Source: an uncultured Clostridia bacterium (GTDB lineage Bacteria; Bacillota; Clostridia; Oscillospirales; Acutalibacteraceae). Taken from it: DNA of 64,000 nucleotides. The notes beneath the pieces were generated by a model. That model saw only the letters and a program-made list of their open reading frames with translations, searched no databases and was not told the origin of the DNA. The stretch lies in contig CANQVS010000002.1 of NCBI GenBank assembly GCA_947627345.1, forward strand, positions 1 through 64,000, given 5' to 3'. This document shows, one piece after another, positions 1 through 64,000 of this stretch; position 1 is the first letter of the stretch; the number at the start of each line of letters is the position of its first letter. The translations under genes and the position numbers were made by a program.

Positions 1-2345
1 CTCGCGCTTCCATGCCGGGTATGATGGATACAATCCTTAACCTCGGTCTTAACGAGGACGTTGTTGAAGTAATGGCTAAAAAGTCAGGCAACCCACGTTG
101 GGCTTGGGACTGCTACAGAAGATTTATTCAGATGTTCTCTGACGTTGTAATGGAAGTCGGTAAGAAATATTTTGAAGAGCTTATTGATAAGATGAAGGCT
201 GAAAAGGGCGTTACACAGGACGTTGAACTTTCTGCGGACGACCTTAAAGAGCTTGCTAATCAGTTTAAGGCTGAATATAAAGAGAAAATCGGAGCAGACT
301 TCCCGACTGACCCCAAGGAACAGCTCATAGAGGCTATCAAGGCTGTATTCCGTTCATGGGACAACCCCCGTGCAAACGTATATCGCCGTGATAACGATAT
401 TCCTTATTCATGGGGTACAGCTGTTAACGTACAGATGATGGCGTTCGGTAATATGGGCAATACATCGGGTACAGGCGTTGCATTTACACGTAACCCTGCT
501 ACAGGTGAAAAGAAGCTTATGGGTGAGTTCCTTATGAACGCTCAGGGTGAGGACGTTGTTGCAGGCGTTCGTACACCTCAGCCGATTGCACAGCTCAAGG
601 AAGTAATGCCCGAAGTTTACAATCAGTTTGTTGATATTTGTAATACACTTGAAAATCATTACAGAGATATGCAGGATATGGAGTTTACTATTGAAGATAA
701 AAAGCTCTATATGCTCCAGACCCGTAACGGTAAGAGAACAGCTAAGGCTGCTCTTAAAATTGCCTGCGACCTCGTTGACGAGGGTATGATTTCCGAGCAG
801 GAAGCGGTTGCAATGATTGACCCGCGTAACCTTGACTCGCTTCTCCACCCGCAGTTCGACGCTGACGCGCTTAAAAAGGCGGAGCCTGTCGCTAAGGCTT
901 TAGCCGCCGCTCCCGGCGCCGCTTGCGGTAAAATCGTGTTTACTGCCGATGACGCTAAAGAGTGGGCTGAAAGAGGCGAGAAGGTAGTTTTGGTTCGTCT
1001 TGAAACTTCTCCCGAGGATATCGAGGGTATGAAGGCTTCACAGGGTATCTTAACAGTCCGCGGAGGTATGACCTCTCACGCAGCGGTTGTTGCGCGCGGT
1101 ATGGGTACTTGTTGTGTATCGGGATGCTCCGCAATTGTTATGGACGAGGAAAACAAGAAATTCACACTCGCCGGAAAAGAGTATCACGAGGGTGACGTAA
1201 TCTCTTTCGACGGTACAACAGGTAACATCTACGACGGCGCTATTCCGACTGTTGACGCTACAATCGCAGGCGAGTTCGGACGTATTATGGACTGGGCTGA
1301 CAAGTACAGAGTTCTCAAGGTTAGAACTAACGCTGATACTCCTGCCGACGCTAAGAAAGCAAGAGAGCTCGGCGCGGAGGGCATCGGTCTTTGCCGTACA
1401 GAGCATATGTTCTTTGAGGGCGACAGAATTGACGCTTTCCGTGAAATGATTTGCTCTGATACAGTAGAGGAGAGAGAAGCGGCTCTCGCTAAGATTCTCC
1501 CCGTACAGCAGGGTGACTTTGAGGCGCTTTACGAGGCTTTAGAGGGTAACCCCGTTACAATTCGTTTCTTAGACCCGCCTCTCCACGAGTTTGTTCCTAC
1601 AACAGAGGAGGATATAGAGAAGTTAGCTAAGGCACAGGGCAAGACAGTTGAGCAGATTAAGGCTATCATCGACAGCCTCCACGAGTTTAACCCGATGATG
1701 GGACACCGTGGCTGTCGTCTTGCGGTAACATATCCTGAAATTGCAAAGATGCAGACATCTGCGGTAATCCGTGCCGCAATAAACGTAGCAAAGGCTCATC
1801 CTGATTGGACAGTAGAGCCCGAGATTATGATTCCGCTCGTAGGCGACATCAAAGAGCTTAAATATGTTAAGAAAGTAGTTGTTGAAACTGCTGACGCTGA
1901 AATTGCTGCCGCTGGCGCAAGCCTCAAATATGAGGTTGGTACAATGATTGAGATTCCGAGAGCTGCGCTTACAGCTGATGAAATCGCACAAGAGGCTGAA
2001 TTCTTCTGCTTCGGTACAAACGACCTCACCCAGATGACATTCGGCTTCAGCCGTGACGATGCAGGAAAATTCCTCGACGCTTACTACGACGCTAAGATTT
2101 TCGAGAACGACCCGTTCGCTAAGCTCGACCAGAGCGGTGTAGGACAGCTTATGGAAATGGCAATTACAAAGGGTAAGGCTACACGTCCCGAGCTTCACTG
2201 CGGTATCTGCGGTGAGCACGGTGGTGACCCTTCATCTGTAGAGTTCTGCCATAAGATTGGTCTTGATTATGTATCTTGCTCGCCGTTCAGAGTGCCAATC
2301 GCGCGTCTTGCTGCTGCGCAGGCTGCAATTGCTGACAATAAGTAA
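1..2345 (+). CDS. ppdK: Pyruvate, phosphate dikinase (5'-truncated by window edge)
   Basis: This enzyme interconverts pyruvate, ATP and phosphate with phosphoenolpyruvate, AMP and pyrophosphate in the cytosol; in anaerobes it usually runs glycolytically. The reading frame is open from base 3, and its first residues (RASMPGMMDTILNLGL) are internal to the family, so the start lies outside the window. About 781 codons remain of a usual ~875. The phospho-carrier histidine sits in GGMTSHAAVVARGMG (fragment residue ~359), and the C-terminal PEP-binding barrel has the catalytic cysteine motif HCGICGEHGGDP. A strong terminator follows directly, so the gene is the last or only gene of its transcript. 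Confidence 0.97.
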   Translation, partial: RASMPGMMDTILNLGLNEDVVEVMAKKSGNPRWAWDCYRRFIQMFSDVVMEVGKKYFEELIDKMKAEKGVTQDVELSADDLKELANQFKAEYKEKIGADFPTDPKEQLIEAIKAVFRSWDNPRANVYRRDNDIPYSWGTAVNVQMMAFGNMGNTSGTGVAFTRNPATGEKKLMGEFLMNAQGEDVVAGVRTPQPIAQLKEVMPEVYNQFVDICNTLENHYRDMQDMEFTIEDKKLYMLQTRNGKRTAKAALKIACDLVDEGMISEQEAVAMIDPRNLDSLLHPQFDADALKKAEPVAKALAAAPGAACGKIVFTADDAKEWAERGEKVVLVRLETSPEDIEGMKASQGILTVRGGMTSHAAVVARGMGTCCVSGCSAIVMDEENKKFTLAGKEYHEGDVISFDGTTGNIYDGAIPTVDATIAGEFGRIMDWADKYRVLKVRTNADTPADAKKARELGAEGIGLCRTEHMFFEGDRIDAFREMICSDTVEEREAALAKILPVQQGDFEALYEALEGNPVTIRFLDPPLHEFVPTTEEDIEKLAKAQGKTVEQIKAIIDSLHEFNPMMGHRGCRLAVTYPEIAKMQTSAVIRAAINVAKAHPDWTVEPEIMIPLVGDIKELKYVKKVVVETADAEIAAAGASLKYEVGTMIEIPRAALTADEIAQEAEFFCFGTNDLTQMTFGFSRDDAGKFLDAYYDAKIFENDPFAKLDQSGVGQLMEMAITKGKATRPELHCGICGEHGGDPSSVEFCHKIGLDYVSCSPFRVPIARLAAAQAAIADNK

Positions 2346-2370
2346 TCGTTCAGTCATATAAAGACTTACA

Positions 2371-2399
2371 AAGGCTCGGATTTTTCCGAGCCTTTTTTA
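2371..2399 (+). terminator. Terminator of ppdK
   Basis: A 9-bp stem (AAGGCTCGG/CCGAGCCTT) with a short loop is followed by a run of T. It ends 54 bp after the ppdK stop. Confidence 0.9.
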
Positions 2400-2467
2400 T
2401 ATCCACGTCAGGTATTGCTGTTCCTCTCTGATAATTCATATTCCAAACAGGTACGCCTCTGTTTTGT
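2397..2467 (-). repeat. Interspersed ~70-bp element, copy 1
   Basis: Read on the minus strand it shares blocks with two other places (10858-10930 plus strand; 38006-38074 minus strand): AGAGGC, then a G/T-rich stretch, then AGAGAGGAAC, GCAAT and CTGACGTGGATATA. It lies directly beyond the ppdK terminator, antisense to ppdK. The rest of 2468-2620 is very AT-rich and I see no gene in it. Function unknown. Confidence 0.6.
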
Positions 2468-2630
2468 TTGAAATAAAAAATTTTAACTTACAAAAATAAA
2501 AAAATTAAAAATTTTGTCCTAAATTCATCAAAAAAAGGATTGTAGTATATGAGATTGCAAAAAAGCGATTTTGTATACTACTTTTTTATTTTTTAGTAGG
2601 AAATAAGTATGATAAATTTATTGAAATATA

Positions 2631-2659
2631 TGAAACTTTTCAGCTTAATTTTGACACTA
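2631..2659 (+). promoter_or_regulatory. Candidate ECF-type promoter of the first LRR gene
   Basis: TGAAAC (2631), exactly 16 bp, then GACACTAA (2653). The same boxes at the same spacing precede the genes at 3828 and 46914. The layout resembles ECF promoters (TGAAAC -35 elements, about 16-bp spacers). A start near 2663 would give a ~38-nt leader with the GGAGG site at 2688. Inference; no transcript data. Confidence 0.5.
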
Positions 2660-2700
2660 ATATAGTGAAACTGAATTATTTTAAATCGGAGGTTTTTATT

Positions 2701-3669
2701 ATGAAAAAATTACTGTCAATTTTACTTGCAGGTACAATTCTTATATCTGCTGTTCCTATGATAAGCGTATCGGCGCAGACTGATTCTACGCAAACTAATG
2801 AAACCGTATCAACTCAACAGACGACAACGGAAAGTACGACCGCAGAAAAAAAGGAAAAAACTTATAAGGATTTTGCCTGCAAAGCAGATGGCAAAGCGGT
2901 AACAATTACCAAGTACAGTGGTAGCGCAAAGTCTGTTTCCATTCCCACAACTATCAATGGAAAGGCTGTAACTGTAATCGGTAAAGAAGCGTTTATGGGT
3001 AATAAAAAGCTGAAAAAGATTACTATCAGTAAAAATGTTACTACTATCGAAAGAGATGCTTTTACAAATTGTTCTAAACTCAACAAGGTGACATTTGGTG
3101 CGAGCGTAAAAAAGATTGGTGCTTATGCTTTTGCGAATTGTAATAAGCTGACAAGTGTAACGCTTCCGTCAAAGCTTACTAAGTTGAACGAGGGTGTGTT
3201 CTATAATACAGGTCTGATTACAATTAAGATAACAAAGAAAGTAAAATCGATTAATCCGATTGCGCTCGAAATTAATTCTTTGAAAAAAATAACCGTTGCA
3301 AAAGGTAATACAAATTTCTCCGCCAAGGCAGGCGTGCTCTACAATAAAAAGCAGACGAAACTCTTAATCTGCCCGAGAAAAATTACAAAAACCAGTCTTG
3401 TTATCCCTAAGACAGTAAAAACAATAGCTGATTCTGCATTTTCACAAAACAAAACATTAAAGAATGTTATTCTGCCTAAAAAGCTAAAGAAAATCGGTAT
3501 GAGTGCATTTGCAAACTGCAAGAAACTCAAGAGTATTACCGTCCCTAAGAGCGTATCTGATATTGGGAAAGAGGCATTTGTGAAACCTATGAAGCTAAGG
3601 GGTTACAAGAACTCTGTGGCTAAAAGATATGCGAAAGAATACGGCTTGAAATTTATAAAAATTGCTTAG
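2701..3669 (+). CDS. Secreted BspA-type leucine-rich repeat (LRR_5) protein
   Basis: A 322-aa exported protein. The start at 2701 is chosen because GGAGG lies 9 bp upstream and a clean signal peptide follows (MKKLLSILLAGTILISAVPM, cleavage near SVSA). After a Thr/Ser/Gln-rich linker come about eight LRR_5 units of the form aF..c.kLk.itip.sv..I, the class found in bacterial surface adhesins. It ends in the family's own tail (AKRYAKEYGLKFIKIA). No cell-wall sorting signal is visible. The gene and ~110 bp of upstream DNA are duplicated just downstream (3711-5186). Binding partner unknown; adhesion or substrate binding is inference. Confidence 0.9.
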   Translation: MKKLLSILLAGTILISAVPMISVSAQTDSTQTNETVSTQQTTTESTTAEKKEKTYKDFACKADGKAVTITKYSGSAKSVSIPTTINGKAVTVIGKEAFMGNKKLKKITISKNVTTIERDAFTNCSKLNKVTFGASVKKIGAYAFANCNKLTSVTLPSKLTKLNEGVFYNTGLITIKITKKVKSINPIALEINSLKKITVAKGNTNFSAKAGVLYNKKQTKLLICPRKITKTSLVIPKTVKTIADSAFSQNKTLKNVILPKKLKKIGMSAFANCKKLKSITVPKSVSDIGKEAFVKPMKLRGYKNSVAKRYAKEYGLKFIKIA

Positions 3670-3756
3670 TAATTATTTGATGAGATAGTTTTTCTATAGT
3701 TTTATTTCCTTTTATTTTTTAGGAGGAAATAAGTATGATAAATTTATTGAAATATA

Positions 3757-3785
3757 TGAAACTTTTTAGCTTAATTTTGACACTA
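3757..3785 (+). promoter_or_regulatory. Candidate ECF-type promoter of the second LRR gene
   Basis: TGAAAC (3757), 16 bp, GACACTAA (3779): the duplicated copy of the site at 2631. It lies 43 bp before the start codon at 3828. Confidence 0.5.
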
Positions 3786-3827
3786 ATATTGTGAAGACTG
3801 AATTATTTTAAATCGGAGGTTTTAATT

Positions 3828-5186
3828 ATGAAAAAATTACTGTCAATTTTACTCGCAGGTACAATGCTTATATCTGCTGTTCCTATGATAAGCGTATCGG
3901 CACAGACTGATTCTACGCAAACTTATGAAAGCGTATCAACACAACAGGCGTCAACGGAAAGTACAACTGTAGCTACGGAAATTACAGAGCCGACTGCCGA
4001 AACTACCGTTCCAGATACAGAGTCTGATAAACCCATAGCTAAAGAAAAAAAGGAAAAGACATATAAAAAATTTACTTATTCTGTACAGGGAAAGGCTGTT
4101 ACAATAAAAAAGTACAACGGCAGTGCGAAATCCGTTAAAATTCCATCGGAAATAGAGGGTAAAAAGGTTCGCGTAATCGGCAAGAAATCATTTTATAAAA
4201 ATAAAACACTCAAAAAGGTCACAATTCCCGACAGTGTTTATGAAATAAGAGCTTATACTTTTTATAATTGCGTAAAACTAAATAAAGTTTCTATAGGAAA
4301 AAACGTTGATAAAATTGGAGAAAGTGCTTTTAATGGCTGTAAAAGCTTGAAGAAGTTTAAAATACCGTCTCAAGTAACTAAACTTAATTACGATGTATTT
4401 GCACGCACGGGAATTAAGTCTCTCCATATTGGTAAGAATATCAAAAACATTTTACCCTCAAGCTTTTATAATATGACGAATAAACCTTTGGAGAAAATCA
4501 CCGTATCCAAAAAGAATAAGCATTATTCTTCCGAAAATGGAGTCTTATATAATAAGAAAAAAACAAGGCTGATTTTATGTCCGCCAAGCTTAAACAGGAA
4601 GAGTCTTACACTTCCCTCTTCCGTAAGGATAATAGGCGACGACGCATTTGAGTTTAATAAGAATTTAAGGACTGTAAAACTTCCGAACAAATTAAAGTTA
4701 ATTTATCCGGGTGCATTTTGTGATTGCAAGAACCTGAATGAAATAACAATCCCCAAAAGTGTTTATGAGATTTACGAGTACGCTTTTTCCGGTTGTTCAA
4801 AACTTACTAAAGTTACAATTTTGAACAAAGATGCTAATATTGAAGAGTTTGCCTTTGAAAATTCCGGTTTTAAAAGCGTTGAGGTAGCTCATAGTATTTC
4901 AGAAGGCTTTTGGGGTTGTAAGAAACTAAAGAAAATAACTATACTTCCCAATGTAACAGACATAGCCCCAAAACAGTTTTTTAACTGTCCAAAGCTAAAG
5001 ACCGTTACAATTCCTCCGACAGTAAAAAGAATATGGAATAAGGCTTTCGGTTACAGATACAAAAGAATTAACGGGATTTGGAAGATTGTAAAAGTAAAAG
5101 GATTTACTATAAAAGGAAAGAAAAATTCCCCCGCTCATAAGTACGCTAAGAAAAATAATTTCAAATTCGTAGTGCTAAAGAAGTAG
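3828..5186 (+). CDS. Secreted BspA-type LRR_5 protein, longer paralogue
   Basis: A 452-aa paralogue of the preceding gene. The signal peptide (MKKLLSILLAGTMLISAVPM) and first ~45 codons are nearly identical, and the upstream DNA is also duplicated (TCGGAGG ribosome site 8-10 bp before ATG). It has a Thr/Glu-rich linker (about residues 26-75), then roughly a dozen LRR_5 units, and the tail AHKYAKKNNFKFVVLKK. The sequences match best at the 5' end and diverge through the repeats, which fits an old tandem duplication with repeat gain or loss. Likely surface exposed; ligand unknown. Confidence 0.9.
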   Translation: MKKLLSILLAGTMLISAVPMISVSAQTDSTQTYESVSTQQASTESTTVATEITEPTAETTVPDTESDKPIAKEKKEKTYKKFTYSVQGKAVTIKKYNGSAKSVKIPSEIEGKKVRVIGKKSFYKNKTLKKVTIPDSVYEIRAYTFYNCVKLNKVSIGKNVDKIGESAFNGCKSLKKFKIPSQVTKLNYDVFARTGIKSLHIGKNIKNILPSSFYNMTNKPLEKITVSKKNKHYSSENGVLYNKKKTRLILCPPSLNRKSLTLPSSVRIIGDDAFEFNKNLRTVKLPNKLKLIYPGAFCDCKNLNEITIPKSVYEIYEYAFSGCSKLTKVTILNKDANIEEFAFENSGFKSVEVAHSISEGFWGCKKLKKITILPNVTDIAPKQFFNCPKLKTVTIPPTVKRIWNKAFGYRYKRINGIWKIVKVKGFTIKGKKNSPAHKYAKKNNFKFVVLKK

Positions 5187-5297
5187 TAACTATTGCCATT
5201 GATATAATTAACTGTATAATAAATGTTATAAAAGATAAATTTTTTATTATTTAAACTGTGTAAAAATTACATTGCGATTTGGATGTTTTATTTATGA

Positions 5298-6044
5298 ATT
5301 AGTTGCGAAAAACTCGATAATTTAACTATCCCGGGTTCTATTAAGGTTATACCAACGATGGCATTTTACGGATGCAAATTAAAACATATTAATATTGAAC
5401 AGGGTGTAGAATACCTGTATAAGCAATCTTTTAGTAATTGCGAATTTACTGACATCAATTTGCCGTCATCTGTAAAAGGTGTATACGGTTCTTTTAGCGG
5501 AAGCGAATTAAAAAATATTGTTGTCCCCCAAAAAGTGGTTAAAATTCCTAAGGGTACATACTCTTTTTGCGATAACCTTACGAACATTGAAATTCCTAAC
5601 CAAATTACAGATGTTGGGGAAGAGTCGTTTTCATACTGCGATAATTTAGAAACTATAATATTTCCAAAAAATTTAAAAAAATTAGAAAGGGGAGTATGTT
5701 GCAAAGATAAAAAACTTAGAAATATTAAAGTTTTTGAGGGTGTATTGTCAATTGAAGACTACGCTTTTGAATTTTGTGAAAGTATAACAAATTTTAATAT
5801 TCCAAGTACAGTTAAAACTATAGGAGACTCAGCATTTTTTGCTTGTAAAAAACTTAATAGTATTACAATACCCCAAAATTTAAAGTCAATCGGCAATCAT
5901 GCTTTTGGTTTTATAAGATATTATGAAGAAATGAACAAAGGTCACTACGAAAAGAAGAAGGGGTTCACTATAAAGGGTTATAAAGGTACAGCCGCCAGCA
6001 AGTATGCTAAAAAGTATGGCTTTAAGTTTGTTGCGCTGAATTAA
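5298..6044 (+). pseudogene. 5'-truncated LRR_5 gene remnant
   Basis: LRR_5 coding sequence is readable from base 5298 (frame reads SCEKLDNLTIPGSIKVIP), straight after an in-frame TGA at 5295 and without start codon, ribosome site or signal peptide. The first ATG (5358) falls inside a repeat unit. About six repeats follow and the family tail ASKYAKKYGFKFVALN is intact. The neighbours all begin with a signal peptide, so this is best read as a copy that lost its 5' half. A short cytoplasmic protein starting at 5358 cannot be excluded. 5187-5297 is AT-rich with no gene. Confidence 0.7.
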
Positions 6045-6115
6045 AAAGAAAGATGGGGGACTGAAAAACAACTGAATACAAATTAAACGTTATTGTATGG
6101 TAAAGAGGGAGTATT

Positions 6116-6840
6116 ATGAAAAATTTTTCATTAATAATATTTTGTTTTCTAATAATATTATTTTTTTCTGTTTTATCACTTTTTGAAAATTCGATTACAG
6201 AATCTAAAACTAATACGGTCAATAAAACTGTTGAATCCTATTTGCAGAAAGAGGCTGTAATAAATAATAAAAAAGTTCCTTATTACGGATTTAATGACCC
6301 AATAGAGTATTATTATGATGATGAGGAAAAAATCTTAGAACTTGAAAATAGAGAAAAAAGTTTTTCATATAACGGAGAAAACGAAAATGTCACTTATAGG
6401 GATTATAACAATGGAATAGAAATTGTGTATGACGGTTATTATGAATCAATAATTAATGTTCCGACAAGCATAAAGGGTAAGCCAACTATAAAATTGGGCG
6501 GATTTATGGAAGACCCTGAACCGATTGCAAATGATATGGGCAAGACTTATTATACATTTGTAAACTGTTTTTATATGTCATATGCTAAAGAAATACATAT
6601 CCCTTCTACTGTAAAAGAAATAGTAAAAGGAACCTTTAATATTGAAACATTGGAAAAAATAGTAGTCGATAAGAACAACCCTTATTATTCTTCAAAGAAC
6701 GGTATTCTCTATAACAAAGACGGGACTGTAAAATTATGCGTTCCAAAAAGTCATCATAGTAAAATTAAATCAGAAAATTAAGTTAAGACCATATAAAATA
6801 CGCCAAGAAAAACGGCTTTAAATTTGTTGCGCTTAATTAA
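6116..6840 (+). pseudogene. Decayed LRR_5-like membrane or secreted protein gene
   Basis: The open frame 6116-6781 (221 aa, ribosome site GAGGGAG) begins with a hydrophobic segment (KNFSLIIFCFLIILFFSVL), continues through an acidic region and one or two LRR_5 units, then stops at 6781. Just beyond, at 6790-6837 in another frame, the usual C-terminal tail of this family is readable (HIKYAKKNGFKFVALN) followed by TAA. This suggests an internal deletion with frameshift removed the later repeats. The N-terminal part may still be made. It is the last member of a four-gene tandem LRR cluster. Confidence 0.65.
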
Positions 6841-6889
6841 TAATAGTTTTAATTAAAATACGGAAATACATTATTGTAAATCGTACATT

Positions 6890-6922
6890 TAAAAGACCGC
6901 AAAGTGATTTGCGGTCTTTTTC
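6890..6922. terminator. Bidirectional terminator
   Basis: A 12-bp stem (AAAGACCGCAAA/TTTGCGGTCTTT) has A-runs on one side and T-runs on the other. It lies between the convergent LRR cluster and the DUF3021 gene. Confidence 0.85.
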
Positions 6923-6924
6923 TA

Positions 6925-7344
6925 CTATTTTGCAAGGTTTCTGTTCATTTTTTTAATTTTCTTTCTTGTTGTTAAATAAATTATCAGCCAGATTAACGCA
7001 AAACCTAAGGCGAATATTGACGTGAATATAATTATAACCTCAAGGCTGTTTACAATCCAACCGTTAAAAAGATAGATAAGTATATAATCGAGATATAAAA
7101 CAGCAAAATGTATTAAAGCGGCGGGTGCAGTTTGAAGCCGTTCGATATTGTATACAAAATTTATTCCGCCCGCGATAAAGGCAAGAATTGCAGAAGTTAT
7201 TATTCCCTTAACCACTTCAATTGTACTTAACACATCGACAATACCGTTAGCATATAAAACAGCATAAATTATCGCTAAAATAATTGGGCCTCCGACTGAC
7301 GCTATGATTCCTCTATGCAGAAAGTCTAAAATATAATTTTTCAT
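6925..7344 (-). CDS. DUF3021-type membrane protein, partner of the LytTR regulator
   Basis: A 139-aa protein with four predicted membrane helices and a basic C-terminus (TTRKKIKKMNRNLAK). Size, topology and position one base after a LytTR regulator gene fit the DUF3021 family. In streptococcal LytTR regulatory systems (HdrRM, BrsRM) the membrane partner restrains the DNA-binding protein; the same role here is inference. Its ribosome site (AAGGAG) lies inside the end of the upstream gene, so the two are probably translationally coupled. Confidence 0.8.
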   Translation of the reverse strand: MKNYILDFLHRGIIASVGGPIILAIIYAVLYANGIVDVLSTIEVVKGIITSAILAFIAGGINFVYNIERLQTAPAALIHFAVLYLDYILIYLFNGWIVNSLEVIIIFTSIFALGFALIWLIIYLTTRKKIKKMNRNLAK

Positions 7345-7345
7345 T

Positions 7346-7783
7346 TTATTTCAACTCCTTTTTAATTTGCGCGAAACATCTTCTTGATACATAATCCGTA
7401 TATCCGCTTTTAAATATTACATTTACTGAGCCGGAAAATGCCGCCGAAAACTTTTTGATGCTGTTTCTGTTTGCGACAGACGACTTGTTAATTTTAATGA
7501 ATGACGACGGTAAAAGCTTTTCTATCTCATAAAGCCTTTTCTTGAGCCTAAAGCTTTCTCCGTTTTTGTCAATCGCAAATGTTTTTGAATCTATAACGGT
7601 AACACATTCAATATCCGAAAATTTTAAGACGGCTATATCGTCCTCCGTGTATGCCGTCAGGGTGTCGGAGCCGTTATATTTCATTACCATTTCCTCCAGT
7701 CTGTCCGCAAATTCACAATATTTGTGCAATACCGCGCTCACGCTTTCCTCTGATTTTGAGTTAACCTGTAAATTAAATTTCAA
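7346..7783 (-). CDS. LytTR-domain transcriptional regulator
   Basis: A 145-aa DNA-binding protein with a short N-terminal segment and a C-terminal LytTR domain (about residues 45-145; FSDIECVTVIDSKTFAI, FIKINKSSVANRNSIKKF, VSRRCF). There is no receiver domain, so it is not a classical response regulator. TTG at 7783 is preferred because AAAGGAGG lies 8 bp upstream; the earlier GTG at 7792 overlaps that site. It pairs with the DUF3021 gene. A tandem LytTR-like box sits over its own promoter (7845-7875), suggesting autoregulation. Confidence 0.88.
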   Translation of the reverse strand: MKFNLQVNSKSEESVSAVLHKYCEFADRLEEMVMKYNGSDTLTAYTEDDIAVLKFSDIECVTVIDSKTFAIDKNGESFRLKKRLYEIEKLLPSSFIKINKSSVANRNSIKKFSAAFSGSVNVIFKSGYTDYVSRRCFAQIKKELK

Positions 7784-7838
7784 GTAACTCACCTCCTTTG
7801 ACTGTCATTATATCACCTGAAAATAAAAAATGTTGTAA

Positions 7839-7875
7839 ATTATACTTATCGGTATTTTTTTAAAGCTAAACGGTA
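7839..7875 (-). promoter_or_regulatory. Tandem LytTR boxes and -10 element of the LytTR operon
   Basis: On the minus strand TACCGTTTAG (7875-7866) and TACCGATAAG (7854-7845) are direct repeats starting 21 bp apart, two helical turns, followed at once by TATAAT (7844-7839). A weaker third ACCGTT core is at 7894-7889, again 20 bp away. AgrA-type LytTR sites are 9-bp direct repeats ([TA][AC][CA]GTT..) with 12-13-bp spacers, which this resembles. No good -35 is seen, as expected for an activated promoter. Confidence 0.6.
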
Positions 7876-7884
7876 TTTTCAAAT

Positions 7885-7940
7885 AAAAAACGGTCAGCGG
7901 ACAAATGTAAAAGTAATCATTACCGCATAACCGTTTTATA
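7885..7940 (-). terminator. Possible terminator of cysE
   Basis: On the minus strand AAAACGGT..GCGG and CCGC..ACCGTTTTTT can pair across a ~22-base loop and end in T6. The loop is long, and part of the stem doubles as a LytTR-like core, so this is tentative. Confidence 0.4.
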
Positions 7941-8052
7941 ATTAAGTAAATTTTTTAAAATTAATTCTCTAAAAGAATATAAATTAACCGCAAGCTTTTT
8001 TTAAATATTAATTAAATTAATTAAAAATAATATTTCCGCACCAATTTAATTT

Positions 8053-8961
8053 TCAGATTGAAAAATCCCAAAAATCCTGCTCATATTTTTTATCAACGCT
8101 GTATTCAAGCTGTGGATTTCTAATATTAACCTTCATTCCCTCCGGAATGGATTGTATAATAAATGCGTTACCGCCGACAACTACATTGTTTCCGATAACC
8201 GTTTCTCCGCCTAAAATGCTTGTGTTTGAATAAATCGTTACATTGTCTCCGATAGTGGGGTGGCGTTTAACTCCTTTAAGCTGTTGCCCCTTGCGTGTTG
8301 ACAGACCGCCGAGCGTTACGCCCTGATATATTTTTACATTGTTTCCGATGACAGTAGTTTCACCGATAACAATACCCGTGCCGTGGTCAATAAAAAAGTA
8401 TTTTCCTATTGTAGCACCCGGGTGAATGTCAATACCTGTAAGGTTGTGGGCATATTCGGAAATAATTCTCGGTATCATTGGAACTTTTAAAAGCCAAAGC
8501 TCGTGCGCAATTCTGTAAACGCTTATGGCAAATACCCCCGGATAGCAGAAAATAATCTCCTCCGTGCTGTAAGCCGCGGGGTCGCCGTCGTACGCGGCTT
8601 TAATATCCGTGTATAGATATTCGCGTATAACGGGAATCCTCTTAATGAATTTATCTACAATTTCCTTTGCTTTATCTTTGTTATTTTTTTTATCGGAGTT
8701 TGCGTTGTTTAAAGCGCGCTCGATTTGTTTCCTTAAAGTATATTCGATGTACTCCAACTTTTCGCCGATAAAATATCTCACATAATCTTTTTTTACTTTT
8801 TTGTTGTCAAAATATCCCGGGAAGAGAAGTTTTCTAAGCTCCTTAACAAGCAGGATAAGCGTATCTCTGCTGACTATATGGTCCTCGTCAATTCGGCTTG
8901 TGAGGTCATATTTGTTGTAGCTTTCCAGTATCATATCGACTTTCTTATCTGTAGCTTCCAT
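8053..8961 (-). CDS. cysE: Serine O-acetyltransferase
   Basis: Transfers acetyl from acetyl-CoA to L-serine, giving O-acetylserine, the first step of cysteine synthesis. 302 aa. The N-terminal helical SATase domain (about 1-150) is followed by a left-handed beta-helix of hexapeptide repeats with the active-site region [21 protein letters not shown] and the loop [11 protein letters not shown] at 8961 has GGAGATG upstream and is preferred to ATG at 8976. It is transcribed alone from a good promoter; no cysK is in the window. The length fits the Clostridia/EpsC-like branch. Confidence 0.93.
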
Positions 8962-8990
8962 AAATATCATCTCCATAGTGATATGTTAAT

Positions 8991-9019
8991 ATTATACAGG
9001 ACTTTTTTTGATAACGCAA
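8991..9019 (-). promoter_or_regulatory. Promoter of cysE
   Basis: TTGCGT (9019-9014), 17 bp, TATAAT (8996-8991) on the minus strand, about 30 bp before the chosen start codon. Confidence 0.7.
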
Positions 9020-9061
9020 CAAAAATCTTTTGAACAGATAATTTAAAATTAATCGAAATGT

Positions 9062-9090
9062 TTGTAATACAAATAAAAATAATGTATAAT
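9062..9090 (+). promoter_or_regulatory. Promoter of the transglutaminase-like gene
   Basis: TTGTAA (9062), 17 bp, TATAAT (9085). The expected transcript start (~9097) falls on or next to the GTG start at 9098, leaving almost no leader. Confidence 0.65.
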
Positions 9091-9097
9091 AATTACG

Positions 9098-10606
9098 GTG
9101 ATTAAATTGAAGCTTTTAAAATTTTTGATTTCTGTTTTGCTGATTACGACTATAACCGTTATGGGCTTTCCCATGTCCGCTACGGCAAAAACTTCTCAGG
9201 GCGTAATTTATCCTTATTTGCCTGATGTTGAAAATTATTACAGCGAGGCAGAGGAGTATATTGCAAACGCGCTAAGAGAACGCGAGTCTGTAATAAATCT
9301 TGAGATTTTTCAAATACCTCAAGACGATATAATTTATATTCTACGCTCTGTTATGTTTGATAATCCCGATATTTTCTATGTCAACGCATCGTATATTCCG
9401 TATCAGTACAATAAAGCAACAGGAATCATATCAACGGTTACTCCGCAATATATTTTTAATAAAAGTAAAATTCCCTCATATATAAAAAAATTCAACAGTT
9501 CCTCGAAGAAACTTATTGAGGGCATAGATTTGTCGTGGTCGGATTATAAAAAAGCTCTCATAATCCACGATAGAATTATCGCTCATTGTAAATATAAAAA
9601 GGAGAGCCTTAAATCTTACACGGCGTATAATGTTATTGTTTCGGGAAAGGGCATATGCGAGGGATACTCAAGAGCTTATTGTTATCTTTTATCTCTTGTC
9701 GGCGTAGACAGTAAATGTATCAATAACGAAAGTAAGGCTCATTGTTGGAATATGGTTAAAATAAGCGGAAAATGGTATCATGTTGACGTGACATCAGATG
9801 ACCCCGTTCCCGATTTAACGGGATATGTCAGCCACAAGTATTTTTTAATAAATGATACAAAGCTTAAATCCTATAAATCAAAGGAACACACGGGATATAA
9901 ATCTGATTTATCATACAGTTCATCATATAAAAGCACTTCGTCAACTCACAACAAAGCGTTTTTCAGAAAAATATTAACGCAAATTATATACAGCAACGGT
10001 TATTATTACTATCTTGATAACAATTACAAAAATAAGCATTATTCAGCTTTAATCAGAAAAAAGGACAGCTCCAAAAAAGTTATTAAAGTTATAAAGGACG
10101 TTTGGCGTGCGGGTGACGGTGTAAGATTTGTAAGGTCTTATTGCAATCTTTGCGAGAAAGACGGATATATTTATTTTAATTCAAAGCGTTCAATATACCG
10201 TTACAGCCTTTCAGGCTCAAAGCTTAAAAAGCTTTATAAAATGCCGAGCTTTTTATCGAAAAATTTTGTAGGAATTAAATTCAGCGGTTCGTCAATTTAC
10301 GCTACAAAAAGAAACGCAGATATGACAAAATCAACCGTTAGCCGTATTATTTCAATTTCCTCAAAAAATAAAGCGACTGTTTTACCGTTTGTACGCTACA
10401 GTTCAAAAAAATTGAAAGCTAAAAAATCCTTTAAATTAAAGGTTTACTACGGCAGCGGAAAGACAGTTTATAAAACTTCCAATTTAAAAGTCGCAACGGT
10501 GAGTTCAAAAGGTAAAGTAAAGGCTCTGAAAAAAGGAAGCTGTACAATTACAGCGATTAGAAATAACAGGGAAATGAAATGTAAAGTTAAAGTTACAAAA
10601 AAATGA
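9098..10606 (+). CDS. Secreted transglutaminase-like (papain-fold) protein with Ig-like C-terminus
   Basis: A 502-aa exported protein. The signal peptide (KLLKFLISVLLITTITVMGF) is followed by a transglutaminase-like core with a complete Cys-His-Asp set: C187 (KGICEGYS), H215 (AHCWNMV) and D230 (YHVDVTSDDP). A middle region lacks clear family features (about 290-440), and the C-terminus is a Big_2/Ig-like domain (about 445-502; YKTSNLKVATVSSKGKVKAL). Such proteins are often surface proteases or cross-linkers; the substrate is unknown. The start is GTG 9098, or TTG 9107, which has GGTGA 7 bp upstream and would begin right at the signal peptide. Confidence 0.85.
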   Translation: MIKLKLLKFLISVLLITTITVMGFPMSATAKTSQGVIYPYLPDVENYYSEAEEYIANALRERESVINLEIFQIPQDDIIYILRSVMFDNPDIFYVNASYIPYQYNKATGIISTVTPQYIFNKSKIPSYIKKFNSSSKKLIEGIDLSWSDYKKALIIHDRIIAHCKYKKESLKSYTAYNVIVSGKGICEGYSRAYCYLLSLVGVDSKCINNESKAHCWNMVKISGKWYHVDVTSDDPVPDLTGYVSHKYFLINDTKLKSYKSKEHTGYKSDLSYSSSYKSTSSTHNKAFFRKILTQIIYSNGYYYYLDNNYKNKHYSALIRKKDSSKKVIKVIKDVWRAGDGVRFVRSYCNLCEKDGYIYFNSKRSIYRYSLSGSKLKKLYKMPSFLSKNFVGIKFSGSSIYATKRNADMTKSTVSRIISISSKNKATVLPFVRYSSKKLKAKKSFKLKVYYGSGKTVYKTSNLKVATVSSKGKVKALKKGSCTITAIRNNREMKCKVKVTKK

Positions 10607-10620
10607 ATTTATCTTAAAGT

Positions 10621-10655
10621 GTGCATTATGTGATTATTACATAATGCACATTTTT
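10621..10655 (+). terminator. Terminator of the transglutaminase-like gene
   Basis: A perfect 11-bp stem (GTGCATTATGT/ACATAATGCAC) is followed by ATTTTT. Confidence 0.85.
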
Positions 10656-10857
10656 GATTTGTCTACAATACTTGATAGGTTTCTGTTTTATCGTTTTCAC
10701 TCTGTCCGAAGTGAAATAATGTAAGGAATTTATGTAGGATTTTTGAATTAATTTAAGAATGAAAAATTTAAAGGTAAATTTTAATTTTTTTAAATATGAC
10801 TTAAAGGAAAAGTTTCTAAAAAGTCTATAGCAGAACCTGTCCTCTGTATCAAAAGTG

Positions 10858-10930
10858 AGACAGAGGCAGGAACGTATGGGGGATATGAACAACAGAGAGG
10901 GACTGTAATGTTTGACGTGGAGATAAAAAA
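10858..10930 (+). repeat. Interspersed ~70-bp element, copy 3
   Basis: It shares GACAGAGGC, TATGGGGGATAT, AGAGAGGGAC and TTTGACGTGG with the copies at 2397 and 38006 (both minus strand). It runs straight into the terminator of the gene at 10987, antisense to that gene. A stem CCTCTG/CAGAGG (10841-10866) lies at its 5' end. The rest of 10656-10857 holds no recognisable gene. Confidence 0.6.
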
Positions 10931-10955
10931 ACCTCCGCCGAAACGACGGAGGTTG
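10926..10955 (-). terminator. Terminator of the cohesin-like gene
   Basis: On the minus strand AACCTCCG-TCGTTTCGG-CGGAGGTT is followed by T7. Confidence 0.88.
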
Positions 10956-10986
10956 AAATTAAAGATTATCCGGATTGTAAGAATAA

Positions 10987-11895
10987 TTATTTAACCTTAA
11001 CTTTAACGGTCTTGGTTATTGACTTGGACTTATATGTCTTAGTACCCTTGGCGGTAACCTTAACCTTAATCTTTAAGGTAGTCTTCTTATACTTACCCTT
11101 CTTAACAGTAATCTTACCGTTCTTCTTGCTTATAGTAAGCTTCTTAGAACCTGAAACTTTCTTGTAAGAAACTGTACCTTTAGCTTTCTTGACTGTAATA
11201 GCCTTAACAGTCTGCTTAGCTTTCTTAAGCTTAGACTTCTTAACTGTCTTTGTCTTTACTGTAACCTTAATCGGGTTACTTTTTTTCTTTGTTACCTTAG
11301 AGGGCTTAGGAGTAGTCGGCTTAGGATCGGGCTTAGGCTGAACGGTTGTCGGCTGAGTAACGTCTGAAGAACTCGGTTCAGTGGAAGTTGAGTCTTCAAT
11401 CTTAGTTACGTTTCCGAGAATTTCCTCGAAAGTAACTGAGTTTGTAATATTAACGTCATTCAGATTGCATATAAACAAATTGGAGGCAGAGCGGTCAAGA
11501 GAAATCTCTCCGTTGCCTGCGCTTTTAACGCTGAATGAAACTTCAATAAGAAGGCGCTTTGCTGTGAAGTCATAACCATCATATTTAGAGAAGTTAAAGT
11601 CAATTTCATCCGTAACATTTTCAGTATAGTTAACAAGCGGTGTACCCAAAATGGAGTCAAATTTAATGTCGCTTATAGAAAGTAAAGAGCTTGGATAGTA
11701 AATAATAAACTGACCGTTCTCAATCACTTCGGGGGTTGTCATATTAATAGTATAAGTAATTGTGTCACCCTCACCGCATTCATATGTTGTACCGTTAAGT
11801 ACAATCTTTGTGCCTGAGGCCGCGCTGACTGCAGCAATCGAAATAGTTCCGATTATCAGTAAAGCCGAAAGAATAATTGCAATAGTTTTTTTCAT
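10987..11895 (-). CDS. Secreted cohesin-like domain protein with lysine-rich C-terminal tail
   Basis: 302 aa. Signal peptide (MKKTIAIILSALLIIGTISI) then a ~125-residue all-beta domain (about 27-155) whose pattern (YECGEGDTITYTINMTT, GQFIIYYPSSLLSISDIKF, LLIEVSFSVKSAGNGEISLD) resembles cohesin or related CBM-like folds. A Thr/Pro linker (PTTVQPKPDPKPTTPKPS) leads to a ~110-residue tail that is extremely lysine-rich with an Ig-like repeat (SYKKVSGSKKLTISKKNGKI). The basic tail could hold the protein on the anionic wall. If the first domain is a true cohesin it would be a single-cohesin anchor for dockerin proteins; I rate that as possible, not shown. A good AAAGGAGG site precedes the ATG. Confidence 0.65.
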   Translation of the reverse strand: MKKTIAIILSALLIIGTISIAAVSAASGTKIVLNGTTYECGEGDTITYTINMTTPEVIENGQFIIYYPSSLLSISDIKFDSILGTPLVNYTENVTDEIDFNFSKYDGYDFTAKRLLIEVSFSVKSAGNGEISLDRSASNLFICNLNDVNITNSVTFEEILGNVTKIEDSTSTEPSSSDVTQPTTVQPKPDPKPTTPKPSKVTKKKSNPIKVTVKTKTVKKSKLKKAKQTVKAITVKKAKGTVSYKKVSGSKKLTISKKNGKITVKKGKYKKTTLKIKVKVTAKGTKTYKSKSITKTVKVKVK

Positions 11896-12010
11896 TTAAG
11901 AAAACCTCCTTTAATCTTTTATATTGTAACATAATTACTTATAAAAATCTATAGTGAAAAATGTATATTTTTTAATTCAAATTTTGTACTATTTGAATAT
12001 ATTGTTTTTG

Positions 12011-12039
12011 TAGACTTTATTTTATAAATATGGTATTAT
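12011..12039 (+). promoter_or_regulatory. Likely promoter of the GH13 amylase gene
   Basis: TAGACT (12011), 17 bp, TATTAT (12034); the -35 is weak. The ribosome site CGGAGG (12058-12063) follows. Confidence 0.4.
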
Positions 12040-12067
12040 TTGTAAAAAGATAAATTCGGAGGTAATT

Positions 12068-14089
12068 ATGTTTAAAAGAGTACTTTCAATTTTTATTTGT
12101 GTCTTATTAATTTTATGTACTGCTTTAAATCTGTCGTCATGCTCAACTTCTTCCCAAAGCGCAGACAGTACAAACACGAATTATAATCTCACAAAAAATA
12201 TAAAAGACGGAGCAATTCTTCATTGTTTCTGCTGGGATTTTAAAACAATTGAAAATTCCCTAGAGGACATTGCGTCAGCAGGTTACAGTGCAATTCAGAC
12301 TTCTCCCGTAAACGAATGCCTTAAAGGAGAAAACGGCGGAATGAGCCTGTATAGCTTAGGCGACGGTAAGTGGTATTACCATTTTCAACCGACCGATTAC
12401 ACTATCGGTAACTATCAGCTCGGAACACGCGATGAGTTTAAATCTATGTGTAAAAAAGCAGACGAACTTGGAATTAAAGTTATTGTAGACGTAGTTGCTA
12501 ACCATACAACTCCTAATACAAGCTCAATTAATAAAAATCTCCTTGATGCCGTAGGCGGTTTAAAAAAGCTTTATCATAAAAATAACAATAAGGATATTGC
12601 TGATTACGGCGACCGACTCCAATGCACAACCTATAAAATGGGTGGTTTGCCCGACATTAATACCGAAAACAAGGCTTATCAGGATTATTTTATTAAGTAT
12701 CTTAACGACTGTATAAGCTGTGGCGCAGACGGTTTCCGTTACGACGCGGCAAAGCATATCGGACTTCCCGATGACCCAAAAGAAGCTAAAGGTATAAAAA
12801 ATAATTTCTGGGACAGAGTTACCACCGAAATAAAAAATGCTGATAAAATCTTTAACTACGGAGAAGTGTTACAGGGCGATAACGACCGTATCGGCGATTA
12901 TATAGATAAAATCGGCGCTTGTACCGCAAGTTCTTACGGTGAGGCGCTTAGAAATGCTGTAATAAGCTGTAATATTGATACAGCGTTCGTTGAGGATTTA
13001 AAGGTCGGCTCAAACGAAAACTGCGTGACGTGGGTCGAATCTCACGATAATTATATCAACGACGGCAACTGGCAGGCTATGAATAAGAAGCAGGTTATTA
13101 CCGCATGGGCTGTTATTGCGGCAAGAGCCAAAGGTACACCGTTATTCTTTGACCGTCCCATAGGCTCATCTACCGACAATCAGTGGGGAACGATGAATCG
13201 TATCGGCGCAAGCGGAGATATGTTTTATAAGGATAAAAAAGTTAAAGCCGTAAACTTTTTCAGAAACGCTATGGCGGGTGAGGACGAATATCTTATGAAT
13301 CCCGATAAAAATTCAACATCTTTGCAAATCTGCCGAGGCAACAAGGGCGCTGTAATTATAAATACAGAGGGAAAATTAAAGGTTGATTTCGAAACAAATC
13401 TTGCCGACGGCACCTATGTTGACCGCGTTGACGGTGAAACTGTATACACCGTAAAGGACGGCAAAATTACCTGCGATAAAGAAGTTCCCGAATACGGCGT
13501 TGTTGTTCTTTACAATGAAAACTACACTCAGTATGCCTCTCCAGTAACCGTAAAAGTTTCCGATAATACAAAATTCACCTATGATACAGATACCGTTAAG
13601 GTTAAGCTTCAGGCTGAAAACGCTGAAAAATCAACCTACAGCATTAACGACGGTAAGGAAAAAACATATAAAAACGGTGATAAAGTTACAATTAAATCAA
13701 AGGACGCTCTTGACGGCATAGTTACCTTAACATTAAAAGGTATGGGAAATGCGGGTCAGAAATCCTATATGAAATATTACTTTACAAACGATTCTGTTAC
13801 AGGAACAAGCACAGCGCGTGTAGTAAACGCGGGAGATAAAATATCTCTGAAAAAGCCTCAAAAATGGGGTAACAGTATTTACGCATACGTTTACGACGAC
13901 GAGGTTCAGGAAACTCCGTGGCCGGGCAATAAAATGAAAAAGAAAAAGAGCGGAATTTACGAGTATACCCTTAAATTCGATTGGGAAAATGCCTATGTAA
14001 TTTTTAATGACGGCGAAAATCAATATCCGGGTCAAAATGAACAGGGACTTGACCTTGAAGCAGATAAAGAATATTCTATTGAAGAATAA
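12068..14089 (+). CDS. Alpha-amylase lipoprotein (GH13) with C-terminal starch-binding module
   Basis: Hydrolyses alpha-1,4 bonds in starch at the cell surface. 673 aa. A lipoprotein signal ends in LSSC (lipidated C25). The GH13 barrel (about 45-500) has all four classic motifs: DVVANH (D141, H146), GFRYDAAKH (nucleophile D226), GEVLQ (acid/base E266) and VESHDN (D327). A beta domain follows (~500-585), then a CBM26-like module (about 590-673; QKWGNSIYAYVYDD, PWPGNKM, AYVIFNDGENQYPG). The order resembles Bacillus AmyE-type amylases (GH13_28). There is no dockerin, so the protein is tied to the membrane by its lipid rather than to a scaffold. It is transcribed alone. Confidence 0.93.
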   Translation: MFKRVLSIFICVLLILCTALNLSSCSTSSQSADSTNTNYNLTKNIKDGAILHCFCWDFKTIENSLEDIASAGYSAIQTSPVNECLKGENGGMSLYSLGDGKWYYHFQPTDYTIGNYQLGTRDEFKSMCKKADELGIKVIVDVVANHTTPNTSSINKNLLDAVGGLKKLYHKNNNKDIADYGDRLQCTTYKMGGLPDINTENKAYQDYFIKYLNDCISCGADGFRYDAAKHIGLPDDPKEAKGIKNNFWDRVTTEIKNADKIFNYGEVLQGDNDRIGDYIDKIGACTASSYGEALRNAVISCNIDTAFVEDLKVGSNENCVTWVESHDNYINDGNWQAMNKKQVITAWAVIAARAKGTPLFFDRPIGSSTDNQWGTMNRIGASGDMFYKDKKVKAVNFFRNAMAGEDEYLMNPDKNSTSLQICRGNKGAVIINTEGKLKVDFETNLADGTYVDRVDGETVYTVKDGKITCDKEVPEYGVVVLYNENYTQYASPVTVKVSDNTKFTYDTDTVKVKLQAENAEKSTYSINDGKEKTYKNGDKVTIKSKDALDGIVTLTLKGMGNAGQKSYMKYYFTNDSVTGTSTARVVNAGDKISLKKPQKWGNSIYAYVYDDEVQETPWPGNKMKKKKSGIYEYTLKFDWENAYVIFNDGENQYPGQNEQGLDLEADKEYSIEE

Positions 14090-14091
14090 TA

Positions 14092-14128
14092 AAAATACGG
14101 CGCCTTTGTTTAAAGACGCCGTATTTTG
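14092..14128. terminator. Bidirectional terminator
   Basis: The 11-bp stem AAAATACGGCG/CGCCGTATTTT lies between the convergent amylase and tspO genes. Confidence 0.85.
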
Positions 14129-14158
14129 TAATTAAATAGGAGGTAGGATATTCAATTA

Positions 14159-14635
14159 TTATCCGTTTAAGAGGTAGATGAAAAGATTAAGATAGCTTGC
14201 AAACAAGGTCCATAAAATATAGGGAATTTGTAAAAGACCTGCTGTTTTATTTTTGTTATAAAATCTGATCGCCATAATTATAACAAGTATATCCAGAACA
14301 ACAATCCAGATGAAAGCAAATAATCTCCATTTAAAAACGAAGAAAGCTATCGGCCATAATAAATTTACGAATAATTGAATGTAGTAGATTCCTGAAATAC
14401 TTGAGTCAACAAGCATTTTATCTTTAAGTATTCCATAAGATATACCCATAAGTATATACAGTATTGTCCATACGATAGGGAACACAAATGACGGCGGTGA
14501 CAAAACGGGCTGTATCAGCTCTTCATAGTCCATTGACCCGGAAATTATGAACCCGACTATTCCTCCCAGTACAACAGGTACAAGTATGGAAACAATATAT
14601 GTTTTTATTCTATCCCAGTTTAAACTGACTGTCAT
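14159..14635 (-). CDS. TspO/MBR family membrane protein
   Basis: A 158-aa protein with five membrane helices and family hallmarks: PPSFVFPIVWTILYILMGIS in the first loop-helix 2 region, NLLWPIAFF, and a tryptophan-rich later part. TspO proteins bind porphyrins and sterol-like ligands; the role in anaerobes is unclear. A monocistronic gene with ribosome site AAAGGAG 8 bp before ATG. Confidence 0.9.
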   Translation of the reverse strand: MTVSLNWDRIKTYIVSILVPVVLGGIVGFIISGSMDYEELIQPVLSPPSFVFPIVWTILYILMGISYGILKDKMLVDSSISGIYYIQLFVNLLWPIAFFVFKWRLFAFIWIVVLDILVIIMAIRFYNKNKTAGLLQIPYILWTLFASYLNLFIYLLNG

Positions 14636-14748
14636 AAATTCAACTCCTTTAAAAGCTTTTTTACAATAATTTATGCGTTTAGTATCTTTAATATACTTTT
14701 AACAGGAGGTTATTTTGACTAATTAATATTTTAAAAGGAGAAAGAAGA

Positions 14749-15546
14749 GTGAAACTTGATTCCATTGATAGGGGAAAGGAATTTGATTTTGGAAGAACTT
14801 CCAAAGATTATGCTGAATATCGCGATATTTATCCGAAAAATATGTATAAAAAACTTATTTCTTTTGGTATTGGTAAAAAGGGGCAAAAGATACTTGATTT
14901 AGGTAGTGGTACAGCTGTTTTGCCGATAAATCTCTATGAAACAGGTGCCAAATTTACTGCAACAGATATTTCTGAAAATCAAATTTATTATGCAAAGCTT
15001 AATGCTGAGAAAAAAGGGTGTAAAAAAATAAATTTTAAAGTTTGTCCTGCCGAGAATACCGGTTTTCCCGATAGTAACTTTGACGTTGTTACCGCAGTAC
15101 AATGTTTTCACTATTTTAACCCTGAAGATGCAGCAACAGAAATAAGAAGAATATTAAAACCCAACGGTCTTTTTTGTAAAATTTTTATGGACTGGCTCCC
15201 ATATGAAGATAAAGTAATTAAACAAATGGAGGAACTCGTCTTAAAATACAATCCTGATTGGACCGGTAACGGTTTTAAAGATTTTAAATATAGCTATCCG
15301 AAATGGGCAGATAACAAATTTAAAATAAATACTGTTCATTCTTACAATACAATTATTGATTTTACAAAAGAGGAATGGATAAAACGAATAAAAACTTGCC
15401 GTGGTGTAGGAGCAAGCTTATCAGATTTTGAAATTCAAAAATTTGAAAAAGAGTACCGCAAACTACTTGATGAATACGGTACAAATTATTTGCATTTAAA
15501 ACATCAAATTCATATTGAAATTTATAGTTCGACAAAGGAATATTAA
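14749..15546 (+). CDS. Class I SAM-dependent methyltransferase
   Basis: 265 aa. The Rossmann methyltransferase core has motif I ILDLGSGTAVL (about 47-57), TATDIS as the acidic end of strand 2, and the later NFDVVTAVQCFHYF and EIRRILKPNGLFCKIFMDW typical of the UbiE/COQ5 or methyltransferase_11 group. Substrate not predictable. GTG start at 14749 with AAAAGGAG 10 bp upstream. First gene of a tight three-gene operon (gaps of 2 and 0 bp) with a GNAT acetyltransferase and a broken kinase-like gene. Confidence 0.85.
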   Translation: MKLDSIDRGKEFDFGRTSKDYAEYRDIYPKNMYKKLISFGIGKKGQKILDLGSGTAVLPINLYETGAKFTATDISENQIYYAKLNAEKKGCKKINFKVCPAENTGFPDSNFDVVTAVQCFHYFNPEDAATEIRRILKPNGLFCKIFMDWLPYEDKVIKQMEELVLKYNPDWTGNGFKDFKYSYPKWADNKFKINTVHSYNTIIDFTKEEWIKRIKTCRGVGASLSDFEIQKFEKEYRKLLDEYGTNYLHLKHQIHIEIYSSTKEY

Positions 15547-15548
15547 TT

Positions 15549-15992
15549 ATGCTGATAAGAGAGATTAAAAAAAGTGAATTGGAAGAACTTTTGAATTTAT
15601 ATACGCATCTTCACGAAACGAAATTACCTCAAAATAATGAAAAACTTATAGAAACGTGGAATTATATTTTAGATGATGAAAATTACCATATAATTGTTTG
15701 TGAAGAAAACGGGAAGATTGTATCTTCTTGTGTTTGTGTAATTATTCCTAATCTGACAAGAAACGTTCGCCCGTACGCTCTTGTCGAGAATGTTGTAACT
15801 CATTCATCATACAGGGGAAAGGGCTATGCAACTAATTGTCTTGATTTCGCTGAAAATTTAGCTCGAAAAGCTAATTGTTATAAAATTATGCTGTATACGG
15901 GGTCTAAGGAAACAGCAATTCTTAATTTTTACAAAAAAGCAGGATACAGCTCGACGGATAAAACTGCGTTTATCAAGCAGTTGAAAGGATAA
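15549..15992 (+). CDS. GNAT family N-acetyltransferase
   Basis: A 147-aa protein with the GNAT fold; the acetyl-CoA-binding motif A is VENVVTHSSYRGKGYATNCL (residues ~78-97), followed by YKIMLYTGSKETAILNFYKKAGY. Substrate unknown. It starts 2 bp after the methyltransferase stop. The combination with a methyltransferase and a kinase-like gene recalls small modification operons, but no specific pathway is implied. Confidence 0.88.
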   Translation: MLIREIKKSELEELLNLYTHLHETKLPQNNEKLIETWNYILDDENYHIIVCEENGKIVSSCVCVIIPNLTRNVRPYALVENVVTHSSYRGKGYATNCLDFAENLARKANCYKIMLYTGSKETAILNFYKKAGYSSTDKTAFIKQLKG

Positions 15993-16532
15993 ATGAATAT
16001 AATTATGAAAGTAAATAAAGTAGAATACGAAGTTAAAAAATTTCTCGGGCACGGAAAAGGCGGATACTCTTATCTTGTAGTAAGAGGAAAAGAAAAATAT
16101 GTATTAAAGCAAATTCACCACGGGCCTTGTCCATATTACAATTTTGGAAACAAGATTGAGGCTGAAAAGAACGATTATCAAAGACTTCTTGATGCCGAAA
16201 TCAGAGTACCGAAAATGATTGATATTGATTTACATTTTGAGCGTATTTTAAAAGAGTAAATTAAGGGAGAAACTATATTTGAACTTGTAAAAAATGATGT
16301 TTCAATTGAGCCGTATATGGAGCAAATATATAAAATGTCCGAAAAGGCGAAATCCGCAGGAATTAACATAGACTATTTTCCGACCAATTTTATTGTCCAA
16401 AACGGATTGATTTATTATATTGATTATGAGTGCAATGATTATATGGACGAGTGGAATTTTGAAAACTGGGGTATTAATTATTGCTCCAAAACTTCACAGT
16501 TTATTGAATATTTACAACAACATATGGTTTGA
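15993..16532 (+). pseudogene. Protein-kinase-like gene interrupted by one in-frame stop
   Basis: One reading frame of 179 sense codons is split by a TAA at 16257-16259, with no frame change on either side. The first part has a kinase-like glycine loop and lysine (FLGHGKGGYSYLV, YVLKQIHH); the second has IDYFPTNFIVQNGLIYYIDYE, like the catalytic loop and metal-binding region of kinase/phosphotransferase folds. The junction reads LKE-stop-IKGETIFEL, where TAT or TAC (Tyr) would restore the protein. It may be a recent nonsense mutation, a sequencing error or, less likely, readthrough. It abuts the GNAT gene without a gap. Confidence 0.75.
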
Positions 16533-16732
16533 AAAACAGTATAAAAAGCCTTTAAATAATACATAAAATTTTTTAAAGAAAATATTAAACAAATATTCAC
16601 AGTAAAAGTTGTGCAATTATACTATATTTAAAAAAATTTTTTAATAAAAAAATTCAATATTCTTTACTATTTTAAAAAAATGGAGTAAAATTAAATGTAA
16701 TAAATCTTGTATATACGAGAGGATAGATGTTT

Positions 16733-19700
16733 ATGAAATTAACCAGGAACTTCACAAAAATTATTTTATCATTATTAGTATTTACAATCATTGCTTCAAT
16801 GCTTATTTCTTCAGGAGTGTATGCAACAGCGGTGGAAGGAACAAAAATTAATTATACCTTCAGCGGAGATAATTCGGAAACTGCCGGTTACGCAGAGGGT
16901 ACAATCACTTTTTCATCGGATACAGCCGGTACTTATTATCTTTATTGGGCGGATGATACATCCGCGCTTAAAGGATATTATCCAATAGATGAAATAACAA
17001 TTAAGGCGGGCGAAATAGGTACATACAAATTCGGCTACCACACAGCTATACCTGCAAATGCAACAAAAATTATCGCTTGTCTTTCAAAGAGCGATGTATC
17101 CGTAAAAAATGCTGTCGCAATTTTTGATATCCCAAAGAATAAACAGCTTTTATCGGGTTCGGGTGATTTGCTTTACAGTTTTAACTCCTACTCCGATGTT
17201 CATATTGATTTAGAGGGATATTATAAAAATGCGAGTAAAAACTGGGCTCAGGCACTTAAATTCGGAGTTAATAAGGGTACTGATTTTATTGTGTCGTCAG
17301 GTGATATGGTGACAAATGCAGGCGGTCCTGACTCGGAGTGGGACGAATATGAACGTATTCTCTCGGAGTCTGATTATGTTAATCCTGTTTGGGAGTCTGA
17401 CGGAAACCACGATATGAGAAGCGGAGTTGCGTCGGGTCTTAAATCATTTGTTAAAGCGAGCGGAACAGACAGCACTATTGCAAATTATGACGCAAATAAA
17501 CCTTACTATTATGTAAAAGAGCAAAAAACAGGGGATATATTTATTTTTATGGCTCTTGAAACTAACCATAATCCCAGTGCCTCAAACGAGTTTTCTGACG
17601 CGCAGATGACGTGGCTTATTAATCTGTTAAATAAATATTACGGAACAGGGGTAAACATTTATATTGTTGAACATTCTCCAATCAACGGTTTCGGTGCAGG
17701 CGACAGGATGTCATACCCGTATTATAAAGCGCATTTAAGTCAGACGCATATTTCAACGGTTCAGTTTAGGTCTTTGTTGCAAAAATATCCAAAGCTTATT
17801 TGGATGTCGGGACATACTCACGAAGATTATTCTATGGGATATAATTATTCCAATGAAAGCAATAAAGCCTGCCATATGATACACAATCCTGCGGTTGCGG
17901 GATCGACGCTTGCAGATGAATCAAACACAGGTCTTGATTATAATGACGGATACGGTTATAACTCGCAGGGTTATTATGTTGAAACGTATCGTAATCAAGT
18001 TGTATATTACGGCGCGAATTTGACAGATGAACTTATTTATCCCGAATATTGTTACATTATGGACGGTTCAAGAGGCTCTAAGCAGGAAGAAACCAACGCA
18101 ACCGAAAAGGTTTCCACCGCTGACCCAAACGATACCACAGGCGTAACAGGCTCTACATTGCCTGCAGGAGCAGAAACAAAAACAGTTTACTTTGCAAATA
18201 CTCTAAAATGGGGAACTGTAGATTGCTACAGCTGGTCGGATGAAGATAAAACTTCCTGTACTTGGCCGGGATACGGAGCTGTATATTACGGTACAAATGA
18301 GCAGGGAGTGGATCTTTATTACTGCAAAATACCTAAATCTCATACAAAAATAATTTGGAATAACGGTAATAATGGTTATCAGACAGTTGATATTGAGCTT
18401 GACGGCGTAAACGATTTCTTCACTCCGTCAACTACTGTAAACAGTGATGCTGTCACCGTATCTAAATCTGTTTGGGATTATAACCTGCCTACAGAATCAA
18501 AGGAAACTACCGAACCTCCCGTAAGCAGTAAAGATACGGAAACATCAAAAAGCAGTGAAGATACAACAGCCTCCGAAAGCAAGGAAGATACTACTGCGTC
18601 TGAAAGCAGAGAGGATACTACTTCTTCCGAGAGCAAAGAGGAAACTACAGCATCTCAAAGCAGTAAGAATACGGAGTCCGCTGAAACCGATAAACCGACA
18701 GAATCAACCTCAACCGATGCAAGTAAATATAAGCTTGGCGATGTTAACTTGAGCGGAGAAGTTAATATCAGCGACGTAACCGCTATACAGAAATATATAG
18801 CAAAGCTTGTTACATTCAGCAACGAACAGATTAAACTTGCGGATATTGACGGCGATGAACGTGTTTCAATTAAAGACGCCACATTGATTCAAAAACTTCT
18901 TGCTAAAATTATTAAAGATTTTAATTTAACACAGCAGAATGAAAATAATACACAAGGTAATGTTTCACAGAAGATTAAGAATAAAATTGTCAAAACAGGT
19001 GCGTCAAATCTTGTAGGAAAGCTTACAGAAGTTAAGACGATGCTTGACGGTTACTATACATTTGCTTCCTATGATCAGTACCAGTCACTAAAGAAAATGT
19101 ACTATAAGTACAAGAACAATTCGTTTGTTGATAACGAAAGTGAGGTTGTTGCCGAATTTGATAAATTAATATCAGCGCTTGACGTTATTGCTCAACACAT
19201 AGGTATTCAAAAGATTTATCCCTTATCAGATACTTATTTCTTTGAGAATACTTACAACTGGTCTACGGTTAAATGTTACGCTTGGAAGGGTTCGAGCGAA
19301 ATCGGCGAATGGCCCGGTGTAAGCGTGCAAAAGGTTGGTACAAATCAAGGTCATGATGTTTACGGTATAAAATTTGAATATGTAGGGCAGTATAATAAAG
19401 TTATATTTAACGACGGCAAAAAAGACGGCGCAACTCAAACGATAAATATTGATTTGAGTCAATATGAATTTAATTGTTTCTACCTCAACGGCAAAAAGGA
19501 TTCAGACGGAAAACTTGATGTAGGAAACTTTAACTATAATAGTCCGATTCAGCCGACAACTCCTCCTATTACTACAAAAAATGTTTCTGATAATAAGCGT
19601 TATGCTATGTGTTATTATAACTCAAGTGCTCATTCTTGGTCTGATATAGATACATTCCTAATGCCTCAAAGCGACGGAACCTATGCTATTGATTTTGTTA

Positions 19701-20314
19701 CAAAAAACAACAGCGATATTAATATGTGTATTTATGATAACTCTTCTGCAAGATATAATTGCGTTTCCGACAGCACAAGTTTTACCTATTCAAACGGAGA
19801 GGAGCATAACTACGGATTAGTCGGTTCTTCCTCAAGAGGCAAGAGTATTACTGTTAACGGCTTATCAAGCGGATTGATTTTAAGACTTGAATATAATCCA
19901 AAAAATAACTCTGTTAAAATCATATGTAAAGGTTCTTCGGGTGTCGACCCGACTGAAAGCCAGACTGATTCCCAAAATGAAACCTATACGCTTTATATGG
20001 CTCCGACTGTGTCTGACATAAATGCGGGAAATATTTTTAAAGTAAACATTAAGGACAGCTCGTCAAGTTACCATACATATGACTTCAGCAGAACAAATAT
20101 GAAGTTTAACGGCAGAGATGTTTATAGCGCCCAGATAACAAATCCAAGCTATAACAATGTTATTAAAGTTCAATATCAGGTTCTTGATTCTAATTCAAAA
20201 TGGATTGCGCAAGTAGCAGATGAAAGAAACACAACCTTATCATATTACAGCGGTAAAATTATGGTTTGTTCCGCTTCAGATAAAGGAACGCTTCAAATCT
20301 TTGTTGCTGACTAA
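16733..20314 (+). CDS. Secreted metallophosphoesterase with dockerin and two CBM26-like starch-binding modules
   Basis: 1193 aa. Start 16733 is preferred (AGAGGAT 9 bp upstream; the ATG at 16727 is too close). Order: signal peptide; beta domain (~35-140); calcineurin-like phosphoesterase (~140-440) with all metal motifs, SDVH (D155, H157), SGD (D191), GNHD (N225, H226), H314 in VEHSP, and GHTH (H361, H363); CBM26-like module 1 (~482-570; TWPGYG, KIIWNNGNNGYQ); Ser/Thr/Glu linker; dockerin with two F-hand calcium loops (DVNLSGEVNISD at 670, DIDGDERVSIKD at 704); helical spacer; CBM26-like module 2 (~830-925); two beta regions (~935-1193). The dockerin predicts binding to a cohesin, as in amylosomes. 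The enzyme may remove phosphate from starch; that is inference. Expression context: single gene, terminator at 20428. Confidence 0.88.
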   Translation: MKLTRNFTKIILSLLVFTIIASMLISSGVYATAVEGTKINYTFSGDNSETAGYAEGTITFSSDTAGTYYLYWADDTSALKGYYPIDEITIKAGEIGTYKFGYHTAIPANATKIIACLSKSDVSVKNAVAIFDIPKNKQLLSGSGDLLYSFNSYSDVHIDLEGYYKNASKNWAQALKFGVNKGTDFIVSSGDMVTNAGGPDSEWDEYERILSESDYVNPVWESDGNHDMRSGVASGLKSFVKASGTDSTIANYDANKPYYYVKEQKTGDIFIFMALETNHNPSASNEFSDAQMTWLINLLNKYYGTGVNIYIVEHSPINGFGAGDRMSYPYYKAHLSQTHISTVQFRSLLQKYPKLIWMSGHTHEDYSMGYNYSNESNKACHMIHNPAVAGSTLADESNTGLDYNDGYGYNSQGYYVETYRNQVVYYGANLTDELIYPEYCYIMDGSRGSKQEETNATEKVSTADPNDTTGVTGSTLPAGAETKTVYFANTLKWGTVDCYSWSDEDKTSCTWPGYGAVYYGTNEQGVDLYYCKIPKSHTKIIWNNGNNGYQTVDIELDGVNDFFTPSTTVNSDAVTVSKSVWDYNLPTESKETTEPPVSSKDTETSKSSEDTTASESKEDTTASESREDTTSSESKEETTASQSSKNTESAETDKPTESTSTDASKYKLGDVNLSGEVNISDVTAIQKYIAKLVTFSNEQIKLADIDGDERVSIKDATLIQKLLAKIIKDFNLTQQNENNTQGNVSQKIKNKIVKTGASNLVGKLTEVKTMLDGYYTFASYDQYQSLKKMYYKYKNNSFVDNESEVVAEFDKLISALDVIAQHIGIQKIYPLSDTYFFENTYNWSTVKCYAWKGSSEIGEWPGVSVQKVGTNQGHDVYGIKFEYVGQYNKVIFNDGKKDGATQTINIDLSQYEFNCFYLNGKKDSDGKLDVGNFNYNSPIQPTTPPITTKNVSDNKRYAMCYYNSSAHSWSDIDTFLMPQSDGTYAIDFVTKNNSDINMCIYDNSSARYNCVSDSTSFTYSNGEEHNYGLVGSSSRGKSITVNGLSSGLILRLEYNPKNNSVKIICKGSSGVDPTESQTDSQNETYTLYMAPTVSDINAGNIFKVNIKDSSSSYHTYDFSRTNMKFNGRDVYSAQITNPSYNNVIKVQYQVLDSNSKWIAQVADERNTTLSYYSGKIMVCSASDKGTLQIFVAD

Positions 20315-20427
20315 AACTATTCGATTTTATTAATGTATCATCAATAGTTTTTGGTAACCGAAAAAGTTAAAAAATAAGACTATATGTTATTAGTTGGACT
20401 AAACCCGAAAAAGGAAATTAAATAATA

Positions 20428-20464
20428 AACAAGCGACAGCAAATTAAGCTGTCGCTTGTTTTGT
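20428..20464 (+). terminator. Terminator of the dockerin phosphatase gene
   Basis: The 13-bp stem AACAAGCGACAGC/GCTGTCGCTTGTT is followed by TTTG. It lies 113 bp after the stop; 20315-20427 holds nothing recognisable. Confidence 0.85.
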
Positions 20465-20480
20465 TCAACAAATTAAAAAT

Positions 20481-20883
20481 AAAAGCAGTCCGTTCGGACT
20501 GCTTTAATGGTGACCCATCGGAGGAAAAGATAAATCAGAGAACATAAATCTCGAACCTTGCGTCCGCATAAGGGAGAAAAGTTTCATCAACGCTCCTCGA
20601 TAAAAATGTCTCGCAGGGACATTTTTTAACCCTCGGCTTCAAATCTCCTCAGGGCAAGAAAAAAGCAGTCCGTTCAGACTGCTTTAATGGTGACCCATCG
20701 GAGGAAAAGATAAATCAGAGAACAACAATCTCGAACCTTGTGTCCACGTTGGGGAGAAAAGTTTCATCAACGCTCCTCGGTAAAAATGTCCCGCAGGGAC
20801 ATTTTTTAACCCTCGGCTTCAAATCTCCTCAGGGCAAGAAAAAAGCAGTCCGTTCGGACTGCTTTAATGGTGACCCATCGGAG
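20481..20883 (-). repeat. Tandem 180-bp repeat grown from the 3' end of tRNA-Lys
   Basis: Two full units (20481-20660, 20661-20840) and the start of a third (20841-20883), which is the tail of the real tRNA-Lys gene and its terminator. The period is exactly 180 bp. Each unit on the minus strand ends in CCGATGGGTCACCA, identical to the tRNA-Lys 3' end, followed by the stem AAAGCAGTCC/GGACTGCTTT. Each also has an inner hairpin (ATGTC..CGCAG..GACAT) and the blocks GAAGCCGAGGGTT and CGAGGAGCGTT, both shared with the repeat near tRNA-Leu (58.2-59.1 kb). Confidence 0.9.
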
Positions 20884-20943
20884 ATTCGAACTCCGGACAC
20901 CTTGATTAAAAGTCAAGTGCTCTGCCAACTGAGCTAATGAGTC
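20868..20943 (-). tRNA. tRNA-Lys (anticodon TTT)
   Basis: 76 bases with encoded CCA; acceptor GACTCAT/ATGGGTC, anticodon loop CTTTTAA, T-loop GTTCGAATC. First of three tRNA genes in a row on the minus strand by map position, last in transcription. Confidence 0.97.
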
Positions 20944-20946
20944 ATA

Positions 20947-21023
20947 TGGGGTGGAATGACGGATTCGAACCGTCGGTCTCCAGTGCCACAAACTGGCGCG
21001 TTAACCAACTACGCTAATCCCAC
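20947..21023 (-). tRNA. tRNA-His (anticodon GTG)
   Basis: 77 bases with the extra 5' G paired to C73 as expected for tRNA-His; acceptor GTGGGAT/ATTCCAC, anticodon loop TTGTGGC, CCA encoded. Confidence 0.97.
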
Positions 21024-21027
21024 CATA

Positions 21028-21104
21028 TGGCGCGCCAAAAGGGACTCGAACCCCTGACCTACTGCTTAGAAGGCAGTTGCTCTATCCAGCTGAGCTATTG
21101 GCGC
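21028..21104 (-). tRNA. tRNA-Arg (anticodon TCT)
   Basis: 77 bases; acceptor GCGCCAA/TTGGCGC, anticodon loop CTTCTAA, discriminator G, CCA encoded. It is the promoter-proximal gene of the Arg-His-Lys cluster. Confidence 0.97.
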
Positions 21105-21170
21105 ATTAATCAGCCTTACTATTATATCTAAACTTGTCCCATTTGTCAAGAGATTTAACATTTTTTTCTA

Positions 21171-22250
21171 TTATTTATTTTCATCGGGAATATTGGTACA
21201 TAAAGATATATTTTTATACCTTGAATCGTAGGTCACTTCTTTTATAACTTTTATAAAATCAGGAATTATAATTTTTTCGTTCTCATTCGACAACTCAATT
21301 TCCAGGTAAGCCTGCTTTTCCCAGAAAGGAAAAATATCAATTTCATAATATACACCGTCAAACATAAGACAATATCTGTCTTTGCTAATTGTCCCGATAA
21401 TTTCATTTTCTTTCATAAGTTTATCATATTCGTCTTTTGTAAGTCGAATTTCGATTTCTTCCCTTACCGTTTCGCTGATTTTATGTTTCTCCGTTTTAAT
21501 GTAAATCCAATTTCCGTTTTCTCCGCGTTTCCTAAGCCTGAATCTGCCGTTTTCTCCTATTAGATAAGTTTGCTCAATTTCTGATTTTGAGCAGGGCAGA
21601 GAAAGCAGAAACTCCTTATTTGGATATTTAATTAAAAATTTTCTTTCAATTTCGAGATGTTTCGGTATTCCCAGAAAACTTTTAATTTCTTTGAAAAGTA
21701 TTTCAAATTTTTCATCAAAGCTTTTGCATACGGGAATAAAGCGGTAATGAGGATTTCCGCACCAAGCCCTGAGCGACCTCTCGTTAATTATTTGAGCCTC
21801 ATCTCTTGATTCTGTACGAACTTCACCCGTTTTGTACTTTTGTTTAATATCAGTCGAAATGCTGTCAAGGTGAAAAACCGCGTCGTATCTGTCGCGTAAG
21901 TCAACGTCACTCATATTAAGCTCGCTTTTTATTTTTATAAAATCGTCATCATTCAAATAAACCCTGCAATCCATAAGCCCTCGGTCGCAAATTATAACGG
22001 CTTTTTCGTTTGCGTTGATACTGTTTTCTATTATTGTTTCGTTTTTAATTTGATTTAAAGCTATCTCCTTTTGAAATTCATAAACAGGTTTATTTCTGTC
22101 AAATCCGCCGTTTAGTATTTCTGTAGCTGATTCAAAGATTGTATATACGTTATATCCAAAGACCTCAAGCTTTATTTTAAGCATTTTTAGAGCCTTGCTC
22201 TTTCCGCCGCAGGGTCCGCCCGACAATACAATTTTTGGAATGTTTTTCAT
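21171..22250 (-). CDS. P-loop ATPase/kinase fused to a CYTH (triphosphate tunnel) domain
   Basis: 359 aa. The N-terminal half (1-190) is an AAA_28/NadR-like nucleotide-binding domain with Walker A GGPCGGKS (11-18) and a later CDRGLMD. The C-terminal half (~200-359) is a CYTH domain opening with HLEIERKFLIK (the ExExK signature) and continuing with RFRLRKRG, IKTEKHK and YYEIDIF, the acidic/basic tunnel residues that bind triphosphates. The start at 22250 has AGAGGT 8 bp upstream, whereas the upstream ATG opens into an unlikely hydrophobic stretch. Substrate unknown: inorganic triphosphate, thiamine triphosphate or a nucleotide are options. Confidence 0.85.
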   Translation of the reverse strand: MKNIPKIVLSGGPCGGKSKALKMLKIKLEVFGYNVYTIFESATEILNGGFDRNKPVYEFQKEIALNQIKNETIIENSINANEKAVIICDRGLMDCRVYLNDDDFIKIKSELNMSDVDLRDRYDAVFHLDSISTDIKQKYKTGEVRTESRDEAQIINERSLRAWCGNPHYRFIPVCKSFDEKFEILFKEIKSFLGIPKHLEIERKFLIKYPNKEFLLSLPCSKSEIEQTYLIGENGRFRLRKRGENGNWIYIKTEKHKISETVREEIEIRLTKDEYDKLMKENEIIGTISKDRYCLMFDGVYYEIDIFPFWEKQAYLEIELSNENEKIIIPDFIKVIKEVTYDSRYKNISLCTNIPDENK

Positions 22251-22374
22251 TTCTTTACCTCTTATTTTTATGTTTATTATATTTATTATAATTAAAAATA
22301 GCATTTGGATATTTACTAATTGGAATTATATCTTTTCATTAGTTAATAGTATTTCAGTTTTTAATGTTATTTTC

Positions 22375-22403
22375 TTGACAGCATTATTAAAGAATGATAA
22401 AAT
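22375..22403 (+). promoter_or_regulatory. Promoter of ilvE
   Basis: TTGACA (22375), 17 bp, TAAAAT (22398): near-consensus housekeeping promoter. Confidence 0.85.
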
Positions 22404-22436
22404 CTAATAGGAAATGAAATGAAAGGAAGTCAGAAA

Positions 22437-23462
22437 ATGGCAACAAAAAACATTGATTGGTCTAATCTCGGCTTTGGTTATATTCAAACCGAGAAGAGAT
22501 ATGTTTCAAATTTTAAAGACGGGAAATGGGACGAAGGCGCTATTACTGACGACGCTACAGTATGTCTTAACGAATGTGCAGGAGTATTCCAATATGCTCA
22601 GACAGTTTTTGAGGGATTAAAGGCATATACAACCGAGGACGGAAGTGTAGTAACTTTCAGACCCGATTTAAATGCCGAAAGACTTATTGGATCTTGTAAA
22701 AGACTTCAAATGCCGACTTTCCCAAAGGAAAGATTTTTAGAAGCGATAAAGGAAGTTGTTAAGGCTAATATTGATTATGTACCGCCTTACGGTTCGGGCG
22801 CGACTTTATATATACGCCCATATATTTTTGGCACAAACCCGGTTATAGGAGTTAAGCCTGCCGACGAGTATCAGTTCAGAGTATTTGTAACGCCTGTCGG
22901 ACCGTATTTTAAGGGAGGAGCAAAGCCTATAACACTCCGTGTATGTGATTACGACAGAGCCGCTCCTCACGGTACGGGTCATATTAAGGCTGGACTTAAT
23001 TATGCAATGAGCCTTTATCAGATTGTTGATGCCCACGAAAAAGGTTTTGACGAAAATATGTATCTTGATGCTGCCACCCGTACTTATGTTGAAGAAACAG
23101 GAGGCGCAAACTTCCTGTTTGTAACAAAGGATAATAAAATTGTAACTCCCAAGTCACCTTCAATTCTCCCGTCAATCACAAGAAGAAGTCTGATGATTGT
23201 CGCCGAAAAATACCTCGGACTTGAAGTTGAGCATCGTCCCGTAGCCTTTGAGGAGGTAAAGGACTTTGCGGAATGCGGACTCTGCGGAACGGCGGCTGTT
23301 ATATCGCCTGTAGGAAAGATAAACGACCACGGAAAGGAAATTTGCTTTCCGAGCGGTATGGACGATATGGGACCGATTACAAAGAAGCTTTACGATACAT
23401 TAACAGGTATTCAAATGGGCAGAATCGAGGCTCCCGAGGGCTGGATTTACAAAATTAAATGA
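22437..23462 (+). CDS. ilvE: Branched-chain amino acid aminotransferase
   Basis: PLP enzyme that makes leucine, isoleucine and valine from their 2-oxo acids with glutamate. 341 aa, class IV fold; features include QTVFEGLKAY, RPDLNAERL, the PLP lysine in GTGHIKAGLNYA, YVEETGGANFLFV and CGTAAVISPVG. ATG 22437 is used (AAAGGAAG 7-8 bp upstream); the ATG at 22419 overlaps that site. It is separate from ilvBNC (27.5-30.7 kb) and single, with its own promoter and terminator. Confidence 0.95.
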   Translation: MATKNIDWSNLGFGYIQTEKRYVSNFKDGKWDEGAITDDATVCLNECAGVFQYAQTVFEGLKAYTTEDGSVVTFRPDLNAERLIGSCKRLQMPTFPKERFLEAIKEVVKANIDYVPPYGSGATLYIRPYIFGTNPVIGVKPADEYQFRVFVTPVGPYFKGGAKPITLRVCDYDRAAPHGTGHIKAGLNYAMSLYQIVDAHEKGFDENMYLDAATRTYVEETGGANFLFVTKDNKIVTPKSPSILPSITRRSLMIVAEKYLGLEVEHRPVAFEEVKDFAECGLCGTAAVISPVGKINDHGKEICFPSGMDDMGPITKKLYDTLTGIQMGRIEAPEGWIYKIK

Positions 23463-23484
23463 TTAAAAACATATTAAAACATTA

Positions 23485-23510
23485 AAAAAGCACCCTTTTG
23501 GGTGCTTTTT
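23485..23510. terminator. Bidirectional terminator for ilvE and ssrA
   Basis: The stem AAAAGCACCC/GGGTGCTTTT with a 4-base loop is flanked by A and T runs. Confidence 0.88.
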
Positions 23511-23515
23511 GTTTT

Positions 23516-23860
23516 TGGTGGAGATGGGGGGAGTCGAACCCCCGTCCGAGAACCTTTTGCCAAGGCTTTCTACGAGTGTAGTTATTGATTTTTATTCCCT
23601 GAGCGTGCCGCCCAATAACAGGCTTCACGCTTCGGTAGTTTCTGATGTGTGACCGGGGCCGAAACATTCCCCGATTCACATTTACCACTAATCGATGCCC
23701 TCGCTTCGGCCGTGGTATTCCAAAGCAGGACAAGCAGCCTTAGGCTGCTAATGCAACTTTATTGTTGTCAGTTATTTTAAAGATTGTGGATTTTATAGCG
23801 GTTCCACACCGCTACTCGCTTACCGAGGTTTAAAATCCCCGTCGAAACCTTTACATCCCC
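23516..23860 (-). ncRNA. ssrA: Transfer-messenger RNA
   Basis: About 345 bases, minus strand. The tRNA-like ends pair (GGGGATG/CATCTCC) with CCA encoded, and the T-arm reads GGGGGTTCGACTCCCCC. The tag frame reads TDNNKVALAA-stop (coding stretch around 23735-23780), the usual ALAA ending for proteolysis. Pseudoknot-like GC-rich segments follow. The 5' end lies 3 bases after the smpB stop codon, so tmRNA is probably processed from a recR-smpB transcript. Confidence 0.95.
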
Positions 23861-23863
23861 GTA

Positions 23864-24328
23864 TTAGTACTGACGGTTTTTAAGCGCTCTTTCAATATCG
23901 CGTTTGGCGGATTTTCTCGCCATATCCTCGCGCTTATCGTAAAGTTTTTTACCTTTGCAAAGTCCTATCTGAAGTTTAATGTTACTTCCCTTAAAATACA
24001 TACTAAGAGGAATAATGGAGTATCCCTGTTGCTGTTCCTGCCCGAAAAGCTTCATAATTTCTTTTTTGTGCATAAGCAGTTTTCTGACTCTTAACGGATC
24101 TTTACACCATATTGCGCCCTGTTCGTAAACGGAAACGTGAAGTCCGTTGACAAATATTTCGCCGTTGACAATAGAACACCAACTGTCTTTAAGGTTAACC
24201 CTGCCTGCTCTTATTGATTTAACCTCACTGCCTTTAAGTTCGATTCCCGCCTCATAGCTTTCGATAATAAAATAATCGTGGTAGGCTTTTTTATTTTTTG
24301 CAACAGTTTTTAAAGACTCGTTACTCAA
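23864..24328 (-). CDS. smpB: SsrA-binding protein SmpB
   Basis: Binds tmRNA and brings it to stalled ribosomes for trans-translation. 154 aa, the usual length, with [29 protein letters not shown] at the N-terminus, typical SmpB fold residues ([22 protein letters not shown]) and the basic C-terminal tail ([14 protein letters not shown]). The TTG start at 24328 overlaps the recR stop (TTGA), implying translational coupling. ssrA follows directly. Confidence 0.95.
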
Positions 24329-24924
24329 AGTTCATTCCTGCCTTCCAATGCTCTTGCAAGCGTTACCTGATCCGCATATTCAAGGTCGCCGCCCACGGGT
24401 ATTCCGTAGGCAAGGCGTGTAACGCGTATTCCCATAGGCTTTAAAAGTCTTGTAATATACATCGCTGTCGCATCGCCCTCAACCGTCGGATTCGTTGCCA
24501 TAATAACCTCTTGGACATCGCTGTTTAGCCTTGAAATAAGTTCCTTGATTTTTAAATCGTCTGGGCCTATGTCGTTAAGAGGGGAGATAGCTCCGTGAAG
24601 AATATGATATGTTCCCTTGTATTCGTTGGTGGACTCCATAGCCATAGCGTCACGCGGAGTTTCCACAACGCATATAACGCTTTTGTCACGGCGCTCGTTC
24701 CTGCAAACGGGACAAAGCTCTTGGTCCGTTAAATTACAGCAAATTTTGCAGTAATGAATTTTTTCGTGCGCTTCGCGTATTGCATCAGAAAAATCCTCTG
24801 CGTCTGTTTTTGACATATTCAATACATAATATGCAAGTCTTTGGGCGGTTTTATAACCAATACCGGGCATTTTTTCGAACTGCTCCACTAATTTATCAAG
24901 CGGAGCGACATTATAGCTTGACAT
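24325..24924 (-). CDS. recR: Recombination protein RecR
   Basis: A clamp-like protein of the RecFOR gap-repair pathway. 199 aa: N-terminal helix-hairpin-helix ([20 protein letters not shown]), C4 zinc motif ([16 protein letters not shown]) and Toprim domain ([15 protein letters not shown]), ending with the RecR-typical [18 protein letters not shown]. It sits in the conserved order dnaX-ybaB-recR and overlaps smpB by 4 bases. Confidence 0.96.
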
Positions 24925-24926
24925 CT

Positions 24927-25277
24927 TTAAAATATTCCCGGAAGATTGATACCGCCGGAAAGCGCGCCCATAGTATCTTCCTTATCCTGATTAGCGGCTC
25001 TTAAAGCCTCGTTTACAGCAGCGATAATAAGGTCTGACAGCATCTCCGAATCATCAGGGTCAATAACTTCGGGGTCTATGTCGATAGATTTTATCTCCAT
25101 TTTTCCTGTTGCAACAACCTTAACAGCGTTTCCTCCTGAGGTTGCGCTGTATTCTTTTGCCTCTAATTCTTCGGTTGCAGTTTCCATAGCCTCCTGCATT
25201 TTTTGAGCCTGACGCGCAAGTTGCTGCATATTGCCTGCGCCGCCGCCACCGTATCCTTTGGGTAATCTTGCTTTCAT
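24927..25277 (-). CDS. YbaB/EbfC family nucleoid-associated protein
   Basis: 116 aa (ATG 25277, [20 protein letters not shown], as in relatives; the upstream GTG at 25301 is less likely). A small helical/beta dimer that binds DNA, nearly always located between dnaX and recR. Central [22 protein letters not shown] and [11 protein letters not shown] are diagnostic. The 110-bp gap to dnaX holds no gene. Confidence 0.94.
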
Positions 25278-25411
25278 AATTTCAATTGCCTTTCCGCCCA
25301 CAAAATAAAAGTTTAAATTTTCTGCATCCTTACCGTGGGCGGATAAGGCGCAGTGAAAATTAAATAATCAACTGTTGTTTGTTATGACAACGGTAAAATA
25401 CTTTTCATTTT

Positions 25412-27130
25412 TTATTCTTCGGTAAAATTCACGGAGTTTTCTTTTAAACTGTTAATTAAATCATCAAGCGGGTCTTTTTTTTCTTCCTTTTTTTCGGGCT
25501 TTCTGTAGGGAGCCAATTTGTAGACTTTTCCTGTAATTTCCTGAATAGCCGTTTGTATATTGGCTCTTTTAGAGCTTTCCTTTAAAAGTCTGAAAGGTAT
25601 CTCGCTTTCAGCATCAATAAGCAGATGATTTCCGATTTCATAAGCGTTTGTATTTCTGAAAGCCGAGGCGATTGACTTTGAGTATTTTTTAATATTGTCA
25701 ACGACCTCAGGCCATTGTCTGAACGGCTTTGCGTTGTTATAAATTTCTTCCAAATCAATTTTTTGAACCGTTTGAACAGTTTTTTCTTCCTCAACAGCGG
25801 TCTTTTGAGGCGGAGATTGCTCCTCAATTTTAGGAATATTCGGTACAGATGGGGGAGTGCTTTCCTTTTTATCATCTATTAATTCTGGTTCCGTTTGTTC
25901 AGTTGTTTTTTTATCGGACTTTTCCTGTTTAGATTCAATAGTTTTTTCTTGAATTTCAGCCGCATTTATTGTACTTTTAGATTTTAACGCTTTTTCAAGC
26001 GCGGAAATTCTCGCCGTAAGAGCCTCGTTTGTACCCTCAAGTTCGGGAGAGGAAAGCTTTACAAGCGCCATTTCAAGCTCTGTTTTGTTGCTGTTTCCCT
26101 TACCCATACGCTGATAAGTGTTTTGCAGTATATCCATAATATATACAATTTCTCCGAGTGTTAAATAGTCGGCCTGCGTTTGCGCCTGTTCAAATTCGTC
26201 CTCGGACATAATTATATAATTTTTAGGTTTGCGCGTGCATTTTATCATCATCAGACTTCTGAAATGGTCTAAAAGTTCATCGCACAATCTCGCCATATCT
26301 TTGCTTTCTTTGTGAAGTTCGCTTAAAACTTCAAGTGCTTTTGAGGTGTTTTTATTTATGCAAGCCGTTGAAAGCTCAAACAGGTAATCCTTTTTAGCAA
26401 GACCCGCGCAATTTCTGACAATTTCTGTCGTAATATTTGTGCTTATTCCGAGACATCTGTCCATAAGTGAAAGCGCGTCACGCATTGCACCGTCAGAAAT
26501 TGCTGAAATCATCATAGACGCGTCATCGTCAATAGACGCGTTCTCATTTTCAGCAACATATTTCAGTCTTTTGCAAATATCCTCAGGAGAAATTCTGTTA
26601 AAGTCAAAACGCTGACAGCGTGATAAAATAGTTGACGGGAGTTTGTGAACCTCGGTAGTAGCGAGAATAAAGATAACGTGTTCGGGCGGTTCTTCAAGAG
26701 TTTTTAAAAGGGCGTTAAACGCCTGGTCGGTTAGCATATGAACCTCGTCAATAATATAAACGCGGTATTTGGCTCTTGCGGGTGTAAATTGAGCCTCGTC
26801 AATCACGCCCCTGATATCGTCAATTCCGCGGTTTGACGCCGCGTCCATTTCAACAACATCAAGAATACTTCCGTCGTCAATGCCCCTGCAAATTTCACAT
26901 TCACAGCATGGATCGCCGTTTTGAGGATTAAGGCAGTTTACAGCCTTAGAGAGTATTTTTGCGCAGGTAGTTTTACCCGTGCCTCTGGAGCCTGTGAAAA
27001 GGTATGCGTGGTTAATTCTCCCGTTTTTCACTTCATTTTTAAGCGTTTGTGTTACCTGGAGTTGTCCCGATACGTCGTCAAATTTTTGCGGACGCCATTT
27101 TCGGTAAAGAACCTGATACAAAATACTCAC
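25412..27130 (-). CDS. dnaX: DNA polymerase III subunits gamma/tau
   Basis: Clamp-loader ATPase of the replisome. 572 aa. N-terminal AAA+ domain with LYRKWRPQKFDDV, Walker A GSRGTGKTTCAKIL, zinc module (CLNPQNGDPCCECEIC), DEVHML and the sensor/Arg finger LSRCQRFDF. The collar domain is followed by a charged, Glu/Lys/Pro-rich linker (~375-460) and a short C-terminal tau-like domain. The start is GTG 27130 or TTG 27121 (LYQVLYRKW); the ribosome site is weak for both. SRP RNA lies just upstream on the same strand. Confidence 0.96.
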   Translation of the reverse strand: MSILYQVLYRKWRPQKFDDVSGQLQVTQTLKNEVKNGRINHAYLFTGSRGTGKTTCAKILSKAVNCLNPQNGDPCCECEICRGIDDGSILDVVEMDAASNRGIDDIRGVIDEAQFTPARAKYRVYIIDEVHMLTDQAFNALLKTLEEPPEHVIFILATTEVHKLPSTILSRCQRFDFNRISPEDICKRLKYVAENENASIDDDASMMISAISDGAMRDALSLMDRCLGISTNITTEIVRNCAGLAKKDYLFELSTACINKNTSKALEVLSELHKESKDMARLCDELLDHFRSLMMIKCTRKPKNYIIMSEDEFEQAQTQADYLTLGEIVYIMDILQNTYQRMGKGNSNKTELEMALVKLSSPELEGTNEALTARISALEKALKSKSTINAAEIQEKTIESKQEKSDKKTTEQTEPELIDDKKESTPPSVPNIPKIEEQSPPQKTAVEEEKTVQTVQKIDLEEIYNNAKPFRQWPEVVDNIKKYSKSIASAFRNTNAYEIGNHLLIDAESEIPFRLLKESSKRANIQTAIQEITGKVYKLAPYRKPEKKEEKKDPLDDLINSLKENSVNFTEE

Positions 27131-27185
27131 ATCTTTTCATAAGAAAAATTGCAAACCGTAACCGTAAAGTTTACGTTTACGGTAT

Positions 27186-27315
27186 TCGTTTAAATAAGTG
27201 AACGACAGACTTACTGCATCGCATCTAAATCATGCTTAATGCTGCTCGGTTCCCCGCCTGACATGGTTCACAGACCTCAATCGTGCAGGGCCTGTCGCTC
27301 GCTTATTTAAACGAT
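27186..27315 (-). ncRNA. ffs: Signal recognition particle RNA (small bacterial type)
   Basis: About 130 bases on the minus strand. Its ends form a long stem (GTTTAAATAAG..GACAG with CTGTCG..CTTATTTAAAC). The apical part carries the conserved Ffh-binding loop: TGTCAGG on one side and a GGGGAACCGAGCAGCA stretch on the other. The position upstream of dnaX is classic. End points are estimates from the stem. Confidence 0.85.
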
Positions 27316-27432
27316 AGTCCACAGGTTTGCAACTACAGAGTATTTTAACACATATTTTATTTAAAATCAATAGCTAAAAGCAGCGCGGTAATATGTTTTT
27401 ATAAAAAATTCAGGTTACTCTGTTAATAAAAG

Positions 27433-27466
27433 GAGGTACTGACAAATTCAGTCAGTACCTCTATTT
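27433..27466 (-). terminator. Terminator of the ilvBNC operon
   Basis: The 11-bp stem GAGGTACTGAC/GTCAGTACCTC is followed on the minus strand by CCTTTTATTA. T-rich sequence on both sides may make it bidirectional. Confidence 0.75.
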
Positions 27467-27493
27467 TAAATGTGTAAAGTTATGTATGATAAA

Positions 27494-28558
<1,065 letters not shown>

Positions 28559-28583
28559 TTAATACAATATATGTAACTGTGAG

Positions 28584-29075
28584 TTAAGCCTGAACCGAGT
28601 TTTTGCCTTTGTCTATGGCAACTGTACCTGTTCTGACTATTTCACGGATACCATACGGTTTTAAAAGGTCGATAAGCGTAGCGGATTTTTCTACGGTTTC
28701 GCAGTATTCAAGCGTAATTGTATTTACCGCTACATCAACAATCTTTGCGCCCATAAGCTCGGAAATTTTGATAACCTCAAATCTCTTTGCCGCGGGACAG
28801 TGGATTTTTATAAGACTAAGTTCTCGGCTGATAAATTCTCCCTCTATAAGTCTTTTAACCTTTATAACGGGTATGAGCTTGTTAAGCTGTTTTTCAAGTT
28901 GTTCAACGACATATTCATCGCCGTTCGCTACAATCGTAATTCTCGATACCGTAGGGTCGGCCGTAACGCCGACCGCGAGAGAGTCTATGTTAAAACCGCG
29001 TCTTGAAAAAAGACCCGAAATTTTTGACAGAACACCCGCCTGATTTTCAACTAAAATTGATAAAGTATATTTCAT
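28584..29075 (-). CDS. ilvN: Acetolactate synthase small (regulatory) subunit
   Basis: 163 aa. N-terminal ACT domain (YTLSILVENQAGVLSKISGLFSRRGFNI) that senses branched-chain amino acids, then the ALS_ss_C domain. Starts 8 bp after ilvB, so coupled to it. Activates and gives feedback control to IlvB. Confidence 0.96.
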   Translation of the reverse strand: MKYTLSILVENQAGVLSKISGLFSRRGFNIDSLAVGVTADPTVSRITIVANGDEYVVEQLEKQLNKLIPVIKVKRLIEGEFISRELSLIKIHCPAAKRFEVIKISELMGAKIVDVAVNTITLEYCETVEKSATLIDLLKPYGIREIVRTGTVAIDKGKNSVQA

Positions 29076-29083
29076 AGCTTACC

Positions 29084-30709
29084 TCACAAAATCGACGGCG
29101 TATCGGGATGAACATTACAAACAAGCACAAACGGTTTTTCGCTTTCAACAATATTATGAATATATTTTTCGGCGTCCTCGTTTGAGCTGACGCACGCGCT
29201 GTCTATTCCGTAAGCCTTAGCTAAGGCTACAATATCGGGAGAATCATTTAATATAGTAGCCGAATGTCTGCCGTTGTAAAGATTATCCTGTAATTCCCTG
29301 ACCATACCGAGACGGTAGTTGCGCATTACAATAATTTTTATATTAAGGTTGTTCTGAACAATTGTCGAAAGCTCGTTTAAACTCATCTGAAAGCTTCCGT
29401 CACCGCATACAACAACGACGTCGCGCTTTTTAAGTCCGAGCTTAGCGCCTATAGCGCAGGGGATAGAGTAACCCATTGTACCCATACCGCCCGTTGTAAA
29501 GAATCTGCCCTCGCGAATACGGAAGTTGTTTGCGCACCAAATTTGATTTTGTCCGACATCGGCGCAAAGAATGGCTTTGCTTTTAAGCATAGAGCTCAAT
29601 TTTCCGATTAAAGTTCTCGGCTCCACATAACCGTCAAAAGTTGAAATTTTGCTTTGATAGTGGGCTTTGAGGTCCTTAACCTGTGCGTCCCATTCATCGT
29701 TTATTTTAAAGTCGCCGATATTCTCAACAAGCTTTTTCATAACGTGGTTCATATCGCCGACAATCGGAATATCAACCTTTACGTTTTTGCCGATTTCAGC
29801 AGGGTCTATATCAATGTGTATAATTTTAGTGCGTTCGCTCATCTGGTCGGGTGAGGCAATCGCCCTGTCGCCGAGCCTTGCTCCGCAAACTATCGCAAGG
29901 TCAGTAATATGGAGCGCCTTATTGGCACATCTTCTGCCGTGAGTTCCGAGCATTCCGAGATAAAGCGGGTGGTCGCTCGGCATAACGCCGATACCCATCA
30001 TTGTTGAAAGTACGGGGATTTGCGTCATTTCCGCAAATTTTTGCAATTTTAATTTTGCCCCTGAGCTTAAAACTCCGCCTCCCGATACAATAATAGGACG
30101 TTTAGAGGATTTTATCAGCTCAATTGCTCTTTTAACCTGAACAGCATGTCCCTTTGTGTTAGGTTTATAGCTTTTAATATTAACGGTTTCGGGATACTCA
30201 AAGCTCTCAACGGTATTTTGCTGAATATCCATAGGAATATCAATAAGCACAGGTCCCGGACGACCGGTTGAGGCAATATGAAACGCTTCCTTAAAAATTC
30301 TCGGAAGGTCTTCGGTTCTTGAAACAAGGTAGCTGTGCTTTGTAAAAGGTTCGCAGGCTCCCGTTATGTCGGCCTCCTGGAAAACATCACGTCCGAGCAA
30401 ATCGGAACGAACCTGACCCGTAATCGCAATCATAGGAATTGAATCCATATACGCGGTAGCTATACCCGTAATAAGGTTAGTAGCCCCCGGGCCCGAGGTC
30501 GCAACGCAAACGCCCGGTTTCATTTTAGCGCGCGCGTAACCGCTTGCGGCGTGCGCGGCGTTTTGCTCCTGACGTACAAGGACATTTTTTATATCGGAAT
30601 CGTATAATGAATCGTAAAACGGACAAATGGTAGCGCCGGGATAGCCAAATACGGTGTCAACGCCCTCTGCCTGCAAGCACTTAACCATTATATCTGCTCC
30701 GGTTATCAT
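29084..30709 (-). CDS. ilvB: Acetolactate synthase large (catalytic) subunit
   Basis: Thiamine diphosphate enzyme that condenses pyruvate with pyruvate or 2-oxobutyrate. 541 aa with three domains: TPP-glutamate region VDTVFGYPGATI, central FAD-type domain (GIGVMPSDHPLYLGMLGTHG), and the TPP/Mg motif GDGSFQMSLNELSTIVQNNLN. First gene of ilvBNC, with ribosome site GGGAGA before ATG. No leader attenuator or T-box is visible in the ~55-nt leader. Confidence 0.96.
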   Translation of the reverse strand: MITGADIMVKCLQAEGVDTVFGYPGATICPFYDSLYDSDIKNVLVRQEQNAAHAASGYARAKMKPGVCVATSGPGATNLITGIATAYMDSIPMIAITGQVRSDLLGRDVFQEADITGACEPFTKHSYLVSRTEDLPRIFKEAFHIASTGRPGPVLIDIPMDIQQNTVESFEYPETVNIKSYKPNTKGHAVQVKRAIELIKSSKRPIIVSGGGVLSSGAKLKLQKFAEMTQIPVLSTMMGIGVMPSDHPLYLGMLGTHGRRCANKALHITDLAIVCGARLGDRAIASPDQMSERTKIIHIDIDPAEIGKNVKVDIPIVGDMNHVMKKLVENIGDFKINDEWDAQVKDLKAHYQSKISTFDGYVEPRTLIGKLSSMLKSKAILCADVGQNQIWCANNFRIREGRFFTTGGMGTMGYSIPCAIGAKLGLKKRDVVVVCGDGSFQMSLNELSTIVQNNLNIKIIVMRNYRLGMVRELQDNLYNGRHSATILNDSPDIVALAKAYGIDSACVSSNEDAEKYIHNIVESEKPFVLVCNVHPDTPSIL

Positions 30710-30763
30710 AAAACTTTTCTCCCTTAAACCATACTTTCGGATAATAATCCAATATTAAATTTT

Positions 30764-30792
30764 ATTATAGTACAAATTGCAAAGAATGTAAA
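30764..30792 (-). promoter_or_regulatory. Promoter of ilvBNC
   Basis: On the minus strand TTTACA (30792-30787), 17 bp, TATAAT (30769-30764). Confidence 0.75.
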
Positions 30793-30809
30793 GTGTTTTT
30801 TAAACAGAG

Positions 30810-30838
30810 AAAGCCTTCTCCGAAAGGGGAGAAGGCTG
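30810..30838 (-). terminator. Terminator of the zinc ATPase operon
   Basis: The 10-bp stem AGCCTTCTCC/GGAGAAGGCT is followed on the minus strand by TTCTCTGTTT. Confidence 0.75.
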
Positions 30839-30849
30839 ATTAATCGGAT

Positions 30850-32979
30850 TTATAATTTCATTTTTAAAAGTCTTGTTGCATAGAAAACACAAAGCATGCA
30901 TACTCCTGTGTCGGCTATAACGCTCATCCATATTGCCGCTAAGCCGAAGAATGCGAGTATAATAACAACTGCCTTTATTAAAAGTGCGAAAGCAATGTTT
31001 GTTTTTACGGTCGTAATAGTTTTCTTTGCTATTTTAACCGCTTTTGGAAGAGATGAAAGGTTGCCCGAGGTTAGTACGGCGTCAGCCGAGGCAATCGCCG
31101 CGTCTGAACCCAGCCCCATAGCAAATCCGCAGTCAGCCGCCGCTATAACGGGCGCGTCGTTAATTCCGTCTCCGACAAAGCAAATGCCTTTCTTTTCATC
31201 TCTTATGTCGTTTACTATATTAAGCTTATCTTCGGGAACGAGGTCAGAATAACATTTGTGTATTTCTTTTATTTCATTTAAAATCTTATCCGCATTTTCC
31301 TTGTTATCGCCTGTAAGTAAAATAATTTTTCTGAATCCCTGTTTTTTTAAGCTGTGTAAAACTGATTTAACTTCGTTTCGCACCTTATCTTTCAGCTTGA
31401 ATGCGCCGATTAATTTTCCGTCATAAATCAAATATGCGTCTGCCTTAACTTTAGGCTTGCCGTCAAAGAATCTCTTGTTTACACACCTTACTGATTTACC
31501 GTCATAAACAGCGCTTACTCCTAAGCCCGACTGTTCATTATAGTTGTCCATATCGAGAAATTCCCCATTATAGCTTTCAACTATTGCCCGGGCAATAGGA
31601 TGCGTTGAATGTTTTTCAACGCTTGCGGCAATTTTTAATAAATCGTTTTCACTATAATTCTTAAAAGGAATTATTCTCTCAATAGTTAATTTACCCTCTG
31701 TAAGTGTTCCCGTCTTATCAAAAACCATTGTTTCAGACCGCGCAAGCGCCTCAAGATAACGTCCGCCCTTAAAAAGCACGCCGTGCTTAGACGCGCAACC
31801 GATACCCGAGTAGTAGGAGAGAGGTACGGAAATTACAATTGCGCATGGGCAGGACGCCACAAGACATACAAGTCCTCTGTAAATCCACTCGGTTATATTT
31901 CCGAGGAAAATCGGAGGAATAAAAGCTATCGCAAGCGATATTAAAATAACAATAGGGGTATAGACTCCCGCGAATCTTGTAATAAGCTTTTCATTTTTAC
32001 TCTTAGTTATTGAGGCCTCCTCGACAAGCTTTATAATCCTGCTCGCTGTGCTGTCTTCGTAAGCTTTAACTGTTTTAGCCTTTAACAGATTCGAGCCGTT
32101 TACCATTCCGCTCAAAAGCTTCGTTTCGCTTTTTGCCAAAACAGGCATACTTTCGCCCGTTACAGCCGATGTATCAACATTGCTTTCTCCGTCTGTGACA
32201 ACGCAGTCGAGCGGGATTTTCGCAAAAGGCTCAATTATAATTTCCGTTCCGATTTCAACATCGTCAGCGTCAACGGTTTTTAACAATCCGTTTTCAATAA
32301 TAACAGCTTCGTCCGATTGAATGTTAGCGAGCTTTTCAATACTTCTGCGTGAGTTTTCAACCGCCTTGTCTTCTAAAAGCTCACCTATTCCGAAAAGAAT
32401 AGTAACCATTGCTCCCTCAACAAATTGTCCTAAACAAAATGCGGATATTACCGCAACAGTCATTAAAGTTGTTTCGTCAATATGAAACTTAAACAAGGAC
32501 TTAACTCCCGAAATACATACATTATAACCCGAAAGCACAATCGCGGCGGCGCTGAATACCGCGACAAGAATCTCGTTTATTTTTATAACGTCAAGAATAA
32601 TCGCAATTATCGCAAAAGCAACAGCAATAAAAAGAAACGTGTTTTGCAGTTTTGATTTATTTTCATTATTATGTTCGTGAGAATGTCCGTGATTAGCTTT
32701 ACAATCATCGCGCCCGCAGTCGTGACATCTGTTTTTTTCTTTAGAACAGCTTTTATGTTTTTCTTCCGCTTTGCTCACGGTCACTCCGTCCTCAATTCGG
32801 TCGGTGATTTTTTGGACTTTTTCAATTATATTGTCGTCCTGCGCGTGACTGAAATAAAGTGATTTAGTTGTAAATACCAGGCTTACGTCCTCGAATCCGT
32901 CCGTTTCGGAAATTGCTTTTTCAACTTTGCTTGCGCAGTGGGCGCAGTCAAGACCGTTTAAAATAAGTTTATATTTCAT
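30850..32979 (-). CDS. Zn2+/Cd2+-exporting P1B-type ATPase
   Basis: 709 aa. The N-terminal heavy-metal domain has GLDCAHC (residues ~9-15), followed by a His/Cys-rich loop (CHDCGRDDCKANHGHSHEH) that could bind extra metal. Membrane domain with SCPCAIVISVPLSYYSG (the CPC transport motif), phosphorylation motif DKTGTLTEG, ATP-binding HP in HSTHPIA and GDGINDAPV hinge. CPC with a Zn-type partner repressor favours Zn/Cd/Pb export (ZntA/CadA type). It follows the ArsR gene by 3 bp and is controlled from the operator at 33312. Confidence 0.93.
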   Translation of the reverse strand: MKYKLILNGLDCAHCASKVEKAISETDGFEDVSLVFTTKSLYFSHAQDDNIIEKVQKITDRIEDGVTVSKAEEKHKSCSKEKNRCHDCGRDDCKANHGHSHEHNNENKSKLQNTFLFIAVAFAIIAIILDVIKINEILVAVFSAAAIVLSGYNVCISGVKSLFKFHIDETTLMTVAVISAFCLGQFVEGAMVTILFGIGELLEDKAVENSRRSIEKLANIQSDEAVIIENGLLKTVDADDVEIGTEIIIEPFAKIPLDCVVTDGESNVDTSAVTGESMPVLAKSETKLLSGMVNGSNLLKAKTVKAYEDSTASRIIKLVEEASITKSKNEKLITRFAGVYTPIVILISLAIAFIPPIFLGNITEWIYRGLVCLVASCPCAIVISVPLSYYSGIGCASKHGVLFKGGRYLEALARSETMVFDKTGTLTEGKLTIERIIPFKNYSENDLLKIAASVEKHSTHPIARAIVESYNGEFLDMDNYNEQSGLGVSAVYDGKSVRCVNKRFFDGKPKVKADAYLIYDGKLIGAFKLKDKVRNEVKSVLHSLKKQGFRKIILLTGDNKENADKILNEIKEIHKCYSDLVPEDKLNIVNDIRDEKKGICFVGDGINDAPVIAAADCGFAMGLGSDAAIASADAVLTSGNLSSLPKAVKIAKKTITTVKTNIAFALLIKAVVIILAFFGLAAIWMSVIADTGVCMLCVFYATRLLKMKL

Positions 32980-32982
32980 ATT

Positions 32983-33285
32983 CTACTCCAATACGTGGTC
33001 TAATCCCATTTCAATAACCTTTTTAACGTGGTCATCGTCAAGGCTGTAATAAATCTGTTTACCTTCTCTTCGGATTTTAACGAGCTTATTTGTGCGGAGT
33101 ACTCTGAGCTGGTGGGAAATTGTACTGTGCTCCATATTAAGCAGTTGGGCAATTTCGCCGACTGAATGTTCGTCCTCAAAAAGCGTATACATAATTCTAA
33201 GCCTTGTGGAATCGCCGAATACTTTAAATAAGTCCGCTAACTCAAAAAGTATTTCTAATTCGGGAATACTGTTTTCTTTTTCCAT
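32983..33285 (-). CDS. ArsR/SmtB-family metal-sensing repressor
   Basis: 100 aa. Winged helix with SVGEIAQLLNMEHSTISHQLRVLRTNKLV. The last helix has D-x-H-x10-H-x2-E (DDHVKKVIEMGLDHVLE), matching the alpha-5 zinc site of SmtB/CzrA. The CxC of arsenic/cadmium alpha-3 sites is absent, so zinc sensing is likely. It probably represses its own operon, which includes the downstream ATPase, and releases the operator when zinc is high. Confidence 0.93.
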   Translation of the reverse strand: MEKENSIPELEILFELADLFKVFGDSTRLRIMYTLFEDEHSVGEIAQLLNMEHSTISHQLRVLRTNKLVKIRREGKQIYYSLDDDHVKKVIEMGLDHVLE

Positions 33286-33311
33286 AATAACCTCCCAAAA
33301 TAAAATAATTG

Positions 33312-33337
33312 AACATATGAATAACTGTTCATATGTT
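33312..33337 (-). promoter_or_regulatory. Operator of the zinc repressor-ATPase operon
   Basis: A perfect inverted repeat, AACATATGAA-N6-TTCATATGTT, resembling ArsR/SmtB operators (AT-rich 10-bp arms with TGAA/TTCA). It sits at the transcript start predicted from the promoter at 33344-33372. Confidence 0.8.
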
Positions 33338-33343
33338 AAACAT

Positions 33344-33372
33344 ATTGTATCATCATATTATATGAATGTCAA
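33344..33372 (-). promoter_or_regulatory. Promoter of the zinc repressor-ATPase operon
   Basis: On the minus strand TTGACA (33372-33367), 17 bp, TACAAT (33349-33344). The operator begins 7 bp downstream of the -10. Confidence 0.8.
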
Positions 33373-33477
33373 TAGAAAAGTTGTAAATAATTAAAATAAA
33401 TGTAAAAAATAAGAATTGATTAGAAAAAATAAGTATTATTGAGAATGAGGGAGTATTTATTATAAAAAAGAGTTAAA

Positions 33478-33552
33478 TTTGACTTTTTTTGACTTTGACT
33501 TTTTCTGACTTTAGCTCTATAATCAAATCAACAAAGGTCAAATAAAGTCAAA
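33478..33552 (+). promoter_or_regulatory. CtsR-controlled promoter of the clpC operon
   Basis: TTGACT (33495), 17 bp, TATAAT (33518). One CtsR site, TTTGAC-T..-TTTGACTTT in inverse orientation (33478-33496), overlaps the -35. A second, AGGTCAAATAAAGTCAAA (33535-33552), follows the -10; an extra half site TTTGACCT is at 33564. These match the known heptad consensus (A/G)GTCAAA-NAN-(A/G)GTCAAA, so CtsR should bind both sides of the start. Confidence 0.85.
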
Positions 33553-33587
33553 CAAAAATTAGATTTGACCTCAAGGAGATGAGAAAA

Positions 33588-34043
33588 ATGCGTATGAGTG
33601 ATTTAGTCGCCCAGCATATTTTGGCTATGCTTGAAGAACAAAACGGAAACGCCGAGATAAAAAGAAATGAACTTGCTAACGCTCTCGGCTGTGTACCCAG
33701 CCAAATCAACTATGTAATAACATCGCGGTTTACTCCCGAACAGGGCTATATTGTTGAAAGCCGGCGCGGAGGCGGAGGCTATATACGCATAACCCGGGTG
33801 AAAATGGATAAAAGCACGGCTGTTATGCATATAGTTAATTCAATAGGGGAAACGCTTGATAAAGCTACTGCCGAAATAATGATTAAAAATATGTATAATC
33901 AGTCAATAATAGATTTACAGACTGCCCGTCTTTTAGCCTCGGCGCTGTCGGAGCGTGTATTTAAAGAGATACCGCAAAACATTCGTGATATTCTCAGAGC
34001 GAGAATTTTTAAAAATATGTTGCTTAGTATTATAAGGAGCTGA
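33588..34043 (+). CDS. ctsR: Transcriptional repressor CtsR
   Basis: Heat-labile repressor of the protein quality-control genes, inactivated or degraded through McsB/ClpCP on stress. 151 aa: winged helix (SDLVAQHILAMLEEQ, LANALGCVPSQINYVITSRFT) with the conserved wing RRGGGGYIRI, then the dimer domain. ATG 33588 is used because AAGGAG (33573) lies 9 bp upstream; the ATG at 33579 touches that site. First of four genes; binds its own promoter. Confidence 0.95.
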   Translation: MRMSDLVAQHILAMLEEQNGNAEIKRNELANALGCVPSQINYVITSRFTPEQGYIVESRRGGGGYIRITRVKMDKSTAVMHIVNSIGETLDKATAEIMIKNMYNQSIIDLQTARLLASALSERVFKEIPQNIRDILRARIFKNMLLSIIRS

Positions 34044-34047
34044 TATT

Positions 34048-34575
34048 ATGAAATGTCAAAAATGTAAAAAGAATACTGCCGATACTCATATAAAGCGCGT
34101 TATTAACGGTGAATTTGAGGAGTATCATCTTTGCAGTGAGTGCGCAAAAGAAATGGGATACACAAATGTATTCTCAAATTTTGCAGAAAGCTTTGCAAGC
34201 GATTTTAATTCGCTTTTTGGAAGCTTTTTTGAAAACGCGCTTCCGGCAAGAACCCAGGCTACGCGCTGTGAAACCTGCGGTACGACCTATAATGATATAG
34301 CCAGAACAGGTATGATGGGCTGTGCCGATTGCTACGATGTTTTTGCCGACAGAATACTTCCGACAATCAGACGAGTCCACGGTAACACAACCCATTGCGG
34401 AAAGAACAGCGCAAGCTGTAAACCTAAAAAATTTGAAGAAAAGGCTGAAGATGTTAAAACATCCGAGCTTGAGAATTTAAAAGCCGAGCTTGAAGAAGCC
34501 ATTAAAAATCAAGAGTTTGAAAAAGCCGCGGTGCTTCGTGATAAGATAAAGGAAAAGGAGGACAATAATGAGTAA
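34048..34575 (+). CDS. mcsA: McsA, activator of the McsB arginine kinase
   Basis: 175 aa. Zinc-binding CxxC pairs (MKCQKCKKN, HLCSECAKE, CETCGTTYND, CADCYD) bind McsB, and the C-terminal UVR motif (LKAELEEAIKNQEFEKAAVLRDKI) resembles the UvrB/ClpC partner helix. It begins 4 bp after ctsR and overlaps mcsB by 8 bp. Confidence 0.93.
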   Translation: MKCQKCKKNTADTHIKRVINGEFEEYHLCSECAKEMGYTNVFSNFAESFASDFNSLFGSFFENALPARTQATRCETCGTTYNDIARTGMMGCADCYDVFADRILPTIRRVHGNTTHCGKNSASCKPKKFEEKAEDVKTSELENLKAELEEAIKNQEFEKAAVLRDKIKEKEDNNE

Positions 34576-35557
34576 CGTAATAATGCAGACAAGAATACGA
34601 CTTGCAAGAAATCTGAAAAAATACCCTTTCCCTTGCAGGCTGAATACAGCTTTAAAAAATGAGGTGGCAGAGGAAATTATCAAGGCTGTGAAAAACAGCA
34701 ACTCCCCCTTAGCAAATGAGCTTGATGTGCTTTATGTAAAAGACCTAACGGAACCGCAGCGCGTTTCACTCGTTGAACAACATCTTGCGAGTCCTGAATT
34801 TGTCAGCGATTCCGCCGGCAGAGCGTTGATTATCTCAAAAGACCGAACAATGAGCATTATGATAAACGAGGAGGACCATATAAGACTTCAGATTTTAAAA
34901 AAGGGATTCGACCTTGATAACGCCTATGATATAGCGGATAAACTCGATACTCTTCTTGACGAAAACCTCGACTTTGCCTTTGACGAAAAGCTGGGTTACC
35001 TTACTCAATGCCCGACTAATCTCGGCACGGGAATGAGGGCGTCTGTAATGCTCCATCTTCCCGCTTTGAAAAGCAGTAAGGCTATAGGACGTATCGCGGG
35101 CAATCTCTCAAAATTAGGACTTACAATAAGAGGAGCCTACGGTGAGGGCAGTGAACCGCAGGGAGCAATGTATCAGCTTTCAAATCAGGTAACTCTCGGA
35201 ATTTCCGAAAAATCCGCGATAGAAAATCTGAAAAATATTGCCGAACAGCTTGTAAATCAGGAACTTCAGGCTCAAAAGCGTATGTGCGAAAGCTTAGAAA
35301 CTCAGGACAGCATTTTAAGAAGTCTCGGTATACTCAAAACAGCAAAGCTTATAACCTGTAAAGAAAGCCTGGAACTTCTTTCAAACGTGCGCTTCGGTAT
35401 AACCGGCGGCGTAATAAAAGACTTGGGAATTGAAACCGTAGACGAGCTTATAAACGATGTTCAGCCTGCAACTATGATTGTAAATAAAAAAGAAAAAATA
35501 TCACCGCATGATCGTGATATATTAAGAGCAGAAATTTTAAACAGCAGACTTAACTGA
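34568..35557 (+). CDS. mcsB: Protein-arginine kinase McsB
   Basis: Phosphorylates arginine residues on damaged proteins and on CtsR, marking them for ClpCP. 329 aa. Guanidino-kinase signatures: RIRLARNLKKYPFP, MINEEDHIRLQIL, and the loop CPTNLGTGMRASVMLHLPAL; RGAYGEGSEPQGAMYQLSNQ is the McsB version of the second nucleotide-binding stretch. Slightly shorter than the Bacillus protein but apparently complete. Confidence 0.95.
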   Translation: MSNVIMQTRIRLARNLKKYPFPCRLNTALKNEVAEEIIKAVKNSNSPLANELDVLYVKDLTEPQRVSLVEQHLASPEFVSDSAGRALIISKDRTMSIMINEEDHIRLQILKKGFDLDNAYDIADKLDTLLDENLDFAFDEKLGYLTQCPTNLGTGMRASVMLHLPALKSSKAIGRIAGNLSKLGLTIRGAYGEGSEPQGAMYQLSNQVTLGISEKSAIENLKNIAEQLVNQELQAQKRMCESLETQDSILRSLGILKTAKLITCKESLELLSNVRFGITGGVIKDLGIETVDELINDVQPATMIVNKKEKISPHDRDILRAEILNSRLN

Positions 35558-35591
35558 CTGTTGACCGTAAAATGACAAAGGAGGAATTCGT

Positions 35592-38000
35592 ATGTATGAA
35601 TTTAAAAACTTTACCCAAAAGGCTAACAAAGCTTTAAACCTCGCTATGACTTGCGCGGGCGAAATGGGACATACCTATATCGGTACCGAGCATCTCCTTC
35701 TCGGTCTTATCAAAGAGGGGAGCGGAGTTGCCGCGACCACTCTTTCTCAAGCGGGTTTGGATGCCGACGAGCTTGAAAACAGAATAAAAGAAACCACGGG
35801 TACGGGCGACCCGATAACTCTTTCTCCGAACGATTTTACACCTCGAAGCAAGCGTGTTATGCAAAACGCCGTTATAATAGCGTCACGTCTCGGCAGTAAT
35901 TATGTGGGAACGGAGCATCTGCTTTTCAGCATTATGCAGGAAACCGACAGCTACGCGTACAATTTCCTGACAGAACTTGGAGTAAATCTCAATACTGTTA
36001 TGGATACCGCGGAGGATTATGTCGGTGATGAAAACCGCTCCGAGGGTAACCCAAAAAGCAATACAAAGGGTCTTGATAAATTTGGAAGAGATTTAACCTC
36101 CGCCGCGAAAAAGGGTGAAATCGACCCCGTAATCGGACGTGAAAAAGAAATTGAAAGAGTAATTCAGATTCTTTCACGCCGTACAAAAAACAATCCCGTC
36201 CTTATCGGTGAGCCGGGCGTAGGTAAAACCGCCGTTGCAGAGGGACTGGCGCTTAAAATTGTCGAGGGACAGGTTCCCGAAATTCTCCGCGATAAGCGAA
36301 TAGTAAGCCTTGACCTCACGGGAATGGTAGCAGGAGCTAAGTACCGCGGAGATTTTGAGGAAAGAATTAAAGAGGCTATTGACGAGGTTAAAAAATCAAA
36401 GAACGTTATTCTCTTTATAGACGAACTCCATACAATTGTAGGCGCGGGATCTGCCGAGGGCAGTACCGACGCGGCAAATATTTTAAAGCCTTCGCTTGCA
36501 AGGGGAGATTTTCAGGTAATAGGCGCGACGACTATATCTGAATACAGAAAATATATCGAAAAGGACGCGGCTTTGGAAAGACGTTTCCAGCCTGTTAATG
36601 TCGGAGAGCCGAGCGAGGAAGAAACCGTTCAGATTTTAGAGGGACTGCGCGACCGTTATGAGGCTCACCACAAGGTAAAAATTACCGATGAGGCTATTAA
36701 AGCCGCGGTAAGTCTTTCGGCAAGATATATTTCCGACAGATTTCTTCCTGATAAAGCAATTGACCTTATTGACGAGAGCGCCTCAAAGGTAAGGCTTAAA
36801 AGTCTTACAACTCCCGAAAGCTTAAAAGAGCTTGAAGAAAAGGTTAAAAATCTTGAGGCTGAAAAGGCGAGCGCTGTAAATGAACAGGAATTTGAACGCG
36901 CCGCAAAAATCCGTGACGAGCAGAAATCTGTCAGCAAACAGCTTGAAGAAGAAAAACAAAAGTGGCAGGAAAACCAGAACAGCGCGACAGGCGAGGTGAC
37001 CGCCGAGAATATCGCACAGGTTGTTTCCCAATGGACGGGAATACCTGTTGTCAGACTGACCGAGGAGGAGAGCGACAGACTTCTAAAAATGGAAGACGTT
37101 CTCCATGACAGGGTAGTAGGCCAGGACGAGGCTGTTAAAGCCGTTGCGAGGGCTATCCGCCGAGGCAGAGTGGGGCTTAAAGACCCCAACCGTCCGATAG
37201 GCTCGTTTATCTTCTTAGGACCTACGGGCGTAGGAAAAACCGAGCTGTGCAAGGCTCTCGCTCAGGCAATGTTCGGCGATGAAAACGCTATGATTCGTCT
37301 TGATATGTCGGAGTTTATGGAAAAGCACACGGTTTCAAAGCTTATCGGCTCGCCTCCTGGATATGTAGGATTTGACGAGGGAAGTCATTTTACCGAAAAG
37401 GTAAGAAGAAAACCGTATTCCGTAATTCTCTTTGATGAAATTGAAAAGGCGCACCCCGACGTTTTCAACACTCTCCTCCAGATTCTTGACGACGGCAGAT
37501 TAACGGATTCGCAGGGAAGAACGGTTGACTTTAAAAATACCGTAATAATTATGACGAGTAATGTCGGCGCGCGTCTGATTACCGAAAAACAGAACAGCCT
37601 CGGATTTGCCGATAACAAGGACGAGGAAAACGAGAATATTAAGGAAATTGTAATGGGAGAGCTGAAAAAAACATTCCGTCCCGAGTTTTTAAACCGAATC
37701 GACGATATAATTGTGTTTAATAAGCTTTCTCAAAGCGAGATTAAAGAAATTGCAGGAAAAATGCTTGAAAATCTTAAAAAACGTCTTAAAGCGATAGAGG
37801 TTGACGTTGACTTCACCGACAACGCGATAACCGAAATAGCAAACGCAGGCTATGATGAAAGCTACGGAGCGCGTCCGTTAAGAAGGGCGATAACAAGTAA
37901 AATTGAGGACGAACTCTCCGAGCGTATATTAGACGGTACGGTTAATAAAAATACAAAAATCACCTGCGATTATAAAGACGGGAAGTTTGTTTTTGAGTAA
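35592..38000 (+). CDS. clpC: ATP-dependent Clp protease ATP-binding subunit ClpC
   Basis: Hexameric AAA+ unfoldase that feeds ClpP. 802 aa. Two N-terminal Clp_N repeats (FTQKANKALNLAMTCAGEMG; FTPRSKRVMQNAVIIASRLG), first AAA domain (Walker A GEPGVGKTAVAEG), middle domain with a UVR motif (EQEFERAAKIRDEQ), second AAA domain (GPTGVGKTELCKAL) and a ClpB-D2-type C-terminus. The middle region is where McsA/McsB act in relatives. Ribosome site AAAGGAGG. Last gene of ctsR-mcsA-mcsB-clpC. Confidence 0.97.
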   Translation: MYEFKNFTQKANKALNLAMTCAGEMGHTYIGTEHLLLGLIKEGSGVAATTLSQAGLDADELENRIKETTGTGDPITLSPNDFTPRSKRVMQNAVIIASRLGSNYVGTEHLLFSIMQETDSYAYNFLTELGVNLNTVMDTAEDYVGDENRSEGNPKSNTKGLDKFGRDLTSAAKKGEIDPVIGREKEIERVIQILSRRTKNNPVLIGEPGVGKTAVAEGLALKIVEGQVPEILRDKRIVSLDLTGMVAGAKYRGDFEERIKEAIDEVKKSKNVILFIDELHTIVGAGSAEGSTDAANILKPSLARGDFQVIGATTISEYRKYIEKDAALERRFQPVNVGEPSEEETVQILEGLRDRYEAHHKVKITDEAIKAAVSLSARYISDRFLPDKAIDLIDESASKVRLKSLTTPESLKELEEKVKNLEAEKASAVNEQEFERAAKIRDEQKSVSKQLEEEKQKWQENQNSATGEVTAENIAQVVSQWTGIPVVRLTEEESDRLLKMEDVLHDRVVGQDEAVKAVARAIRRGRVGLKDPNRPIGSFIFLGPTGVGKTELCKALAQAMFGDENAMIRLDMSEFMEKHTVSKLIGSPPGYVGFDEGSHFTEKVRRKPYSVILFDEIEKAHPDVFNTLLQILDDGRLTDSQGRTVDFKNTVIIMTSNVGARLITEKQNSLGFADNKDEENENIKEIVMGELKKTFRPEFLNRIDDIIVFNKLSQSEIKEIAGKMLENLKKRLKAIEVDVDFTDNAITEIANAGYDESYGARPLRRAITSKIEDELSERILDGTVNKNTKITCDYKDGKFVFE

Positions 38001-38005
38001 TCTCA

Positions 38006-38074
38006 TATATCCGCGTCAGACAATGCGGTTCCTCTCTAAAGTTTAATATCCCCCATAAGTTCGTGCCTCTATTT
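38006..38074 (-). repeat. Interspersed ~70-bp element, copy 2
   Basis: Minus-strand match to the copies at 2397 and 10858: TAGAGGCACGAAC, TATGGGGGATAT, AGAGAGGAACCGCA and CTGACGCGGATATA. It begins 6 bp after the clpC stop, antisense to clpC. The clpC terminator lies 43 bp further on. Confidence 0.6.
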
Positions 38075-38116
38075 TACTTTGGATAGGGAGGATAGGTTTT
38101 GCTATATGCTATTGAA

Positions 38117-38166
38117 AAAGGAAACGTATGATAGAAAACTATTAATTCTATCAAACGTTTCCTTTA
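38117..38166. terminator. Bidirectional terminator for clpC and sodC
   Basis: A long stem (AAAGGAAACGT..TGATAGAA with TTCTATCA..AACGTTTCCTTT) lies between convergent genes and ends in T-rich runs both ways. Confidence 0.8.
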
Positions 38167-38191
38167 TATTTAATTAAAAAAATGCATTGTT

Positions 38192-38677
38192 TTAGGCTTT
38201 AACTATTATTCCGCAGGCAATTTTTTCTCCAGCATCGCCCGACGGCTGAGTTTTAAAATCATCGGGATTGTCGTGAATAATAAGCGCGTTTCCGATTATA
38301 TCGCTTATCTTAAACCGGTCAGTAACAAAAGCTAAATACGCGTTTCCTCCTGCCGAAATCAACGGCGGAAAATCTCCCGAATGTTCGGGGTGCGGAGAAT
38401 TTTCCGGGTTATAATGTTCCCCGGCGTTTAGGAATTCGTCCTCGCTGTTTCCCGTACAGCTTTTTCCGTTATGAAGATGAAACGCAAAAAAACCTGTTTC
38501 GGTTTGAGGCAGATTTTCAGCGCTTATCACTACAAGTACGCCGTTTGGAAGCTGATAGAAAAGCGCCTCGGCGAAAAGGTTTGGATTTTTCTCTCCGCCT
38601 CTTATATATGCTTTTGCGCTTTCTTCGTGATACATCTGTATTTTTGCAAGCTCGTTTTCCTTATAAGTAAATATCAT
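38192..38677 (-). CDS. Cu/Zn superoxide dismutase family protein
   Basis: 161 aa with the SodC ligand pattern: FHLH (two copper His), bridging His in GEHYNP, zinc ligands in HPEHSGDFP, last copper His in IIHDNPDDF, and the two disulfide cysteines (KSC, KIACGII). SodC converts superoxide to peroxide and oxygen. There is no signal peptide: it begins MIFTYKENELAKIQMY, so it appears cytosolic, unlike most bacterial SodC. ATG 38677 is chosen (GGGTGG upstream); the earlier TTG at 38689 overlaps that site. Single gene. Confidence 0.88.
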   Translation of the reverse strand: MIFTYKENELAKIQMYHEESAKAYIRGGEKNPNLFAEALFYQLPNGVLVVISAENLPQTETGFFAFHLHNGKSCTGNSEDEFLNAGEHYNPENSPHPEHSGDFPPLISAGGNAYLAFVTDRFKISDIIGNALIIHDNPDDFKTQPSGDAGEKIACGIIVKA

Positions 38678-38798
38678 AATACCACCCAATGTATATTATG
38701 ACGTAATTATTTTACCGTGCGATTATTTTTTAAAATATATTGTCTAAAATTTAATAATATGGTAAAATTTATAACATATTATATTTTCAGGGGTAATT

Positions 38799-39701
38799 AT
38801 GTTAAAGAATTTTAAGGGAAATTTGATACTTCTTTTTACGGCTGTGATTTGGGGAAGCAGTTTTGTCGCTCAAAGCGAGGGTATGGATTATGTACAGCCG
38901 TTTACATATAACGCAATAAGAATGATTATCGGCGGTATGACGCTTGTACCTGTAATTTTATGTTTTAAATTTTTCTCAAGAAAATCAGAACACAAAAAAT
39001 CGGTTAATATAAAAACAACCCTAATCGGGGGAACTTTATGCGGACTTGCTCTTTGCGCCGCAAGCGCCTTTCAGCAGGTCGGTCTTGTTTCCACAACCGC
39101 AGGAAAATCGGGATTCGTTACCGCTTTGTACGTTATTATTGTTCCGATATTACAGCTTATACTCGGAAAAAATCAGCCGAAAAAAATCTGGATATGTGTA
39201 ATTTTTGCAATAATCGGTTTCTATCTTTTGTGTATAAACGGAGATTTTACAGTATCAATCGGCGACCTGTTAACTCTTGCCTGTGCGTTCATATTTGCTC
39301 TCCATATTATTATAATTGACCGCTTTCTTGAAAAGGGCGCGGACGCAATGATAATGTCGTGTATTCAATTTTGGGTAACGGGAATTATTATGCTCGTATG
39401 TATGTTTATGTTTGAAACTCCAAACATAAATGATATTTTTAGAGCGAGATATACAATTTTATATACGGGCGTTTTATCCTGCGGTGTTGCGTATACACTG
39501 CAAATTGTCGGCCAGCGTTATACCGCCCCGACTGTAGCAACTCTGATTATGAGTTTAGAGTCGGTATTTGCCGCATTATCAGGCTGGCTGATTCTCGGAG
39601 AACAGCTTGCGCTTAAAGAATTTTTCGGCTGTGTTTTAGTGTTTACGGCTGTAATAATTGCGCAGATTGATATTCCTAAAAAACATCTAAAATCCGATTA
39701 A
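38799..39701 (+). CDS. DMT-superfamily transporter (two EamA domains)
   Basis: 300 aa with ten predicted membrane helices in two EamA repeats (N-terminal ILLFTAVIWGSSFVAQSEG; second from ITVSIGDLLTLACAFIFALH, ending MSLESVFAALSGWLILGEQL). Such permeases export amino acids or metabolites; the substrate cannot be read from sequence. Single gene between two terminators. Confidence 0.92.
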   Translation: MLKNFKGNLILLFTAVIWGSSFVAQSEGMDYVQPFTYNAIRMIIGGMTLVPVILCFKFFSRKSEHKKSVNIKTTLIGGTLCGLALCAASAFQQVGLVSTTAGKSGFVTALYVIIVPILQLILGKNQPKKIWICVIFAIIGFYLLCINGDFTVSIGDLLTLACAFIFALHIIIIDRFLEKGADAMIMSCIQFWVTGIIMLVCMFMFETPNINDIFRARYTILYTGVLSCGVAYTLQIVGQRYTAPTVATLIMSLESVFAALSGWLILGEQLALKEFFGCVLVFTAVIIAQIDIPKKHLKSD

Positions 39702-39721
39702 ATATTTTTTGAGTAAAAAAT

Positions 39722-39752
39722 AAAGCGGGCACTTTTAATGTGCTCGCTTAAA
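39722..39752. terminator. Bidirectional terminator
   Basis: The 10-bp stem AAGCGGGCAC/GTGCTCGCTT, with one G-T pair, lies between convergent genes. Confidence 0.75.
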
Positions 39753-39765
39753 TTATAACAATCTT

Positions 39766-40059
39766 TTAGATTTTGTGCGCTAATGCTCTCGAAAGCCACG
39801 CGTCGCCTACGTCCATCGCAACGAATAATCCCTGCTTTTCGCTTGACTTTACAAGCTGACGTCTCGGAGAAAGACCCGGGTCAGTCGCCATAAGCTGAAC
39901 GGCGACTTTATCGGCAACCTCAACTCCGTTAACTTCACGTTTGCTTTTAATTACGAGGTGTATTACATATTCATCATCCATATTACCGTAGTATAATTCA
40001 TCTCCGCAACGCACGAGCGGTTTTCCCTTATATGTCGGGAATTTCTGCTTTTCAGACAC
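39766..40059 (-). CDS. Conserved small protein of unknown function
   Basis: 97 aa, soluble, no cysteine cluster, no signal peptide. Contains YKGKPLVRCGDELYYGNMDD and VADKVAVQLMATDPGLSPRR. I do not recognise a named family. GTG start at 40059 with GAAAGGA 10 bp upstream. It follows ireB by 18 bp and is probably co-transcribed with it. Confidence 0.7.
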   Translation of the reverse strand: MSEKQKFPTYKGKPLVRCGDELYYGNMDDEYVIHLVIKSKREVNGVEVADKVAVQLMATDPGLSPRRQLVKSSEKQGLFVAMDVGDAWLSRALAHKI

Positions 40060-40077
40060 AAAGCGTCAATCCTTTCG

Positions 40078-40326
40078 TTATTCTAAGTTTAAGTATGATT
40101 TCACAAGTGCTTCCAACAAATCATCTCTATCAATTCGACTTATAAGATTTCTCGCATTGTTGTAAGTTGTGATATAAGTAGGGTCCTCTGAGAGAATATA
40201 TCCGACAATCTGATTAATAGGGTTATAGCCTTTTTCTTCAAGCGCGCGGTAAACCGTATTAAGCGTAAGCTTAATCTGGTCGTCCTTATTGTCGTCTAAC
40301 GAGAAAACCATTGTCTTATCCAACAT
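40078..40326 (-). CDS. ireB: IreB-family regulatory phosphoprotein (UPF0297)
   Basis: 82 aa, start [12 protein letters not shown] as in relatives (ATG 40326, TGGAGGTG upstream). A full match to the small UPF0297/IreB family ([35 protein letters not shown]), substrates of the IreK/PrkC serine/threonine kinase in enterococci. The usual neighbours ruvX and the DUF1292 gene are absent here. Confidence 0.92.
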
Positions 40327-40461
40327 ATGGAAACACCTCCATTTCAAAACTCTAATTCATTATCATTTTAACACACTTGTTTGTTTTAGTCAAGAATTTT
40401 ATATATGTTCGGTAAAAGCGAGGTCGGACAAATGTTATTTAACATCTGTCCGACCTTAGTT

Positions 40462-42831
40462 TTATGTTCTTAAATTAACTCCGATATTTTTAAGATTCTC
40501 AATTACCTTATCCATAATATTCTGAACCTCATCAGATGATAGAGTTCTTTCATTTGAGGAAAATTCAAATCTTATTGTAATACTGTGGATAGTGTCTGTG
40601 TCGTAGGTGTCTACAATTTTTGTATCTTTAAGAATATCTTCGCCTAAGTTCTCCCAGCATTTTGAAAGCTTGCTGAAAAACGTACCCGATTTTAATTCAA
40701 GACTTAAATCATAGGTCATTGGCGGAAATTTTGACGGTTCGCTGTAGCTTATGCCCGCGTTTTCGGATTTTGCGAATTTTTCAATATCAATTTCGGCAAA
40801 AACAACATTTCCTTTTTTGTCAATCTTTTTAGAAACAACGGGATGAACGATACCGATTTTACCGATGACTCCACCGTCAAGAATAATTTCGTTTAAGTTA
40901 ACAGGGTGTTCATAGCTGTGCTCTGCTTTAGCCGTATTAAATGTAAGCGTCTTGTGTTTAATATCATCTGTAACAGAGGCCAAAATATCTCTCAGCTTAA
41001 AGTAGAGCGTTTTTATATTTTCGTTCTTGCTGTAGAGAGTAACCGCAAGTTTTTTCTTTTCTATACAAAGATTATTTTCGTCAACGCCCTCTACAACTCT
41101 GCCGATTTCAAATATACCAAAGCTTTGAGCGTAGCCGATATTTGACTTAACTTGGCAAAGCTGTGTCGGAATGATTGAGCGCCTTATAGTTTCAATATTC
41201 GGATTAGTCGCGTTTGCAAGTTTTATGTTTTCCTCTACGGGTATTCCAAGCGCTTTCTGTTCGTCATTATAAGCCCATACATACGAGTGTAGCTCGTGGA
41301 GATTGTATTTTTTAACCAAAATATCTTTAATTTTCTCCTCGTCACTCTTTACACTGTCCATTCTGACAGGATACAGGGGTGAGCGGGTAGTATTGACTTC
41401 AAAGTTATCGTAGCCGTAAATTCTTGTGATTTCCTCGATAATATCCGCTTTAATTGTAACGTCCTTTGTAGCTCTCCAGCTCGGAACATCAACTGTAAAC
41501 TGTGTGCCGTCAAGCTTTGCCTTAAATCCTAAAGAAGTAAGGGTTTTTATAATCTCATCGTCAGAAATTTCAATACCCGTATATTTGTCGACAAAAGCCT
41601 TGTCAAAGGAAAGCGTAACATCGTCGTACTTGTATGCGTATTCGTCAGTCAAAGAGCTAACAACCTTAATACCGCCGTCATATTCTTTTAAAAGCTTAAC
41701 AAAACGCGCGATTGCGACGTCGGTCATTTCGGGGTCGAGTGATTTTTCATAACGCATAGAAGCGTCTGTCCTATGGGCAAGTCTGACTGTTGATTTGCGG
41801 ATCGAAGCCGCGTCAAAGGTTGCTGACTCCAGCGTGAGAGTTGTAGTATCATCAACGATTTCCGAGTCAAGTCCGCCCATAATACCTGCGATTGCGACAG
41901 GGGTATTATCGTTGCAAATCATAAGCGTATTCTCGTCAATATTCCTTTCAACGCCGTCGAGTGTTTTAAATGTGAAAGGCTTTTTAAACCGTTTAATTCT
42001 GATTTTTCCGACTTTTCTTGAGTCAAATGCGTGCATCGGCTGGCCCATTTCAAGCATAAGATAGTTTGTCAGGTCGGCAAGGAAGTTAATCGCTCTCATA
42101 CCGCAGTAGTAAAGCCTTATCCTCATATTAACGGGGCTTACGTTTCTTGTGATGTTCTCAACCTGTAAGCAGGAGTATCTGTAGCAAAGCGGGTCCTCGA
42201 TTTTCATATCAATCTTTTTAAGCCCGTCATACTCTTTCAAATTATCTGTATCAAGCGCCTTCAAAGGTCTTCCCGCGAGAGAGGCGAACTCGCGCGCAAT
42301 TCCGTAATGTCCCCAAAGGTCGGGACGGTTTGTGAGAGATTTGTTGTCAACCTCAAATACAATATCGTCAATCTCGTAAATATCCTTTAAATCTGTGCCG
42401 TTTTTAACGTCGTCGGTAATTTCCATAATACCCGAGTTGTCGTCGCTTATTCCTATTTCCGCCTCGGAACAGCACATTCCGTTTGAGTCGTATCCCGCAA
42501 GTTTTCTCGAAGAAATTGTAATATCGCCGATTTTTGCTCCGACTTTAGCAAAAGCTGTTTTTAAACCGACCTTAACATTCGGCGCTCCGCATACAACGTC
42601 AACCAAATCATCTTCGCCTATGTCGACTTTTAAAAGGTGAAGCTTTTTGCTTTCGGGGTGGTCAAGTACAGACTTAATTTCCGCCACAACAACTCCGCTT
42701 AAATTACTTCCTTTATAAAAAATTTCATTTTCAACCTCGGCGGTGGATAAGGAGAATTTTTGAATAAGCTCTACCTTGTCAAGACCGTCTAAGTCAACAA
42801 AATCCGAAATCCAATTCATTGATAAAAACAT
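40462..42831 (-). CDS. pheT: Phenylalanine--tRNA ligase beta subunit
   Basis: 789 aa, the usual length. Order: tRNA-binding EMAP domain (GVVVAEIKSVLDHPESKKLHLLKVDIG, ~45-150), B3/B4 editing domain, B5 domain, catalytic-like core and C-terminal FDX-ACB anticodon-binding domain (PPMTYDLSLELKSGTFFSKL). Forms the (alpha beta)2 enzyme with PheS, 12 bp upstream, and shares its T-box control. Confidence 0.97.
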   Translation of the reverse strand: MFLSMNWISDFVDLDGLDKVELIQKFSLSTAEVENEIFYKGSNLSGVVVAEIKSVLDHPESKKLHLLKVDIGEDDLVDVVCGAPNVKVGLKTAFAKVGAKIGDITISSRKLAGYDSNGMCCSEAEIGISDDNSGIMEITDDVKNGTDLKDIYEIDDIVFEVDNKSLTNRPDLWGHYGIAREFASLAGRPLKALDTDNLKEYDGLKKIDMKIEDPLCYRYSCLQVENITRNVSPVNMRIRLYYCGMRAINFLADLTNYLMLEMGQPMHAFDSRKVGKIRIKRFKKPFTFKTLDGVERNIDENTLMICNDNTPVAIAGIMGGLDSEIVDDTTTLTLESATFDAASIRKSTVRLAHRTDASMRYEKSLDPEMTDVAIARFVKLLKEYDGGIKVVSSLTDEYAYKYDDVTLSFDKAFVDKYTGIEISDDEIIKTLTSLGFKAKLDGTQFTVDVPSWRATKDVTIKADIIEEITRIYGYDNFEVNTTRSPLYPVRMDSVKSDEEKIKDILVKKYNLHELHSYVWAYNDEQKALGIPVEENIKLANATNPNIETIRRSIIPTQLCQVKSNIGYAQSFGIFEIGRVVEGVDENNLCIEKKKLAVTLYSKNENIKTLYFKLRDILASVTDDIKHKTLTFNTAKAEHSYEHPVNLNEIILDGGVIGKIGIVHPVVSKKIDKKGNVVFAEIDIEKFAKSENAGISYSEPSKFPPMTYDLSLELKSGTFFSKLSKCWENLGEDILKDTKIVDTYDTDTIHSITIRFEFSSNERTLSSDEVQNIMDKVIENLKNIGVNLRT

Positions 42832-42843
42832 AGCTTTTCCTCC

Positions 42844-43896
42844 TTATTCATCATCTGTAAACTGCGATAAAGCTTTCAGGTTTCCGCTGTTTAAATCCCT
42901 TATGTCTTTAACGCCGTACTTCATCATAACAAGTCTTGTAAGGCCGAGTCCGAACGCAAAGCCCGTATATTTCTCGGGGTCAACTCCGCCTTCTTTTAAT
43001 ACCTCGGGGTGAATCATACCGCAGGGGCAAAGCTCCAGCCAACCGCTCCTGTTACAGCTCGGACAGCCAGAACCTCCGCAGATAAGACAGTTAATGTCAA
43101 GCTCGAATCCGGGTTCGACAAAGGGGAAAAAGCCGGGACGAAGTCGTACCTTTATATCCTTTCTGAATACCTCGGAAAGCATAGTTTTCATAAAGTAAAT
43201 GAGGTTTGAGATGCTTATATCCTTATCAACCATAACACCCTCCATCTGGAAGAACGTGTTTTCGTGAGTAGCGTCGGTCGCCTCGTTTCTGAAACAGCGT
43301 CCGGGGAAAATTGCCTTAATCGGAGTGCCGTTTTCAATAAGTCTTTTTCCGTATTTTTTTATTATGGCGTTTTGAGCGGCGGAGGTTTGAGATTTTAAAA
43401 GCTGACCGTTTTCAAGGTAGTAGGTATCCTGCATATCTCTTGCGGGATGATGCTTTGGAATATTTAGCGATTCAAAACATTCATAGTCGGTTACAACCTC
43501 GGAATAATCCTCAACCGTAAAACCCATTGACTTGAATATTGTTTCACATTGTCTTTGAACTAAAGTAATCGGATGATATGAGCCTCTTGTAAGGTCTGAC
43601 GGGGTAGTAATGTCAAACTGAGGCATAGCATCAATTTCAGCTTGAATTTCTTTTTCTTTAAGCTCCTTTGTTTTTGCCTCAATCGCTTGAGCAACCGAGC
43701 CTTTAAGTTCGTTTACCTTTTTACCGAATTCCTTTTTTTCTTCGTTTGAAAGGTCCTTCATACCCTTTAAAAGACCCGTAACACTGCCTTTTTTTCCGAG
43801 ATAAGAAACTCTAATCTTATCAAGGTCAATCAGATTCTGAATTTTTGAAAGCTCTGTTTCAAGATTTTGTTTTAGGCTTATAATCTTATCGTCCAT
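42844..43896 (-). CDS. pheS: Phenylalanine--tRNA ligase alpha subunit
   Basis: Catalytic subunit, 350 aa. N-terminal coiled coil (~1-85), then class II core with HPITLVQRQCETIFKSMGF, motif 2 FPGRCFRNEATDATHENTFFQMEG, and motif 3 GLGLTRLVMMKYGVKDIRDL. A zinc-ribbon-like insert CLICGGSGCPSCNRSGW is visible. ATG 43896 is used (ATGGAGGTAATT upstream places GGAGG 5-7 bp before it); the ATG at 43908 lies in that site. Confidence 0.96.
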   Translation of the reverse strand: MDDKIISLKQNLETELSKIQNLIDLDKIRVSYLGKKGSVTGLLKGMKDLSNEEKKEFGKKVNELKGSVAQAIEAKTKELKEKEIQAEIDAMPQFDITTPSDLTRGSYHPITLVQRQCETIFKSMGFTVEDYSEVVTDYECFESLNIPKHHPARDMQDTYYLENGQLLKSQTSAAQNAIIKKYGKRLIENGTPIKAIFPGRCFRNEATDATHENTFFQMEGVMVDKDISISNLIYFMKTMLSEVFRKDIKVRLRPGFFPFVEPGFELDINCLICGGSGCPSCNRSGWLELCPCGMIHPEVLKEGGVDPEKYTGFAFGLGLTRLVMMKYGVKDIRDLNSGNLKALSQFTDDE

Positions 43897-43916
43897 AATT
43901 ACCTCCATAATTATAA

Positions 43917-44165
43917 AAATAAAAGTCCCTTTGAAAATCTCAAAGGGACGAATAAAATCCGCGGTACCACCCTGTTTTTTGCGCCGTAAAGAGCAAACAC
44001 TCCGTTGACCTGTAACGGTGTCAGCCGTTGAAGCCTACTGTAAAAATTCAGCCTCACCACTCAAAAGGGAACTTCATATTTTCAGCTAAGATACGCGTTT
44101 TCAGCCCGGACGCACATTCTCTTTACATAGCGTTTGAAAATACTACTTTCTTTGTCATCGTGTTA
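43917..44165 (-). promoter_or_regulatory. T-box leader of pheST
   Basis: The minus-strand leader ends in the T-box sequence CAGGGTGGTACCGCGGA (about 43974-43958) and a terminator stem GTCCCTTTGA/TCAAAGGGAC (43925-43949). The upstream part folds as Stem I; a UUC specifier (Phe) is plausible in GAAGTTCCC near 44070. Uncharged tRNA-Phe should favour the antiterminator and switch the operon on. Confidence 0.92.
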
Positions 44166-44174
44166 TCTTTGTGT

Positions 44175-44203
44175 ATTTTACCATTTTAATTTAAAATATG
44201 CAA
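44175..44203 (-). promoter_or_regulatory. Promoter of the pheST T-box transcript
   Basis: On the minus strand TTGCAT (44203-44198), 17 bp, TAAAAT (44180-44175). It is divergent from the next promoter, with 8 bp between them. Confidence 0.75.
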
Positions 44204-44210
44204 GGGTTTA

Positions 44211-44239
44211 TTGAAAAAATTTGGCTGTTATGATATTAT
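44211..44239 (+). promoter_or_regulatory. Promoter of the 44270 operon
   Basis: TTGAAA (44211), 17 bp, TATTAT (44234). Confidence 0.7.
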
Positions 44240-44269
44240 ATTGAGTAGTTTACTGTTAAGGAGTTTAAA

Positions 44270-44818
44270 ATGAACGATATATTTATAGAACAGCTTGTTA
44301 AGAAAAAGAGAACAGTCAAGGACCGCGTAGTTTTTATTGCTGTAATATTGGCGGTAATTCTAATTCCGCTTACTTTTATTATTTTAGCGACACGAAAACT
44401 AATTTTAGCATACTTTATCTATATCGCAGTCTTTCTTTTATTTTTCGGAATTTGGTTTATATGGTACGTCCGCTCTCACCAGAACATTGAGTTTGAATAT
44501 CAGGTTGTCCAGGACACATTGGTAGTAAGTAAAATTATCGCAAAGCGCAAGCGCAAGGAAATAATGAAACTTGATGTTCGTACAATAGACCGGCTTTTAA
44601 AAGGCGATGACCCCGAACTTAAAAAACTGAATTTTGTTAAGGTTTATGACGCGGCAGAACAGTCGTTTAAAGACTCCGACACAACCTACGCCGTTTATCA
44701 GCACGCTGTTCACGGACGGTGTGCGCTGATGTTTACCCCTAACGAGAAAGTTTTAAATTCTATGAAACCTTATCTGAAAAAGGATATTGTACTGAAAGTT
44801 TTTTATAACAGAGGCTGA
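44270..44818 (+). CDS. Conserved membrane protein of unknown function
   Basis: 182 aa. A basic N-terminus (IEQLVKKKRTVKD), two membrane helices (about 23-45 and 48-66) and a cytosolic domain (~75-182) with LDVRTIDRLLKGDDPELKKL and ALMFTPNEKVLNSMKPYL. It looks like a Clostridia-restricted family, but I cannot name it with confidence. It starts a run of same-strand genes (nnrD 3 bp downstream). Confidence 0.75.
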   Translation: MNDIFIEQLVKKKRTVKDRVVFIAVILAVILIPLTFIILATRKLILAYFIYIAVFLLFFGIWFIWYVRSHQNIEFEYQVVQDTLVVSKIIAKRKRKEIMKLDVRTIDRLLKGDDPELKKLNFVKVYDAAEQSFKDSDTTYAVYQHAVHGRCALMFTPNEKVLNSMKPYLKKDIVLKVFYNRG

Positions 44819-44821
44819 TTT

Positions 44822-45685
44822 ATGTATTGTCAGATTGATAAAAACCTTGTACGCTCCGCAATAAAAAAACGCAAGCCCGACTCTGACAAAACAACTGTCG
44901 GAAGTCTGCTCTCGATTTGTGGTAGTTATTCTATGGCGGGTGCGGCGATAATGTCTGCAAAATCCGCTCTTAGAAGCGGAATCGGACTTTTAAAGCTTGC
45001 TGTTCCGAAGTCTGTTTATCCGATAGTTGCGCCTGTTGTTCCCGAGGCGGTTTTTTATCCTGTTGAAGATAATTTTCTTTCTGATTTTGACTTCATTGAA
45101 AAGTCAAAGTATTGCCGTGCAATACTTATCGGGTGCGGTCTTTCGGTAAATAACGCGACGAGGGAATTGGTCGAAAATGTAATACTTAAAAGTGAAATTC
45201 CGCTCGTGCTCGACGCCGATGCACTTAATATAGTTTCCGAAAACACTTCGGTTTTGTCAAAAGCAAATGTTCAGATTATAATTACTCCACACGACAGGGA
45301 ATTTGCGAGAATGCTCGGATGCTATCCCGAAATGCTAAACGGGAAAAGGGAGGAGCTTTCGCTCAAATTTGCCGAACGTTACGGAGTTATTGTCGTTTTG
45401 AAAGGTCATAAAACCGTTGTTGCAAATCCAAGCGGAGATGTTTTGTATAACGAACAGCTCGGAAACGCGGGAATGGCAACGGGTGGCAGCGGAGATGTTT
45501 TGGCAGGAATTATCGCGTCCCTTATTGCGCAGGGCTTTGACTGCTTTAAATCTGCCTGCAGCGGTGTGTATATTCACGCTTTGGCAGGCGATATTGCAAA
45601 AGAAAAATTCGGTGAAATTTCAATGCTTCCGACTGATATTATCGATTGCCTTCCAAATGCTTTTAAAATGATTGATAATTATTAG
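44822..45685 (+). CDS. nnrD: NAD(P)H-hydrate dehydratase (ADP/ATP-dependent)
   Basis: Repairs hydrated NAD(P)H. 287 aa, YjeF C-terminal (ribokinase-like) domain only; the NnrE epimerase domain is not fused. Motifs: SICGSYSMAGAAIMSAKSAL, VLDADALNI, TPHDREFARMLG, NAGMATGGSGDVLAGIIAS. Starts 3 bp after the preceding gene and ends 33 bp before a lipoprotein gene. Confidence 0.93.
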   Translation: MYCQIDKNLVRSAIKKRKPDSDKTTVGSLLSICGSYSMAGAAIMSAKSALRSGIGLLKLAVPKSVYPIVAPVVPEAVFYPVEDNFLSDFDFIEKSKYCRAILIGCGLSVNNATRELVENVILKSEIPLVLDADALNIVSENTSVLSKANVQIIITPHDREFARMLGCYPEMLNGKREELSLKFAERYGVIVVLKGHKTVVANPSGDVLYNEQLGNAGMATGGSGDVLAGIIASLIAQGFDCFKSACSGVYIHALAGDIAKEKFGEISMLPTDIIDCLPNAFKMIDNY

Positions 45686-45718
45686 AAATATAACATATAA
45701 TTCAGCAGAGGTGATTTT

Positions 45719-46222
45719 ATGAAAAAAATACCCCTGCTGTTTTTTTGCGTAATTTTTCTTTTTTGCGGGTGTTCAAGGGAGCCTAAACCTCCTGTGGAAG
45801 GCTTTTCAAGCAAAATTTCGGCGTCATTAAACGGCATTAAAATTAAAGCGGATATTACTTCAAATTCGGGCGATTTTATAACTGTAAAATTAAAATCTCC
45901 TAAGTGTCTTAACGGCTATACTTATTCATATAAGGACGGTAATTTTAAAATTTCCTATAAAAATTTCAGGATAAAAGCTAACGGAAATTATATTCCTAAT
46001 ACTTCATTTCCACAGATAATTTACAATGTAATCCGAAGTATAAAAATAGAGGATAACTGCGTTTATCAGGGCAAATACAATTCCCTCGCAAAATTCAGGG
46101 GAAGATGTGACAGCGGAAAATATACTCTCACAACCGATTTTTCAACAGGACTTATAAAAGAAATTTCTATAAAAGAAAATAAATTTGACGCAAAATTCAT
46201 AAATACAAAACCGATAAATTAA
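45719..46222 (+). CDS. Small lipoprotein of unknown function
   Basis: 167 aa. Lipoprotein signal MKKIPLLFFCVIFLFCGC with probable lipidated Cys18 (FCGC). The mature part is beta-rich and lysine-rich (SSKISASLNGIKIKADITS, CLNGYTYSYKDGNFKI), perhaps an LolA/outer-surface-like fold, but I recognise no family. Between nnrD and mazF on the same strand. Confidence 0.75.
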   Translation: MKKIPLLFFCVIFLFCGCSREPKPPVEGFSSKISASLNGIKIKADITSNSGDFITVKLKSPKCLNGYTYSYKDGNFKISYKNFRIKANGNYIPNTSFPQIIYNVIRSIKIEDNCVYQGKYNSLAKFRGRCDSGKYTLTTDFSTGLIKEISIKENKFDAKFINTKPIN

Positions 46223-46324
46223 TTTCACCATACTCGCGTAAAAAAATAATATATTAGCGGTACTAAGTATAAAAATTTCCAAAACGGTAAAAATACTGAT
46301 AGAATAAATTTTGGAGGTAAAACC

Positions 46325-46669
46325 GTGAGTATAAAACGTGGAGATATTTTTTACGCGGATCTTTCACCCGTAGTCGGTTCGGAACAGGGCGGAATAAGAC
46401 CTGTTTTAATAGTACAAAATAATATCGGAAACCGCTACAGCCCGACAGTAATCGCCGCCGCTATAACAAGCCAGCAGTCAAAAGCAAATCTTCCGACTCA
46501 TATTCCGATTGTAGCCGATAACTGCGGACTTTCAAAGGACAGCGTCGTTTTGCTTGAACAGATAAGAACTATAGATAAACAACGTCTGAAAGAGCGTATG
46601 GGTTCTGTGGACGAAAACTCGATGAATCGAGTTAACGACGCAATTTCAATCTCATTCGGACTGCAATAG
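46325..46669 (+). CDS. MazF/PemK-type endoribonuclease (EndoA family)
   Basis: 114 aa, very close to Bacillus EndoA (RGDIFYADLSPVVGSEQGGIRPVLIVQN, AAITSQ, LPTHIPI, LLEQIRTIDKQRL). Family members cut mRNA at short sequence motifs and are held by an antitoxin. The GTG start has GGAGGT 6 bp upstream. No antitoxin gene is next to it (only 102 bp separate it from the lipoprotein gene), so the partner must lie elsewhere or be absent. Confidence 0.93.
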   Translation: MSIKRGDIFYADLSPVVGSEQGGIRPVLIVQNNIGNRYSPTVIAAAITSQQSKANLPTHIPIVADNCGLSKDSVVLLEQIRTIDKQRLKERMGSVDENSMNRVNDAISISFGLQ

Positions 46670-46673
46670 TTTA

Positions 46674-46700
46674 CATACCCGAGTTTTCTCGGGTATTTTT
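46674..46700 (+). terminator. Terminator of mazF
   Basis: The stem ATACCCGAG/CTCGGGTAT is followed by TTTT. Confidence 0.8.
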
Positions 46701-46852
46701 AATTTACAAAAACTACAAAAAACGTTTCATAAATAAAAAATAAATATTTTTCTCTTAGTTGTCCCTTAGGGTACACTCTTTTTAATTTGACAGTAAATAT
46801 ATTATTAAATATAATAAAACATATTAAAAAATTGTAGAAATTTAAAATATTA

Positions 46853-46882
46853 TGAAACTTTTTCGATTGTTTCTGACACTAA
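46853..46882 (+). promoter_or_regulatory. Candidate ECF-type promoter of the glycosyltransferase gene
   Basis: TGAAAC (46853), 16 bp, GACACTAA (46875): same boxes and spacing as upstream of the two LRR genes, although the surrounding DNA is otherwise different. 46700-46850 is AT-rich with no gene. Confidence 0.5.
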
Positions 46883-46913
46883 ATAGATAAAGTAAAAATT
46901 TTCAAGGATTATT

Positions 46914-48485
46914 ATGAGTAAAATAAAGATACCAAGTATTATTAATAAAATATTTTCAGTAATATTCTTTTTGGTGTTCGCGGGACTTTTATATCTTATT
47001 ATATATAAAGGTTACGAAAATCAAAGCGACAGAAATCTGATAAACTGTACATTTTTACAGCATATAAATATAATTTTATCGTTTATTGTTTTTACGGCGG
47101 TATTTATCGTAATATATTTAATTTATAACCGTTTACGTAACCGTTCGCGGGTTGTCAAAATTATCCGTAAAAGAGATTATACGCCTCTTATAATTATAAT
47201 CGTATGCGCATTTATGTTTATTTTTCAGCTTATATCCGCTTATCTTCTTGTCTGCAATCCTGTCACCGATTTGCAAATTTTAAACGGATTTTCGGCTGAT
47301 TTTGCTTACAACGGAAATTTCGACTTAATTCATTCAGGTTATATGGACCATTATATGGTTAAGTACCAGAACAATTTTGCCATTCTTTTCATTCTCTCAT
47401 TCCTATACCGTATGAGCTATCTGCTGACAGGCTCAATTTCCGTATATCTCCCTGTCATAATAAATACACTCGCTATTAATCTGTCCGTAATTCTAACTGT
47501 ATTTTTGTCAAGAAAGCTGTTGGGAGACCGCAAAGCATTTTTTGTACTCTTTCTTTGTGTAATTTTTGCGCCGTTTTACACCTATACCGTTTATTATTAC
47601 ACAGATTCCCTTTCAATCCCGTTAGTTGTCGGCTCGATTTACCTTTTCGTATACGCTGTCGGGTGTGATAAAAGATGGAAAAAATATATTATGACAGCCC
47701 TGTGCGGAGGAATGATATTTTTAGGTTTTGAGATAAAGGGAAGCATTTTTATTATTCTTGTAGCTATACTTATATATACTGTTCTGAAACTTAGTTTAAA
47801 GCGTGCCGCTGTACTCGCTTTGACATTTTTGTTCGGTTTTTTTGTGTTTGCCGGAATATATACCACAGCTTTTAATCAATCTAAAATTGTTACAAAAGAG
47901 ATGTCCGAAAAATATCAATATCCTTATACTCACTGGATTATGATGGGGCTTAACGGATACGGTCAATATAAAAGCGAAGACAGCAGATATACTCATTCAT
48001 TTTCTAATAAAGAATTAAAAAAAGAAGCTAATATAGAAAAAATAAAACACCGCTTAGAAAAATTCGGAGTAAACGGAACGATAAAACACCTTGCCAAAAA
48101 GTCTGTTTGGACGTGGCAGGACGGAACGTATTATATCTCACACCATATAGAAAAACCTCTTCATAAAAATATTCTGCACGACTTTGTGCTTAAAAACGGC
48201 CCTAATCATTTCATTTTCTATGCGTACAGCTGTGCGTTTCAGTTGTATTTAATATTAATGATGATTATATCGTCTTTTAAAGCGATTAGAAACCCAAAGC
48301 CTGATTTTATGACGCTTCTAAGACTGATAGTATTCGGAGCATTTCTGTTTTTCCTGATATGGGAAACACGCTCGCGTTATCTTTATAATTTTACGCCTTT
48401 GTTTATAATTTTGTCCGTAGACGGACTTAGCTATATTTGCAAAGGAATAAGTAAAAAAATAAGTCGTTCAGAAATTAAAATCTGA
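46914..48485 (+). CDS. Multi-pass membrane glycosyltransferase-like protein (GT39/ArnT-like)
   Basis: 523 aa with about 11-12 membrane helices and a short extracytoplasmic stretch after helix 2-3 containing GNFDLIHSGYMDHYMVKYQNN, the place of the catalytic acidic loop in PMT/ArnT-type GT-C enzymes. Those use polyprenyl-phosphate sugars to modify wall polymers or proteins. A C-terminal region with ETRSRYLYNFTPLFIILS supports the family. Donor and acceptor are unknown. Weak AAGGA site 5-6 bp before ATG. Confidence 0.8.
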   Translation: MSKIKIPSIINKIFSVIFFLVFAGLLYLIIYKGYENQSDRNLINCTFLQHINIILSFIVFTAVFIVIYLIYNRLRNRSRVVKIIRKRDYTPLIIIIVCAFMFIFQLISAYLLVCNPVTDLQILNGFSADFAYNGNFDLIHSGYMDHYMVKYQNNFAILFILSFLYRMSYLLTGSISVYLPVIINTLAINLSVILTVFLSRKLLGDRKAFFVLFLCVIFAPFYTYTVYYYTDSLSIPLVVGSIYLFVYAVGCDKRWKKYIMTALCGGMIFLGFEIKGSIFIILVAILIYTVLKLSLKRAAVLALTFLFGFFVFAGIYTTAFNQSKIVTKEMSEKYQYPYTHWIMMGLNGYGQYKSEDSRYTHSFSNKELKKEANIEKIKHRLEKFGVNGTIKHLAKKSVWTWQDGTYYISHHIEKPLHKNILHDFVLKNGPNHFIFYAYSCAFQLYLILMMIISSFKAIRNPKPDFMTLLRLIVFGAFLFFLIWETRSRYLYNFTPLFIILSVDGLSYICKGISKKISRSEIKI

Positions 48486-48497
48486 ACGGCTTAATTA
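48459..48497. terminator. Bidirectional terminator overlapping the glycosyltransferase stop
   Basis: AAGTCGTTCAGA/TCTGAACGGCTT forms the stem; the TGA stop at 48483 lies inside its 3' arm. Flanking A/T runs serve both this gene and metK. Confidence 0.7.
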
Positions 48498-48504
48498 TAT
48501 AATT

Positions 48505-49689
48505 TTAAATGTCAGTTATTTGCTTTAAAAGCTGTTCGGTTTTGTCGGTGTTTTCCCATTTAACATCAACATCTTCTCTTCCCATATGACCGTAAGAGGC
48601 AACGGGAAGATATGAAGTATTCCTTAAATCAAGCTCTCGGATAATTGACTGCGGACGGCAGTCAAAAACCTTTTTTACAGCTTTTGAAAGCTTTTCATCG
48701 CTGTACTTTCCCGTACCGAAAGTATCCACCATAATTGAAACGGGTTTAGCAACGCCGATTGCATACGCAAGCTGAACTTCGCATTTTTTTGCAAGCTTAG
48801 CCGCAACAATATTTTTAGCGATATATCTCGCGTAGTATGCCGCGCTCCTGTCAACCTTTGTCGGGTCTTTACCGCTGAAAGCTCCTCCGCCGTGACGTGA
48901 AAATCCGCCATAGGTATCAACTATAATTTTTCTTCCCGTAAGTCCCGCGTCGCCGACAGGACCTCCGATTACGAATCTTCCCGTTGGGTTGACAAATATT
49001 TTAGTATTTATAAAAAGATTTTTCGGTATAATAGGCTCGATTACATACTTAACAATATCATCTCTTATTTGTTTTAGAGTAATATCCTCGTTATGCTGTG
49101 AGGAAACAACGACTGTATCAACTCTGACGGGAATATCGTCATCATACTCGATTGTAACCTGAGTTTTTCCGTCAGGGCGGAGATAGGGGAGGGTGCCGTC
49201 TTTTCTTACTTTAGCAAGCTGTTTTGCAAGCTTATGAGCCAGTGAAATCGGAAGAGGCATAAGCTCCTTAGTTTCATCGCAGGCATATCCGAACATCATA
49301 CCCTGGTCTCCTGCGCCGATTTGATTATCGCGGTCTTTTTCACCGTCTTTAACCTCAAAGCTTTCATTTACTCCCATAGCTATATCCGCGCTTTGTGAGT
49401 CAATTGAAGTAAGCACGGCGCAGGTGTTTCCGTCAAATCCACATTCGGGATTATCGTATCCTATATTATTGATAACTTCTCTTGCTATGGCGGGAATATC
49501 AACGTAGCACTCGGTAGAAATTTCTCCCATAACGTGAACCATACCCGTAGTAGCCGTAGTTTCACAAGCGACGTGGGCGTTTTTATCCTGTTTTAAAATC
49601 GCGTCGAGTACAGCGTCGGAAATCTGGTCGCACATTTTATCGGGATGACCTTCCGTAACCGACTCGGAGGTAAATAAAAACTTAGCCAT
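48505..49689 (-). CDS. metK: S-adenosylmethionine synthetase
   Basis: Makes SAM from methionine and ATP. 394 aa, the usual length, with [20 protein letters not shown], the hexapeptide GAGDQG, and the P-loop-like [19 protein letters not shown]. Preceded by a SAM-I riboswitch, so expression falls when SAM is plentiful. Single gene. Confidence 0.98.
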
Positions 49690-49704
49690 ATAAACTTCCT
49701 TTCA

Positions 49705-49835
49705 AAAAAATCACCGTTCAGCCGAACGGTGATAAAAATACTCATCTTTCGGTAATACCGCAGGAATTAGCACCTTGCAACAGCAGGTTGCCGGACGTCA
49801 CAGGGCCTGACCCTCAGTCACTCTTGATAAGTCTG
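49705..49835 (-). promoter_or_regulatory. SAM-I (S-box) riboswitch of metK
   Basis: Minus-strand leader with P1 strands ACTTATC/GATGAGT, the core CAAGAGTGACTGAGGGTCAG, CCGGCAACC and AAGGTGCTAATTCC, all typical of SAM-I aptamers (49739-49833). The expression platform is a terminator, TCACCGTTC/GAACGGTGA then T7 (49732-49705). Confidence 0.96.
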
Positions 49836-49851
49836 TTAAATTCTGTATGTA

Positions 49852-49880
49852 ATTATATATCAGATGTATTATTTTGTCAA
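49852..49880 (-). promoter_or_regulatory. Promoter of metK
   Basis: On the minus strand TTGACA (49880-49875), 17 bp, TATAAT (49857-49852). The next 250 bp (49881-50139) are AT-rich with no gene. Confidence 0.85.
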
Positions 49881-50139
49881 TAATTATACTGTAATACTTT
49901 GCTTGGTATTATCGGTAATTAAATTTGTGAAAAATAATCTCATTATATAGATAGTGTCAAGAGAATTAAAAATTTTATAAATTTTTTATGCAAATTTTTT
50001 ATTCATAATTTTTTTATCCTATTTTTTGCATATTTCATAAGAAAAATTTTGTTTAACATTTAGTCAAAAAATCAATTGAAAAATATAAAATCAAGTGGTA
50101 ATATTTGAATGTAAAAATTACCGAAAGGGCGGAAAAGTA

Positions 50140-51342
50140 ATGAAAAAATTTTTATCAATCTTAGTTGTACTGACAATTCTTTTATCTGTTGCAATTCCTG
50201 TATCCACGGGAGCTGTTTCAAAGGTGACGGGCGTAAAACAAACCGGCGCGACACACTCATCTTTTGAGATAAGCTGGAGTGAGTATTACGGAGCATCATA
50301 TTACAAGGTGGAATGGTGTAACACCCCCAACGGAACCTATCAAGTGGACGCGAGTTATATATCAGGATATAAAGATACTGTTTACGGCCGTTATGCAGGC
50401 ACAACATACTATGTAAAAGTTACACCTTGTGTAGATAATAAATATATTACAAGCGCAACTTCCGACCCTATAGCGGTAACCACGGCTCCTAACGCTGTTT
50501 CAAATATCAAACAGACTAAGGCCACAACGAGTTCGTTAACTATAAGCTGGACAGGAAGTATCGGAGCGACTTCATATAAAATTTACGAGGAATCTAATAA
50601 TGTTTTGACTTATGTAGGCTCTTCAAAAAGCACATCCTTTACATTAAACAAGCTTTCAAATAAAAAAGAGCTTCCATTCTATTCTCTTTATGTTAAGGCT
50701 GTCAGGACTGTAAACGGTTATGACGCTTGTCATGACTATTCGTCTTATATTACAAAATACAATTTGAATCTTACTCCGACAAAGGGCAAAACCCCGTCAA
50801 TAAGCAGTTATTATAACTATAACACCAGTATTTATCTGAAAAGGCCCGAACTTGAATTTCAAGACGGATATAATTTTAAAGTTTATAAAGCAAATAAAAG
50901 CAAACCTTCCTACTCGCTGACAAACGGAACACATGTAAGCGGTCTTAAAAAGGGACAGTTTTACAAGGTTAAAACGCGCTCGTACTCTAATGTAGGAAAT
51001 ACAAAATTTTACGGTAAATGGTCGTCTTATAAGTATTTTGCTGCTGGAGTAGATAAGTTAAAAGTAAAATCAAGAACAAAAAATTCTCTTAAAGTTTCTT
51101 GGTCGAAGGTTAAGGGAGGAAAAGTAAGCTACGATATTTACGTTTCAAAATCCCACGGTAAAGGTCTTAAAAAGTTTAAGAAGAATTACAAAAAAACTTC
51201 TATAAAAGTCACAAAGTTAGGTAAGAAAAGACTTTCAAAGAGTACTTATTATTATGTTTATGTTAAACCGAAGATAAAGGTTGGTAAAAAGACCTATACT
51301 TCTCCGATATACAGCTATACTTCAGCTTTTACAAAATATTAA
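50140..51342 (+). CDS. Secreted fibronectin type III-like repeat protein
   Basis: 400 aa. Start 50140 has AGGGCGG 7 bp upstream and gives a clear signal peptide (MKKFLSILVVLTILLSVAIP). Four Fn3-like units follow (about 27-115, 118-210, 215-305, 310-400), each with the SWS/SYK..VKA pattern (SFEISWSEYYGASYYKVEW; SLTISWTGSIGATSYKIYE; SLKVSWSKVKGGKVSYDIY). The last unit is lysine-rich. No enzyme domain, no sorting signal. Perhaps a spacer or adhesion protein. Confidence 0.85.
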   Translation: MKKFLSILVVLTILLSVAIPVSTGAVSKVTGVKQTGATHSSFEISWSEYYGASYYKVEWCNTPNGTYQVDASYISGYKDTVYGRYAGTTYYVKVTPCVDNKYITSATSDPIAVTTAPNAVSNIKQTKATTSSLTISWTGSIGATSYKIYEESNNVLTYVGSSKSTSFTLNKLSNKKELPFYSLYVKAVRTVNGYDACHDYSSYITKYNLNLTPTKGKTPSISSYYNYNTSIYLKRPELEFQDGYNFKVYKANKSKPSYSLTNGTHVSGLKKGQFYKVKTRSYSNVGNTKFYGKWSSYKYFAAGVDKLKVKSRTKNSLKVSWSKVKGGKVSYDIYVSKSHGKGLKKFKKNYKKTSIKVTKLGKKRLSKSTYYYVYVKPKIKVGKKTYTSPIYSYTSAFTKY

Positions 51343-51368
51343 TTGTAATTTATTTCAATAACTATAAA

Positions 51369-51404
51369 TAAAAAGCCTTTTGGATTTATTCCAAAAGGCT
51401 TTTA
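51369..51404 (+). terminator. Terminator of the Fn3-like gene
   Basis: The 14-bp stem AAAAGCCTTTTGGA/TCCAAAAGGCTTTT ends in T-rich sequence. Confidence 0.88.
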
Positions 51405-51578
51405 TGCTATCTAATGACTTAAATAAAACCAACATCAGTTGTTATTGCAAACAACAGGATTTAAATAATTACCGGTTTAATTTGTTGTTAATGTGCGTTA
51501 TAATAAGAAAAAAATTTTTAATCAATGCACAAAAAAGTATATCCCTAATCGCTTTAATAAGTGAAAGGAGGTTATGAG

Positions 51579-52100
51579 TTGGACATATCACTCGGTACCG
51601 AAAAGAAAATACATAACTCCAACGAACGATTTCAGCTTGTTAAAAAATCTGTAGAGCAATATTCAACTTTGATATTTCGTATTGCATATCAAAATCTCCG
51701 TAATTATCACGATGCTGAGGACATTATGCAGGAGGTCGGATTATATATGCTGACAGGAAATCCGCCCCTTGATAACCCCGAACATCTTAAATATTGGATA
51801 ATTACCGTAACTATTCATAAATGTAAAGATATGAAAAAATCGGCTTGGAGGACAAGAACGGAACCAATAGATGACTATTTGAGTTTACAGGCGCCCGAAA
51901 CTCGTGAGGTTATGGAGGAACTTTGGCAACTGCCCGAAAACTATAGAAACATAATTTATTTGTACTATTATGAATCCTTTACCATAGCTGAAATAGCGCA
52001 AATTCTTGGCAAAAGCCAAAACACGGTCGGCTCATCACTAAGACGCGCGAGAAAAAAGCTTGAAAAAATACTTGTAGAAGGAGGATACAAAAATGAATAA
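51579..52100 (+). CDS. ECF-type RNA polymerase sigma factor
   Basis: 173 aa with sigma region 2 (YSTLIFRIAYQNLRNYHDAEDIMQEVGL) and region 4 (LPENYRNIIYLYYYESFTIAEIAQILGKSQNTVGSSLRRARKKL); regions 1 and 3 are missing, as in ECF sigmas. The TTG start at 51579 lies 8 bp after AAAGGAGG; the GTG at 51561 is upstream of it. Overlaps the next gene by 8 bp; that gene looks like its anti-sigma factor. It is a candidate reader of the TGAAAC-N16-GACAC promoters in this window, but that link is not shown. Confidence 0.9.
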   Translation: MDISLGTEKKIHNSNERFQLVKKSVEQYSTLIFRIAYQNLRNYHDAEDIMQEVGLYMLTGNPPLDNPEHLKYWIITVTIHKCKDMKKSAWRTRTEPIDDYLSLQAPETREVMEELWQLPENYRNIIYLYYYESFTIAEIAQILGKSQNTVGSSLRRARKKLEKILVEGGYKNE

Positions 52101-52992
52101 AAAATATTTTAAAGCGATTGACAGCCTTGTACCCCGCGATGAATCTGTTGAAAAAGTGATAGAAGTTATTACTGAGGCTGAGCAATCGGGAAAGGAATTT
52201 GAAATGAAGAAAACGAAAAAATATAATAAATTTACGGCAATAGGAACAATAGCGGCAAGTCTTGCGATTGTAATTGCGCTCGGAGCGTTCTTTTATCCCA
52301 AAGCGATTAATGAGTCAAAAACAAGTTCTGCCGTTTCTAATGCGGTTGTGGAAAAAGGTTTCTTTATCACAGCAAATGCCATCGAAGCAACGGGAGACGA
52401 AGCAACGGCGGAGAAAATCACCTCCGAAAAATTTGTGAAAATCGGTAAGTTTGTGCCTACGGTCGGATTTATTTCAAGCGATACAGAAAACGAAAGTATG
52501 TCAGGTTTATTTAACTATGACCTTAAGTGTGAGGGGGATAATATTGACAAAATAACCTACAAGATAGATAACTCTGCTTTTTGCATTAAAAACGGTTATA
52601 AGCCTGTCGTTTCAAAAGATAAAAAAAGCACGTTTGATAAAGATTTAGGATTAACTGTCGGCGATGAGGGAGAGTACGATTGCTGGGGTTCCTATACTGT
52701 TGACTACGACAATCAGCCTGATTTAAGTAAATACACAAACGAAGCAACCGATTCGATTCAATCCCCGATTCAAATTATAGGCGCAGTTAAATACAAAAAT
52801 GAGCCAAAAACGAGCAAAAATTCCCAAGATAATAAGAAGTGGTCAAATTATTACAGTTCGATTTTTAAGAATACTGTAATAACTGTAACCGCTGTTTTCA
52901 AAGACGGTACAACTCAGTCTCAGAATTTACAGCTTAATTGTAATTATAAAAGCATAGATGATATTACAGTAGAAGCAAAAATAATTAAATAA
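52093..52992 (+). CDS. Membrane anti-sigma factor-like protein
   Basis: 299 aa. A short cytosolic N-terminus (~1-48), one membrane helix (AIGTIAASLAIVIALGAFFYP, ~50-70) and an extracellular domain (~75-299) with two aromatic/cysteine-bearing beta regions (YDLKCEGDNIDKITYKIDNS; LQLNCNYKSIDDI). Layout and 8-bp overlap with an ECF sigma gene indicate an anti-sigma sensor; no named zinc anti-sigma motif (HxxxCxxC) is present. Signal unknown. Confidence 0.75.
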   Translation: MNKKYFKAIDSLVPRDESVEKVIEVITEAEQSGKEFEMKKTKKYNKFTAIGTIAASLAIVIALGAFFYPKAINESKTSSAVSNAVVEKGFFITANAIEATGDEATAEKITSEKFVKIGKFVPTVGFISSDTENESMSGLFNYDLKCEGDNIDKITYKIDNSAFCIKNGYKPVVSKDKKSTFDKDLGLTVGDEGEYDCWGSYTVDYDNQPDLSKYTNEATDSIQSPIQIIGAVKYKNEPKTSKNSQDNKKWSNYYSSIFKNTVITVTAVFKDGTTQSQNLQLNCNYKSIDDITVEAKIIK

Positions 52993-53004
52993 ATTTATCA
53001 CTTA

Positions 53005-53043
53005 TAGTTCGGCGGATTTAACAGTCCGCCGAACTATTTTTTG
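53005..53043 (+). terminator. Terminator of the sigma/anti-sigma operon
   Basis: The stem AGTTCGGCGGA/TCCGCCGAACT is followed by ATTTTTT. Confidence 0.9.
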
Positions 53044-53150
53044 TATAAAAAATTAATAATTCTTATACAGAAATATATATTGTAATTAATTAAAAAATAT
53101 TGTAGTTTTATTTTAAGCAAAGTTATTATCTGTTTTTAATGCTCTATTTT

Positions 53151-53180
53151 AAGTCCTGTCACCGCTGTCAAATGTATAAC
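53151..53180 (-). repeat. Relic of the tRNA-Leu-tail repeat
   Basis: AAGTCCTGTCACC, then NNTGTNAAATGTATAA, repeats the end of the 58-59 kb elements. The rest of 53044-53429 is very AT-rich and holds no gene I can see, apart from the leader of the next gene. Confidence 0.6.
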
Positions 53181-53429
53181 TTTTAAATTACAAAAGACAA
53201 AAAGTGACAAAAAACTACAAAAAAACATAAAAATATTAAAATATGTAAAAATAATAAATATATATTATACTAAATGCACAAAAAATGTGTACAATATTTT
53301 ACATTTTTGCGTATGGAATAAAATGTGAAAAAATGTTACAATAATTACAACAAAGTATGTAATCGATGAAATACTTTTTAAAATAATAATTTTTAATTAT
53401 TAAATTTTTAAAGGAGATGACAAAATGCA

Positions 53430-56400
53430 ATGAAAACTAAAACTCTTAAAAGGTTCACATCAATTTTATTAGCGTTTTTAATAATGACATCTTTAACTAT
53501 TGTTACAAACGCAGAAAACCTTGACTCTTCAAACAAATCTGATGTAGTTAAAAAGATGTCCTGGAAAGAAAAAATTGATGATAATCTTTGGAAAAAAATT
53601 GATTCTGCAAACACAAATGATAAAATTTCTGTATGGCTTTGGTTTACCGATATTGATCAAGAAAAGGTAGACAAGCAGGTTAAAAAAAGTACAGGATTAA
53701 CTGCCGATAATCTCGCAACAAACTACAAATCCGTACCGAAAAGTTTGGTAAATATGTTGGAAGACGCGTCTGAAAATACTGATAACAGTAAGCAGCATAA
53801 AATTTTATCCGATAAGATTAAAGACTATGTTAATGATACTAAGTCCCAGCGGAAATTGGAGCAAAAGCGAACTAACACATATATAAAAGCCCGCAGAAAA
53901 GCGGCAAGTAATTTGTATGTGGAAAAGAACAGCGCTTTGATAAAAGAATTAAATTTACCTCAAAGCGAGATAACTTTTCAAAGTATGCTTACGCCTTCTG
54001 CGATTATTAACCTTACCAAAGATGAAATTTTTAAAGCCGCAAAATCCAATGATGTAGTCAGCATTAATTTTTATGATGATACAGAACAAGAACCTCCAAT
54101 GTGTGAAAACCAAAGACTGTCTATGAGATCGGATTTTGCCAAAGAAGAGTTTGGTTTGACAGGCGAAGGCATAAATGTTTTGATGAATGACCACGGCTGC
54201 GTACGGTCAGACGCTTCGGGATATGACTTAATAAGTGATCCGGACAAAGTTAAAGTGGTTTTTGACGGACGTCTTTATCCGGTAACTCAAACGGATATTA
54301 TTCCCGGAAGCAGTTCGGACGGACACCCTAATTTTATATGTGCAACAATGCAGTCTTTTACAGATGGAATGAATATATATTCAGCAGGTTATCAGTGCTA
54401 TAACGATGTGGAATGGGCAGTTTTGAACTGTGATATTCATTTTATAAACGGAAGCATAAATTTAGGAACATATGAAACTTATTCAGTTGATGCACCTGCA
54501 AAATGGTTTGACGGATTAGTAAGTACCAATAATGTAACATTGATTGCAAGTGCAGGCAACGATGAGGGATGGCAGCCTTCCGGATGGCCTGATGTTATAT
54601 CTCCGTCAAGCGGTTATAACAGTATTGCTGCAGGCGCTTACGCTGCAGACGGCAACCCTGATAATGACACTATGTTTGATTTCAGATACAATCCTATTGT
54701 AGACAATAATAAAGTTTGTTTTAAGCCGGATATGGTTATGGCTGCTAATAGTACAAGTGAAGCGTCTCCGTCGCTGTCGGGAATCCTTTCTATGGTTTTA
54801 GAGTTAAAACCCTCTCTTGCCGCAAATCCTGAATTGGTAAAAGCTATTTTAATGGCTTCATGTCAGCGTAAGGTTAAGCCCGCGTATGGAACAGGGGGCC
54901 AGGAAAGTATGTTAGATGGATTGACGCAAAGGCAGGGAGCCGGTGCGGTTGATGCTTATCGTGCAGTCAGCATTGTTCTTCAAGGGAATTATGGATTGGG
55001 AGAAATAACTTCCGATTCTACAGATATAAATATGGTTCAGACGGCAGAAGGAAAAAACATTAGTGTTAGTTTGTCGTGGCTTATAAATAATACTAACGAA
55101 TCCTGTTACCCTGAGGCAGGTACAAATGTAGGAACGCTTCAAGACCTTTATCTTGATGTGTATAACAGCGACTCGAAGATTATGTCTGACTCATCAAGGA
55201 GAAATCTTGGTAAGCAAATGGTATGTTTCCCTGCTGATTCTGATGATGGTAAATATACAATTCGAGTGACAAAGGCAAGTGAAAACACAGAGCCTGTTAA
55301 GTATGGTTACGCCTGGAGCACTGAAGATACATCGGGAAAAAACATAACGTTTTCAACAAAAAATTCAGACGGTATTTTAACCGAACAAGAGATTAGAGAA
55401 CAGTTGGCTGAAGCCGGAATCGGAATGCAAGGGACTTATACACCGTTTTTTGCTGACTTTGATGAAACTGTAACAGGTATTGAAGAATACGCCTTTGCAG
55501 GTTGCTCTGATATTAGAAAAGTAACATTAAATAGAAATATCACTAATATTGGTAACGATGTTTTTTATCTATGCGAGAATCTTCATAGTGCAGTGTTGCC
55601 TGATAATTTGAAAAAAATTCCTTTAGCTCTGTTTTATGATTGTGAGAAACTTGAAAATGTAGTTATCCCCGAAGGCGTAACTTCTATTGATGGTTTGGCA
55701 TTTGGATTGTGCCGTTCATTAAAAAATATAACTCTCCCCAAAAGCTTAACATATATTGATTCTTCAGCTTTCTGCTATTCAGGCATTACAAGTTTAACAA
55801 TACCAAATAATGTAGTCGAAATAGGTAAATACGCATTTCAAAATTGCGAAAAACTTGAGAGTGTGGTTATTGGTAGCGGTGTAAAAACCATTGGCGAAAA
55901 AGCATTTAATAATTGTACAAGCCTTTTAAGTGTAGACCTTCTTCCCTTAACCGCCCCCACAATAGGCGCTCTTGCTTTCAGTAATTTGGCAAAAGGCTCA
56001 AAAGGATATGTTGACCCGGATTCATCCGGATATGCAAATTCATATGATGATTTATCTATTGAAGACAAGACTGATATTAGAACCGTTTATTTCACCAACA
56101 ATTACGACTGGGGAAATTTAAAAGCATATTTATGGAAGGACGGCAAATCTCGAAATAACTCGTGGCCGGGCGCTTCAATGAAATATGTATATACAAATTA
56201 TCTTGGTCAGAAAGTTTATTCGATAACATTAGATTATAAAAAATATGATATGATTATTTTTAATGATGGTAATGGTCAGAATCAAACTGTAGATATTAAG
56301 ATTGGCGATAATAATACCGGTTATTACTTAACAGGAACTAAGACAGGAAATAATTGGAATGTATCTACTTTTAAGCCGGATGTAAGAACCATTTATTTTA

Positions 56401-56690
56401 CAAATAATTATGGCGGAAATAATTTAAAGGCATATTTATGGAAGGATGGAACTTCGCAGAATAATAATTGGCCCGGAGTTTCAATGACGTATGCGTCTAC
56501 AAATTATCTTGGTCAGGATATTTATTCAATTACATTCGACTACAATGAATATGATATGGTAATTTTCAGTTATGACAACGGACAATGCCAGACTATAGAT
56601 ATTAAAGTAGGTGTTGACGGAATAGGTTACTATTATTCAGGAGGTGTATACCAAGGTAAATTGTTAGTAAACACATATATTTATCAATAA
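53430..56690 (+). CDS. Secreted subtilase-like protease with LRR_5 repeats and two CBM26-like modules
   Basis: 1086 aa. Signal peptide (~1-28), a helical inhibitor-type propeptide region (~45-225), then a divergent S8 domain with a full triad: D254 (VLMNDHG), H299 (DGHPNF), S443 (NSTSEASP), and oxyanion N377 (SAGND). The His and Ser motifs differ from HGTHVAG and GTSMASP. Next come about six BspA-type LRR_5 units (~690-870) and two CBM26-like modules (~882-983, ~985-1085; YFTNNYDWGNLKAYLWKDG, WPGASM). It may cut protein in or around starch granules; inference. AAGGAG lies 13 bp from the start, with a two-codon ATG-CAA-TGA in between. Confidence 0.82.
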   Translation: MKTKTLKRFTSILLAFLIMTSLTIVTNAENLDSSNKSDVVKKMSWKEKIDDNLWKKIDSANTNDKISVWLWFTDIDQEKVDKQVKKSTGLTADNLATNYKSVPKSLVNMLEDASENTDNSKQHKILSDKIKDYVNDTKSQRKLEQKRTNTYIKARRKAASNLYVEKNSALIKELNLPQSEITFQSMLTPSAIINLTKDEIFKAAKSNDVVSINFYDDTEQEPPMCENQRLSMRSDFAKEEFGLTGEGINVLMNDHGCVRSDASGYDLISDPDKVKVVFDGRLYPVTQTDIIPGSSSDGHPNFICATMQSFTDGMNIYSAGYQCYNDVEWAVLNCDIHFINGSINLGTYETYSVDAPAKWFDGLVSTNNVTLIASAGNDEGWQPSGWPDVISPSSGYNSIAAGAYAADGNPDNDTMFDFRYNPIVDNNKVCFKPDMVMAANSTSEASPSLSGILSMVLELKPSLAANPELVKAILMASCQRKVKPAYGTGGQESMLDGLTQRQGAGAVDAYRAVSIVLQGNYGLGEITSDSTDINMVQTAEGKNISVSLSWLINNTNESCYPEAGTNVGTLQDLYLDVYNSDSKIMSDSSRRNLGKQMVCFPADSDDGKYTIRVTKASENTEPVKYGYAWSTEDTSGKNITFSTKNSDGILTEQEIREQLAEAGIGMQGTYTPFFADFDETVTGIEEYAFAGCSDIRKVTLNRNITNIGNDVFYLCENLHSAVLPDNLKKIPLALFYDCEKLENVVIPEGVTSIDGLAFGLCRSLKNITLPKSLTYIDSSAFCYSGITSLTIPNNVVEIGKYAFQNCEKLESVVIGSGVKTIGEKAFNNCTSLLSVDLLPLTAPTIGALAFSNLAKGSKGYVDPDSSGYANSYDDLSIEDKTDIRTVYFTNNYDWGNLKAYLWKDGKSRNNSWPGASMKYVYTNYLGQKVYSITLDYKKYDMIIFNDGNGQNQTVDIKIGDNNTGYYLTGTKTGNNWNVSTFKPDVRTIYFTNNYGGNNLKAYLWKDGTSQNNNWPGVSMTYASTNYLGQDIYSITFDYNEYDMVIFSYDNGQCQTIDIKVGVDGIGYYYSGGVYQGKLLVNTYIYQ

Positions 56691-56744
56691 AAAGATTTTT
56701 ACAATGTACTTTATATTAATTTTAATGAAATAATGGAGGAAAAA

Positions 56745-57989
56745 ATGAAACATATAAAAAATTTTATTAGTTTAATGATGATTTTGTCAATTTGTTTAAC
56801 CATATTTGTAATGCCTGTAACTGCAAACGCGGAAACCAACGAAAAAGTAAAGATTGAATTTTATAAGCCCGATAACTGGGGAGATAATATAAATATTCAT
56901 CTTTGGAATGCAGGCGATGAAGATACTCAGTGGCCCGGTGTTGCAATGTCACCAAGCGGAGGCAATACGTATACATATTCAAGTGATACACTTACATCTT
57001 GTAACTTTGTAATAAATGACGGCTCAAATCAGACTTCCGATTTATATGCTGAAGGATTTGTCGGAGTAAAGGATAATAAGGTTTTTAAAAAGTGCTACGG
57101 TAATATTAATATAAACTTTAATAAACCTTCTTATTGGTCCGATGATATTAAAATTTATTATTACACCAATGACTCAAATGAGGTTTCATTTGCAGATTGG
57201 CCCGGTGTTCCTATGAACATAAATCAAACCCGCGACGGATATAGTTACTATATAAACGGACTAAAAGATATTAGAGTTTTATTTACTGACGGAATACATC
57301 AGTATCCTGCGGCAGGTGAACCTGGTATTCCTGTTTCAGCGGGTCAGGAGTTATTGTTTGTTGAAGATAAATATACTGTAAATAATTATAATTGGGTAAA
57401 TGTAAACCAGCCGACAACATACGCTGTTGTTGGAGAAGATTATCACATCTATTATAACTTTACAAAGGGTGATGATTTCAGCCTGAAGTTTGAAGATGAA
57501 TATGGAAATATTATTAAGCCGACTAATCATGTTTATACGATGAAAAATGATAAAGTATATAATGACTATACATTTAATTTTTCTGAAACAGGTACTAAGA
57601 CTATAAAGGCATTTTATTATTATCATTCCGGTTATGGTGATTTAAACAGAGATGTTAAGGTTAAAGTATTGCCACAAACAAATGTATCTACTCCTGATAA
57701 AATATTTGCCGATAAGTATAATGTCGAGCTTGGTGATACATTTACCATAAGCGTTTCTCAGTGTGATAAGCTTTCCTATCATTTTTATGATGATAACGGA
57801 AATGAAATTCCGTGTGATAACTTCTATTACACAAATAATGATAATGGTTCTTATATTAATTATGTTTTCACGGCAAATAAACTTGGAGAATATCAAAAAT
57901 TTAATTGTTATTCTTCGCATGCATATAGTCCATATTCAAGAATAAACCGTGAGAATTCTGTTACAATTAATGTATGGAAAACAATATAA
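56745..57989 (+). CDS. Secreted starch-binding protein, no catalytic domain
   Basis: 414 aa. ATG 56745 is used (GGAGG 6 bp upstream; the ATG at 56733 overlaps the site). Signal peptide, then two CBM26-like modules (~28-110: DNWGDNINIHLWNAG, WPGVAM, VINDGSNQ; ~115-215: SYWSDDIKIYYYTND, WPGVPM, LFTDGIHQYP), then two Ig-like beta domains (~230-320, ~325-414). It resembles starch-adherence proteins of R. bromii in concept (binding only). No dockerin or wall anchor is visible. It follows the protease gene by 54 bp, probably in the same transcript. Confidence 0.82.
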   Translation: MKHIKNFISLMMILSICLTIFVMPVTANAETNEKVKIEFYKPDNWGDNINIHLWNAGDEDTQWPGVAMSPSGGNTYTYSSDTLTSCNFVINDGSNQTSDLYAEGFVGVKDNKVFKKCYGNININFNKPSYWSDDIKIYYYTNDSNEVSFADWPGVPMNINQTRDGYSYYINGLKDIRVLFTDGIHQYPAAGEPGIPVSAGQELLFVEDKYTVNNYNWVNVNQPTTYAVVGEDYHIYYNFTKGDDFSLKFEDEYGNIIKPTNHVYTMKNDKVYNDYTFNFSETGTKTIKAFYYYHSGYGDLNRDVKVKVLPQTNVSTPDKIFADKYNVELGDTFTISVSQCDKLSYHFYDDNGNEIPCDNFYYTNNDNGSYINYVFTANKLGEYQKFNCYSSHAYSPYSRINRENSVTINVWKTI

Positions 57990-58073
57990 TTAATTTATTT
58001 AAAAATTTTATCAGTTTGTATATTAATATTTTTTATCCCTTGTATTTATAAAATACTTATTGTATAGAAAGAG

Positions 58074-58106
58074 AATCCAAGCTTTATGCTTGGATTTTCT
58101 TTTTGT
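58074..58106 (+). terminator. Terminator of the starch-binding protein operon
   Basis: The 9-bp stem AATCCAAGC/GCTTGGATT is followed by TTCTTTTT. Confidence 0.88.
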
Positions 58107-58183
58107 GTAACAAAGGTATTTGACTGTATCTGATATTCAAAAAGCTTAAGCATTAAGAATAAAAATAAACCCTTGCATTTTAA

Positions 58184-59104
58184 TTCGAGTTCTTCCACCG
58201 CAGTAAAATATATAAAAGCCCACAACGGATAAATCCGTTATTTGCATTAATTGTGTGAGCAACATTAAAAAATTTAACTATAAATAAAATAACAGCATTG
58301 TTTTTATTGTAATGATAAAAAATCGCAAAAAGTTGTTAGCGACAGCGAGACGTTGGGAGGGCGTTTACAACCGAGCAGGCGAGCAAAGCGTGACTCTTTG
58401 CGAAAAAGGAGGAGCAGTGGAATGAGCGAACTCTGATTTTCATAGAAAATCGGAGCAAGCGATATAAAACTTGCTCCGATGTGGTTCGGGTGACATATGT
58501 TCATATTAATAAAACTTATTCTTCGCCTGTTGGGGCGTGTAGCATAGCTAAAAATTCATAAACGCTCCTCGCTAAAAACCGTCCGCAGGACGGTTTTCTA
58601 AACGCTCGGCTTCAAGTCCTGTCACCTATGTAAATGTATAAAAGCCCACAACGGATAAATCCGTTATGGGCTTTTATATTGTAGCAGGTGACCTTAACTA
58701 TAAATTAAGTAACCACATCGTTTTCAGCGTATTACAGCTTTCAAAAATCGCAAAAAGTTGTTAGCGACAGCGAGACGTTGGGAGGGCGTTTACAACCGAG
58801 CAGGCGAGCCAAGCGTAACTTTTTGCGAAAAAGGAGGAGAAGTGGAATGAGCGAACTCTGATTTTCATAGAAAATCGGAGCAAGCGATATAAAACTTGCT
58901 CCGACGTGGTGCGGGTGACATATGTTCATATTAATAAAACTTATTCTTCGCCTGTTGGGGCGTGTAGCATAGCTAAAAATTCATAAACGCTCCTCGCTAA
59001 AAACCGTCCGCAGGACGGTTTTCTAAACGCTCGGCTTCAAGTCCTGTCACCTATGTAAATGTATAAAAGCCCACAACGGATAAATCCGTTATGGGCTTTT
59101 ATGG
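58184..59104 (-). repeat. Tandem ~425-bp element ending at tRNA-Leu
   Basis: Two near-identical copies (about 58313-58680 and 58738-59104, offset 424-425 bp) plus a truncated third end (58184-58240). On the minus strand each contains: terminator-like stem AAAGCCCATAACGGA../TCCGTTGTGGGCTTT, GTGACAGGACTTGAAGCCGAG, hairpin AAAACCGTCC/GGACGGTTTT, CGAGGAGCGTTTATGAA, then ATGTCACCCGCACCA, the 3' end of tRNA-Leu, and another stem CGGAGCAAG/CTTGCTCCG. The core is shared with the tRNA-Lys repeat at 20.5-20.9 kb. No convincing protein gene lies inside; the two ~62-66-codon antisense frames are low-complexity. Confidence 0.88.
59063..59101 (-). terminator. Terminator of tRNA-Leu
   Basis: On the minus strand AAAAGCCCATAACGGAT-TT-ATCCGTTGTGGGCTTTT. 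It is repeated in the upstream elements. Confidence 0.8.
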
Positions 59105-59185
59105 TGCGGGTGACAGGACTTGAACCTGCACGGTGTTGCCACAAGAACCTAAATCTTGCGCGTCTGCCAATTCCGCCACACCCGC
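59102..59185 (-). tRNA. tRNA-Leu (anticodon TAG)
   Basis: 84 bases, class II with long variable arm; acceptor GCGGGTG/CACCCGC, anticodon loop TTTAGGT, CCA encoded. 59186-59328 is AT-rich with no gene. Confidence 0.97.
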
Positions 59186-59328
59186 ATTTAAACACAAGTG
59201 TCATTATATATGAAATACTATGTTTTGTCAAACTAAAAAATTTCTTGTTTGTAATTTAAAATTAACTTTTAGTAATTTTAAACAATAAATATAAAAAATT
59301 TTTGTATATAAAAACAATAAAATGTAAC

Positions 59329-59357
59329 TTGAAAATCGCAATATATTGTGCTAAGAT
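59329..59357 (+). promoter_or_regulatory. Promoter of the glycyl-radical domain gene
   Basis: TTGAAA (59329), 17 bp, TAAGAT (59352). The predicted leader (~85 nt) holds a nine-codon frame, MKNSMKLCL (59389-59418), with TGGAGG in front. Confidence 0.65.
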
Positions 59358-59449
59358 ATTAGTAATCCACAAAATACAGTTGGAGGATATGAAAAATTCG
59401 ATGAAATTGTGTTTATAAAATTTTAAAAATTCGGAAAGGAAGGTACAAA

Positions 59450-59746
59450 ATGGAAATTAAAATTATTGGCGGAGAATTATCCAAGAAAGAAATTGACGCT
59501 TACATTATGCAGATTAAGGAGGCTAATCCCGATAAGGAGTTTAAGTCTTTCGAGTTTACTGTAGACGGAGAATATGTTGATGTTAATTACACATATGATA
59601 TGGTTCCCTTTGAGAGAATCAGAAGAATTACAGGTTACCTTGTCGGAACGCTCGACCGTTTTAATAATGCAAAACGCGCTGAGGTTGAGGACAGAGTAAA
59701 GCATGGTCTTAACTCTTGCTCCTGCTCTCTTGAGGAAATTGCATAG
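59450..59746 (+). CDS. Stand-alone NrdD-type glycyl-radical domain protein
   Basis: 98 aa. The C-terminal half (~50-98) reads FERIRRITGYLVGTLDRFNN then AKRAEVEDRVKH, which fits the C-terminal glycyl-radical segment of class III ribonucleotide reductase (RVxGYLG..FN.gK..EV..RVKH), with the glycine of TGY at the radical position. The rest of NrdD (~600 residues) is absent; the N-terminal half (KEIDAYIMQIKEANPDKEF) is unfamiliar. It may act like GrcA/YfiD, a spare radical domain, or in regulation. The ribosome site GGAAGG is good. Short database entries labelled as NrdD exist in Clostridia, but I cannot check them. Confidence 0.72.
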   Translation: MEIKIIGGELSKKEIDAYIMQIKEANPDKEFKSFEFTVDGEYVDVNYTYDMVPFERIRRITGYLVGTLDRFNNAKRAEVEDRVKHGLNSCSCSLEEIA

Positions 59747-59765
59747 TATTGCATAGTTTAAAATT

Positions 59766-59797
59766 TGGCTGTATCTTTAGGTACAGTCTTTTTTTAT
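59766..59797 (+). terminator. Terminator of the glycyl-radical domain gene
   Basis: CTGTATC-TTTA-GGTACAG stem is followed by TCTTTTTTT. A second weaker stem (CGAATGT/ACGTTCG then ATTTTTT) is at 59898-59927. Confidence 0.75.
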
Positions 59798-60018
59798 TGG
59801 AAATTTGATAAATAAATTAGTTGTAATTATTTCAATAAAAAATTTTTTGGTTATTACAGTAATGCGTGAGCAAAGTGGAGGGAATACTAAAAAGCGAATG
59901 TACCATATACGTTCGATTTTTTATTTGAATCAAGAAAATTTACAATGTCGTAATTTTTCGTTTTACGTCGAATTTTGTGATATACTTAAAATATATTATT
60001 GTTAGGAGGAATCCAAGG

Positions 60019-61656
60019 ATGAAAATATGCAGAAAATGCGGAACAGAAAATAATTCCGATGAAATATTTTGCATTAATTGCGGAGAAAATCTTATGAAAA
60101 AAGAATATCTCGTTGATGATTCTGAAATAAGCTCTAATGAAAATTCCACTATTGAACCCGAAGAAATTGAAGATAATCATAATTTTGAACTTGAAGATAA
60201 AAATAAGGTTATGAAAAGGAAAAGTAAGAAACCTTTAATTATCACATTGATTTGTATAGGAGCGGTATTAGTTATCGCGTCTTTAGTTATGGGTTATTTC
60301 TCTTTTATCTGGATACCTGACAGACCGACAAAAAATCAAATTATTTCAGCCCTTAATTCCGATTCGTCGGTTTCTCATTTAAAGGTCGGGAAAAACGAGT
60401 ATGATTTTAAGGTGACTAAGGCTGATATATTCGGAGAATATTTTGACAAATCGAAATATGAATGTAATATTAATATTGTACGAGAATCTGAAATATACGG
60501 TGTGACGTCAAAGGAATATGAAGTTACATTTGTACGCTCGGGGACGACATTCAGCTATTCAAATGCGACAGCAGAAGATAATAATATTGAGTTTTACGCA
60601 ATAAAAGGAGTTGAACCTGAAATAGCGGAGAAAAAGGTTCATAGGTTTTATAAAGACGCCAAATTCAAGGAGCAGGTCACAGATACCGAAAAAGGCGTTG
60701 ACCGTCTGTATTTTACAGTAGAAAATGATGAATACGATGGAGTTGTGATAGCCCGCTACAATTTTTCAAAAAAGAATGGTTGGGAATACAAAAAATTCAG
60801 CGATAAACAGCTCAATTTCAAACAGGGTGTAACTCATAAAGAAAACGGTCTTTTAACTAACTCAAATGTAAAGAATATTCTTTTTCTCGGAGTCGACAGC
60901 GATTCAGGAGCAGGGCGTTCCGATTGTATGATGCTTGTTTCGGTTGACGCAAACACGGGTAAAATTAAACAGACTTCATTTGCCCGTGATAACTGGTTTG
61001 AAATTCCCGGTTACGGGACAAATAAACTCAATTCAGCTTATGCGTTCGGCGGACCGACGCTTACAATGAAAACTATAGAAAATACATTCGGCATTAAAAT
61101 TGATAACTATGTTTCCGTAAGCTTTCAGACTTTTAAGGACGTTATAAACAACCTTGGCGGAGTGGATGTTGAAATTACAGCTGATGAGGCGGGATATATT
61201 AACTGGCAGTTGCAAAAGAACGGACAGGCGTCATCAACAGGCTTAGTAAACTCATCGGGCGGAGTTACGCATTTAAACGGCCAACAGGCGCTTTGGCTCT
61301 GCCGGGACCGAGGCGGAAACGGATACGGCGGAAACGACTTTACCCGCACGGGCCGTCAGAGAAGAGTAATACGCAGTTTGGTAAAAACATATAAAAACTA
61401 CACTCCTGCAAAGGTTCTCTCAACAATTAATATTCTTAAAAAAAGCGTTAAAACTGATTTGACAAAGGAAGATTTTAAATGGTACGCGCAACATTCGCCA
61501 AAATTCTTTGGCTTTAAGTTTAAGGAGCGTTGTGTTCCTGAGGACGGCGAGTGGCAGTCGGGTTATTCCTCAGGCGGAGCGTGGATAATTCAGCTTAATG
61601 ATTTTAATAAGCTTAAATCCGATGTTCAGCACTTTATATATGAGGATATAGATTAA
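60019..61656 (+). CDS. LytR-CpsA-Psr (LCP) family protein with N-terminal zinc ribbon
   Basis: 545 aa. Start 60019 has AGGAGGA 8-9 bp upstream. It opens with a zinc ribbon (MKICRKCGTENNSDEIFCIN then CGEN), an acidic linker, one membrane helix (~73-95), an accessory region (~100-265) and an LCP domain (~285-540) with LFLGVDSDSGAGRSDCMMLV, SFARDNWFEIPGYGTNKLNS, GGVDVEI and GNDFTRTGRQRRVI. LCP enzymes attach teichoic acids or other glycopolymers to peptidoglycan. The usual SRD is ARD here. The zinc ribbon would face the cytosol. Single gene. Confidence 0.9.
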   Translation: MKICRKCGTENNSDEIFCINCGENLMKKEYLVDDSEISSNENSTIEPEEIEDNHNFELEDKNKVMKRKSKKPLIITLICIGAVLVIASLVMGYFSFIWIPDRPTKNQIISALNSDSSVSHLKVGKNEYDFKVTKADIFGEYFDKSKYECNINIVRESEIYGVTSKEYEVTFVRSGTTFSYSNATAEDNNIEFYAIKGVEPEIAEKKVHRFYKDAKFKEQVTDTEKGVDRLYFTVENDEYDGVVIARYNFSKKNGWEYKKFSDKQLNFKQGVTHKENGLLTNSNVKNILFLGVDSDSGAGRSDCMMLVSVDANTGKIKQTSFARDNWFEIPGYGTNKLNSAYAFGGPTLTMKTIENTFGIKIDNYVSVSFQTFKDVINNLGGVDVEITADEAGYINWQLQKNGQASSTGLVNSSGGVTHLNGQQALWLCRDRGGNGYGGNDFTRTGRQRRVIRSLVKTYKNYTPAKVLSTINILKKSVKTDLTKEDFKWYAQHSPKFFGFKFKERCVPEDGEWQSGYSSGGAWIIQLNDFNKLKSDVQHFIYEDID

Positions 61657-61674
61657 TAGTCAGGTTGTAATAAT

Positions 61675-61712
61675 TAAGGTCGGGCAACAAAGATGAGCCC
61701 GACCTTAAATTT
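61675..61712. terminator. Bidirectional terminator
   Basis: The 11-bp stem TAAGGTCGGGC/GCCCGACCTTA lies between convergent genes. Confidence 0.88.
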
Positions 61713-61735
61713 ATTTTGTTGTTATTTGTATAGGA

Positions 61736-63397
61736 TTATTTCCTAAGCAATAATCCGTTTTTTAAATCTTCTTTGGCTTGCGCCTTAACTTTAAAGTGCT
61801 GTTTTTTACCTGTAGCTGTTCTCGGAAAGTCATCAACTAAGCGGAAATATCTCGGAATTTGATATTTTGAAAGATTAGGAGAGCTTTTGCAAAATTCTAA
61901 AATTTCGGATACCGTAACGCTTTCGTCCTCAGGTATAACGTAGGCAACAACCGCTTCACCGCGTGTTTTATCGGGAACAGATGTAACAATACATTCTTTT
62001 ACTTTGTCAAAAATATTAATAGCTTCCTCAATACGGGTAGGATAAATATTTTCTCCCTTGCTTATTATCATATCGTCCTTACGTCCCGCAATTGTTATAA
62101 ACTGATTTTCGTCCCATGTACCGATGTCCCCTGTGTACATCCAGCCCTTATAGAACTTTTCCTTGGTTACCTTTTCATTGTTAACATAGCAGTAGGTTGT
62201 TTTTGCAGGGGATTTTATAATAATCTCTCCGTCCGTTTTGCCGTCTGTAGGAACTAATTCGTCAGGTTCTCCCTTTTTATCATCATAGATTTTTACAATT
62301 CTGACTTCGTCGTCAGTACAGCTTTTTCCCGCACTTCCCGACATTTCGGGTAAATCCTGCGGTCTTAAAAATGTATTCCAAAAAGATTCTGTTGTACCGT
62401 AACCGTTAAAAATATTTGGAGTAAGTATATTCTGAAAACGTATGCATTCTTGCTTTTCGAGCGGACTTCCCATAGTTACAATACCTTTAAGAGAGTTTAT
62501 ATTCTTGGGATGCTTTTCCTGTCGTGTAGCCAAAAGTCCGAGTACTGACGGAACGCCGATTAAAAATGTTATCGAATATTTTTCTACATAATCGAGAGTC
62601 GTTTTGGGGTGGAAATCTCTCATAATTATAATTTCCGCTCCGGCATAGAGGCTCGGAGTAAGTCCGCCCGAGTGAATACCTCCTCTGTGGAACCACGGCG
62701 TCATATTCATAGTTTTGTCATACGGAGAAAGCGGAAAGTGCATCATAACGTCGTGTGCCGAGAGAACCTCGTTTATATTATTAAGCGGAACTCCCTTTGG
62801 TGTACCTGTAGTACCCGAGGTCTGCAGGCGTAAAACCTCATCATAAATGTGAGGATTAAAGTCAATTGGAGGGTTAGATTCACTTTGATTTTCAACATAG
62901 TCCTCATATTTAATATGTCCCTCGGGAGCGCTCTCGTATTTTCCGATGCAGTCAGCCATAATAACTACCTTAGGCTTGTGAGTTGCAATTTCAAGAGCCT
63001 TGACAGCCGTTTCAACAATCGAACTGTCGTAAACATATACGGCAGGTTTGTTGTGGTCAATAATTTCCGCGGTTTCGCCCGGGGAAAGATTAAAATTCGC
63101 CGGGTTAGAGATAGCGCCGATTTTTTGAGGACTTATATATGAAAAAACAAAATACTCTGAATTATAAAGCTGATGAAAAACAATATCATTCTTTTTAATA
63201 CCGTCTTTTTTCATAGCGTTTGCAAATTTATTACACTCGGCGTTTAATTCGTTGTACGTCCATCTTTTTCCGCTTTGCGGGTCAAACAACGCAGGCTTAT
63301 CCGAAAATCTCATTACGTTTCTTAAAAAGCCGTTGAGCCATGTGTATTCGGATTCAAATGTTTCCTTGAACATTGTTATGTCGTATGTAAAGTCCAT
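61736..63397 (-). CDS. AMP-forming acyl-CoA/acyl-acid ligase
   Basis: Class I adenylate-forming enzyme, 553 aa. Motifs in order: LQTSGTTGTPKGVP (A3), FNGYGTTESFW (A5), MYTGDIGTWD (A7), GRKDDMIISKGENIYPTRIE (A8) and PRTATGKKQHFKV with the catalytic lysine (A10). It activates a carboxylic acid as the acyl-adenylate and usually transfers it to CoA or a carrier protein; the substrate is not predictable. It lies 45 bp downstream of a beta-ketoacyl synthase gene on the same strand, so acyl-ACP or polyketide-type chemistry is possible. Confidence 0.92.
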   Translation of the reverse strand: MDFTYDITMFKETFESEYTWLNGFLRNVMRFSDKPALFDPQSGKRWTYNELNAECNKFANAMKKDGIKKNDIVFHQLYNSEYFVFSYISPQKIGAISNPANFNLSPGETAEIIDHNKPAVYVYDSSIVETAVKALEIATHKPKVVIMADCIGKYESAPEGHIKYEDYVENQSESNPPIDFNPHIYDEVLRLQTSGTTGTPKGVPLNNINEVLSAHDVMMHFPLSPYDKTMNMTPWFHRGGIHSGGLTPSLYAGAEIIIMRDFHPKTTLDYVEKYSITFLIGVPSVLGLLATRQEKHPKNINSLKGIVTMGSPLEKQECIRFQNILTPNIFNGYGTTESFWNTFLRPQDLPEMSGSAGKSCTDDEVRIVKIYDDKKGEPDELVPTDGKTDGEIIIKSPAKTTYCYVNNEKVTKEKFYKGWMYTGDIGTWDENQFITIAGRKDDMIISKGENIYPTRIEEAINIFDKVKECIVTSVPDKTRGEAVVAYVIPEDESVTVSEILEFCKSSPNLSKYQIPRYFRLVDDFPRTATGKKQHFKVKAQAKEDLKNGLLLRK

Positions 63398-63442
63398 AAT
63401 TACTCCTTTTTGTTTCCGTTATGAGTGAAACACAATTAAAAT

Positions 63443-64000
63443 TTATCCTCCGTATTTTCCTACAATAACGCTGGAATTTTGTCCGCCAAATCCAAAGGCA
63501 TTTGACATAGCGTATTTAATATCGGCTTTTCTCGCCTTGTTTGCGATAAAGTCAATGTTGCAGTCGGGGATAGGATTTTCTAAATTTATTGTAGGAGGCA
63601 AAATTCCCGTTTCAATCGCTTTAATACAGGATATTACCTCAGTAATACCGCCTGCGCCCATCATATGGCCTGTTGCTCCCTTGGTGGAACTTACGAGAGG
63701 TGTGTTCTCGCCGAAAACTTCCATAACCGCGTGGGTTTCAACCTCATCGCCCTTTGGAGTTGAGGTTCCGTGAGCGTTAATATATCCAATGTCCTCGGGC
63801 TTTAATCCGGCTTCCCTTAAAGCCTGTTTCATACAAGCGATTGCGCCTTTTCCTTCGGGGTGCGGAGCTGTAACGTGATATGCATCGCAAGTGTTTCCGC
63901 AGGCTAAAAGCTCGCCGTAAATTTTAGCGCCTCTCGCTTTAGCGTGTTCCTCTGTTTCAAGAACTATTGCTCCGCCGCCTTCGCCTATAACGAAGCCGTC
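63443..64000 (-). CDS. fabF: 3-oxoacyl-ACP synthase II, C-terminal part (cut by window edge)
   Basis: Beta-ketoacyl-ACP synthase that elongates acyl chains by condensation with malonyl-ACP. About 185 residues, the frame open to the edge (DGFVIGEGGGAIVLE onward). Both catalytic histidines are seen (NAHGTSTPKGD; STKGATGHMMGAGG), along with NAFGFGGQNSSVIV. The cysteine part lies outside. Whether it serves fatty acid synthesis or a special pathway depends on genes beyond the window. Confidence 0.93.
   Translation of the reverse strand, partial: DGFVIGEGGGAIVLETEEHAKARGAKIYGELLACGNTCDAYHVTAPHPEGKGAIACMKQALREAGLKPEDIGYINAHGTSTPKGDEVETHAVMEVFGENTPLVSSTKGATGHMMGAGGITEVISCIKAIETGILPPTINLENPIPDCNIDFIANKARKADIKYAMSNAFGFGGQNSSVIVGKYGG

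Follow-up and report, generated by a model that had tools for sequence, protein, structure and literature searches.

A dockerin-bearing metallophosphoesterase with predicted starch-binding modules as a candidate amylosome phosphatase

The window analysed here, a 64,000-nucleotide stretch of the genome of an uncultured gut Clostridia bacterium that is a relative of the starch degrader Ruminococcus bromii, encodes a protein in which a calcineurin-like metallophosphoesterase (MPE) domain is combined with predicted starch-binding modules and a type I dockerin. Starch targeting and amylosome docking of this protein are well supported as sequence-based predictions, and we put at roughly even the chances that it is an amylosome-docked, starch-held phosphoesterase that hydrolyses amylopectin phosphate monoesters and thereby unblocks GH13 enzymes. 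Under the proposed mechanism, the dockerin would plug a secreted dimetal phosphoesterase into the amylosome, and two CBM26 modules and one X25-like module, perhaps with the addition of one CBM41/20-like module, would hold it on starch; the granule-held enzyme would most likely cleave the C6/C3 phosphate monoesters of amylopectin, which would clear the way for the GH13 amylases and pullulanases that share the complex, besides releasing phosphate. That starch phosphate esters are the substrate, a proposition that we consider about evenly balanced, is suggested by the fact that a single MPE family is repeatedly paired with modules predicted to bind alpha-glucans, of three or more kinds.

Gene and domain architecture

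The gene (16727-20314, plus strand, as are all the modules below) is an open reading frame, free of stops, for a protein of 1195 aa. Translation could start at 16727 or at the in-frame codon at 16733; an RBS-like GAGAGGA lies upstream, and the near-identical homologue P0001 begins at the second methionine. The N-terminus, judged by eye, is hydrophobic, suggesting a signal peptide (approximately residues 1-34, within 16727..16828) and a secreted product. It is followed by a beta domain that belongs to the conserved core (16820..17140, approximately residues 32-138; strands E8 to E103 of the AF2 model) and by the MPE domain (17162..18094, residues 146-456), which is delineated by Pfam, the metal ligands, the AF2 model and fold matches. 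Next come the first CBM26 (18185..18394; 46.1 bits, cut-off 28.1), a Ser/Thr/Glu-rich linker evident in the translation (18494..18727), the type I dockerin with its two Ca-loop repeats, DVNLSGEVNISD and DIDGDERVSIKD (18734..18901; 48.4 bits, cut-off 22.9), a three-helix module that is the partner of the MPE in the core (HEL; 19016..19204, residues 764-826, three helices in the model), and the second CBM26 (19241..19441), which places the dockerin in the middle, flanked on either side by a CBM26 profile match. The C-terminal part consists of an X25/SusF-like beta-sandwich that is predicted to bind starch (19586..19933, residues 954-1069) and a terminal beta-sandwich with a weak likeness to the CBM41/CBM20 fold (19973..20311, residues 1083-1195). 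Pfam recognises Metallophos, CBM26 (71 bits over two stretches) and Dockerin_1 (43.5 bits) in this protein, which has more modules than the phosphatase, two CBM26 and dockerin listed in the original prediction.

The gene looks monocistronic. A terminator-like palindromic hairpin of 14 pairs, identified by a consensus scan and listed for the minus strand, is located 3' of it (20427..20461). Further downstream, a 180-bp direct repeat (20476-20883; two full copies, 93%, and a third copy spanning 48 bp or more) reaches into a tRNA-Lys gene; every copy contains a AAAGCAGTCC/GGACTGCTTT hairpin, and these repeats are perhaps remnants of a tRNA array.

The catalytic domain

The MPE domain matches Metallophos (PF00149) with 24.6 bits against a cut-off of 21.5, contains all five MPE motifs and is modelled with a pLDDT of 92.2 (AF2). 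The eight predicted metal ligands (D157, H159, D193, N227, H228, H316, H363 and H365) are unchanged in all 224 full-length MPE domains. By the Pfam match, motifs and ligands alike, this is a calcineurin-like metallophosphoesterase, complete as originally predicted, and it is probably catalytically competent.

Purple acid phosphatases have a tyrosine metal ligand in a GDxxY motif, along with a DxG motif; the present protein, with SDVH where DxG is expected and GDMVT where GDxxY is expected, has no Tyr metal ligand and so differs from this class, the wheat PAP phytase included, to which assignment was rejected; T165 in domain numbering is conserved in at least 90% of 41 sequences. The plant and animal glucan phosphatases SEX4, LSF2 and laforin are Cys-based dual-specificity phosphatases, those of the SEX4/laforin type having a DSP domain with a CX5R motif; assignment to this class was rejected as well, since Pfam gives no DSP hit at E <= 1. 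Whereas these enzymes are Cys-based, the window protein joins a dimetal MPE to CBM26/X25 modules and a dockerin; if it acts on starch, it would likewise combine a phosphatase with glucan binding.

No NCBIfam family reaches its cut-off for the protein. In the fold search, monoesterases and diesterases are tied among the matches listed, at 13-19% identity, and the two activities are not separable among the families listed there; phosphodiesterases of the GpdQ, Rv0805 and SMPDL3 type show 15-19% identity and, to our knowledge, have no starch modules. The enzyme might instead act on other phosphorus of dietary starch granules, as a diesterase on lysophospholipids complexed with cereal amylose or on trapped phytate, with the CBMs and the dockerin merely positioning it. 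We regard this as unlikely, albeit not negligible: Pfam recognises no lipid-binding or saposin-like part in the protein at E <= 1, and the fold matches, at 13-19% identity, are tied with many others.

Starch-binding modules and dockerin

Both CBM26 modules match CBM26 of the R. bromii proteins Amy16 and Amy10, and the second additionally matches Sas6; the earlier claim of two CBM26-like modules is thus borne out by matches to solved amylosome proteins. The X25-like module is near SusF and Sca5 in the fold match, and E. rectale Amy13K is also matched by a profile of the C-terminal part of the protein. In the available portion of one study, a lone X25 lobe from Sca5 or Sas20 does not bind by itself (PMC9112005), which tells against the proposed reading. 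Judged by these matches, amylosome-type starch-binding modules are present in the protein, and the predicted modules probably bind starch.

The dockerin (PF00404, 43.5 bits) aligns with its counterparts in R. bromii Amy16 and Amy10 and in cellulosomal enzymes, and both Ca loops are present when read by eye. These features uphold the original identification and mark the module as a type I dockerin, as expected of an amylosome component; it would presumably dock to a particular cohesin of the same strain.

Elsewhere in the window, an LRR_5 protein with two CBM26 (53430-56690, plus strand) is followed by a 418-aa protein that also contains two CBM26 (56733-57989, plus strand); both products are possible starch adhesins. 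Because CBM26 also occurs on this LRR protein, which has no recognised enzyme domain, the module would set the place rather than the chemistry of its carrier.

The family of homologues

The searches yielded 352 long and 265 short homologues, and the best 120 of each were taken, giving 229 distinct proteins (120 long and 109 short), a length-based choice that enriches the long ones for modules. According to local HMMs, which were built from these very proteins and are less stringent than Pfam, 218 of these 229 listed homologues contain the MPE-HEL core, 125 contain CBM26, 121 an X25-like module, 18 PUD, which we take to be CBM41, and 62 a dockerin; the X25-like assignment across the family derives from a fold match obtained for a single member. 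Precomputed labels give counts of 118 for CBM26 (of which the local HMM missed one while adding eight) and 18 for PUD, and all 50 precomputed dockerins fall inside the local 62. One or more alpha-glucan-binding modules are predicted in 165 of the 229 (all 120 long proteins and 45 of the 109 short ones) and in every one of the 62 dockerin-bearing proteins. The search for further fusions of phosphatase and CBM26, suggested in the original prediction, thus showed that the fusion is kept in many genomes.

CBM26 and PUD/CBM41 both follow MPE-HEL, in the same slot, and none of the 229 combines them. All 18 PUD forms are dockerin-free, so that the link to starch is independent of amylosomes. In the FastTree tree (134 domains left of 244 after thinning at 80% identity; stars on 58 of the 131 inner branches), the PUD-bearing proteins group with plain MPE-HEL, separately from the big CBM26 group. 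The domain order MPE-HEL-CBM26-XB is found in 40 of the 229; the window protein instead has the first CBM26, the linker and the dockerin between MPE and HEL. Among 20 diverged paralogues within the genus, 19 have CBM26 by the local HMM, the remaining one being a short frame; in the 10 of these that were run against Pfam, MPE is found in all 10, CBM26 over the cut-off in nine and the dockerin over the cut-off in eight.

The dockerin lies in the MPE/HEL gap in 50 of the homologues, at the N-terminus in seven and at the C-terminus in four; in one more, it follows a HEL-less MPE and the protein terminates within it. Of the seven N-terminal dockerins, only that of P0029 has a precomputed Pfam label; by eye, both repeats are complete in five, and in two the protein begins within the module. 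Parsimony on the single FastTree tree gives nine changes in dockerin presence and 12 in dockerin position. The dockerin sits at three or more positions in the MPE family, which suggests that it was recruited repeatedly. Taken together, the MPE-HEL core in 218 of 229 homologues, the ligands in 224 of 224 domains, the glucan modules in 165 of 229 and the multiple dockerin positions indicate, at the level of sequence, that the fusion of MPE with starch modules is not due to chance.

In the remaining 64 of the 229, of which 55 are plain MPE-HEL and nine plain MPE, no starch module is recognised, which counts against the starch-phosphate reading. These forms, along with distant relatives without starch modules and the wide spread of CBM26 in the window's own genome (30 hits, 25 over the cut-off, the LRR protein included), speak for a general phosphate scavenger, active on nucleotides and sugar phosphates, that is tethered at the starch-cell interface because the cell lives there. 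We nevertheless find such a role improbable given that only two of the six MPE hits in the genome carry CBM26 and that CBM26, PUD and X25-like modules are joined repeatedly to a single MPE family. Finally, Sas20, a dockerin-bearing R. bromii protein described as starch-binding in the available part of PMC9112005, offers a precedent for a starch adhesin in which the MPE domain would be a structural or adhesive relic, but the invariance of all eight ligands, unexpected for a relic, makes this explanation highly implausible.

Comparison with known amylosome components

The R. bromii proteins Amy4, Amy9, Amy10, Amy12, Amy16, Sas6 and Sas20, like the window protein, carry dockerins and starch modules of the CBM26 or X25 type, but none of them is named as a phosphoesterase in the accessible parts of PMC5814915 and PMC9112005; unlike the R. 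bromii amylosome enzymes, the window protein has no glycoside hydrolase domain recognised by Pfam. In the same parts of these papers, the amylosome is modelled as an assembly of amylases and pullulanases with scaffoldins and binding proteins. The word 'phosphoesterase' does not occur in the available main-text portions of PMC5814915, PMC9112005, PMC11557425, PMC12997984 and PMC6231298, which is not to claim its absence from print; in excerpts of PMC8953710, PMC13188927 and PMC12042331, 'phosphatase' passages concern sporulation, plant LSF2 (mentioned in PMC13188927) and a reference title. A docked phosphoesterase would appear to represent a catalytic class new to amylosome components, adding a new activity to the complex and providing a candidate answer to the question of how gut bacteria cope with the phosphate esters of dietary starch. 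Somewhat more tentatively, the proteins described here may be the first family of extracellular bacterial glucan phosphatases, one that is built on the MPE fold, was recruited to amylosomes several times, removes phosphate from dietary starch and thereby determines the fermentability of phosphorylated (e.g. potato) starch in the gut.

Genomic context

Two neighbouring genes lie 3-6 kb upstream of the MPE gene: a GH13 amylase with CBM26 (12068..14089, plus strand; Pfam) and a cohesin-like protein of 302 aa with a Lys-rich tail (10987..11895, minus strand). The latter matches PF00963 with 24.9 bits (cut-off 24.1), is not recovered as a cohesin by hmmscan at E <= 0.01 and shows weak PDB matches to 7urp (E 0.0078) and the cellulosomal scaffoldin B 4ums (E 0.016); it is possibly a small single-cohesin scaffoldin or anchor. 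In a survey of 80 loci, with the window's GH13 as the sole query (BLASTP, E <= 1e-6) and flanks of up to 8 kb, many of them shorter, a GH13 relative was found near the MPE gene in one locus, that of a near-identical strain; an operon or cluster link to GH13 was rejected on the strength of the other 79.

The genome as a whole contains 16 dockerin hits and two cohesin hits that are barely over the cut-off, one within the window (11434-11772) and the other at G000:C8:47052-47405. It also encodes a full-length relative of R. bromii Amy10 (L127; 1085 bits, residues 50-1290) and an Amy4-like GH13 fused to an Amy16-like dockerin-CBM26 tail (L131:1231-3783), which by its sequence is a case of module swapping among amylosome enzymes. 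Together with the cohesin hits, these homologues accord with the amylosome setting originally envisaged. A second MPE copy in the genome (G000:C8; 670 aa, 47% identity) has the organisation MPE-HEL-CBM26, with a borderline CBM26 (25.0-28.8 bits, cut-off 28.1) and no dockerin.

Phyletic distribution

Within the window's genus, 96 of 161 genomes contain a match at E <= 1e-3 (94 at E <= 1e-20), and dockerins are present in all 161; a close version, with at least 58% identity, is found in about 20 of the 96, the others being diverged. Matches are far sparser in an order-wide sample (10 of 295 genomes at E <= 1e-20, counting the own genome and one congener) and in a class-wide sample (at least five of 391, the own genome counted, with up to three candidates scored per genome). 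A scan of named genomes with two peptide patterns gave 86 relatives; the 80 listed are by title nearly all from Clostridia, among them Ruminococcus, Lachnospiraceae and Oscillospiraceae, and are largely MAGs, many of animal gut origin; R. bromii is missing from these 80. The genome taken as R. bromii (G005), with the Amy16 CBM26 region at 97% identity and at least 27 dockerin hits (37 of 45 candidates scored), has no match to the MPE family, suggesting that R. bromii, for which 27 dockerin proteins are given in the available part of PMC9112005, lacks the gene. Given that many genomes of the window's genus encode the family but this R. bromii-like genome has no match, work on the model species would have missed it; conversely, R. 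bromii is the champion on resistant starch, so that the lack of a match in the genome taken as R. bromii counts against the starch-phosphate role.

In other families of the order, relatives show 25-36% identity across the matched stretch. None of seven distant frames scanned with Pfam contains CBM26: two have a dockerin, one Cna_B and three only MPE, and one, a piece of a split gene, has no Pfam match. Two closer relatives from another genus of the same family have CBM26 (Pfam), which suggests that the link to starch is a trait of a subfamily rather than of the whole lineage. One distant MPE relative (L138; G315:C42:29000-48000) lies at the end of a very long frame of 3571 aa that holds one TAG; in G109 and G122, close homologues carry a TGA in frame or have their frame split.
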